Assembly (NCBI GenBank): GCA_949128025.1
Contig: CASBRD010000385.1
Coordinates: forward strand, 1 to 38,522
Reading direction: 5' to 3'
Length of the DNA: 38,522 nucleotides
From: Oscillatoriales cyanobacterium PMM_0008
GTDB taxonomy: Bacteria > Cyanobacteriota > Cyanobacteriia > Cyanobacteriales > Aerosakkonemataceae
Below, piece after piece: positions 1-38,522 of this stretch. The notes beneath the pieces are model-generated. The model was not told the DNA's origin, made no database searches, and saw nothing but the letters and a program-made list of their open reading frames with translations. The position numbers were made by a program, and so were the translations under genes. Within the stretch, counting starts at the first letter, position 1. The number at the start of each line of letters is the position of its first letter.

Positions 1-1662
1 AGGGGATACAGGGGGGGGTTGCAGAAGTAAATCGAATAGCTGCCGATAGACGGGTTCCACACTATCTCGAAACGAAAACTGAACGTCTGGATTGATAGTA
101 GCTAAATCGCTGCGGAGGGATTGTAAGGTGGTAACCGCTTCGGTGTAAGCTGTAATAGCCTCCTGAATTCGACCTTCAGCTTTGAGCAAACGTCCCAATT
201 GCCATTGCCACCGATAAGCAATATCCGGTGCATTATTCGCCTGAGCCAAAAGCAAAGCTTGCTGAGTTAGTTCTTCAGCAGCGTCGAATTGCTTAGTTTG
301 TTCGTACAACTCACCAAGATTACCAAGTGCAAAAGACTCAACTCGCTTATCTCCCAAACTCTTTGCTTCCTGAGCAGCTTTAGCTAAAAGCTGTGCAATG
401 TCATTAGTCATTTGTCCTTGGTCATTTGTTAGTTGTCCGTTGCCAATAGCTAATGACTGTTTCATCAAACTTTGAGCTAAGTTAATTCGAGCGGAAATTG
501 CTATTTGACTGGGAGGTAATTGAGTAATTTGCGACTTAATTTGTGACTGCAACGCTTGAGCTTCTGACCAGTGTTTACTCTCCACTAATAAGCTCAGTTG
601 GTTTAAGTTTGCCTGAAGGCGTGTATTTCCCGAATCAGATATGTTTGCAGCTTGTCGGTAGTATTCTAAAGCTAATTTTATTTTTTTATTTACTTCTTCT
701 TTGTCATCGGAATCTGCTGTTAAATCTTCTAATCTTTTGGCTAAGCTTCTTTCGATATTACCCAAATTGAGCAGAGCGATACCGATATCTGGTGGAGATT
801 GCAAGCGTTGGGCTATTGCCAAACTTTGCTGACTTATTTGCAGAGATTTGTCTAAATCACCACTAATGCGAAGTGCGTTAGCAAGCGTCAGCAATCCTGT
901 GGATTTTAGCAGAGAATCTGGTTGATTTTGCAGACGTTTTTCTAAATCTTGTAATGTTTTAGAAGCTCGACGATAAAATCCGAGAGTTTGTAGAGTCTGG
1001 GCAAAGTTGATCGTGCTACCAGTAATCCCAGCTTCATCGCCTGCTTGCGTGTATGCAGCAGTGGCTTGTTGCAGGCTAGTCAAGGCATCTTCCGATTGTC
1101 CTAAAGACAGTTGCAGACGACCTTGGGTGTTTAAGGCGATCGCAAGAATTTGCGCTTTTTCTCGACTTGCATTTCTTACTGTTTGCAGGAGATTTAAGCT
1201 GGATGATATAGTTTTTTTTGCATTTTCCCAATCCCCAAGTTTTTGATAAGCCAATGAAATGAAATTAAGTGTCAAAGCTTGGTTCAACACATCTTTTTTA
1301 GCGGCAAAGGCTGTTTCTGCCTCTTTCCATACTCTGAGAGCATCTGAAAACTTTTGTTCCTGGTATAATGATTTCCCTTGTTGCAACAATTGCCGAGGGT
1401 CTGAGGATTTATAATTTTGAGTTATTAAGGTTTTAATTGAATTCTTTTCTGTTAAGTTATCACTAAAATATATCAAATCCAAACTTTCTTTGGAAATTCC
1501 TGGTTCTATGAATACCCAGTGTGCCCAAAGTACTATCCCTAAACCCAAAAATAGGGCACAAATCCGTTTCAGATTCTGGAATTTGGCCAACCCAATAATC
1601 TGCCTAGCTTGTTTTGCCAGAGATTGTATGTAATGTAAAAATACAGATTGTTTTTTAGGCAT
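1..1662 (-). CDS. TPR-CHAT protein, N-terminal 554 residues (runs off the left edge)
   Basis: This minus-strand frame is open from ATG at 1662 to base 1, so the 3' end lies outside the window. A basic N-terminus is followed by one hydrophobic segment (about residues 34-51), then alpha-helical tetratricopeptide-like repeats with typical phrases such as ALTLNFISLAYQKLGDWENA and GNLGELYEQTKQFDAAEEL. The last visible residues (VYRQLFDLLLQPPPVSP) match the segment that precedes a caspase-like CHAT protease domain in cyanobacterial TPR-CHAT proteins; the CHAT domain itself is not visible. The protein probably sits in the membrane with its TPR part binding partners. It lies downstream of, and in the same direction as, the FHA-type exoprotein gene, a common cyanobacterial pairing. 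Residues about 407-420 are encoded by an STRR. No Shine-Dalgarno sequence is obvious. Confidence 0.8.
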   Translation of the reverse strand, partial: MPKKQSVFLHYIQSLAKQARQIIGLAKFQNLKRICALFLGLGIVLWAHWVFIEPGISKESLDLIYFSDNLTEKNSIKTLITQNYKSSDPRQLLQQGKSLYQEQKFSDALRVWKEAETAFAAKKDVLNQALTLNFISLAYQKLGDWENAKKTISSSLNLLQTVRNASREKAQILAIALNTQGRLQLSLGQSEDALTSLQQATAAYTQAGDEAGITGSTINFAQTLQTLGFYRRASKTLQDLEKRLQNQPDSLLKSTGLLTLANALRISGDLDKSLQISQQSLAIAQRLQSPPDIGIALLNLGNIERSLAKRLEDLTADSDDKEEVNKKIKLALEYYRQAANISDSGNTRLQANLNQLSLLVESKHWSEAQALQSQIKSQITQLPPSQIAISARINLAQSLMKQSLAIGNGQLTNDQGQMTNDIAQLLAKAAQEAKSLGDKRVESFALGNLGELYEQTKQFDAAEELTQQALLLAQANNAPDIAYRWQWQLGRLLKAEGRIQEAITAYTEAVTTLQSLRSDLATINPDVQFSFRDSVEPVYRQLFDLLLQPPPVSP

Positions 1663-1686
1663 ATTATTGCGGGTGTTATATCAAAT

Positions 1687-1763
1687 TGTAGGTTTGGTTG
1701 AGCATAGTCGATCCAACTATTTTAGATAACTGGTTGGGTTTCGTTGCTCAACCCAACCTACAA
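1687..1763. repeat. Inverted repeat of the TGTAGGTTGGGTTGAG family
   Basis: The left arm TGTAGGTTTGGTTGAG and right arm CTCAACCCAACCTACA form an imperfect palindrome between the CHAT and FHA genes. The same arms occur at 26315-26385. Repeats of this kind are common between genes in filamentous cyanobacteria. Confidence 0.75.
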
Positions 1764-1794
1764 ATCTGACTAGGGAAGAGGGAGAATTTTCTTT

Positions 1795-1828
1795 CTTTTG
1801 ACTTTTGACTTTTGACTTTTGACTTTTC
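1795..1828. repeat. Heptameric STRR, unit TTTTGAC
   Basis: About five tandem TTTTGAC units lie just past the stop codon of the FHA gene. This is a short tandemly repeated repetitive sequence of the type described in filamentous cyanobacteria. Confidence 0.85.
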
Positions 1829-1841
1829 TAGTCCCTAGCCC

Positions 1842-4454
1842 CTAAAATTGACAGTTAGGTGGCGTTAGTGGAGTTCCGTGAGGTGTCACCTTTGGGGCTT
1901 GGGCTGTCAGGATAACTTCGCCATTGGGGCCAATTATCCAACCTTGAGCTTCCACAAGTTTGTCATTTGTCATTTGTCCTTTGTCAGTTGCAATTGACGA
2001 TTGAGTGCTGAGTGCTGAGGACTGACTGCTGAGGACGGAGGGAATGCGTAAATCTTCCCAAAATATGTCACCGCTGAGGGTATCGTCAGGACTGGGAGGC
2101 AAACCACCGCGACCAGTTACAAAAAAGGTATTATCTTCATTAACTGCGGGACAAGCTTGGACAATTAACCCGGTAGGATCGACAACTTCGACAGGGGGGA
2201 GATCCGGAGGACTAATTTCCACCTGACCTTCTACCCTCAATTCGCCACTGGGTTTGATGATGCTATCCAGGGACTGAAATACTGCTAAACCTGATTCTAA
2301 TAAAGGTGCGATCGTAATATTACTACCCCCTTGAGGATTTTGAGCATCAGTTCTGACTTGGCTACCTTCAAGAAGAACTAGGGTTTCTGTATTAATATTG
2401 ATATTGCCTTCTGCGGTTCGATCGGCTGAGACGGCAGATATTTCAGCTTGACCCCGTAGTTGAAGAGTACGCGATCGCAAATCAATATTGCCAGCCTTAC
2501 CTGTGGCAGATTCAGCTCGTAAAGCTCCTCCATCGCTAACAAGCATAAACGGAGCTGCGGCGATTAAGTTACCTGGATTTCCCGAACCTGTACTGCTGAC
2601 GATCGCATTGGCCCGATCTCCGACTATCAAACTATCAGCTTCAATATCCAACGTACCAGCATTTCCAGATCCCGTAGACAAAGCAGATATTTGTGCGGGA
2701 TTGGGACTCCCATCAAAATTCCTTCCCACACCAGTTATTTCCACCCCATCAGAGGCTCGAACAGTCAAAGAACCCGCATTTCCTTGTCCCAGAGAAGCTG
2801 CCGCCACTCTGGCTCCATCTTTGACGCGCAAACTTCCTGTGTTAATAATCACATTTTGTGCATTTCCCGTGGCTCCTGATTCGACTCTAGCCAATAAGCC
2901 GCTAGGAAGGCTACCATCAGGCGATCGACCGCTCAAATCTATTCGATCGGCCCTCACCCTCAAAATTCCGCCATCCCCATCTGCATAGGTAGAAGCCGCT
3001 ACCTGACCTCCATTGCGCGTCACTAAGGAGCCAGTTGAAATCTGCAAATTGCCGCCCTTGCCAGACCCGGAAGTGGAGGTTGACACTTGGGCTGGGTTGG
3101 GAGTGCCATCCACGTTTTTGCCCACCCCAGTTATTTCGATCGTCTGAGCTTGTACGGTTAAAGAGCCAGCATTGCCCTGTCCCAGAGAACCTGCGGTCAA
3201 TCTTGCCCCATCACTGACGTGCAAGTTCCCGGTCACAACTAGAACATCTCCCGCATTTCCCGTCGCGCCTCGTTCGACTCTAGCTAACACACCACCAGGA
3301 ATACTACCATCAGGCGATCGACCGCTCAAATCTATTCGATCGGCCCTCACCCTCAAAATTTCCCCATTGCCAGTTCCAGATGTAGAAGCAGATACCTGAG
3401 CTCCATCGCGGGTAATCAATCGTCCGGTCACAATCTCCAAATTGCCAGCATTTCCAGCACCAGTTGTCTCTGTAGATATGGCACTGGGCTGTACTAAATT
3501 TTGTCCCCCTTGGGCGACATTTCCCACGCCAATCAATTCCACAGTATCGCTTGCCCGAACGCTCACATTTCCTGCCAATTCAGCGCCCTGAGTATTTGCC
3601 CTTATTTGGGAACCATCAGTAAGGCTAATTCGCCTACCTAGCACTTGGATGTTACCACCTCCCAAACCGCTGGCATCGACTATTGCCTGCTGGGAAAGTT
3701 GAATGTCTCCATATTCTGTCGAAATTCCTTCGTTATCGGTTATTTGTGCTGGGCTATTAACCAAAGGCCAATTGCCGCTAACCAATGACACCAGTTCAAT
3801 TCGTCCTCTCTGTGCAGTTAAATTGCTACCTGTTAAGGTTATATCGCTACCTACCAGCGTCAGAGTTCTTTCAGGCGGCACCTGTATTGCCGACCCCTGT
3901 ACGGTAATTTTTCCCGTGTTACCGCTCAATTGCAAACCAATCGGTACACTTACTGTTAGTAAAGGTGTGGTTTGTACAGGTTTGGCACTAAATTGAGTTC
4001 CATCGGCAAAGTTAAGGCTATTCGCCGTAGAAGCCAGAAACGATCCGCCGATGTTCAGTTGAGCTTTAGACCCAAAAATAAACCCATTTGGATTAAGTAA
4101 AAATAAGTTGGCTGTGCCATTGGCTTTAATCAATCCATCAATATTAGAAATAGAGCCACCTGTGACGCGGCTGATAATGTTCTGGATATCAAGAGCATTA
4201 TTGAAGAAGCCAGTATTGTCGGTGGGGATGGAAAATTCCCCAAAGCTGTGAAATAGGTTGGTTCCGGCTTGAGTTCCTCCAGTGATGGTGGTGGTATTGC
4301 CGACTGGGGTAGCGATCGAATTAACTGGCAAAGTTGTATCTGGGACGATTTGTGCTGGAGTTGGTTTGCTACATATCAGAAAAAACAGTGTAGTTGCGAC
4401 GCGAAACCAGATTCTAAGATGATGGATTTTCAATAAGCCAATTCTGTTTTTCAT
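1842..4454 (-). CDS. Filamentous haemagglutinin-type exoprotein (TpsA-like)
   Basis: An 870-residue secreted beta-helical protein. A signal peptide (about residues 1-35, ending PTPAQ) precedes the haemagglutination activity domain (TPS domain, about 37-155), which carries the characteristic phrases LFHSFGEFSI, SNIDGLIKANGTANLFL, NPNGFIFG and GGSFLASTANSL. The rest is Gly/Asn/Ser-rich right-handed beta-helix repeats. One module of about 131 residues is duplicated: RVRADRIDLSGRSPDGS occurs near residues 365 and 496, with 57 identical bases. In this family export uses an FhaC/ShlB-type outer-membrane partner, which is not in the window. The C-terminus (EAQGWIIGPNGEVILTAQAP) is typical of cyanobacterial members. 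Residues about 806-831 are translated STRR. ATG 4454 starts the signal peptide. It lies between DUF928 and TPR-CHAT genes, all in one direction. Confidence 0.9.
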   Translation of the reverse strand: MKNRIGLLKIHHLRIWFRVATTLFFLICSKPTPAQIVPDTTLPVNSIATPVGNTTTITGGTQAGTNLFHSFGEFSIPTDNTGFFNNALDIQNIISRVTGGSISNIDGLIKANGTANLFLLNPNGFIFGSKAQLNIGGSFLASTANSLNFADGTQFSAKPVQTTPLLTVSVPIGLQLSGNTGKITVQGSAIQVPPERTLTLVGSDITLTGSNLTAQRGRIELVSLVSGNWPLVNSPAQITDNEGISTEYGDIQLSQQAIVDASGLGGGNIQVLGRRISLTDGSQIRANTQGAELAGNVSVRASDTVELIGVGNVAQGGQNLVQPSAISTETTGAGNAGNLEIVTGRLITRDGAQVSASTSGTGNGEILRVRADRIDLSGRSPDGSIPGGVLARVERGATGNAGDVLVVTGNLHVSDGARLTAGSLGQGNAGSLTVQAQTIEITGVGKNVDGTPNPAQVSTSTSGSGKGGNLQISTGSLVTRNGGQVAASTYADGDGGILRVRADRIDLSGRSPDGSLPSGLLARVESGATGNAQNVIINTGSLRVKDGARVAAASLGQGNAGSLTVRASDGVEITGVGRNFDGSPNPAQISALSTGSGNAGTLDIEADSLIVGDRANAIVSSTGSGNPGNLIAAAPFMLVSDGGALRAESATGKAGNIDLRSRTLQLRGQAEISAVSADRTAEGNININTETLVLLEGSQVRTDAQNPQGGSNITIAPLLESGLAVFQSLDSIIKPSGELRVEGQVEISPPDLPPVEVVDPTGLIVQACPAVNEDNTFFVTGRGGLPPSPDDTLSGDIFWEDLRIPSVLSSQSSALSTQSSIATDKGQMTNDKLVEAQGWIIGPNGEVILTAQAPKVTPHGTPLTPPNCQF

Positions 4455-4538
4455 GGGGAAAGCCCTCTCGGATGTGGTGTAAGTTTGGCAGTTAGATAGG
4501 GTAACAAGTAAGCTTTTGTGACGTTCTCTCAGGGTGTC

Positions 4539-4676
4539 ATATTATGTCCGGTTACATCGGCATTGTCTGTAGGAATCATTGGTTAAATTTAACCGCAGAT
4601 GAAGACAGATGAACGCGGATGAACGCAGATAAGAGTGGGAATTTTTTAGGTAACCGATGCTACTGGACACGATATC
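4539..4676. repeat. MITE-like element, copy 1
   Basis: The imperfect terminal inverted repeats read ATGTCCGGTTACATCGG at the left and, inverted, GTGTCCAGTAGCATCGGTTA at the right. The interior carries the sequence ACCGCAGATGAAGACAGATG followed by a tandem GAACGC-GAT unit. It is homologous to copies at 21626-21794 and, inverted, 36764-36920. It sits between the DUF928 and FHA genes. Confidence 0.75.
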
Positions 4677-4717
4677 ACCGAGTCCTAATTACCCATGCTC
4701 TATCTTCGTCGCTTGTC

Positions 4718-4864
4718 TCACTGGTCAAGCAGAGGCGCTTGAGCAAATTCACCTTGTCCAGCCGACTCCAATAATTCTTTCCACTCAGCAGCCAGTTGCG
4801 AGTCGTTAGGATTAGAAAGACGCAGCTCGGCTAGAGTTGTTAGAGCTTCGTGCCAAATTTTATA
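4718..4864 (-). pseudogene. DUF928 C-terminal remnant beyond an in-frame TAG
   Basis: Directly after the TAG at 4867-4865 the same frame stays open for 48 codons to TGA at 4720-4718. It encodes YKIWHEALTTLAELRLSNPN and ends in LAAEWKELLESAG plus a short tail. This matches the usual end of DUF928 proteins, where a helix with xIWYDALTTLAELR precedes a W..LL motif. No start codon with a ribosome binding site precedes it, so it is best read as the detached 3' end of the gene above it. It could still be made by read-through. Confidence 0.7.
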
Positions 4865-5500
4865 CTAACGATACAGCTTGACGCGATCGCGCGGTGTTGC
4901 CTTTTGCAGTTCGTTCCCGATAGGCGATCGCAATTCTGTTCGCCAAATCCACCCATCTACAGAAAGATCTTTTGTTGTATCTTTCGGATCGCAACGAATT
5001 ACAAAAAACCAAATGTAGTTCTTCCCAATCTCTAGTTCTGGTGCATTAGCAGGAAGTTTGAAGCTGACAATACCAGAGCGGCTGGGAATTGTCAAATTTG
5101 TCCTATAAACATCTTTATCGTTTTCATCCTTTAAAACAAATTCCCCCATGCGTGCAGAAGTTTGAGGAACATACACAAAAAATGTCGGACGTCCTTCCAC
5201 CGTTAATCCCAAGTTAATTTTGTCAGCGCTTTTTGGTATCAAAGCAGTCAGAGCCGAATTAGGGATCTCTTTATCCTTGGGACATCCTCCTGCGGGACGC
5301 TTCCCTCCAGATTCCGTTCTGGTTGGGGCACCTATATCCGGGTCAGGTTCATATGCGGATGTCTCGCCTCCCCTATTATTTTGGTTTGCTGGAGTGACTT
5401 GAGACTGCGCCTGCGTTGGCGGGAGAGTAAAACTAAGTAACTCCAGAGTTAGGGTGAGTGTTAAAGTCGCAAAATGCCAGGAAGACTGCTGCCAAACCAT
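4865..5500 (-). CDS. DUF928 domain protein, C-terminus cut by in-frame TAG
   Basis: This 211-residue product has a signal peptide (about 1-31, ending PTQAQS) and a DUF928 core: GGCPKD, LTALIPKSADKINLGLTVEG, PTFFVYVPQTSA, GIVSFKLPANAPELEIGKNY and VDGWIWRTEL. DUF928 proteins are secreted or periplasmic cyanobacterial proteins of unknown function, often encoded beside CHAT and FHA-type genes, as here. The family normally runs about 40-50 residues further. The missing part lies in the same frame just beyond the TAG at 4867-4865, so a nonsense mutation (or recoding, or a sequencing error) has split the gene. The ATG at 5500 fits the signal peptide. The gene is upstream of the FHA gene in the same direction, with a MITE-like element between them. 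Confidence 0.8.
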   Translation of the reverse strand: MVWQQSSWHFATLTLTLTLELLSFTLPPTQAQSQVTPANQNNRGGETSAYEPDPDIGAPTRTESGGKRPAGGCPKDKEIPNSALTALIPKSADKINLGLTVEGRPTFFVYVPQTSARMGEFVLKDENDKDVYRTNLTIPSRSGIVSFKLPANAPELEIGKNYIWFFVIRCDPKDTTKDLSVDGWIWRTELRSPIGNELQKATPRDRVKLYR

Positions 5501-5738
5501 AATATGTAACCTTTTGTAACGAGGTGGGCACAGGAGCAGAGGAGCAGAGGGGCTGCAGGAGAAAAGAAATAAAAATGTTCTTAATTATGAACAAAAGCAT
5601 AACAACTCCGAAAGAGCCCCTAATTCTACTTATACAGTTTGACTTTCGTGCTTACAATATCGTTTCCGGTTGATTGAGTTTCGTTATGACTAAGTGGAAG
5701 GACGGTTGCATTTAGGGGCTTTCGGACTAGCCTATTAA
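5501..5738. repeat. Intergenic stretch with a dispersed repeat and an inverted-repeat element
   Basis: No gene is seen between the DUF928 start and the terminator at 5739. A GAGGAGCAGAGGGG-type short tandem repeat (5530-5555) leads into a segment to about 5616 (AAAAGAAATAAAAATGTTCT, then ATGAACAAAAGCATAACAAC) that recurs at 15650-15730. Next, the arms CCGAAAGAGCCCCTAA (about 5609-5624) and TTAGGGGCTTTCGG (about 5712-5725) are inverted copies differing by one base and enclose about 90 bp. Confidence 0.6.
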
Positions 5739-5767
5739 AAAAGCGGGCTGTTAATCAGACCCGCTTT
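5735..5767 (-). terminator. Rho-independent terminator of the DUF2949 gene
   Basis: On the minus strand AAAGCGGG pairs with CCCGCTTT around a 12-base spacer and is followed by a T-run (CTTTTTTAAT). It lies about 115 bases past the DUF2949 stop codon and is the cleanest terminator in the window. Confidence 0.8.
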
Positions 5768-5881
5768 CAAAGATGGCATGGAAATAGAGGTAACTCAAGG
5801 GGACGTACCCATGCTGACGGTGATGCGCTGGGACATAATTGTTCTGACATAAATGTCAGCTCCTTGGCTATAGGTTAAATG

Positions 5882-6073
5882 TTAGGCTGTTTCCAGCCAG
5901 TCATAAATTTGCTCTAGTTGTTTGAGCGTCACCAGACCGTACTGCCAAAGAATCATTGGCAAAGGCCCTGGATCTTGCTCCCGATGCTTAAATACGATCG
6001 ACATGGAAGCGGCAGAAATTGCCAATTCTTCTTCCAAAAAGCGAATAAATCGTGAATTAGTTGTGGGTGCCAT
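5882..6073 (-). CDS. DUF2949 family protein
   Basis: A 63-residue protein with the DUF2949 signature: RFIRFLEEELAI, REQDPGPLPMILWQYGLV and LKQLEQIYDWLE. The family is small, restricted to cyanobacteria and of unknown function. The frame also offers GTG at 6085, but that codon overlaps the strong Shine-Dalgarno AGGAGG. ATG 6073 lies 11 bases downstream of it and begins MAPTTNSRF, so it is chosen here. The gene has its own terminator and a long upstream leader, so it is probably a single-gene transcript. Confidence 0.85.
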   Translation of the reverse strand: MAPTTNSRFIRFLEEELAISAASMSIVFKHREQDPGPLPMILWQYGLVTLKQLEQIYDWLETA

Positions 6074-6085
6074 TCGCACTTTCAC

Positions 6086-6765
6086 CTCCTCTTTAAGACA
6101 CCATTGTGTGATGTAGAACTTCCGACTTTAATCAGTCGATAGACAGTCTTTATGCCCCTGCCGCACTGTTCTCTATACCTCTTTTGTCGGATAAGGGCAA
6201 GAGTAAAAAGCGATGCTTCTGGGGATAAGTTCTACAATAGACTCGACGATCTACCAACCCAAATCCAACAGAGGATTGGGTGGAAATTAAACCCAAAGCT
6301 GAGTAGCGCAGGGATGTTCGCCTACCAGAGCAGCTTTTTTTTTATACCGCTCTCCCAGGGTCGCTATCGGCTGATACCAAGGTCTTCTATTTACTTGTCG
6401 ATCATCTTCTACTTCAGCGCTGTAACGACCCTTACCTATAACAGGGAAGAATTAATACTTTCACTTATGCCTCACACCTAGACATATCGGCATCACAAGA
6501 AATATAGCTTAGTTTGGGAAAACACTCCAAGAGCTTTAATGCCAATAATGCTGAAGAACAGAAGATCGTTTTTTATTCAACAAGTTATTCACCTTGACTG
6601 CTGCCAGTTCCCGAAGAAAGCAGATCCTATAGGAGTTGCCAATTTCAGGGACAAGCCCTTTGCGAACTTGCAGGTGTCTGGATAGACTAGCAAATTATTA
6701 CAGAAGTTTGTCAACATAGATAAGAATGTTAACATTTTTGAGCGACTTTGATAAACTTCTTAACT
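6086..6765. other. 680-bp region without a convincing gene
   Basis: This is the leader side of the DUF2949 gene and the downstream side of the DUF192 gene. Its one open frame (6152-6481, plus) has no family resemblance and no ribosome binding site. The notable content is a pair of plus-strand stem-loops ending in a T-run (6258-6346). I see nothing recognisable from 6350 to 6765. Confidence 0.5.
6185..6346 (+). ncRNA. Candidate small RNA with intrinsic terminator
   Basis: Two consecutive plus-strand stem-loops are visible. CCCAAATCC pairs with GGATTGGG around 6258-6281. AAAGCTG pairs with CAGCTTT around an inner GTAG-CG/CG-CTAC helix at about 6296-6340, followed directly by nine T residues. 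This is terminator architecture, yet no protein gene ends here. The 5' end is a guess: a TATACC hexamer near 6174 could be a -10 box. It does not match a cyanobacterial RNA family that I can name. Confidence 0.25.
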
Positions 6766-7365
6766 TTATGGCTGCGATCGACTAGATTGGGAAAACTGAA
6801 TTTCCACCTGCTGCCCGACTTTGACCCCCAGTTGGGCTGCTCGTCCGCCTCGTAGCTCGATCACTTGGTCTATCTCTGTGTTTGGGCCGTAGGTAGGACA
6901 GGGGGTGGTGGTACAAGGAGGCACGTTAGCTGCGATCGCTTTGACAACTCCAGAGCGCAAAAAAATCATATCAAGAGAAATCCTCACATTCTTCATCCAA
7001 AAACTGACAGGTTGGGGCGGCTGGAACTCAAACAGCATCCCCCGGTTATCCTGTAAAGATGTGCGGTACATCAACCCCAAAGCCTGCTGTTGGGGCGTGC
7101 GAGTCACTTCCAGTTGAATTACCTCGCCTGCGATCTTAGCTGTTGCTGAAATAGGTAGCATTTGACCCAAATCTGTCTGTGATTCCTTGCTGGTTAAAGG
7201 TCTTGGCGTCACCTGCTCTTGAGGTGTGGGCAGTTCAGCAGAAGAAGTGGGTGGAACTGAAGGGGAACAGCCTATGAGTAAAGCGCCCAACAGCAAACCA
7301 GCCAATTTTAGATTTTGGATTTTTCCCACTCTCCTACTCACTCTTCTAAGTTTCTCGTAAAACAT
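6766..7365 (-). CDS. DUF192 domain lipoprotein
   Basis: About 199 residues. The N-terminal hydrophobic stretch LAGLLLGALLIGC ends in a lipobox (LIGC), so it is probably a lipid-anchored periplasmic protein. After a Pro/Thr-rich linker comes a DUF192 domain: EVTRTPQQQALGLMYRTSL, GMLFEF, FWMKNVRISLDMIFL and IELRGGRAAQLGVKVGQ. The function of DUF192 is unknown. The frame begins at GTG 7374, but ATG 7365 has GAGG eight bases upstream and is preferred. Both starts lie inside the 3' end of the response-regulator gene (20-29 bp overlap), so translation is probably coupled. The codons before the hydrophobic segment (7307-7325) are an AAAATCCAAAATCTAAAAT repeat, so the N-terminus has been partly built from repeat DNA. 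Confidence 0.85.
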   Translation of the reverse strand: MFYEKLRRVSRRVGKIQNLKLAGLLLGALLIGCSPSVPPTSSAELPTPQEQVTPRPLTSKESQTDLGQMLPISATAKIAGEVIQLEVTRTPQQQALGLMYRTSLQDNRGMLFEFQPPQPVSFWMKNVRISLDMIFLRSGVVKAIAANVPPCTTTPCPTYGPNTEIDQVIELRGGRAAQLGVKVGQQVEIQFSQSSRSQP

Positions 7366-8041
7366 ATCCAACACCTCGAACCGTTTGAATCAAGCGTTTT
7401 TCGCCTTCATCTTCTATTTTGAGACGCAAATAGCGAATATAGACTTCAATCACATTGGATTCTCCCATAAAATCATCGCCCCAGACATTTTCCATAATTT
7501 GTTCGCGAGTCAGCACTTCGCGGGGATGCTCCATAAAACACTTAAGCAGCTCGTATTCCTTCATTGTCAGGTCGATCGTCCGTCCGTTGCGTAAAGCTCT
7601 GCGAGTAGCCAAATCTAAAACCAGGTCGCCAAAGCGTAACTGCTCGGAACTCTCCTTTTCAGGTTGTAGGTAGAAACGCACTAACTTCAAAAACGTTTCC
7701 GTTCGGTAAGGCTTGAGGAAGTAATCATCCGCTCCCGCTTCCAGACAAGCCACCCGGTCATCGACTGTATCGCGAGCCATCATCAGCAGCACGGGGGCCC
7801 GATTGCCCGCACGCCTAAGATTTTGGCAGAACACCAGACCCGATTCTCCTGCTAGCATCCTATCTACGACAATCAAATCTGGCTCTAGTTCCTTGGCTCG
7901 AAGCAAAGCAGTGGCGACATCGTAAGCCACCACTGGTTCATAGCCAGATTCTTTGAGATCTAGGCTGATATTCTGAGCGAGGGCTTCGTCAGTTTCAATC
8001 ACCAAAACGCAAGGACTGTGGTTTAGGGTAACGTTAGTCAT
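7346..8041 (-). CDS. nblR: OmpR-type response regulator, probably NblR
   Basis: About 231 residues. The receiver domain has DLIVVDRMLAGESG with the phosphoacceptor Asp, and GADDYFLKPYR with the conserved Lys. It is followed by a winged-helix DNA-binding domain (RTIDLTMKEYELLKCFMEHP, NVIEVYIRYLRLKIEDEGEK, TVRGVGYVLR). The segment ARDTVDDRVACLEAGADDYF resembles NblR, the non-bleaching regulator that controls phycobilisome breakdown under nutrient stress; this assignment is from memory of the family, not a search. The frame extends to a TTG at 8101, but ATG 8041 (MTNVTLNHSPCVLV) gives a normal N-terminus. No histidine kinase is adjacent. The DUF192 gene overlaps its 3' end. Confidence 0.85.
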   Translation of the reverse strand: MTNVTLNHSPCVLVIETDEALAQNISLDLKESGYEPVVAYDVATALLRAKELEPDLIVVDRMLAGESGLVFCQNLRRAGNRAPVLLMMARDTVDDRVACLEAGADDYFLKPYRTETFLKLVRFYLQPEKESSEQLRFGDLVLDLATRRALRNGRTIDLTMKEYELLKCFMEHPREVLTREQIMENVWGDDFMGESNVIEVYIRYLRLKIEDEGEKRLIQTVRGVGYVLRET

Positions 8042-8082
8042 AAAGACAACAGATATATAGGTGGAGATAAAATCTAAAATCG

Positions 8083-9060
8083 CTACAATCTTGCCGGACA
8101 AGACGCATCCAAAACTTTGTTTAAATCCTCATCTGGTATTCTCGCCTGCTCAAGCTTCGGTAACCAAACCGATGCTGGTGTAATCCACACTTCTTTGGTG
8201 CCATCAGGTAGGTCTTGCCCTGTCCATACTAGCCCAACGAGCCTGCCATTACGGTTAAACACTGGCCCGCCGGATGAACCGGGGCCGACGAGATCGCCTT
8301 GTCCAGGAGGAAGAGTGGCGACGATCGACATGGCGGCGTAGCGGTTTTTTACAGGAACGCGAGGATCGGGGTCGGTACGCAACATCGGCTTGTCATCTTG
8401 GACGGTTGCGGTAACTGTTACAGCGGGGTAGCGACCGTAAGCATGACTTTTAATCGTCAGTTTTTCACCTTGCTTAACTGGTTGTATTTCCAGACAAGGG
8501 GGTGAAAGATCGATCGCGTCTAATTCCTCTGGAGCGAGTTTAACAACTGCAACTTCCAGATTGCGGTCTAGAAACAGCAATTGCTTCAGAGGGACAGTGG
8601 GAATTATTGGTGAGGGAGTAGGTGGCGATGGACGAAATGCTTGCCATTTAGTGAGGTTGTACGGAATACAGTTATCGGTATTTGTCTCACTGAATCTGTA
8701 TTGCAGCCGATCGGGCCTGGGCGAATTAAAATTTGGTGCAACCAAACAAATCCAAGCATTAATTTGTGAATTTGAACGGCTACCAATTTGATAGTTGAGC
8801 AGCTGATCTTCGTTTTTAAAGTCAATTCCTTGTAAAATCAAAAGTGCGGCATTCGTAGCTATATGCCAATTTGTGAGGACAATTCCCCGACCGAGATATA
8901 CGCCCGATCCGATCGGCTCGAATTGGCTCTCTCCTTCTGGTCTTAAAAGTATAATTCCAACAGAATCTGGATTGGTGAAGAACTGTTGTGCTTGGCTTAC
9001 GAAGACAAAAAATATGCTGCAAACCGCACTCAATAGGAAAACCCAAAATTTTTTTTTCAT
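8083..9060 (-). CDS. Trypsin-like serine protease, secreted
   Basis: A 325-residue protein with a signal peptide (residues 1-25, ending VSQAQ). The fold is chymotrypsin/DegP-like: the catalytic His is in VLTNWHIATN (H66) and the nucleophile is in GPGSSGGPVF (S263). At the catalytic Asp position the motif reads NLEVAVVKL, so Glu169 stands where D(I/L)A(V/L)(L/V)K is usual. There is no PDZ domain. A long insert of about 60 residues, rich in Pro and charged residues, separates the two halves. The start is the ATG at 9060. The stop is 41 bases before the start of the response-regulator gene, so co-transcription is likely. Activity is uncertain because of the Glu. Confidence 0.8.
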   Translation of the reverse strand: MKKKFWVFLLSAVCSIFFVFVSQAQQFFTNPDSVGIILLRPEGESQFEPIGSGVYLGRGIVLTNWHIATNAALLILQGIDFKNEDQLLNYQIGSRSNSQINAWICLVAPNFNSPRPDRLQYRFSETNTDNCIPYNLTKWQAFRPSPPTPSPIIPTVPLKQLLFLDRNLEVAVVKLAPEELDAIDLSPPCLEIQPVKQGEKLTIKSHAYGRYPAVTVTATVQDDKPMLRTDPDPRVPVKNRYAAMSIVATLPPGQGDLVGPGSSGGPVFNRNGRLVGLVWTGQDLPDGTKEVWITPASVWLPKLEQARIPDEDLNKVLDASCPARL

Positions 9061-9076
9061 GCCGGGATTTTCTGAC

Positions 9077-9127
9077 GATTTTAGATTCTAGATTTCAGAT
9101 AAAATCTAAAATCTAAAATCTAAAATT
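9077..9127. repeat. STRR, unit AAAATCT
   Basis: Tandem AAAATCT units and variants lie between the NAD kinase stop and the protease start. The same unit recurs at 33675-33708, 36960-36990 and 37798-37826, and inside the DUF192 gene. Confidence 0.8.
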
Positions 9128-9130
9128 GGG

Positions 9131-10048
9131 TTATGGTAGTTCAACAGAGGTGGGTTTGGCAATGTGGGGTAGACCCCAGCCTAATTTTTCGCGCAAAATG
9201 CGGAAAAATTCGGGTGGTTGTAAGCGGATGAAGCGGGCCCTGTGACGCGATCGCTCTACATGAACGCGATCGCTTGGCATAACATAGCATCCGGCATTTC
9301 CATCTACCACCATCACCAGTCGTTCGAGATTGACTGGAAAAATTGACACCGGATCGCTGTTAGCAAATACCAAAGCGCGGGAAGCCATCGAATGAGGACA
9401 GATCGGCACTAACTGCAAGACCTGCACCCCCGGCGTAATCACCGGGCCACCAGCACTCAGAGCATAAGCCGTCGAGCCGGTGGGAGTGGAGATAATCACT
9501 CCATCGGCGGCAATATCGATCGGTGCGTGTCTGCCTACCTGAACCTCAAAATGACACATACTGGTCAGAGGTTCCCGGTGAATTACCATTTCATTGAGGC
9601 AGAGTGCTTCCCACAAAACGGTATCTTCGCGAAATACCCGCACGGTCAGCATACTTCGCTCTTCAATTTCGTATTTACCAGCCATCACCTCTTCTATGGC
9701 TTGCGGCAATTGGTTTACATAACTTTCCGTGAGAAATCCCATGTGACCTGTGTTCACAGTCAGCAGCGGAATGCCACTGGGTGCCACTAGGCGAAATGCG
9801 GCTAGAACTGTGCCATCTCCCCCTAACACCACCGCAAAGCTCATTTCTTCGTCAAAACCTGGAGGTGTTAAAAGCTCTATGGGCGTGTGGTAAACTGGGC
9901 TAGAGGGATTCGCATAGCCAAGTATGCCGCTACTACCAGTCGTCAAGCAGACATCCCAACCGGCGGCTGCCAGCTGGTTTTTTAACTCACCAGCAACGCG
10001 ACAAGCTACAGGTTTAAGGTCGTTATAGATAATCCCAGCTTTGGGCAC
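9131..10048 (-). CDS. nadK: NAD(+) kinase
   Basis: A 305-residue ATP-NAD kinase that makes NADP from NAD and ATP (or polyphosphate). The nucleotide-binding motif GGDGT is at 76-80, the NE motif at 152-153, and the conserved block [20 protein letters not shown] at 181-200. The start is a GTG ([19 protein letters not shown]); no in-frame ATG gives a better N-terminus. It lies downstream of ycf39 in the same direction. From memory, ycf39 and an NAD kinase gene are also neighbours in Synechocystis (slr0399, slr0400). Cyanobacteria usually have two NAD kinases; this is one of them. Confidence 0.93.
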
Positions 10049-10228
10049 GCAAAAAAGTCCAGCTTTATAATCGAAAGTTGATGTATGAGAAGGGAGCCTA
10101 AAATCGAATGGCAGGCGAAGTTTTGAGAAATGTTCTTTGCTGATTGTTCGTTGTTCATTACTATAACGTTATGAACCGCGAACCATGAGTAACATTAGAG
10201 ACATTATCCCAATCTTCGTGCCATTCGT

Positions 10229-11203
10229 CTAAAATCTTAAAGATTGTCTTTTTGATTTCTTTTTAGTTTTAGCCTGTTCATAATCTAATTCTTTGAGTTT
10301 CTTCAAAATTCGACTGAAGTAATCTTGTAAGTAGGCTTCTAGGGTAGTTGTTTCTTGGGGGTCGATGCCGAATACAGTATAAACCTCTTCCATTGAAGCA
10401 TTTAAGGGTTTATCAGAAGCTAAAACTTCTGCAAAGGCTAACCGATCGGCTAAATTCCAGCCCCACTGAAAAAACCGCGCTATTTGGCGAACAGCACGCA
10501 TTAAGCCCAGGGGTAGCCGCGTTACCTTTGCTTCTTGTCCGGACAAGCGCCCGCACAGGCTAATTATTTCATCGGCACTCCAAGCCCGTGTACCCACGAT
10601 TGGAAAAGTTCTATTTTCGGTTTCGGGAACGGAGAGGGCGCGGATAGCAAATTTGGCAATGTCTTGGGTGTCCATGTAGGCAATGGGAGCGGTCTGGCTG
10701 GTGACCCATACTGACTGTTTTTCCAAGATGGGAACTGCGTACTGACCGATTAACCCTTGCATAAAGCCGCAGGGTCGCAGGATCGTGTAATTTAATCCAG
10801 ACTCTGCCAGAAAGAGTTCAGTACATTGCTTAATCTCCATCAAGGGTACATGGGGATATTTCTGGGCGTCGAGAATGGAAAAGAAGATAAAACGCTCTAT
10901 CCCGGCGGCTTTGGCGGCTTGGATCAACGCTACTTTGCCTTGCCAGTCTACCTGTTTGATGCTCAGGGAATCTGTAGGTCGGGCGGTTGCAGCATCGATA
11001 ACTGCTGTCACGCCTTCCAAGGCTGGCGCTAGGCTTTCGGGGTCGCTGAGGTCACCACGGACGAGCCCTGCGCCCCATTCTTTCAAGAAAGCTGCTTTCT
11101 TGGGGCTGCGGACTAAGCAGCGGACTTCGTATCCCTCATCTAGCGCACGACGGACAATCTGTCTTCCTAATGTGCCTGTAGAACCGACAATTAATAAGCT
11201 CAT
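10229..11203 (-). CDS. ycf39: Ycf39-type NAD(P)-binding protein (photosystem II assembly)
   Basis: A 324-residue atypical short-chain dehydrogenase of the NmrA/Ycf39 group. The Rossmann motif GSTGTLGRQI is at 7-16, followed by RCLVRSPKKA and ERFIFFSILDAQKYPHVPLM; the usual catalytic YxxxK is not evident, as expected. Ycf39 acts with high-light-inducible proteins and chlorophyll synthase to deliver chlorophyll to newly made D1 during photosystem II assembly. The C-terminus is basic (KTKKKSKRQSLRF). It lies between petM (upstream) and nadK (downstream) on the same strand, with a 180-bp gap before nadK. Confidence 0.93.
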   Translation of the reverse strand: MSLLIVGSTGTLGRQIVRRALDEGYEVRCLVRSPKKAAFLKEWGAGLVRGDLSDPESLAPALEGVTAVIDAATARPTDSLSIKQVDWQGKVALIQAAKAAGIERFIFFSILDAQKYPHVPLMEIKQCTELFLAESGLNYTILRPCGFMQGLIGQYAVPILEKQSVWVTSQTAPIAYMDTQDIAKFAIRALSVPETENRTFPIVGTRAWSADEIISLCGRLSGQEAKVTRLPLGLMRAVRQIARFFQWGWNLADRLAFAEVLASDKPLNASMEEVYTVFGIDPQETTTLEAYLQDYFSRILKKLKELDYEQAKTKKKSKRQSLRF

Positions 11204-11436
11204 CCAAAAATTTAGTAACGAATCTTAACGTTTCTCTAAGATATTATCAGAATTAAGCAGTTAGTAGGGGTCGGGGAGTGGGTCAACCTCTTTTATGGCG
11301 ATGCAGTGGGGGTAAGCGAATGGCGGCGACGGGCGATCGCATCTCGTCTCAAGCTGCAAGCAACTCGGTAGAGGAAGAGTGCGATCGCCTAGCGTGCCGC
11401 AAGCATATCACCCGGCTGATATCGGCGGCATCCGCA

Positions 11437-11550
11437 TTAAAGGTTCTCTTCCTTCTGTCCTTGAATTTTTAGGAGCAAAAAGCCCATAGCTAAACCCACG
11501 AGAACTAGGGTGAAGGACAAAACCGCTGCATTCAAAATCTCTCCGCTCAT
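11437..11550 (-). CDS. petM: Cytochrome b6f complex subunit PetM
   Basis: A 37-residue single-helix membrane protein. It starts MSGEILNAAVLSFTLVLVG and ends GFLLLKIQGQKEENL. The pattern of a short polar N-terminus, one membrane span and a KIQG motif just after it is that of PetM, the small subunit 7 of the cytochrome b6f complex in the thylakoid. The start ATG is 9-10 bases after an AAGGAG Shine-Dalgarno. A TATACT hexamer at 11633-11628 on the minus strand could be its -10 box. The gene is divergent from pdxA and upstream of ycf39. Confidence 0.88.
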   Translation of the reverse strand: MSGEILNAAVLSFTLVLVGLAMGFLLLKIQGQKEENL

Positions 11551-11690
11551 TAGTTAAACGCTCCTTTGCGATCGCGATCGAGTGATCTGGGATGACAATA
11601 GTGACTTGATGCCCCAGGTGCGGTCTAGTATAGAACAGCTGGGCAATCGATACCTAGATGAAAGGCACGCGATCGCGGTAGACTGGCAAG

Positions 11691-12788
11691 ATGAAGGCTG
11701 AAAAAAGTTTCTTTACAGAAGTGTCTGTAAAATCAAGGGATGGCGATTGGCGTCCCCGATTGGCTGTGACGCTGGGTGACCCGTCGGGTATTGGGCCAGA
11801 GGTGATTCTGAAGGCGCTGGCAGATCCAGATGTTATCCAAAATTGCGATATTACGGTGGTTGGTAGTCGATCGCTTTTGGAAAAGATTTATGCAGATTTG
11901 TCTTATTCTGTGCAATCTGGCGATATTTTGGCAAATCCGGCGCGGTTATCTATCCTGGATGTCGAGTTAGATGGGGATTTGAATCAGATTATTGCTGGAA
12001 CTGGTAATGCTGCTAGTGGTGCGGCGAGTTTTGCTTATATGGAAACGGCGATACGCTGCGCTTTAGCTGGTGAGTTTCAAGCTATTGTAACGGGGCCGAT
12101 CGCTAAGTCGGCTTGGAAGGCTGCTGGCTATAATTATCCCGGTCAAACAGAACTTTTAGCCGAACGATCGGGTGTCGAGCGGTTTGGGATGTTGTTTGTA
12201 GCGCGATCGCCTCACACTGGCTGGACTCTTCGCACTTTACTTGCTACCACACATATTCCCCTACGTCAAGTGGCAGATGCGTTGACGCCGCAACTGATGA
12301 GCGCAAAACTTGATTTACTGATCGAATGTTTGCGCGAAGATTTTGGGATTGACAAACCCACGATCGCAATTGCTGGTTTAAATCCCCACAGCGGCGAACA
12401 GGGACAATTAGGACGTGAAGAACTAGATTGGTTAATTCCCTGGTTAGAAGAGGAACGCAACGCCCGACCTGACGCAATTCTCGATGGCCCTGTGCCGCCC
12501 GATACTATGTGGGTAAAGCCCGGTCAAGCTTGGTATGGGAACAGCAAAACAGCGGTAGCCGATGGTTATCTGGCTTTGTACCACGATCAGGGCTTAATTC
12601 CGGTGAAATTGATGGCTTTCGATCGGGCCGTAAATACTACGATCGGTTTGCCATTTATCCGTACTTCTCCCGATCACGGGACAGCTTTTGATATTGCGGG
12701 TAAAGGAATTGCCGATGCTACAAGTATGAAAGCAGCGTTGCAATTAGCAGTTGAATTGGCAAATCAAAAGGTAAATGGAAAACTTTGA
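11691..12788 (+). CDS. pdxA: 4-hydroxythreonine-4-phosphate dehydrogenase
   Basis: A 365-residue PdxA, which oxidises 4-phosphohydroxy-L-threonine with NAD in the DXP-dependent route to pyridoxal phosphate. Family motifs are [20 protein letters not shown] at the N-terminus, the metal-binding His in [40 protein letters not shown] and [18 protein letters not shown]. The length is about 20 residues above usual because of an N-terminal extension; a later start near the first beta strand cannot be excluded. The 3' end overlaps the next gene by 14 bp. Confidence 0.95.
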
Positions 12789-13611
12789 CAAACAGCAAGT
12801 ATTGGCATTTTTTTGTGCTTCTTTACTTAATGCCTTAATTCCCCAGATAGTTTCTAACGCTTCTGTATTTCCACCAGGGTTTGATGTAGTTAAAACTGCC
12901 AAAGGAGTTACTCTTTACCAGAGAAACACAGAATATGTGCAAGTTATTAATTTGAGCAAAGGTGCATCTGTCAAATTGCTTTACGGGAATATTACTGAGC
13001 CTGGTAAAAGTCAAGGTGCTTATGGAGGAGACGATCCTCAATTGCAACGCCAAACTCTCAACCAAGCTTGGTTTAATTTCCATTTGTCAACTCCGAATGC
13101 TTTTTGTATAACTAACGGTCAATTTTTCAGCGATGATAGCAAACCTTCTACTAATTTAGCTTTTCCAGTTAAAGTCAATGGTAAAGTAATCAGCGATGGA
13201 TATGCTGGAGAAAGTGAATATGCCACAGAAAAACTCAAGCTTGAAATATGGAATGACCGTGCAGATATTACCGCATTTAACGGAAAAAGTTCTCTTTACT
13301 CATCTTCAGCACCAAATTTGATTGTTGGATTAAAGGAAGATGCTGATAAAGTAATGAATAAAGAAGTTGGTAGAACGTTTGTAGGTGTTAGAGATGGTGA
13401 CTCTAACGGTTCTTACGAAACTATTTTTATTTTTAATTCTACAGCTTCGACTCAATCACACGCAACTCTTACGCTGAGAAGTTTTGGCGCTGATAAAGTA
13501 ATTATGTTGGATGGTGGCGGTTCTACGCAATTGCTTTGTCAGGGAGAAAGTTACGTTACATCTAGAAGAACAATACCGCAAATGATTGGCGTTTTAATAG
13601 CTCCTCAATAA
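12775..13611 (+). CDS. Phosphodiester glycosidase (NAGPA-like) family protein
   Basis: A 278-residue protein of the NAGPA/DUF2233 fold. The hydrophobic N-terminus (about 8-30) is probably a signal peptide or anchor. Family hallmarks are [11 protein letters not shown] (motif NGQFF at 114-118) and the glycine-rich [14 protein letters not shown] (245-254). Relatives in bacteria are thought to act on cell-envelope glycans or teichoic acid linkages; the substrate here is unknown. The start ATG lies inside the last codons of pdxA (14-bp overlap), so translation is coupled, although the two functions have no obvious link. Base composition is more AT-rich than pdxA. Confidence 0.8.
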
Positions 13612-13620
13612 AACTTCTTA

Positions 13621-13678
13621 GGTATGTTGTTGCGCTTCAGCGCTCTTTAAGATAGCGCTGAAGCGCAACAACATACCT
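13621..13678. repeat. Palindromic repeat of the GGTATGTTGTTGCGCTT family
   Basis: GGTATGTTGTTGCGCTTCAG is followed by its exact inverse after a short spacer, forming a stem of more than 20 bp with an AGCGCT core. It may stop transcription of the glycosidase gene. Related copies are at 21511-21822, 27557-27609 and 34366-34418. Confidence 0.85.
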
Positions 13679-13742
13679 AAGAGAAGATTAACGCAGATAT
13701 GGCTATAAAATTTACTTTTACAAAAGGTCTATTGATGCTGCT

Positions 13743-14270
13743 TTACCACCATTTGCGGATATTAAAAAACCATCCGGTCTGTTTGGGGAAAGTTGGCAGG
13801 GGTAAACCTCCACGCAAAATTGTCCAGGTTATGGGATCTACAATTCCATTATCTTTTAACTTATGTCTTTGCTGAAAGGCAATTACTGCTTGTTTGGTAT
13901 TGACACAAAAAATGCCATTCCTGGGAACGTTATAGCCTTGGATTTGTAACAAGCCTTGCAGTTCGCGCACATCGGCACCTGTATGTCCTCGTCTGAGGAG
14001 GCGAGTTCCTGGCTGAATGGTTGTTTTTAAGGTTGTCCAGGTCTCGAAATCGACTACTCCATTAATTCTCAAACCTTGTTGCTTTTGGAATGCTTTGACG
14101 GCAGCTTCTGTTCGACTACCAAAGTCTCCATCGATTTTTACGTCAAAGCCGTGAGCGCGTAATAGTTCTTGCAATTGTGCTACAGCAGATCCGAAATCCC
14201 AGGGATATAAATCTGGATCTGTTAGAGCAGGATTGGTAGAGGCATTCGCCAATTCCCGATCGCTATTCAT
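13743..14270 (-). CDS. Protein with two peptidoglycan-binding domains
   Basis: 175 residues, essentially two tandem PG_binding_1 modules. The first (about 24-82) contains AVAQLQELLRAHGFDVKIDG and DFGSRTEAAVKAFQKQQGL; the second (about 93-150) contains DVRELQGLLQIQGYNVPRNG and TKQAVIAFQQRHKL. Such modules bind cell-wall glycan or peptide. There is no signal peptide and no catalytic domain, so the protein may be a binding adaptor or an enzyme stripped of its catalytic part. The start is ATG (MNSDRELANAS). It is convergent with the glycosidase gene, with a palindrome between them. Confidence 0.85.
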   Translation of the reverse strand: MNSDRELANASTNPALTDPDLYPWDFGSAVAQLQELLRAHGFDVKIDGDFGSRTEAAVKAFQKQQGLRINGVVDFETWTTLKTTIQPGTRLLRRGHTGADVRELQGLLQIQGYNVPRNGIFCVNTKQAVIAFQQRHKLKDNGIVDPITWTILRGGLPLPTFPKQTGWFFNIRKWW

Positions 14271-14364
14271 TGTCCCGCCTTATACTAAGCTGCGTTCAAT
14301 TGTATAGCCTTGTGCAGCAGGGGAATAGGGCGAAAAGGTGGCGGATATGCCTCTTACCCATCGA

Positions 14365-15477
14365 TTAGTGTGTTAAGGCTGTCTGTTGTTTGAGAATTGA
14401 GTAGTCGGTATATCCAATCGCGGTTCCGCCGTAAAAGGTCGATCGATCGGGCTCGTTCAACGGTGCATTGAGGGCGAAACGCTCTGGTAAATCTGGATTA
14501 GCGATAAACAGACGACCGTAGGCAACTAAATCTGCATCACCGGAAGCTAAAACTGCATTCCCTTCTTCTCGATCGTATCCACCTGCTGCGATTAGAGTAC
14601 CATTGAAAATGGAACGGAAGTATCCCACTCCCAAATTAGAGCTATTTTCAACCGTTTCATTTCCATCAATCCTGGGTTCGATAATGTGGAGATAAGCAAG
14701 ATCGAAGCGGTTGAGGGCGGAAGCTACATAGCTAAACAATGCTTCGGGGTTTGATTCGTGCATACTGTTGAATGTCCCGCTGGGGGAGAGGCGCACGCCA
14801 ACGCGATCGCTACCCCAAACGCTCACAACTGCTGCGGTTACTTCTAATAAAAGACGAGCGCGATTTTCAATCGAACCGCCATATTTATCTGTGCGTTTGT
14901 TTGTACCATCTTGCAGAAATTGGTCAAGCAGATAACCGTTGGCGCTGTGGATTTCTACGCCATCAAATCCAGCCGCAAGTGCGTTTTCCGCTCCTTTACG
15001 ATATTGTTCTACAATATCTGGGATTTCTTCTGTTGCCAATGCGCGGGGCGTTACAAAAGGTTTTTGCCCATCGTAGGTAGTTGTTTCTCCTTCTGGTGCG
15101 ATCGCGCTTGGTGCGACTGGTAGTTCTCCCCCCGGTTGTAGCGATGGGTGGGAGATGCGCCCGACGTGCCAAAGTTGCAAGAAAATCCGCCCTTTGCGAT
15201 CGCGCACTGCATCCGTTACGAGTCGCCATCCAGCAACTTGTTCTGGTGAATAAACACCTGGAGTGTTTGGATATCCAGCACCTTGAGGGGAAACTTGAGT
15301 CGCTTCGGCAATAATCAACCCCGCTGAAGCTCTTTGTTCGTAATAGGTAGCATTCAAAGATGTTGGCACATTTCCCGCAGCAGCACGCATCCGCGTTAAC
15401 GGAGCCATTACAATTCGGTTTGGCAATTCGTAACGACCCAGTTTAACAGGTGAAAGAAGATTTACATTGGTATTCAT
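14365..15477 (-). CDS. Old Yellow Enzyme family alkene reductase
   Basis: About 370 residues, an FMN-dependent ene-reductase of the NemA/12-oxophytodienoate reductase type. Visible motifs are NRIVMAPLTRMRA, QLWHVGRISHPSLQPGG, the substrate-binding pair H177/N180 with Y182 in GVEIHSANGYLLDQFL, and DKYGGSIENRARLLLEV. Members reduce activated C=C bonds of enones, nitro compounds or oxidised lipids using NADPH. The frame begins at ATG 15492, but ATG 15477 has a GGAG nine bases upstream and gives the usual N-terminus (MNTNVNLLSPVKLG). A long (TTAGTCA)n repeat starts just upstream, so the promoter lies within or beyond it. Confidence 0.93.
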   Translation of the reverse strand: MNTNVNLLSPVKLGRYELPNRIVMAPLTRMRAAAGNVPTSLNATYYEQRASAGLIIAEATQVSPQGAGYPNTPGVYSPEQVAGWRLVTDAVRDRKGRIFLQLWHVGRISHPSLQPGGELPVAPSAIAPEGETTTYDGQKPFVTPRALATEEIPDIVEQYRKGAENALAAGFDGVEIHSANGYLLDQFLQDGTNKRTDKYGGSIENRARLLLEVTAAVVSVWGSDRVGVRLSPSGTFNSMHESNPEALFSYVASALNRFDLAYLHIIEPRIDGNETVENSSNLGVGYFRSIFNGTLIAAGGYDREEGNAVLASGDADLVAYGRLFIANPDLPERFALNAPLNEPDRSTFYGGTAIGYTDYSILKQQTALTH

Positions 15478-15495
15478 TGAGAGAATCTCCATTTT

Positions 15496-15582
15496 TAGTC
15501 ATTAGTCATTAGTCATTAGTCATTAGTCATTAGTCATCAGTCATTAGTCATTAGTCATTTCTTTAAAGCAATGACTAATGAC
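15496..15582. repeat. Heptameric STRR, unit TTAGTCA
   Basis: About nine tandem TTAGTCA units with one TCAGTCA variant, followed by inverted-sense ATGACTAATGAC. It lies immediately upstream of the Old Yellow Enzyme gene. Confidence 0.9.
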
Positions 15583-15641
15583 GGTTCTTTTGGGTCAAAT
15601 ATGCTGTAGGGGCACGGCTCTTCCGTGCTTAGTATGCTATG

Positions 15642-15735
15642 GCAGAGGCGCAGAGGGGCAGAGGGGCAGAGGAGAAAAGAAATAAAAATGTTCTATTATG
15701 AACAAAAGCATAACAACTCTGAAAGAGCCAGATTA
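15642..15735. repeat. Dispersed repeat, second copy of the 5530-5616 segment
   Basis: GCAGAGGGG units lead into AAAAGAAATAAAAATGTTCT and ATGAACAAAAGCATAACAAC, then GAAAGAGCC. This is nearly identical to the segment upstream of the DUF928 gene. Sequence identity stops at GAAAGAGCC, the point where the inverted-repeat element begins in the first copy. Confidence 0.75.
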
Positions 15736-15760
15736 TTCACACCCGCATCTTGAGCCAGTT

Positions 15761-16189
15761 TCAGGATGTAGACATAGATTGAATACGACGTTCTGATTCT
15801 TGAATCGGATAGTCATTGGCACTCATATCGCGCCTTTTCATCAGTCCGTCAGAGTCAAATTCCCAATGCTCATTTCCATGAGTGCGGAACCATCGATCTG
15901 TTTCTGCATCTCGCCATTCGTACTCAAAGCGCACCGAAATTCGATTGTCGGTATAAGTCCACAACTCTTTCATCAGCCGATAGTCTAATTCTTTCGCCCA
16001 TTTGCGTCGCAAAAACTCTTTGATGGCTTCTCTACCTGTAAAAAATTCAGTACGATTTCGCCATTGGGAATCGATTGTATAAGCTTGCGCTACTATTTCA
16101 GGATCGCGAGTATTCCAGGCGTCTTCGGCTGCTTTGACTTTGGCGCGTGCGGTTTCTTCAGTAAAGGGGGGTCGAATCGGAGATGGCAT
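15761..16189 (-). CDS. DUF1348 (NTF2-like/SnoaL-like) protein
   Basis: About 142 residues of the nuclear-transport-factor-2-like fold, DUF1348 subgroup: [67 protein letters not shown]. Members are small, probably single-domain, proteins of unknown function. The frame extends to 16276, but ATG 16189 (MPSPIRPPF) has GAGGA eight bases upstream and matches the family length, so it is chosen. It is divergent from the VanX-like gene. Confidence 0.85.
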
Positions 16190-16353
16190 TTTAGGATTCC
16201 TCATTAAGATTTTATACAGAAAGGTATGTCTAAATGTCAAGTCTTCAGGACTGACGCAGAAACCCGGTTTTCCCAAAACAAGAGCATCGCACGCTAAGAT
16301 ATGCTGGATTTGGTCGGCATAGTCGAGACTGAAGCAGGAGTGAAATCGATCGC

Positions 16354-17088
16354 ATGAGCAGATGGGTCAAATTATTCACCGTTACTCTGTTAGTGGTTTT
16401 ATTTTTTGCGTGTCAGAAGTCTGACACCGTACCGAGTGCTGGGAGTGAAGTAAAAAATACAACCAGCGTTAATGCAGAAACACCCGCCAAACCGAGTCCA
16501 GCGCCACAAGCAAAAATTACTTTGTCTCCAAAAGTAGATAATGCTCAACTGGTTGATATTGGCACTGTCAATAGAAATATTGTGCAAGACATCCGTTATG
16601 CAACCGAAAATAATTTCACGAAAAGAAAACTGTACCCGGTGGCACGATGTCTGCTGAGGGGGGAAGTGGCGCTAAAACTGTCACAAGTTCAAGAAGATTT
16701 GGAGAAACAGGGACTGGGACTGAAAGTTTATGATTGCTACAGACCGCTATCAGTTCAAAAGTTAATGTGGAAAATTCCAGCAGCTCGTCCCTATGTGGCA
16801 AATCCGGCAAGAGGATCGAAGCACAATCGCGGTGCAGCGGTAGACATAACGCTGGTGGATAGCAATGGTAAAGAACTGGAAATGCCGACCGAATTCGATA
16901 ATTTTACACCACGAGCCCATAGAAAATACAGAGGTGCCAGCGCCGAAGCTAAGAGAAACCGTTCTTTGTTGGAGGAGGCGATGAAAAAAGGGGGGTTTAT
17001 ACCGCTGTCGAAAGAATGGTGGCATTTTGATGCGGTTGGTTGGCAAAAATACGAAATTCTTGATGTACCTTTACAATCTATTCCATAG
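16354..17088 (+). CDS. VanX-type D-alanyl-D-alanine dipeptidase, exported
   Basis: 244 residues. The N-terminal membrane segment [14 protein letters not shown] ends in a Cys that may be lipid-modified (weak lipobox FFAC); a Pro/Ala/Ser linker follows. The peptidase M15D domain shows [28 protein letters not shown], the zinc motif [11 protein letters not shown] (H157, D164) and EWWHFD (E221, H224). All zinc ligands and the catalytic Glu are present, so it should be active. The family cleaves D-Ala-D-Ala or related dipeptides. Without vanH and vanA beside it, a role in wall turnover or dipeptide recycling is more likely than glycopeptide resistance. It is convergent with cas6. Confidence 0.9.
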
Positions 17089-17146
17089 GGATTAGCCTTA
17101 TGGTCTGTATTTGAATCTTTTGATATTGGGTATCTTTCCCTTGTAA

Positions 17147-18277
17147 CTACTCCGCCTTCAAAGTCCGTCGCGCCAACTTCACATAAGTTTTCACCGTTTC
17201 ATAAGGCATATCCAAATCAGCAGCAATATCCTGCAACGATTCCCCAAACTCTCGCCTACCCAGAATAGTTGCCCAAGTTTCGGCAATTTCAGCAGTGCGA
17301 TTTCCACCAGTGCGTTTGCGTTGTGCGGTGAAAATTTCCGTTAATTCTGCAATTCTATTAGCCAACACATCCTCTATTGAAGATGCCGCAGATGTACCGC
17401 TATCCACTATCCATCCCTTCCAAGTTTGTCCTAACCCAAAAGTCGTTTTATGTCCCGTACCGCAATAAATTGCCAGTTCGCCTAAAGCATAAAATAATTG
17501 GACAAACTGAGAATTTTCTCTGGCTTTACTCGACAAACCCAATTCGATCGCACCAGTAAAACCCGTCACCGAACCCTTTTTTCCCGCTTGCACCTTACAG
17601 GATGACAGGTGGTGACGGTGAATAATCGCTCCTTCATCCACCCATTCTAGAAACGCATCTTGTTCAAATGGCATCCCCGAAAAATCATTCCAGCGCCGCA
17701 AATAGCTGTGAAACAAATTTATCGGCATCGGTAAAGGAAAATGATGTCCTTTGCGACGAAAGCTAGTCGGCGAAACAAAGCTGAGAGTGACAGTTTTTTC
17801 AATTTCAGTTGATAGTAAGTTGGCGTAAGTAGTAGGCGGTTGGGCAACCTGACAAGAGATAATTGTTAATGGCAAATCTCGCAAACTCACCTCGGCTGGT
17901 AACGCTTGCATCCACTTAGCCAACCATTGCACCACCCGTTGAGAAAGTCCCGTCACATACCAGCGATAAACCCTATCTGCTGCAACTTGTAACTGCCTAC
18001 CTTGAGGAATCAAAACACCATTTAACCCAGAGATAGTAAAAGCTTTTTCCGATTCCCCATCGTGGAGATAAGCAGACAAATCTGGGTCAATCTGTCGCAC
18101 GCGATCCAAAAACCAAGCATGAAGTCCCACGGCGTACTGAAGTGGCAAAAGTCCGTCAGTGCTGGATGACAGTTCAAACACTAATCCCACCAACTCGGTA
18201 TCGTCTGACCAAGTGGGAGTAGAATTATGAGAGGCACTTTGAGTACGCTTGCGAGTGCGTCTGGGAGTTTGAGTCAT
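17147..18277 (-). CDS. cas6: Orphan Cas6-family endoribonuclease with C-terminal HTH
   Basis: 376 residues. The N-terminal ferredoxin-like domain contains LPLQYAVGLHAWFLDRV (H53 is a candidate catalytic His) and EKAFTISGL. The block SPTSFRRKGHHFPLPMP...RRWN (169-197) and the glycine-rich loop YCGTGHKTTFGLGQT (271-285) are Cas6 hallmarks; Cas6 cuts CRISPR precursor RNA within repeats. After a linker (about 290-325) comes a helix-turn-helix like sigma-70 region 4 (ESLQDIAADLDMPYETVKTY, about 346-372). No other cas gene and no array is in the window. There is no Shine-Dalgarno before ATG 18277. A hairpin resembling a CRISPR repeat lies 20 bases upstream. The protein may serve a distant array, or may act on its own RNA or promoter. 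Confidence 0.88.
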   Translation of the reverse strand: MTQTPRRTRKRTQSASHNSTPTWSDDTELVGLVFELSSSTDGLLPLQYAVGLHAWFLDRVRQIDPDLSAYLHDGESEKAFTISGLNGVLIPQGRQLQVAADRVYRWYVTGLSQRVVQWLAKWMQALPAEVSLRDLPLTIISCQVAQPPTTYANLLSTEIEKTVTLSFVSPTSFRRKGHHFPLPMPINLFHSYLRRWNDFSGMPFEQDAFLEWVDEGAIIHRHHLSSCKVQAGKKGSVTGFTGAIELGLSSKARENSQFVQLFYALGELAIYCGTGHKTTFGLGQTWKGWIVDSGTSAASSIEDVLANRIAELTEIFTAQRKRTGGNRTAEIAETWATILGRREFGESLQDIAADLDMPYETVKTYVKLARRTLKAE

Positions 18278-18296
18278 CGCAGGGATAAGTTACGCT

Positions 18297-18331
18297 GGTT
18301 TAATCCCCATGAGGGGATAAATTCGATTATA
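18297..18331 (-). promoter_or_regulatory. cas6 promoter/leader hairpin resembling a CRISPR repeat
   Basis: On the minus strand a TATAAT hexamer (18331-18326) is followed at once by TTTATCCCC, TCAT and GGGGATTAAACC. ATCCCC pairs with GGGGAT around a four-base loop, extended by TTT/AAA with one bulged base. The end GGGGATTAAAC is close to the GGGATTGAAAC end of many cyanobacterial CRISPR repeats. If the TATAAT is used, the transcript would start at the hairpin. The same bases also form a DNA palindrome that could be an operator. Confidence 0.45.
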
Positions 18332-18872
18332 GCTGTTTCGACAATGAACGATCGATACAGTAACGATACCAAAATCAGCCAATATGAATAGGAGTTACGC
18401 GATCGGCTAAGTTTCAGAGCCAAAATTTGGAGTTATAATAAAGAGTTGTGAAGTTTAAAAGAGCATTTAGGCTTTAAGCATTAGATTTGAGCCTTAATTT
18501 CGCTAATTTGGCTCTAAATGCAGATTATGGCTGATAAATCTCAATTATGACCTCTATTTTTAGCGATCGCATCCATTCTTGCGTAGATCCAAATGAAATC
18601 AAGGTGAGATTTAATCAAATCTACCCATTCCTCTAGTAGCCAAAAAGGCTATAAATATGCTTTTGTGAATCCAAATAGTGCGGATATCTCTACCTGTATA
18701 AGACCAGATCTCCGTATTTAATTGCCTTGCAAATTTGTAAATTATTGCCTAAATTTCATCTCAGGTGATAGTTCTTAAGCAGGATGCCAAACTCAAAGAC
18801 ACTCCGTAGGATATAAATCAGCCTCATCATCAGGAAAGAGTTTAGCACCTGCGTACTATTAGGAGGTTTGTA
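18332..18872. other. 541-bp intergenic region between cas6 and the first glycosyltransferase
   Basis: This is a divergent, AT-rich region with no convincing open frame. It contains GAGCC/GGCTC short inverted repeats (18416-18520), one HIP1 site and, at its right end, the strong Shine-Dalgarno AGGAGG seven bases before ATG 18873. I see no CRISPR array, spacer series or further repeat copies here. Confidence 0.5.
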
Positions 18873-19964
18873 ATGAGAATTGCCCAAATTGCCCCGCTGT
18901 GGGAGCGAGTTCCACCCCCGGCTTATGGTGGTATTGAGCTAGTTGTCGGACTGCTTACCGATGAATTAGTCCGGCGGGGTCATGAAGTCACTTTGTTTGC
19001 AAGTGGTGATTCTATTACTCTAGCTAAATTAGAGTCCGTTCACCCGCGAGCCATACGTTTAGACCCCACAGTCAAGGAATATGGCATTTACGAAATGCTG
19101 CAACTAAGTTGGGTATACGAACGGGCATCGGAGTTTGATATCATTCACTCTCACATGGGTTGCGCCGCTTTGCCATACGCAAGTTTAGTGAAAACGCCCA
19201 CTGTCCACACGCTGCACGGCGTTTTTACGCCCGATAACGAGAAGATGTTTATGCACGCTCGCCGTCAGCCTTATGTGAGTATCTCCAATTCACAGCGGGA
19301 AGCAAGACTAAATTTGAACTGCGTAGCTACAGTCTACAACGGCATTGACGTAAGCACTTACAAGTTTCGCTCTAGACCGGATAATCCCCCTTACTTGGCT
19401 TTTTTAGGACGCCTCTCTCCCGAAAAAGGGCCGCATTTAGCGATAGAAATTGCCAAGCGTTCTGGCTGGCATTTGAAGATGGCAGGCAAAGTGGATCTAG
19501 TCGATCGCGAATATTTTGAGCGGGAAATTAAGCCCCACATTGATGGCAAACAGATTGAATATTTGGGCGAAGCAAACCACGCTCAAAAGTCGGTCTTGAT
19601 GGGAGGGGCAGTTGCAACTTTATTCCCAATTACTTGGCGCGAACCGTTTGGTTTGGTGATGATTGAGTCGATGGCAACGGGTACGCCAGTGATTGCGATG
19701 AAGATGGGGTCTACCCCGGAAATAATTGCCCACGGTAAGAGCGGGTTTTTGTGCGAAACTGTGGAAGAGTGCGTAGCTGCTCTAGCAAAAATAGGTGAAT
19801 TAGACCGCTACGCTTGTAGAGAACACGTAATAGCTAATTTCAGCGCCCAAAAAATGACTGATGGTTACGAGGAGGTTTATCAACAACTTTTGGCAGAACG
19901 CTTCTCGCACAAAGGTCATGTCCGCAATCAACCAGTCTTGGTAAGCGATCGCATTGCTAGCTAA
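18873..19964 (+). CDS. GT4 family glycosyltransferase
   Basis: 363 residues with a GT-B fold. The N-terminal domain begins MRIAQIAPLWERVPPPAYGG with the donor-loop glycine pair and contains FDIIHSHMG. The C-terminal domain has YLAFLGRLSPEKGPHLAIEI and the retaining-GT signature EPFGLVMIESMATGTPVIA, including the E-x7-E pair. It probably transfers a hexose from a nucleotide sugar to a lipid or exopolysaccharide acceptor in the cytoplasm; the acceptor is unknown. The start is firm (AGGAGG seven bases upstream). The next glycosyltransferase follows after 81 bp, so the pair may be one transcript. Confidence 0.9.
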   Translation: MRIAQIAPLWERVPPPAYGGIELVVGLLTDELVRRGHEVTLFASGDSITLAKLESVHPRAIRLDPTVKEYGIYEMLQLSWVYERASEFDIIHSHMGCAALPYASLVKTPTVHTLHGVFTPDNEKMFMHARRQPYVSISNSQREARLNLNCVATVYNGIDVSTYKFRSRPDNPPYLAFLGRLSPEKGPHLAIEIAKRSGWHLKMAGKVDLVDREYFEREIKPHIDGKQIEYLGEANHAQKSVLMGGAVATLFPITWREPFGLVMIESMATGTPVIAMKMGSTPEIIAHGKSGFLCETVEECVAALAKIGELDRYACREHVIANFSAQKMTDGYEEVYQQLLAERFSHKGHVRNQPVLVSDRIAS

Positions 19965-19965
19965 A

Positions 19966-20018
19966 AGTCAAAAGTCAAAAAATAATTAATGACCAATGAC
20001 CAATGACCAATGACCAAA
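19966..20018. repeat. STRRs (AAAAGTC and CAATGAC units)
   Basis: Two AAAAGTC units followed by about four CCAATGA units fill most of the gap between the two glycosyltransferase genes. Confidence 0.85.
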
Positions 20019-20045
20019 AAAAATCAACTCAACTGAGGTCAGGGT

Positions 20046-21500
20046 ATGTTACATCAAAGTAGGCAGCCGATGGCTCAGAGAGCCTCAAATCATTTTTCTA
20101 ATTCATCAAAAGAGTCACATTTTATCTACGAGCGTCCAGCTATACCTGGCAGACAAGCGATCGCACTTATTTCAGATCACGCTGACCCAGCTGCCGAAGT
20201 AGGTAAAGAAGAAGCTGGTGGGCAAAATGTCTATGTACGCCAAGTTGGAGAAGCTTTGGCAAAATTGGGTTGGCAGGTGGATATGTTCACCCGCAAAACT
20301 AACCCAAACGACCCTGGAATCGTGCAGCATTCACCCTTCTGCCGCACGATTCGTCTGGTCGCTGGGCCAGAAGGCTTTATTCCACGAGATCGGCTGTTTG
20401 AATATATGCCTCAATTTGTAGAGGCATTCCAGAAGTTTCAAAGCAAAGAAGGCACTAATTATCCGCTAGTTCATACCAATTACTGGCTTTCTGCTTGGAT
20501 TGGCTTGCAGTTGCAAAAATCGAGCAATATTCAGGTAGTCCACACCTATCATTCCTTGGGTGCGGTGAAGTACAAATCTGTTCGCACAATACCTGCGATC
20601 GCTTCTACCCGACTGGCAGTTGAGCGGCAGATATTGGAGAAAGCACACTGCGTTGTTGCTACCAGTCCCCAAGAACGGGATCACCTGCGCCAGTTAGTTT
20701 GTCAGCAAGGGCGCGTTGAAGTGATTCCCTGCGGGACAGACATTGATAATTTCCGCGTGCTGCCCAAAGATGAAGCCAGGGCTAAGTTAGGTTTCAAACC
20801 AGATGAGCAAATCGTGCTTTATGTGGGAAGGTTCGATCCTCGCAAGGGGATTGAGACGATGGTGCGAGCTTGTGCCGAAACTGAGGCGAGAAGGAAGGGA
20901 AAGCTACGGTTAGTAATTGCGGGAGGAACCGATCCAGAGCGTGCGGATGAGCGCGAAAGAGAACGAATCGAGGAGATTGTGCAAGAAATGGGATTGGCAG
21001 AGCAAACCCTATTTACGGGATCTGTCGGACATGACTTGTTGCCACTCTACTACACAGCTGCTGATGTGTGCGTTATACCCAGCCACTACGAACCGTTTGG
21101 ATTGGTGGCGATCGAGGCTATGGCTTGCGGTACGCCAGTGGTAGCGTCAAATGTGGGCGGGTTGAAGTTCACGGTTGTGCCGGAGGAAACGGGTTTGCTG
21201 GTTCCTCCGCAAGATACTGCGGCTTTTGCTGTTGCGATCGATCGCATCCTGGCAGACGAATTGTGGGCTCAAAAGCTGAGAAGACAGGCATCGGTAAGAG
21301 TACGCCAGAATTTTAGCTGGACGGGAGTAGCAATTCAGTTGAGCGAACTGTATCGCCGCTTGCTAGCTGAGTCGATTATGGGCGAACACTTTAGCCATTT
21401 ACCCCTGTCCCGCACTGGGGAAAAATCTGTTACACAAGTCGGGCAAAAGGTTACTGCAAAAAGTCTGACAAAACAAGCAATATCAACTCCGGTTGCTTAG
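20046..21500 (+). CDS. GT4 glycosyltransferase, sucrose-phosphate-synthase-like
   Basis: 484 residues. The N-terminal domain has the SPS/MshA-type phrase EEAGGQNVYVRQVGEALAKL followed by VDMFTRKTNP and LVHTNYWLSAWIG. The C-terminal domain has VEVIPCGTDIDNF, VLYVGRFDPRKGIETMV, LRLVIAGG and HYEPFGLVAIEAMACGTPVV with the E-x7-E pair. There is no SPS phosphatase domain, so a sucrose-phosphate synthase-like or other retaining glycosyltransferase is the safest call. The last 60 residues (after AESIMGEHF) are low-complexity and hydrophilic. ATG 20046 has a GAGG eight bases upstream. It probably works with the preceding glycosyltransferase on a common glycan or glycolipid. Confidence 0.88.
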   Translation: MLHQSRQPMAQRASNHFSNSSKESHFIYERPAIPGRQAIALISDHADPAAEVGKEEAGGQNVYVRQVGEALAKLGWQVDMFTRKTNPNDPGIVQHSPFCRTIRLVAGPEGFIPRDRLFEYMPQFVEAFQKFQSKEGTNYPLVHTNYWLSAWIGLQLQKSSNIQVVHTYHSLGAVKYKSVRTIPAIASTRLAVERQILEKAHCVVATSPQERDHLRQLVCQQGRVEVIPCGTDIDNFRVLPKDEARAKLGFKPDEQIVLYVGRFDPRKGIETMVRACAETEARRKGKLRLVIAGGTDPERADERERERIEEIVQEMGLAEQTLFTGSVGHDLLPLYYTAADVCVIPSHYEPFGLVAIEAMACGTPVVASNVGGLKFTVVPEETGLLVPPQDTAAFAVAIDRILADELWAQKLRRQASVRVRQNFSWTGVAIQLSELYRRLLAESIMGEHFSHLPLSRTGEKSVTQVGQKVTAKSLTKQAISTPVA

Positions 21501-21510
21501 AGGCTGTTTG

Positions 21511-21605
21511 GTATGTTGTTGCGCTTGAGCGCTATCTTACAGGTATGTTGTTGCGCTTGAGCGCTATCTTACAGGTATGTTGTTGCGCTTGAGCGCTATC
21601 TTACA
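21511..21605. repeat. Three tandem copies of the GGTATGTTGTTGCGCTT repeat
   Basis: The unit GGTATGTTGTTGCGCTTGAG-CGCTATCTTACA occurs three times with a period of about 32 bp and no spacers. The matching inverted arm lies at 21796-21822, on the other side of a MITE-like element. Together with that element it fills the 378-bp gap before the cyclase gene. Confidence 0.85.
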
Positions 21606-21625
21606 GGATAAGGAAGAAGATGAGT

Positions 21626-21794
21626 ATTATCATGTCCGGTAGCATCGTTAGTACATGAGTGAGATCGTCAAATTGTCTGTTGTCATCGGTGGTTAAATTT
21701 TTACCGCAGATGAAGACAGATGAACGCAGATGAACGCAGATGCAGAATAATCACACGATTTTTTTAGGTAACCGATGCGTAAGGACATGATATA
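21626..21794. repeat. MITE-like element, copy 2 (best-preserved ends)
   Basis: Terminal inverted repeats are ATCATGTCCGGTAGCATCG at the left and, inverted, ATCATGTCCTTACGCATCGG at the right. The interior has GGTTAAATTTTTACCGCAG and the GATGAACGCA tandem shared with the other two copies. There is no open frame inside. Confidence 0.8.
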
Positions 21795-21878
21795 AAGAGC
21801 GCTCAAGCGCAACAACATACCAAATATTTAACTAGGGCTAATCGACCGAACATGATATTACACTGTCGAATTCTGTAG

Positions 21879-24800
21879 TTACCGATCGGCCCTTCTACCT
21901 AAGAGAAAATAGGTAGTCATTTTGCCTTTGCCTTTGATCTTGATCGGCCCCCTTTTTTCAAACCAATATTTATCCTGCAATAGCTCATAAGTGGAAGATG
22001 TGATTTGAATGTTACCAGTCAATCCAGATGATTCCATCCGAGAGGCAACATTAACCGTATCACCCCACAGATCGTAGATAAACTTTTTAATTCCAATTAC
22101 TCCCGCTACCACCTGTCCTGTATTAATGCCGATCCGAATTTGTAATAGCTCGTTTTTTTCACATCGAAAGCGATTAATACTTGCTCGCATATCCAGTGCC
22201 ATTTCTGCAATGGCTTCTGCATGGTCGTTTCTTGGCACTGGCAAACCGCCTACCACCATATAGGCATCCCCAATAGTTTTAATTTTTTCTAAACCGTGTT
22301 TTTCAGCAAGTTCGTCAAAGTTAGAAAAAATTTCATTAAGTAAGTTGACTAATTCTATAGGAGGCATTTTAGCGGAAAGGGGAGTAAAGCCAACAATATC
22401 GGCGAACAGAATAGTAGCTTCCTCAAAATGTTCGGCTATTGCAGAGGTATTTTGTTTTAATCTGTCTGCGATCGCTTTAGGTAAGATATTCAGCAATAAG
22501 CTTTCTGACTTTTCTTGTGCTATCCGCAAAGCTTCCTCTGCTTGTTTGCGCTCGGTGATGTCTGTATTCGATCCCACCATTCGCACCGCGTTACCCTCTT
22601 CATCCCATAATGCTTGTCCCCGACTCAAAATCCATTTGTAGGAACCATCTTTGCACTGTAAGCGATACTCACCGACGTAATAAGGGATTTTTCGATCTAG
22701 GTGATCTTGGATGGTTTTCATGACCCGGTTAATATCATCTGGATGCAAACGACTAGCCCATTCATCATAGTCATTGCTCATCTCGCGATCGAGATATCCC
22801 AGCATTTCTTTATACCGAGTCGAGTAGAACATTTCATTCGTTTTGATGTTCCAGTCGAAGATACCGTCATTGTTGCCTTTAAGCGCTAACTGCCAGCGTT
22901 CTTCACTTTGTCTGAGGGCTTCTTCTGCCCGCTTGCGCTCTGTAATATCCTCACCTATATAAATTAAGTAAGTCACTTCTCCTCGATCGTTCATTAAGGG
23001 CAGTTTCATGACTCGCTGCCAAATAAGTCCTTGGTATTGACTATCAAATATCTCTTCATGGACAATTAATTCGCGTTTTTCAATAGCTTCTCGATCTTGA
23101 GCGATCAACTGTTCGGCAAGTTCTCGATCGACCAAATCGTAGAGAGTGTGTCCGACGGCCCGATCGCGAGGAATAGCATAGACTTGCTCAGCCGTGCGAT
23201 TCCAAAGGACGTAACGAAAGTCATCTTGCACATCTTTGACAAATAATGCTAAAGGAATGTTTTCCACGATGTTATCTAAGAATTGCTGAGATTTTGATAG
23301 CTCTTTTTCGAGCCGTTTGAGTGTGCTAACATCGCGAACAACTATCAACACTTCATTTTTATCGATCGGTACAACTCTGACTTCCTCGTCGTAAACCACA
23401 CCCTCAACTGTCACTTGTTGATCGAACATTTGCACCTCACCTATTTGCAGTGTTTGTTCGATGTATCTCATCAGGCGTTGTGCAGTATCTGCGGGCAATA
23501 CCTCAAACAAATTTTTGCCGATCGGTGTATCGCCCTTCACTAAGCTTTTAAAGTTTATCGGCGATCTGTAGTCTAAATAAAAGCCATCTTTGTTGCAGCG
23601 TGCAACTAAATCGGGAAGCCCCGCCAGAATACCTCGATTCCGTTCCTCACTTTGGCGCAGGGCTTCTTCTGTTTGCTTGCGTTCCCGAAGAGCCGCTTGC
23701 CGTTCGCTGATATCCCGCGCCACCCAAATCACTGCATGGTTTGACATGGGCGAAATTTTAGCTGCGAACCAAACTTCGCGATCGCCTATTGTGAGGCTGT
23801 AATCGAACTCTACTGTCTGCTGTGCATCTAAAGCTCGGCGAATTTGCAGCCACCAATTCTCAGATTTTTCATCATCAAAAAATTGTTCGATCGTATAACT
23901 GATTACGTCAAGGTCTGGTTCGTACAAAAGAGCCATATTCGTTGGCACAACTTCTAGATTTCCTTGGATATCTAAAAGCAGGACAACATCAGTCATTGCT
24001 TCAAATACTGCACGTATTTTACTCTCGGAAGATTGCATTTTTTCCTCCATTAACTTGCGTTCTGTGATATCTCGTGCTACCCAGATTGCGCTCGTTTCCG
24101 AAATAGGTGAAATGGAAGCCGCTAACCAAACTTGCTGCTGCCCGATCGTCAGACTGTACTCAAAATAAACTTGATTTTGTGTTTCTACAGTTGTTTTAAT
24201 CTGATTTAAAAAAATATTGGCTTGCTCTGCCGGAAAAATTTCGTGTATTGTTTTGCCTAAATGTTCTTCAACAGGTTTGTATAAAAGTTTGATATTTGTC
24301 GCGACAATTTTTAAACAGCGACCTGTCACATCAAATACTAAGATAATTTCAGTCATTGCCGCCAATATGCCCCGCAGTTCTGCCTCAGCAGCAGCAAGAG
24401 ATTCTGTGCGTTCGGCGACGCGAACTTCTAATTCTTGATTCGTCGTGGACAGGGTGACAAATGACTCTTGTAACTGTTGAGCCATGCTGTTAAATGAATG
24501 AGCGAGTTCCCCAAGTTCATCAGAGCGATCGCTATTTACTCTGACATCCAAATTTCCCTTAGCAATAGTCTTAGCAGCCATATTCAAACTTAGAATTGGC
24601 TCAGCTACCCAACGAGATGTAAGGATGCCGATCGGTATAGTTATGAGCAAGGCTACTATACATAACACAATCGTGGTATAAGTATTCATCTCGATCTCTT
24701 CCATGAAATCAGACTTAGGAATAACAACCACAATCAACCACTCTAAGCCTCTGTTATCTCGCAGTGGCAGAACTTGCACATAAAGTTTATGTTCATCTAT

Positions 24801-25694
24801 TTTAAAATCAAGCTGCTGCGGACTTTGCAATTGCCTTAAGTCCCCGAACCGCGTAACTAAATAATTGGCGGTCAATCGAGTTAAGCGGTTATTGCTATCA
24901 ACAGCATTGAACGGTTTTCTTTTATTTTTTTCGATCCTGAATGGCTGCTCATTGGTGGAAGTTACCACTAAATTACCTGAATTTTCAATAATAAATGCTT
25001 GTCCGGATTTACCAACTTTTAGATTTTGTAAGAATTTACCAATGTAATATAGCCGTAATGAAGTGTTTAATACCCCTCGCACTTGAGAGCCATCCCGGCT
25101 GTAAAGCGGTTGAGTAGCACTTATAAATAAAGTTGGCTCAAGCATTGTAGCATAAGCTTTGTTCCACATTGGTTTGCCAGCTTTTATGCTATTTCTATAC
25201 CAGCTTTTTTTGAGGTGGTTAACGTTTTTGATAACTTGCCTAACAGTAGTGCGATTGCCCCGGCTATTCGTGTTATAAATATAAGAATTATGAAAATTAG
25301 AACCATTTCGCTTTTCTGTGATACTAATTAACTTCGTGCCATCTTCAAGTAATTGTCCAGCTATCCGATCTCCCTGGGTAGTTGTTACTGAAATAGATGT
25401 GATATAATCAAATAACTGAACTTGCCGCCATAGATATTTCTCCCAATCTGGCAGCTTTTCTGTGCTGAGCAGTCCTTCTGTAACAAGATTTTGGTTAGTT
25501 TGATTAATCCGATCGGGTGTAGCGAGGAATATTTGCAGATTCTGCTGAATGCGATCGCTAATCTGTCTGCCAAACTGAGCAGCAACTTTGTTAACTGTTT
25601 GTTCTCCATTTTTAAATGAGAAATATCCCGTCAGTCCCACCGCCCCCACCATTTGCAGAACGAACGGCACTACAAGGGCAAGGTGCAGGGGCAT
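21879..25694 (-). CDS. Sensor adenylate cyclase (Cache-HAMP-multiple PAS-class III cyclase)
   Basis: 1271 residues. A first membrane helix (about 5-26), an extracytoplasmic Cache-like sensor (about 30-330), a second helix (TYTTIVLCIVALLITIPIGI, about 335-358), a HAMP domain (about 358-415), five PAS domains (starting near 445, 561, 685, 801 and 935) and a class III cyclase domain (about 1085-1265). Both metal-binding Asp residues are present (LFADIVGFT, KTIGDAYM). The Lys in EKIKTIG and Asp in YDLWGDTVN are those that select ATP, so the product should be cAMP. It resembles CyaC-type cyanobacterial cyclases but lacks receiver and kinase domains. An in-frame TGA lies six codons before ATG 25694. 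It is transcribed alone. Confidence 0.93.
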   Translation of the reverse strand: MPLHLALVVPFVLQMVGAVGLTGYFSFKNGEQTVNKVAAQFGRQISDRIQQNLQIFLATPDRINQTNQNLVTEGLLSTEKLPDWEKYLWRQVQLFDYITSISVTTTQGDRIAGQLLEDGTKLISITEKRNGSNFHNSYIYNTNSRGNRTTVRQVIKNVNHLKKSWYRNSIKAGKPMWNKAYATMLEPTLFISATQPLYSRDGSQVRGVLNTSLRLYYIGKFLQNLKVGKSGQAFIIENSGNLVVTSTNEQPFRIEKNKRKPFNAVDSNNRLTRLTANYLVTRFGDLRQLQSPQQLDFKIDEHKLYVQVLPLRDNRGLEWLIVVVIPKSDFMEEIEMNTYTTIVLCIVALLITIPIGILTSRWVAEPILSLNMAAKTIAKGNLDVRVNSDRSDELGELAHSFNSMAQQLQESFVTLSTTNQELEVRVAERTESLAAAEAELRGILAAMTEIILVFDVTGRCLKIVATNIKLLYKPVEEHLGKTIHEIFPAEQANIFLNQIKTTVETQNQVYFEYSLTIGQQQVWLAASISPISETSAIWVARDITERKLMEEKMQSSESKIRAVFEAMTDVVLLLDIQGNLEVVPTNMALLYEPDLDVISYTIEQFFDDEKSENWWLQIRRALDAQQTVEFDYSLTIGDREVWFAAKISPMSNHAVIWVARDISERQAALRERKQTEEALRQSEERNRGILAGLPDLVARCNKDGFYLDYRSPINFKSLVKGDTPIGKNLFEVLPADTAQRLMRYIEQTLQIGEVQMFDQQVTVEGVVYDEEVRVVPIDKNEVLIVVRDVSTLKRLEKELSKSQQFLDNIVENIPLALFVKDVQDDFRYVLWNRTAEQVYAIPRDRAVGHTLYDLVDRELAEQLIAQDREAIEKRELIVHEEIFDSQYQGLIWQRVMKLPLMNDRGEVTYLIYIGEDITERKRAEEALRQSEERWQLALKGNNDGIFDWNIKTNEMFYSTRYKEMLGYLDREMSNDYDEWASRLHPDDINRVMKTIQDHLDRKIPYYVGEYRLQCKDGSYKWILSRGQALWDEEGNAVRMVGSNTDITERKQAEEALRIAQEKSESLLLNILPKAIADRLKQNTSAIAEHFEEATILFADIVGFTPLSAKMPPIELVNLLNEIFSNFDELAEKHGLEKIKTIGDAYMVVGGLPVPRNDHAEAIAEMALDMRASINRFRCEKNELLQIRIGINTGQVVAGVIGIKKFIYDLWGDTVNVASRMESSGLTGNIQITSSTYELLQDKYWFEKRGPIKIKGKGKMTTYFLLGRRADR

Positions 25695-25788
25695 CTTTTG
25701 GCAGCATTGTCAATTCGACGGTTTAGCGCTTTCAATAACATCAGTTTCTATTACCTAACCGACTTCTACGATCGCTGATTACTTTCGA

Positions 25789-26259
25789 TCAGCCGCACAA
25801 CAACGGTTGACACCTAATTAACTTATCATCAAACTCGGCATCCCAAGGGAAATAACCTGACTTGTCAGGCCAAAAACATTGTAAAGCAGAAAAAGATCGA
25901 TCGTCACCGTAAAACCATTCAGCGAAGCGCAAAAACTCAACACACTGATATGATGCCACCGTCTCAAAAATAAGCGAGTAGTTTTCGATAAAATCCGAAT
26001 AGGGCTGACCCGTCACTATAGGTGTACCGGCTTTCACGAAACTGCCGATATCGTTAATAATGTGACCCATAGTTTGATAAGGCAATCCAAACATAATAAT
26101 CTCAGGATGTTTGAAAGAATGCCATAAACCGATCGAGTAGGCAAAACCAGGTTTCATCTTCTCCGAATCGCCACCCACTGCCATAACGTGCCAACCTACT
26201 CTTTTCACATCATCAACAATTTTCTTTTTTACTGAGTCATTGATGTGACGCTCTTTCAT
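25789..26259 (-). CDS. DUF4262 domain protein
   Basis: About 156 residues. The DUF4262 fold is seen in KRVGWHVMAVGGD, PGFAYSIGLWHSFKHPEIIM, GLPYQTMGHIINDIG and SGYFPWDAEFD. The family is widespread and its function unknown. The frame extends to 26286, but ATG 26259 (MKERHINDSV) has AGGGG eight bases upstream and fits the family start. It is divergent from the LeuA-like gene, with a small inserted element between them. Confidence 0.85.
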   Translation of the reverse strand: MKERHINDSVKKKIVDDVKRVGWHVMAVGGDSEKMKPGFAYSIGLWHSFKHPEIIMFGLPYQTMGHIINDIGSFVKAGTPIVTGQPYSDFIENYSLIFETVASYQCVEFLRFAEWFYGDDRSFSALQCFWPDKSGYFPWDAEFDDKLIRCQPLLCG

Positions 26260-26289
26260 TTTTAATCCCCTTGCATAAAACCGCATTCT

Positions 26290-26429
26290 TTAGTATAATG
26301 CCTTCGCCATTTATTTGTAGGTTGGGTTGAGCGCGAGCGAAACCCAACGCATTTGCCCTAGTTTCGTGCCTCAACCCAACCTACAAATTAGGCATTTTAG
26401 GTTTTTGGCGAAGGTATTGTTAGTATAAT
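26290..26429. mobile_element. Small non-coding insertion flanked by a 10-bp direct repeat
   Basis: TTAGTATAAT occurs exactly at 26290-26299 and 26420-26429. Between them is a 120-bp segment with inverted ends (GCCTTCGCCA at the left, TGGCGAAGG near the right) and internal inverted arms TGTAGGTTGGGTTGAG / CTCAACCCAACCTACA. This looks like a MITE with a target-site duplication. The right copy of the duplication includes TATAAT 34 bases before the LeuA-like gene. Confidence 0.65.
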
Positions 26430-26462
26430 CATAATTATCAAGTTTGCCTAGATTATATTCCG

Positions 26463-27359
26463 ATGAATATCTTACAAAATCATCACAAAGTGGTAATTTT
26501 TGATACTACCATGCGCGATGGAGAACTTACACCGGGTGTCAAAATGAACATTCACGAAAAAATTAGCATTGCCCAAGTGCTAGAACAGATCGGCGTAGAC
26601 GTTATTGAAGTTGGTTATCCAGGGAAGTATGAAAAAGATTTTGATGAAATATTCGAGATATCTAAAATAATTGAAAAATCTACTATTCGCGGACTGGCAA
26701 GCTCAAATCAAGAGGAAATCCTCAGCGTTGCCAAAGCCATTAAACCAGCTGCCAAAGGAAGAATTCATACTTATACATCGGTCAATCTAAAAAATCAATC
26801 TAAACTCAGTGAAGCAGAAGTATTAGCCACAATCAAGGAAAGTGTTTCATTAGCGAAAAATTACTGCGATGATATAGAGTGGAGTGCTTTTGATGCTACC
26901 AGAAGCGAACCGGATTTTTTGTGTAGAGCGGTAGAAGTTGCCATCAAAAGTGGAGCCACTACTGTTAGTATACCTGATAGCTTAGGATTGCTCTTACCTG
27001 AAGAATTTGCCCAACTTCTACAGAGGATTTTTAACCGAGTTCCAAATATCGATAAAGCCATTGTTTCAGTACATTGCCACGATGATTTAGGCATGGCGGT
27101 TAAAAATTCCCTGATCGCATTAAACTGTGGGGTTAGACAGATCGAATGTTCGCTGAACGGTTTGGGTGCGAGAAAAGGTAATGCGGATTTAGAAGAAATT
27201 GTTGAGGGAGTTTTAGAACAGGAAGATTTACCAATAGAAATTGAAACATCTTTAATTAAAAAAGCATCAAAATTAGTTAGTACAATTACCGGAATCGAAA
27301 ATAAAAAGCAGGTGTTAGCTTGGGGCAAGGGCGAAGCATTCCCCAATCAAAATCATTGA
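26463..27359 (+). CDS. Short LeuA/homocitrate-synthase-like enzyme (HMGL-like domain only)
   Basis: 298 residues covering only the TIM-barrel catalytic domain of the 2-isopropylmalate/homocitrate synthase family. It shows FDTTMRDGELTPG (13-25; LeuA has DTTLRDGEQSPG), VDVIEVGYP, HTYTSVNLKNQ and the metal motif HCHDDLGMAVKNSL (204-217), with GLGARKGNADLEEIV. The family's LeuA-dimer regulatory domain (about 200 residues) is absent, so there should be no leucine feedback. It probably condenses acetyl-CoA with a 2-oxo acid, but the substrate is unknown. Codon use is AT-rich. No biosynthetic partner is adjacent. Translation starts at ATG 26463 without a clear Shine-Dalgarno. Confidence 0.8.
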   Translation: MNILQNHHKVVIFDTTMRDGELTPGVKMNIHEKISIAQVLEQIGVDVIEVGYPGKYEKDFDEIFEISKIIEKSTIRGLASSNQEEILSVAKAIKPAAKGRIHTYTSVNLKNQSKLSEAEVLATIKESVSLAKNYCDDIEWSAFDATRSEPDFLCRAVEVAIKSGATTVSIPDSLGLLLPEEFAQLLQRIFNRVPNIDKAIVSVHCHDDLGMAVKNSLIALNCGVRQIECSLNGLGARKGNADLEEIVEGVLEQEDLPIEIETSLIKKASKLVSTITGIENKKQVLAWGKGEAFPNQNH

Positions 27360-27433
27360 TTTTTTCGAGAGGTTATCGTGCGGAATGTTGGGTGTTTCGG
27401 AATTATTATGCTAATGTGTACCATGAACATTAT

Positions 27434-27498
27434 TGTAGGGGCACGGCATAATTAAAACCTTGATATAACCAACATATTGATGATGCCGTGCCCCTACA
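27434..27498. repeat. 65-bp palindromic repeat (TGTAGGGGCACGGCAT family)
   Basis: TGTAGGGGCACGGCAT and ATGCCGTGCCCCTACA flank a short AT-rich centre. Relatives lie at 30708-30773, 31178-31243 and 32012-32077. Confidence 0.85.
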
Positions 27499-27556
27499 GC
27501 ATATTTGGCCTAAAAGAACCGTTAGTTCGATTGACTCTTGTTCGGAATGGATAATG

Positions 27557-27609
27557 GGTACGTTGTTGCGCTTTAGCGCTCTTTTAGCGCTAAAGCGCAA
27601 CAACGTACC
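27557..27609. repeat. Palindromic repeat of the GGTACGTTGTTGCGCTT family
   Basis: GGTACGTTGTTGCGCTTTAG and its exact inverse form a long perfect stem with AGCGCT on both sides of a four-base loop. With the preceding palindrome it makes up most of the 382-bp gap between the LeuA-like gene and ccmP; I see no gene in that gap. Confidence 0.85.
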
Positions 27610-27741
27610 TGCCGCGCGATCGCAATTTTCTAGCCTACCACCAGCGCAACCCAAGCGATCGATTTTTTAATTACTTCAAAACATCATATACTCAAAGGTT
27701 GCACCTTGTTCGCGATCGACTAAACTACGGAGATAAAAACC

Positions 27742-28383
27742 TTGGGCATAGAACTACGCAGTTACGTATTTCTAGACAACTTACAGCCTCAGTACGCAGC
27801 TTACTTAGGCACGGTGGCGCAAGGGTTTTTGCCATTGCCGGGGGATACGTCGCTGTGGATTGAAATCTCACCTGGGATAGAAATTAACCGCATTACTGAT
27901 GTCGCCTTGAAATCCGCCTCTGTACGTCCAGCGGTGCTAGCTGTTGAACGACTTTACGGACTTTTAGAAATACATTCTAGCGCCCAAGGCGAGACGCGAG
28001 CAGCTGGTAAAGCGATACTGGAGACGATCGGAGTCCGCAGAGAAGATTGTATCAAACCGCGAGTTATTTCTAGCCAGATTATTCGCAATATTGATTCTTA
28101 CCAAACACAACTGATCAATCGCGGCAGGCGCGGACAGATGATTCTGACAGGACAAACGCTTTATGTGTTAGAAGTTGAGCCTGCCGCTTACGCAGCACTG
28201 GCAGCGAACGAGGCAGAGAAAGCCGCTCTGATTAACATTTTAGACGTTCACCCGCTCGGCAGTTTCGGGCGGGTCTATCTGGGGGGAGCGGAACGGGATA
28301 TTATAGCGGGTTCCAAAGCGGCGCTGGCGGCGATCGAAAATGTGCCAGGAAGAGACAATTTTCCGCTTGGGCGTAACGAATAA
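27742..28383 (+). CDS. ccmP: Carboxysome shell protein CcmP (tandem BMC domains)
   Basis: 213 residues with two bacterial-microcompartment domains (about 1-105 and 106-205), the size and sequence type of CcmP, the pseudohexameric BMC-T protein of the beta-carboxysome shell. Phrases include [38 protein letters not shown] and [19 protein letters not shown]. CcmP trimers stack and form large gated pores, probably for ribulose bisphosphate and 3-phosphoglycerate. The start is TTG (TTG GGC ATA GAA), supported by GGAG about ten bases upstream and by the conserved N-terminus [11 protein letters not shown]. It lies apart from the main ccm operon, as is usual for ccmP. Confidence 0.92.
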
Positions 28384-28430
28384 GGGGAGTGGGGGAGTGC
28401 AATGAACAATAAACAATTAGCAAATGAACA

Positions 28431-29441
28431 ATGACAAAATCTAATTATTTAACTACAACAGCCGCGATTATTGAGCAAGCTAAAATTCGCGAAGATGCTC
28501 TGCCGATTAAAAACGAAAAGTGTCGATCGCAATTCTTTTTCCATCCTCATCCCACGCCAAAAGTTTGCCTTCTTTTGCACGGATTTACCGCAGGCCCCTA
28601 CCAGTTTGAACCGCTGGGCGAAGCCTTTTTTCAGGCTGGTTACAATGTCTTAGCTCCTTTATTGCCCGGTCATGGTATTGCGGGGGATTGGAATGGCGAT
28701 AATCCCCCTCCGCTGCCAGAAGACGCTCAAGTTTATCAACAATTTGCGATCTATTGGTTAGAGCAAGCGAAACTTTTGGGAGAAGAAATAATAGTCGGAG
28801 GATATTCGGTTAGCGGCACTTTAGCAGCTTGGTTAGCACTGGAACGTCCAGAACAAATAGAAAAAACACTACTATTTGCTCCCTACTTAAGTAGCAGTAT
28901 CAAAATTACAGATTGGCTCGTTTCCATTCTACCTTTTTATTATGAATGGCTAAATAAGGACAATCCAGGCAATTTTGGCTATGAAGGCTTTCAGATTCCT
29001 TCGCTGCGGCTGTTTTTAGATATGGGTGAAGAGATTCGGTCGCGAGTCCAAAACAGTCCCGTTACGCCGATGTTGATTATGGGTAGTGAAAGCGATCGGG
29101 CCATCAACCTTGACGAACAGCGCGATTTGTTTGAAGCCGTACTCCAACATCAGCCTAACTCCTGGTATTACTGCTTCGACAAATCCTTAGATATCCCTCA
29201 TACAATGATGACTAAATTAGAGGGAAATGAATATCTGGATATACTCATTACTCTAACTAAAGCTTATGTAGAAACTGATTTACCCTGGTTTCTTGTCAAG
29301 GAAATTGCTGATGAAATACTGCAAGGAAAAAGTTTCGATGCTGTTGTGGAAGAATTGAATATTGCTCAACAGGTTTGCCCTGATTTGCGCTTGATGATGA
29401 GGATGGTGGATAAGGAAAGCATTGTTGACGAGGGTGAGTAG
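28431..29441 (+). CDS. Alpha/beta hydrolase
   Basis: 336 residues. The oxyanion region LLLHGFTAGPYQFEPLG (about 47-63), the nucleophile elbow GGYSVSGT (Ser126 in GYSVSG), an acid in GSESDRAINL and a candidate catalytic His in SLDIPHTMM complete the triad. It resembles carboxylesterases or monoacylglycerol lipases. The C-terminal 80 residues beyond the hydrolase core (from about 255) form a helical extension of unknown role. The start codon ATG is part of an AACAATGAC short repeat and has no clear Shine-Dalgarno. It follows ccmP by 47 bp and may be co-transcribed. The substrate is unknown. Confidence 0.85.
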   Translation: MTKSNYLTTTAAIIEQAKIREDALPIKNEKCRSQFFFHPHPTPKVCLLLHGFTAGPYQFEPLGEAFFQAGYNVLAPLLPGHGIAGDWNGDNPPPLPEDAQVYQQFAIYWLEQAKLLGEEIIVGGYSVSGTLAAWLALERPEQIEKTLLFAPYLSSSIKITDWLVSILPFYYEWLNKDNPGNFGYEGFQIPSLRLFLDMGEEIRSRVQNSPVTPMLIMGSESDRAINLDEQRDLFEAVLQHQPNSWYYCFDKSLDIPHTMMTKLEGNEYLDILITLTKAYVETDLPWFLVKEIADEILQGKSFDAVVEELNIAQQVCPDLRLMMRMVDKESIVDEGE

Positions 29442-29462
29442 AGAAAATGCAGGGAACCCCAC

Positions 29463-29497
29463 CCCCAGCCCCTCCCCGTCCACGGGGAGGGGAGCCT
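29463..29497. repeat. GC-rich palindrome (CCCCTCCCCGT/ACGGGGAGGGG)
   Basis: CCCCTCCCCGT and ACGGGGAGGGG form a perfect stem just after the hydrolase stop codon. It lacks a strong T-run but could still terminate or stabilise the transcript. Similar GC-rich repeats are frequent in cyanobacterial genomes. Confidence 0.7.
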
Positions 29498-29570
29498 CGC
29501 TTATCAAGTGTGACGTTCTCGATCGCTCTGCGCCGCCTACAATCTATGTGTAATTACGGAAAAAGATTAT

Positions 29571-30574
29571 GAAAATTCGTTATTGGACTGTATAAATACT
29601 GGATTAGATGTAACCTAATCCGTCAAGAAAAAGGTTCCTGGGTGGATGGTAATCGGGATGCTGAAATCTACATTTCCAATGGTAACTGGGGCTTTAAATC
29701 CATAACTACCATGAATAATGCTTCAATTATGAATGGCGATTATGTCAATCTGGTTGTCGGTGATTTAACGGGTGGTGGCGCTGATGACATCATTCGCCAA
29801 GAGAAAGGTAATTGGGTAGATGGTAAGAATGATGTTGAATTTTTGACTTACTCTAATGGCAATTTTCTCAAGAAAAAAGATGCGCCTAATATGTCTGAAC
29901 TGAATGGCAATTATGTCACTTTGGTTCCAGGTTTATTCGGAACGTCTTCAAATACCACACTACCGAATCCTCCAGGGAATAGCAACAGCTTGCCAACTAG
30001 CGCACAACAGGCAGATCCCTTCTTCAAACTTCAATACTCGAACCAGAAGTATAACCTTGATGGGCCTAATAGCAGTACTAACTGTGGCCCTGCCAGCTTG
30101 GCTATGGTACTTAAAACGCTAGGTCGTGAACCAGTTAATATCAGCACTGAAACCAGTATAGATTATGCACGTTACCTGATGTTCGGCTATTCTAACGGTA
30201 CGAGGCAAGGTGTTCCAGTGCTGGATCAAGACACCGTATGGACTAATTTCGATCAAGTCAAAGCGGGCATCCAAAAGGCAGGCGGGACACCAGAACAGCT
30301 AACAGGATGGGATGCTCTAGATCGCAGCCTTAATGCAGGAAAGCCCGTGATATCTTTTGGGAATTTAACTAATGCGTGGCGTCAACAGTTCCCTAACAGA
30401 GTAGGTAGTGGCTCTGGTGGTCACTGGAACGCAATTCTTGGAAAAACCTCAGATGGCAAATATATTGTTGCCGATCCGATGCACGAGGGTGGCGCAGTTG
30501 CAATGACGAAAAATCAACTTGCTGTTTTCACCTATAACGGCTACCCCGAATTCATTTCTTTCGCTCGTAAATAG
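29571..30574 (+). pseudogene. C39-type peptidase gene with FG-GAP-like repeats, truncated at the 5' end
   Basis: The usable frame is GTG 29642 to 30574 (310 residues), but homology to its own internal repeat continues upstream to 29571 (NLIRQEKGSWVDG) with no start codon and a TGA just before. At the N-terminus are two copies of a module of about 55 residues (DDIIRQEKGNWVDG..., MNGDYVNLVVGDL) like FG-GAP/VCBS repeats of secreted proteins. The C-terminal domain is a C39-like peptidase: Cys148 in TNCGPASLAM, His261 in GGHWNAILGK, Asp278 in IVADPM, all present. There is no signal peptide and no ribosome binding site. It is probably the 3' part of a larger exported protein, and expression is doubtful. 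Confidence 0.65.
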
Positions 30575-30619
30575 GGCAAACACATCTAATTGAGCGGTGT
30601 AATCACCGAATAACAAACA

Positions 30620-30848
30620 GCGATCGCATTTCCCATTTATTCAGAATGCGATCGCTTTTTATTTGTCTACAATCTTCAAGAACAATTCAGTAATCAACAT
30701 TTCCGAGTGTAGGGACACGGCATCATAGATATTTTGGCCAAAGATTAAATCTTAATTCTGCCGTGTCCCTACACCCATTTTGAGGAATGCGATATGCCGT
30801 TCGTCAGCTACGCGATCGCCTTTTCCCATTTATTCAGAATGCGATCGC
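30620..30848. repeat. HIP1/palindrome module, copy A
   Basis: Order of parts: HIP1 pair forming a hairpin (GCGATCGCATT...AATGCGATCGC) with a T-run behind it, a spacer with TCTTCAAGAACAATTCAG, the TGTAGGGACACGGCAT palindrome (30708-30773), GATATGCCGTTCGTCAGCTA, then a second HIP1 pair. It is about 90% like copy B at 31091. The first hairpin may terminate the C39 gene. Confidence 0.8.
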
Positions 30849-30933
30849 TTTTGTTGAATTGGAGAGTGCGTTCGCTTCGCGATCGCATCTTTTTTCCTTG
30901 CACAAATCTTGCGCCTCCGCTTCAAGCCCGCTT

Positions 30934-31023
30934 GGGGTTCAAACCCCAGGCTAATAGCGAAAGTCCACTTAAGTGGACTAAAGAAAATGGTTTTCAGTCG
31001 GATTTATCCGACTTTCGCTATTA
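30934..31023. repeat. Cloverleaf-like repeat
   Basis: An exact 14-bp inverted repeat (TAATAGCGAAAGTC, 30952-30965 and 31010-31023) encloses two perfect 16-bp palindromes, GTCCACTTAAGTGGAC (30963-30978) and GTCGGATTTATCCGAC (30997-31012). GGGGTTCAAACCCC precedes it. It does not fold as a tRNA. It lies in the 653-bp stretch 30575-31227, which holds only repeats. Confidence 0.75.
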
Positions 31024-31090
31024 GACGGGGAATTGATTAAGAGTCGGGTGATGACCACTGAGGCAAGATTTTTGTCTGGAATTGTAAAAG

Positions 31091-31318
31091 GCGATCGCAT
31101 TGACCATTTATTCAGAATGCGATCGCATTTTTTTGTCTGAAATCTTCAAGAACAATTCAGGGAGAGAAATTTCGCATTGTAGGGACACGGCATCATAGAT
31201 ATTTTGGCCAAAGGTTAAATCTTAATTATGCCGTGTCCCTACAGCCATTTTGAGGAATGCGATATGCCGTTCGTCAGCTACGCGATCGCATTTTCGATTT
31301 ATTCAGAATGCGATCGCA
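31091..31318. repeat. HIP1/palindrome module, copy B
   Basis: Same parts and order as copy A, including palindrome 31178-31243. Its right end runs directly into the coding remnant of a C39-like protein, so the first 30 or so codons of that open frame are repeat DNA. Confidence 0.85.
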
Positions 31319-31626
31319 CTTGCCCAAATTTGGCCAATGTGCTTAACACGATCGACCTTCCAGAAGGGATTAAACAATGGGTGGGGGGCCCATTGGGTAT
31401 CCCAGGTGCAACTGACTCCGAACTCTTTGAAACCTTGAATAACACAGGTTCGTGGGCTGCTGTACTTTGGGAAGTTGGCGCAGGAATAGGACAGATGGTA
31501 CTCGTTGATGGTCTGGATGAGGCAGGATATGTTCTTATTCGTGACCCTTGGGATGGCACAAGGTATAGAATGACAAGAGAAGACTTTCTAAAATACTGGA
31601 CTACTCAAGCAGTTTTTCGGAGTTAA
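31319..31626 (+). pseudogene. C-terminal fragment of a C39/papain-like protein
   Basis: The open frame starts at ATG 31228 inside repeat module B, but the natural sequence begins near 31320 (LANVLNTIDLPEGIKQWVGG) and ends WTTQAVFRS. It contains GSWAAVLWEVGAGIGQMVLV, VDGLDEAGYVLIRDPWDGT and MTREDFLKYW, the C-terminal half of C39/papain-like domains found in toxins and peptidases. The N-terminal half with the catalytic Cys is gone, and where a His would be expected before the VDG motif (GHxVxVDG) the sequence reads GQMVLVDG. It should therefore be inactive. A 98-residue gene follows two bases later. Confidence 0.6.
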
Positions 31627-31628
31627 TA

Positions 31629-31925
31629 ATGAACGTAAAAGTGCTTTCGATCGAACCAGCAAAAGAAACAGGAACGTTCGATGTATTAGTTTCAATGGAT
31701 ACAGATGAACACAAGTTCACCATGACAGTTGAAACACATATAGTTTCTGACAAAGGAATTCAAGTTACCAATGGCGACAAGCATTTTTCACAAACTTTCA
31801 AATTTCACCAAATGATCGCTCTGAAAATATCCAAATTAGTCTCAAAAGTCTACAACAATCAGGCTGTCGAACTGCCAGCAGATATTGACGAATCTTATCA
31901 CAAAGAACTCGCCTCTTATGTGTGA
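31629..31925 (+). CDS. Small hypothetical protein, possible partner of the C39-like protein
   Basis: 98 residues, acidic, with no signal peptide or membrane segment: MNVKVLSIEPAKETGTFDVL, then alternating beta-strand-like stretches and a C-terminal helix (IALKISKLVSKVYNNQ). I do not recognise the family. The start is two bases after the stop of the C39-like fragment, so the two were probably co-translated. Its context (directly after a papain-like domain) suggests an immunity or chaperone partner, but this is inference only. A HIP1-HIP1 hairpin follows the stop codon at once and may serve as terminator. Confidence 0.6.
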   Translation: MNVKVLSIEPAKETGTFDVLVSMDTDEHKFTMTVETHIVSDKGIQVTNGDKHFSQTFKFHQMIALKISKLVSKVYNNQAVELPADIDESYHKELASYV

Positions 31926-31929
31926 GAGT

Positions 31930-32100
31930 GCGATCGCCTTTTTTGTGAGAATGCGATCGCATCTTTTTGCTCAAAATATGACCGAACAATTCTGTAATCA
32001 ACATTTCCGTCTGTAGGGGCACGGCATCATAGATATTTTGGCAAAACGTTAAACCTTAATTATCCCGTGCCCCTACACCCATTCTGAAGAATGCGATCGC
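31930..32100. repeat. HIP1/palindrome module, copy C (diverged)
   Basis: A HIP1 pair with T-run, a GAACAATTCTGTAATCAACA spacer, the TGTAGGGGCACGGCAT palindrome (32012-32077) and a HIP1 end. An inverted scrap of the same module (GCTGACGAACGGCATATCGC) lies at 32199-32218. The 395-bp stretch to purA holds only this and the purA promoter. Confidence 0.8.
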
Positions 32101-32253
32101 TATTCGTGCCGTAGGTATATCGTTCTTTGTGTAGCAAGAACAAACTGCGATCGCCACTACCCCACTCCCATGTCCCAAAGTGAAATGCGTTCGCGCAGCT
32201 GACGAACGGCATATCGCATCCTGGCAAACCAGGCTCAGGCGTCAAATCCCTAG

Positions 32254-33655
<1,402 letters not shown>

Positions 33656-33713
33656 AATGCGATCGCTAATTGCTACAATCCAAAATCCAAAATCTAAAAT
33701 CTAAAATCAGAAC

Positions 33714-34310
33714 ATGGAACTCACAGTTGAATGTCAAAAGCGGCTTGAAAACAGCAAACCGAACGCCCTGCGTCGTAACGGCAAAATTCCAGCCGTTTTG
33801 TATGGACACAAGGGTGCAGAGTCAATTGCTCTGACACTGAATGCGAAAGTCGCCGAACAGCTGCTTAAAAAAGCATCCCTCAACAACACCCTCATTAATC
33901 TGAACATTCCTGACATCCCTTGGAACGGTCAAACTCTCTTGCGAGAAGTCCAATCTCATTCCGCAAAGGGATTTATCTACCACCTCAGCTTTTTTGCCGT
34001 CTCAGCTCACGGCACCTTGGAAGTGGGAGTGCGCCTGCATTTTGTCGGAGAACCAGTGGGTGTTAAGCTAAGCGGTGGAATGTTAGACACCGTGATGACA
34101 TCAATCCAGGTCAAATGTTTGCCCCAGAGCATCCCAGATAGCATTGAAGTTGATGTCTCCGCTATGAAAATTGGGGATGCCCTGCATATCCGCGAACTAA
34201 CTTTGCCCCCTGGCGTTACAGCCATTGCCGAGCCAAATCAATTGGTTGTCAGCGTCCTCAACACCCAAGGTGGAGCTACTGAAGTCGAAGAAACAGCAGC
34301 ATCTGTATAA
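33714..34310 (+). CDS. rplY: 50S ribosomal protein L25 (general stress protein Ctc type)
   Basis: 198 residues of the long L25/TL5/CTC form. The N-terminal L25 domain (about 1-88: NALRRNGKIPAVLYGHKGAE, LLREVQSHSAKGFIYHLSFF) binds 5S rRNA; the C-terminal TL5 domain (about 95-185) contains VRLHFVGEPVGVKLSGGMLD. The stop codon of purA is 58 bases upstream, with an AAAATCT repeat between, so the two could share a transcript. The ATG follows the repeat (ATCAGAACATGG) and lacks a clear Shine-Dalgarno. Confidence 0.95.
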   Translation: MELTVECQKRLENSKPNALRRNGKIPAVLYGHKGAESIALTLNAKVAEQLLKKASLNNTLINLNIPDIPWNGQTLLREVQSHSAKGFIYHLSFFAVSAHGTLEVGVRLHFVGEPVGVKLSGGMLDTVMTSIQVKCLPQSIPDSIEVDVSAMKIGDALHIRELTLPPGVTAIAEPNQLVVSVLNTQGGATEVEETAASV

Positions 34311-34600
34311 ACCTTGCTCAGATAGTTAACGTAAGTTGCTAGTTATATGATTGAGTCTGGTTCTAGGTACGTTGTTGCGATGCCGCGCTCCATAGGTACG
34401 TTGTTGCGCTTTAGCGCTCTTAAGCTGTCGGGCATCTAAGTTGTATCAATGGGGCATCTTGCCCACTCCACAAGAGTTTCACAAATTGCGATCGTACAAA
34501 CTCTCCGGCGTGACAGCTTATCACCACAACTTACCCATTACCCATTCCAAACGATGGCGATACAAGTAACTAGCAACTTGAGTTACTTACTTGCCGATCG
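34311..34600. other. Intergenic region after rplY
   Basis: It holds two partial GGTACGTTGTTGCG repeats (34366-34418) and a 13-bp inverted repeat, AAGTTGCTAGTTA at about 34333-34345 and its inverse at about 34567-34579. The open frame 34449-34637 has no support. I see no gene. Confidence 0.5.
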
Positions 34601-34626
34601 AACCAGGGACAAACCCTGGTTTTTTA
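34601..34626 (+). terminator. Rho-independent terminator
   Basis: AACCAGGG, a four-base loop (ACAA) and CCCTGGTT followed by TTTTT. It lies 290 bases after the rplY stop and 60 bases before the next start codon, so it separates the two transcripts. Confidence 0.85.
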
Positions 34627-34686
34627 TATTGAATTAGCCCTAAAATCTGCAATCTGTCATCTGAAATTTGAAATTACCTAATTACC

Positions 34687-36234
34687 ATGAGCCAAACATC
34701 TCTTCCTTCCTTAATTCAGCAAATGTTACAGCCGGGATTTTATCCTCACCCGGTAACAGAACCAATTAAACTGATTCAAACGCACGTTTCCTATGTGTTC
34801 CTCACCGGAGATTATGCTTATAAGGTAAAAAAATCCGTAAACTTTGGCTTTTTGAACTACTCCACTTTAGAACTCCGGCAACATTTTTGTAATGAAGAGT
34901 TCCGCATGAATAAGCGGGGCGCTCCCGAAATTTATTTAGAAGTTTTGTCAATAACTCAGACAGAAGACAAATTTCAACTGGGTGGCGCTGGTGAAGCGGT
35001 GGAATATACGCTGAAAATGTGCCAATTTCCTCAAGATGCGTTATTCCTGACTTTGTTTGAACAGGGTAAACTGACTGAGAAAAATATGGAGGATTTGGGG
35101 CGAGTTGTGGCAGAATTTCACGCTCAAGCACCAATTAATGACTACATTCGCACGTTTGGGGAAGTTGACCAGATTCGCCAAGCGATCGATGAAAATTACC
35201 AGCAAACTGAAAAATATATTGGTGGGCCACAAACTCAGTCTCAGTTTGACGAAACTAAGCAGTTTACAGATACTTTCTTTGCAGAACGGCAAGAACTCTT
35301 TGCTAGCCGAATTAAAAATAACTGGATTCGGCAATGTCACGGGGATTTACACCTGAGAAATATCTGTTTGTGGAATAACAAAATAATGTTATTCGACTGT
35401 ATTGAATTTAATGAGCCGTTCCGGTTTGTTGATGTGATGTTCGACATTGCTTATGCTGTGATGGAATTGGAAGGATTGCAGCGTTCAGACCTCTGCAATG
35501 CTTATTTGAATACTTACGTTGAAGAAACTGGCGACTGGGAAGGTTTGCAAGTTTTGCCTTTGTATGTAAGCCGTCAATCTTATGTGCGGGGAAAGGTAAT
35601 TTCCTTTTTATTGGACGATCCTGGTATTCCCGCAGATGAGAAAGAAAAGGCGAAAGAAACTGCTGCTCAGTATTACAAAATGGCGTGGCAATATACAAAA
35701 CCGCGTCAAGGTAAACTGATTTTAATGTCGGGGTTATCGGGTTCTGGTAAGAGTACGGTGGCGCGACATCTGGCTAGGAAAATAGGTGCAATTCAGATTC
35801 GTTCTGACGCGGTGCGAAAACATTTGGCTGGTGTACCTTTGCATGAAAAAGGTGGCGCAGATTTGTACTCGGCCCAGATGACTGAGAAAACTTATGGGCG
35901 TCTGTTGGAACTGGGAATTACGCTGGCTTCTGCTGGCTATCCGGTAATATTAGATGCTAAGTACGATCGCGTGGCGTTGCGTTCGGAAGCGATCGCACAA
36001 GCCGAAAAACATCATCTGCCTTTACAAATATTATCCTGTACCGCACCAGAAGATGTCTTGCGCGATCGCCTCTCCTCCCGTACTGGCGATGTCTCCGATG
36101 CCACAGCCAATCTCTTAAGTAGCCAACAAACCGCTAGCGAACCTTTCACCGAAGCTGAACAATCTTTTGTCAAAACATTAGACACCACGCAGGATTTAGA
36201 GTCACAATTAAGTGGTCTAGTCATTAGTCATTAG
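34687..36234 (+). CDS. Fused aminoglycoside-phosphotransferase-like and P-loop kinase protein
   Basis: 515 residues with two kinase-like domains. The N-terminal half (about 30-330) is APH-like: the Lys in YAYKVKKSVNFGFLNYST, the catalytic loop HGDLHLRNICL (218-228) and the metal motif FDCIEFNE (236-243). The C-terminal half has a Walker A motif GLSGSGKSTVAR (349-360), IRSDAVRKHL and VILDAKYDR, as in zeta-toxin/shikimate-kinase-like P-loop kinases. This two-kinase arrangement is widespread in bacteria; its substrate is unknown. The last residues (LVISH) and the TAG stop codon lie inside a TTAGTCA-type repeat, so the C-terminus has probably been reset by the repeat. Confidence 0.88.
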   Translation: MSQTSLPSLIQQMLQPGFYPHPVTEPIKLIQTHVSYVFLTGDYAYKVKKSVNFGFLNYSTLELRQHFCNEEFRMNKRGAPEIYLEVLSITQTEDKFQLGGAGEAVEYTLKMCQFPQDALFLTLFEQGKLTEKNMEDLGRVVAEFHAQAPINDYIRTFGEVDQIRQAIDENYQQTEKYIGGPQTQSQFDETKQFTDTFFAERQELFASRIKNNWIRQCHGDLHLRNICLWNNKIMLFDCIEFNEPFRFVDVMFDIAYAVMELEGLQRSDLCNAYLNTYVEETGDWEGLQVLPLYVSRQSYVRGKVISFLLDDPGIPADEKEKAKETAAQYYKMAWQYTKPRQGKLILMSGLSGSGKSTVARHLARKIGAIQIRSDAVRKHLAGVPLHEKGGADLYSAQMTEKTYGRLLELGITLASAGYPVILDAKYDRVALRSEAIAQAEKHHLPLQILSCTAPEDVLRDRLSSRTGDVSDATANLLSSQQTASEPFTEAEQSFVKTLDTTQDLESQLSGLVISH

Positions 36235-36345
36235 TCATTAGTCATTAGTTATTGGTTACAAACACCAAAAAATGGACAACTGATTATGGACTTTTGGCTT
36301 TTGACCAATGACCAATGACCAATGACTAATGACTAATGCCAAAAT
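36218..36345. repeat. STRR tract (TTAGTCA and CAATGAC units)
   Basis: About four TCATTAG units, a spacer, then AATGACC and AATGACT units. The left end supplies the stop codon of the kinase fusion, the right end the ATG of the next gene. Confidence 0.9.
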
Positions 36346-36659
36346 TTGACTCTATATCTGAGGGCGTTTCAGCTGGGCTTTGGGTGGGTTTGTTCTTTCT
36401 GGTGGGCTTTTTGTTGCTTCGAGAGTCAGTGGCTTTGAGCTTATTTTTGGCAATGCTGGGCACATTATCGGCTAGCTGGATAGCTGCTGGCTGGAAAAGC
36501 ACAGAATTACCCAGCATTCCGCACGAAACGACTTCTGAACCGAACAGGGAAGGTCGCCTTATCCAGACTAAGGAAGATTTCAAGCAGCGACAAAAGAAAC
36601 AACGACATCCACATCGTTCCAGCTGGTTTTTCTGGAAAAACCCCCGCAAAAAGTTATGA
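36336..36659 (+). CDS. Small hypothetical membrane protein
   Basis: 107 residues. One or two hydrophobic helices (GLWVGLFFLVGFLLL at about 14-28 and ALSLFLAMLGTLSASWIAAG at about 33-52) are followed by a strongly basic C-terminal tail (QRQKKQRHPHRSS...NPRKKL). It resembles small cyanobacterial membrane proteins of unknown function. The ATG is the last unit of an ATGACTA repeat, so the exact start is uncertain; an antisense frame of similar length has no such features and is rejected. Confidence 0.6.
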   Translation: MPKFDSISEGVSAGLWVGLFFLVGFLLLRESVALSLFLAMLGTLSASWIAAGWKSTELPSIPHETTSEPNREGRLIQTKEDFKQRQKKQRHPHRSSWFFWKNPRKKL

Positions 36660-36689
36660 TTATACATCTCTTTTCAGGTGAGTACAGAT

Positions 36690-36761
36690 TGTAGGGGCGA
36701 AGCATTGCGGAATAAACGTTTCGGTCTTAAGTTAACCCACATTCCGCAATGCTTCGCCCTA
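36690..36761. repeat. Palindrome (GTAGGGGCGAAGCATTGCGGAA)
   Basis: The left arm GTAGGGGCGAAGCATTGCGG and right arm CCGCAATGCTTCGCCCTA enclose a TTAAGTTAACC centre. It abuts the MITE-like element on its right. Together they fill most of the 343-bp gap before the YdcF-like gene. Confidence 0.8.
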
Positions 36762-36763
36762 AA

Positions 36764-36920
36764 ATATCATGTTTTTACGCATCGGTTACCTAAAAAATTC
36801 TTATGATTATTCTTATCTGCGTTAATCTGCGTTAATCTGTCTTCATCTGCGGTAAAAATGTAACCAACGATGATAACAGACAATTTGACGATATCACTCA
36901 TGTACTCCAGACAAGATATA
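36764..36920. repeat. MITE-like element, copy 3 (inverted)
   Basis: Relative to copy 2 it is inverted: ATATCATG...ACGCATCGGTTACC at the left, GTACATGAGTGATATCGTCA read on the minus strand at the right. It has lost about 15 bp of one terminus but keeps the ATCTGCGTTAATCTG tandem. Confidence 0.75.
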
Positions 36921-37002
36921 ACTCATTCGCCTGCAAGCCGCTGTAACTTCAATTTTAAATCCAAATTCCAAAATCTAAAATCCAAAATCCTCCCAAATCC
37001 AG

Positions 37003-37794
37003 ATGTTCTTATTTTTATCTAAACTACTACCTATTTTCCTTTACCCCTTGGGGCTAGCCTGCATACTGATGATTGTGGCTTTGGTGACGCTGTGGAAACG
37101 GCCTAGATGGGCGGCGATCGCGATTTCCTTGGCTTTGCTAGTGCTGCTTTTGGCAAGTAATGGCTGGGTGTCTAACGCTGTGGTGCGATCGCTAGAATGG
37201 CAAAATATTCCAGCCGCAGAACTCCCAAAAGCACCAGCCATCGTCGTTTTGGGAGGTGGAGTGCTGCCGAAGAATCCGCCGCGACCTTGGGTAGAAGTAG
37301 CCCAAGAAGGCGATCGCGTCCTCTACGGTGCCAAGTTATACCGAGAAGGCAAAGCTCCCACCATCATTCTCAGCGGCGGTCGGATCGATTGGAAAAACGG
37401 TGGGCCATCAGAATCTCAAGATATGGCAGAAATTGTCGAAGCAATGGGCGTTCCCAAGTCAGCTATTTTGCAAGACCCCACTTCCCTCAACACTTACGAA
37501 AATGCCGTCAATGTCAAGAAAATCCTAGACACTAAGAATATAGAACGTCGTGTCCTGCTGGTAACCTCTGCGCTGCATATGCCGCGATCGATCGCGATCT
37601 TCAAGCGTCAGGGAATTGACGCAATCCCAGCTCCCACTGACTTTCTAGTCACAGAAGGAAACCTCAAAGAGCAAGACACTTGGCAAGGTAAACTGCTGAA
37701 TCTCCTGCCCGACACCGGGAGACTAGGGGACACAACCCGCGCTCTAAAAGAATACATTGGTATAGGAGTCTATCGCCTCCGGGGTTGGCTCTAA
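37003..37794 (+). CDS. YdcF/ElyC/SanA family (DUF218) membrane protein
   Basis: 263 residues. Two N-terminal membrane helices (about 5-28 and 34-53) precede a DUF218 domain (about 78-240): APAIVVLGGGVLP, VLYGAKLYREGKAPTIILSG, SLNTYENAVNVKKIL, VTSALHMPRSIAIFKRQGI. In enterobacteria the relatives ElyC and SanA are linked to cell-envelope integrity and lipid-carrier use; the reaction is unknown. AAAATCC-type repeats run up to nine bases before the ATG, and no Shine-Dalgarno is obvious. Confidence 0.88.
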   Translation: MFLFLSKLLPIFLYPLGLACILMIVALVTLWKRPRWAAIAISLALLVLLLASNGWVSNAVVRSLEWQNIPAAELPKAPAIVVLGGGVLPKNPPRPWVEVAQEGDRVLYGAKLYREGKAPTIILSGGRIDWKNGGPSESQDMAEIVEAMGVPKSAILQDPTSLNTYENAVNVKKILDTKNIERRVLLVTSALHMPRSIAIFKRQGIDAIPAPTDFLVTEGNLKEQDTWQGKLLNLLPDTGRLGDTTRALKEYIGIGVYRLRGWL

Positions 37795-37904
37795 GCGATT
37801 TTAGATTTTAGATTTTGGATTTTAGAGTGTTCATTTTTCCTTGCTCCCCCACGCCCCCACTCTCCCACTCTCCCACTCTCCCACTCTCCCTAGCCCCTAG
37901 TCTA

Positions 37905-38132
37905 ATGTCAGACGAATTAAGACAAATTATCCCACAGCCGCCAGCAGCAGCTGATGAAACTTTTGCTGCTTACCAAGCAACCAGCGAGTTTTACCGAGAG
38001 ATTAGCTATCGCCAAGAATTTGAGCGTTACTGCCAGTGGTATTACATGACAGCGGAACGCCACCGGCAAGACCTGAAGAAGATGAAGCGCGAGGTCAACA
38101 TTTTTAGTTGGTTTCGCTGGGGAAGTCGCTAG
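37905..38132 (+). CDS. Small conserved-looking hypothetical protein
   Basis: 75 residues, MSDELRQIIPQPPAAADETF and then a charged helical region with aromatic residues (EFYREISYRQEFERYCQWYY). The frame extends upstream to 37815, but those 30 codons are translated CCCACTCT repeats, so ATG 37905 is chosen. I do not recognise the family. Its stop codon overlaps the stop of ftrV on the other strand. Confidence 0.65.
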   Translation: MSDELRQIIPQPPAAADETFAAYQATSEFYREISYRQEFERYCQWYYMTAERHRQDLKKMKREVNIFSWFRWGSR

Positions 38133-38353
38133 GATAAGACTTCTAGCTCATTTTCGCGGAAGTGTCCTCGAAATTTTTTGTCAAATTTGACTTGTACAGG
38201 AAGGTTAGCGCTCACAGGTCTACCTTTCCACTCATGAATAATCGCCACGACATCTCCTTCCAAATCTTTAGCATCAAAGGGTTGGCCGCGATGTTCAGGA
38301 TGATGGTAAACAATAACAGACTCTTTGATGCGGACGCGATCGCCAACTTTCAT
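38129..38353 (-). CDS. ftrV: Ferredoxin-thioredoxin reductase, variable chain
   Basis: 74 residues: MKVGDRVRIKESVIVYHHPE, HRGQPFDAKDLEG, EWKGRPVSANLPVQVKF and FRGHFRENELEVL, the SH3-like variable subunit of ferredoxin:thioredoxin reductase. It supports the catalytic chain (encoded elsewhere) that passes photosynthetic electrons to thioredoxin. The frame extends to 38404, but ATG 38353 matches the family start and has GGAG about ten bases upstream. Confidence 0.9.
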   Translation of the reverse strand: MKVGDRVRIKESVIVYHHPEHRGQPFDAKDLEGDVVAIIHEWKGRPVSANLPVQVKFDKKFRGHFRENELEVLS

Positions 38354-38439
38354 CTTCAGGACGGCTCCAGACAACCTTTTTATCTTTGCACAGAACGGCA
38401 CCAAAACTTACTCAAGACTTATACCGTTTTGCCATGAAC

Positions 38440-38522
38440 TTGCATAGAGTGGGGGAGAGGGAGCGGGGGAGAGTGGGATTTTGCAGATCTTCCCCCTCTT
38501 TTGTCCTCTCTTCCCCTAGCCC
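38440..38522. repeat. Low-complexity GTGGGGGAGAG / CCCCTCTT tract
   Basis: Purine-rich tandem units followed by pyrimidine-rich ones, upstream of ftrV and running off the right edge. Similar tracts lie at 37840-37900. Confidence 0.7.

What the first reader, a model, noticed from the sequence alone, without database searches (positions are those of the whole stretch)
18275..18331. CRISPR-repeat-like hairpin at the predicted 5' end of an orphan cas6 mRNA
On the minus strand a TATAAT (18331-18326) is followed within a few bases by a strong stem-loop, ATCCCC-TCAT-GGGGAT, ending GGGGATTAAACC. The stem and the end resemble cyanobacterial CRISPR repeats (..GGGATTGAAAC). Cas6 binds exactly such hairpins. 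A single repeat-like hairpin in the leader of cas6, with no array nearby, suggests that Cas6 binds or cuts its own message, a self-limiting loop. The alternative is a decayed array of which one repeat is left.
Basis: partly seen in the sequence, partly recalled or inferred. Interest (0 to 1): 0.75.

Follow-up and report, generated by a model that had tools for sequence, protein, structure and literature searches.

The report
CRISPR-repeat-like switch before cas6 gene
Many cyanobacteria keep one copy of a CRISPR-repeat-like hairpin sequence just in front of a gene for the enzyme that cuts CRISPR repeats, which suggests that the enzyme senses and limits its own production, although the switch may work on DNA rather than on the message as first thought.

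Summary
ATCCCC-TCAT-GGGGAT lies at 18318-18303 (-), 25 nt before the ATG of a Cas6 with a C-terminal sigma-region-4-like helix-turn-helix. No array and no other cas gene (14 of 52 ORFs scanned) were seen in the window, but the genome has an array with the same stem beside an RT-Cas1 gene.

The element is conserved. TCCCC-N3..5-GGGGA lies in the 260 nt before 58 of 105 orthologues; shuffled leaders gave 1.9. It occurs in 35 of 57 genera. Between sister loci the stem is 186/190 identical, the upstream flank 108/380. The 3' flank resembles the crRNA handle. So it is repeat-derived and under selection, not merely decayed.

The proposed mechanism is only partly supported. Relatives show no conserved -10 before the hairpin; a -10-like box follows it (29 of 49 leaders, 7.6 in shuffles), which puts the hairpin near -35, upstream of the likely start. 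I favour autoregulation by Cas6-HTH at a DNA operator. In this genus the layout still allows an RNA leader. No transcript data were available.

The parts
17147..18277 (-). cas6-HTH gene, 376 aa
   Evidence: ORF; PF10040 E 5.6e-20, 72.3 bits against a cut-off of 25; TIGR01877 78.9 bits against 58.65; Cas6 fold, best PDB matches Thermus Cas6
17423..17785 (-). Cas6 C-terminal domain of the product, residues 165-285
   Evidence: PF10040; same place
17159..17263 (-). sigma-70 region-4-like helix-turn-helix of the product, residues 339-373
   Evidence: PF08281 E 3e-5, 24.0 bits, just under its cut-off of 25.7; 11 of 11 proteins of A1 match at E<=0.1; domain model pLDDT 87; first Foldseek match SigmaE region 4 on -35 DNA, but E 0.28
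18303..18318 (-). CRISPR-repeat-like inverted repeat ATCCCC-TCAT-GGGGAT (conserved core TCCCC-N4-GGGGA, 18304-18317)
   Evidence: stem found in 58 of 105 orthologous loci
18297..18304 (-). ATTAAACC, resembles the 8-nt 5' handle of crRNAs (in relatives A-Y-[GT]-[GA]-A-A-A)
   Evidence: position profile of 49 leaders; +1..+6 identical at 82 of 114 positions between sister loci
18287..18292 (-). TAACTT, candidate -10 at an offset (11 nt after the stem) where many relatives have one
   Evidence: weak match, inferred
18326..18331 (-). TATAAT upstream of the hairpin, candidate -10 shared by the three species of the genus, not conserved beyond it
   Evidence: TATAAT-like box just upstream in 7 of 49 leaders

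Best explanation
The hairpin is a CRISPR-repeat-derived cis-regulatory element of the cas6-HTH gene. Shown here: it is conserved before the gene, its stem is under strong selection, it has the stem and handle of the repeats that this Cas6 family sits beside, and in 29 of 49 leaders a -10-like box follows it within 12 nt, mostly at offsets 0-1, 6-7 or 10-11. Inferred: where the offset is 6-11 the dyad TCCCC-N4-GGGGA covers the -35 region and acts as a DNA operator. The sigma-region-4-like domain of Cas6-HTH, perhaps as a dimer, binds it and lowers transcription of its own gene. CRISPR repeats, as DNA or as pre-crRNA, would compete for Cas6-HTH, so the supply of Cas6 would follow the repeat load. 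In the window's genus, where the hairpin lies 25 nt before the ATG and a TATAAT precedes it, the same element may lie at the 5' end of the message and be bound as RNA.
For: Stem in 58 of 105 loci against 1.9 in shuffled leaders and 0.031 per leader from the loci's non-array background; 35 of 57 genera and 12 of 18 families; 40 of 58 solo. Stem 186/190 identical between sister loci against 108/380 at -40..-21. Spacer length 4 in 48 of 49 with free sequence, as for a dyad operator. -10-like box 0-12 nt downstream in 29 of 49 leaders against 7.6 +/- 2.6 in shuffles and 7 at the mirrored upstream place; at 5-12 nt, clear of the A-rich handle, 21 against 5.1 +/- 2.2, upstream 5. By genus 23 downstream, 7 upstream, of 35. 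In one clade five loci (L062, L074, L075, L077, L078) are nearly identical from the stem through TATACT to the ATG and TATACT is kept in 7 of the 8 shown, while DNA more than about 5 nt upstream of the stem does not align. HTH: PF08281 in 11 of 11 proteins of A1; domain model closest to SigmaE region 4 on its -35 DNA. Recognition helix motif in 52 of 54 hairpin loci and 28 of 43 others, p 7e-5.
Against: No transcript, binding or expression data. The helix-hairpin association does not survive the tree: of 10 independent pairs, 0.6 go together and 0.1 against on average, p 1. The helix motif is also kept in 28 of 43 loci without the hairpin. The -10 offset varies, 20 of 49 leaders lack a good -10-like match at 0-12, and matches at 0-1 may only reflect the handle. 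The one-sided handle-like flank suits an RNA substrate better than a symmetric operator. L068, of the same clade, keeps the stem but not TATACT (left out of the display). L039 has its stem about 20 nt before the ATG with a TATGCT upstream, like the window. Foldseek E for the HTH is weak (0.28 at best) and VIA Z is 6-7, which common helical arrangements also reach. P0001 is below the PF08281 cut-off. Hairpin presence changes at least 21 times on the tree, so it is often lost, gained or missed.
Confidence: 0.42

Rival explanations
1. RNA leader: the hairpin is transcribed at the 5' end of the cas6 mRNA, and Cas6 binds or cuts it there, limiting its own translation or message life.
For: Stem and 3' flank have the form of Cas6 substrates: cut below the last C-G pair, between C-G and U-A, with the G side 3' (passages of PMC3575380). 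In the window's genus TATAAT ends 7 nt before the stem and the ATG follows 25 nt after it. In L022 the nearer of two units, and in L023 the recognised unit, lie 14 nt before the ATG, and in L039 about 20 nt. The nearest solved relatives are Thermus Cas6 proteins, several in RNA complexes.
Against: No conserved -10 upstream of the stem; -10-like boxes lie downstream. In one clade the upstream DNA does not align. No compensatory change in 5 pairs of 49 leaders; of 10 departures from the common pair 4 are T.G, which is neutral. The -1/+1 positions pair about as often as their composition predicts (counts, my arithmetic).
Confidence: 0.25
2. Operator or -35 element for another factor: a host regulator or alternative sigma factor, not Cas6, reads the dyad at the cas6 promoter.
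For: Same promoter geometry. The HTH helix motif is kept in 28 of 43 loci that lack the hairpin, so the two are not tied.
Against: The sequence matches the repeats of the arrays that stand beside this Cas6 family, handle included, which a foreign factor would not explain.
Confidence: 0.15
3. Relic: the hairpin is the last repeat of a lost array, kept by chance or only because the cas6 promoter grew beside it.
For: In 7 of 58 loci the leader unit is in register with a further unit, in 11 more another unit lies within 1500 nt. Arrays stand upstream of cas6-HTH in 22 loci, 15 of them in the same direction.
Against: 40 of 58 are solo within the DNA held; stem 98% identical while the far upstream flank is near random between sister loci; presence across 35 of 57 genera.
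Confidence: 0.13
4. CreR- or CreA-like guide: the unit makes a crRNA-like RNA that guides an effector to the cas6 promoter.
For: Standalone repeats with that role are known (one passage of PMC13131331; starts of the abstracts of PMC8501985 and PMC9458426 in the listing).
Against: No second unit within 1500 nt in 40 of 58 loci; the sequence after the handle is the sense start of cas6 itself. Complementarity was not searched.
Confidence: 0.05

Closest known systems
Cas-regulating RNAs (CreR; one passage of PMC13131331) and CRISPR-derived standalone repeats in cas loci (Shmakov et al. 2023, title seen in a reference list only, content recalled)
   Same: A repeat-like element outside arrays that feeds back on cas expression
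   Different: Those act through a guide and an effector complex with partial complementarity to a promoter; here there is mostly one unit, no evident guide, and the likely reader is Cas6 itself
Racr / solitary repeat units of phages (PMC10651486, abstract start and passages)
   Same: A single repeat mimic, often just after a predicted promoter; a tested one interacts with Cas6f and Cas7f
   Different: Encoded by viruses and inhibitory to host immunity; here it stands before cas6 itself
Trailer-end degenerate CRISPR repeats (recalled)
   Same: Seven leader units are in register with further repeat units upstream of cas6
   Different: 40 of 58 are solo and their stem is conserved over genera
Autoregulated HTH regulators with a dyad operator at their own promoter (recalled)
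   Same: HTH protein with a conserved inverted repeat before its own gene
   Different: The protein is a Cas6 endoribonuclease and the dyad has the sequence of its likely RNA substrate

Membership tests
Cas6 endoribonuclease | Match to the Cas6 models above their cut-offs, Cas6 fold | tested here: met
   PF10040 72.3 bits (cut-off 25), TIGR01877 78.9 (58.65), Foldseek E 3.5e-12 to Thermus Cas6 with a model of mean pLDDT 68
Cas6 endoribonuclease | Cleavage of repeat RNA by this protein | not testable with these tools
   needs biochemistry
Sigma-70 region 4 | Curated PF08281 cut-off | tested here: not met
   24.0 bits against 25.7, E 3e-5; so called 'like', not a member
CRISPR array | Two or more repeats with spacers | tested here: not met
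   one unit, no array in the window
CRISPR repeat (sequence kinship) | Same stem and handle as repeats of arrays in the genome and next to orthologues | tested here: met
   array repeat ..TCTCCCCGCAAGGGGATTGAAAC in G000; 22 loci with arrays; loop and 5' half differ
CreR / standalone-repeat guide | Spacer with partial complementarity to a cas promoter | not tested
   no complementarity search was made
Cis-acting mRNA leader hairpin | Lies within the transcript | not testable with these tools
   no transcript data; -10-like boxes argue against it in most relatives
Cis-acting mRNA leader hairpin | Compensatory base-pair changes | tested here: inconclusive
   0 compensatory changes, stem nearly invariant in 49 leaders
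DNA dyad operator | Conserved inverted repeat with fixed spacing before the gene | tested here: met
DNA dyad operator | Lies at the promoter that is used | tested here: inconclusive
   -10-like boxes by sequence only; no mapped start
DNA dyad operator | Bound by a protein | not testable with these tools
   needs EMSA or footprinting

The most novel reading that the evidence does not exclude
A Cas6 fused to a -35-binding, sigma-region-4-like domain uses a CRISPR-repeat copy at its own promoter as operator, while the array repeats act as decoys: a built-in gauge that matches the supply of crRNA-maturing enzyme to the number of repeats in the genome, in which the substrate sequence itself serves as the operator.
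Probability: 0.27. Interest if true: 0.82.

Novelty: new variant of a known kind. Interest (0 to 1): 0.64.

Why it matters
How systems with scattered arrays set their Cas6 level is, as far as I know, open. A conserved repeat copy before the gene of a Cas6 with a DNA-binding-like domain offers a simple, testable gauge of repeat load, in a widespread cyanobacterial gene (96 of 388 genomes sampled). It would be, to my knowledge, the first CRISPR-derived regulation that works through Cas6 without a guide. The ten paper searches listed no description of it, but they cover open-licence papers only and the nearest paper (Shmakov et al. 2023) was not held.

Tried and rejected
Chance: rejected. Intrinsic terminator: no T run after the stem, and not listed by the scan. 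Known Rfam family: no match in the window at gathering scores. Ribosome-site masking: by eye the stem lies within about 25 nt of the ATG only in two of the three species of the window's genus (in L012 an insert separates them), L022, L023 and L039, so it is not general. A shared trait of all cas6 genes: of 12 non-HTH Cas6 genes whose loci were fetched (12 of the 20 genomes; further non-HTH places were not looked at), the script counted loose 1-mismatch matches in 2, both inside the open frame, and none with a clear leader hairpin. Co-loss of hairpin and recognition helix looked strong by Fisher's test but is not independent on the tree, so I do not lean on it. A regulon: with a pattern that also demands the AAA of the handle, the genome has 22 matches, 18 on C208 and 4 on C80, C122 and C281; for those three contigs no ORF over 80 aa starting within about 200 nt was seen on the strand tested, one of them near a contig end. 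Covariation as proof of RNA: not possible with an invariant stem.

Selection of data: the pattern was chosen after reading leaders, so the counts are not blind; the later loci L057-L116 alone give 27 of 60. The leader shuffles shuffle dinucleotide blocks (20 rounds); those shuffle single bases. Of 101 places listed, 90 were used and 11 partial matches left out. L007 duplicates L012 and was not counted; L009-L011 are other Cas6 genes; L026 is a fragment; L024, L025 and L073 appear to come from one genome (contig lengths). The 49 leaders are the 58 after removal of near copies. The 19 sister pairs were picked by me from the tree. L068 was left out of the display.

Full report
What is there. On the minus strand the window reads TATAAT (18331-18326), seven bases, ATCCCC-TCAT-GGGGAT (18318-18303), TAAACC, and an ATG at 18277. 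The gene (17147-18277) encodes a 376-aa Cas6: PF10040 and TIGR01877 are above their cut-offs and the predicted fold is nearest to Thermus Cas6 (whole model pLDDT 68). Residues 339-373 resemble sigma-70 region 4 (PF08281, E 3e-5, slightly under the cut-off), and 11 of 11 proteins of alignment A1 match it at E<=0.1. Modelled alone, the C-terminal domain (pLDDT 87) has E. coli SigmaE region 4 on its -35 DNA as first Foldseek match, at a weak E of 0.28, and sigma region-4 structures are among the top VIA rows at Z 6-7, where common helical arrangements also score. Fourteen of 52 listed window ORFs, cas6 included, were scanned and gave no other cas gene; there is no array in the window.

The gene is not an orphan in the genome. 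Contig C208 carries an array whose repeat, read in the crRNA direction, ends ..TCTCCCCGCAAGGGGATTGAAAC (18 copies), beside an RT-Cas1 gene. A second Cas6 without HTH lies on C329, about 2.4 kb from two copies of another repeat at the contig end. The leader hairpin shares stem and handle form with the C208 repeat but has another loop (TCAT, not GCAA). That this Cas6 serves the C208 array is an inference.

Conservation. Orthologues were found in 96 of 388 genomes sampled from the class, 58 of 160 genera (E<=1e-60). I used 105 loci: 14 of the 15, L008, and 90 of 101 places (fetched). TCCCC-N3..5-GGGGA with at most one mismatch lies within 260 nt upstream of a fixed point near the N-terminus in 58 of 105. 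Shuffled leaders give 1.9 +/- 1.2, and the non-array rest of the same loci predicts 0.031 per leader. Of the 90 class-sample loci 49 have it, in 35 of 57 genera and 12 of 18 families. It is missing or unrecognised in 47 of 105; in family f38 only 2 of 11 loci have it, in f20 0 of 5. On a tree of 102 proteins presence changes at least 21 times.

Selection. In 19 sister pairs, the ten stem positions are identical in 186 of 190 cases, the loop in 44 of 75, +1..+6 in 82 of 114, and -40..-21 in 108 of 380, which is near random. The spacer is four bases in 48 of 49 non-redundant leaders, with free sequence. The 3' flank is Y-[GT]-[GA]-A-A-A, as in the handle of these repeats. There are no compensatory pair changes; the stem is too constant to test pairing.

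Relation to arrays. In 22 loci an array of this repeat type lies upstream of cas6-HTH, 15 in the same direction and 7 reversed. The leader unit is in register with a further unit in 7 of 58 loci, has another unit within 1500 nt but off register in 11, and is solo in 40 within the DNA held. So it probably began as the last repeat of an array and was kept for another purpose. That history is inference.

Promoter position. A box like TATAAT (T1, A2, T6 and at least 4 of 6) lies 0-12 nt after the stem in 29 of 49 leaders against 7.6 +/- 2.6 in shuffles; at mirrored places upstream it is 7. At 5-12 nt, clear of the A-rich handle, it is 21 against 5.1 +/- 2.2, upstream 5. By genus it is 23 downstream and 7 upstream of 35. 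Offsets cluster at 0-1, 6-7 and 10-11; those at 0-1 overlap the handle and may only reflect it. In one clade, five loci are nearly identical from the stem through TATACT to the ATG; of the eight shown, seven keep TATACT, while DNA more than about five bases upstream of the stem does not align. L068 of the same clade keeps the stem but not TATACT. If these boxes are used, the dyad lies between about -37 and -13, outside the message. In the window's genus there is a weak TAACTT at offset 11, which would start the message almost at the ATG, and a good TATAAT upstream; there the RNA reading stays open. In L022 and L023 a unit lies 14 nt before the ATG, and L039 has its stem about 20 nt before the ATG with a TATGCT upstream; these also fit an RNA leader.

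Control. Of 12 non-HTH Cas6 genes fetched from 12 of the 20 genomes, the script counted loose matches in 2, both inside the open frame, and no clear leader hairpin.

Mechanism. I think it most likely that Cas6-HTH reads the dyad at its own promoter, through the HTH as DNA, and represses itself, with the repeats of the arrays competing. The main support is geometry plus the HTH. The main gaps are the lack of any transcript or binding data and the failed independence test for the helix-hairpin link (52 of 54 against 28 of 43, p 7e-5 by Fisher, but p 1 on independent pairs). The RNA reading keeps a quarter of my belief because the element has the form of a Cas6 substrate (passages of PMC3575380).

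Literature. Closest are guide-based autoregulation by CreR (one passage of PMC13131331), CreA (starts of abstracts), viral solitary repeats that interact with Cas6f (abstract start and passages of PMC10651486) and Shmakov et al. 2023 on CRISPR-derived RNA regulatory elements, of which I saw only the title in a reference list; it is not held. RT-Cas1 fusions with a Cyanobacteria-specific branch are described in PMC5513706 (passages). Passages of PMC10989914, PMC10013973, PMC8616872 and PMC3150331 named no such element. In the listings and passages that I saw from ten searches, none describes a repeat at a cas6 promoter or this Cas6-HTH fusion.

Noticed in passing
L117:7482-9566 (-) and 4129-6865 (own genome contig C208): RT-Cas1 fusion (RVT_1 E 6e-41, Cas1 E 8e-89) next to an 18-copy array interrupted by about 1.1 kb that holds two ORFs without Pfam match.
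   Followed up: partly
L012, between hairpin and cas6 ATG (about 1778-1878): Argonema antarcticum has a roughly 100-nt insert with inverted ends (AAGCTG..CAGCTT), MITE-like, between the hairpin and the cas6 start.
   Followed up: no
L017-L020, upstream of cas6-HTH: Scytonema and Brasilonema leaders lack the CCCC stem but have another palindrome (AGAGACC..GGTCTCT; imperfect in L018, interrupted in L019) followed by GATTGAAAC (GATTCAAAC in L020).
   Followed up: no
L089, L091, L092, L101, upstream of cas6-HTH: A different dyad, AAGGGATCCCTT, lies in 4 of the 5 leaders of a family (f20) that lacks the hairpin; possibly a replacement operator.
   Followed up: no
L022: Two repeat-like units 75 nt apart directly before cas6-HTH, like a two-repeat mini-array, the second ending 14 nt before the ATG.
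   Followed up: partly
window 21508-21607: Three 32-nt tandem units GGTATGTTGTTGCGCTTGAGCGCTATCTTACA just after a glycosyltransferase gene.
   Followed up: no
window 15495-15566 and 36217-36260: Tandem TTAGTCA heptamers, with a weaker run at 397-440.
   Followed up: no
L094, L100, L102, L103, L106, L107, L109, L110 (8 of 11 loci of family f38): The HTH recognition helix is changed (YETVRKYAQ or YETVRKYSQ) in 8 of 11 f38 loci, where the hairpin is present in only 2 (L094, L097).
   Followed up: partly
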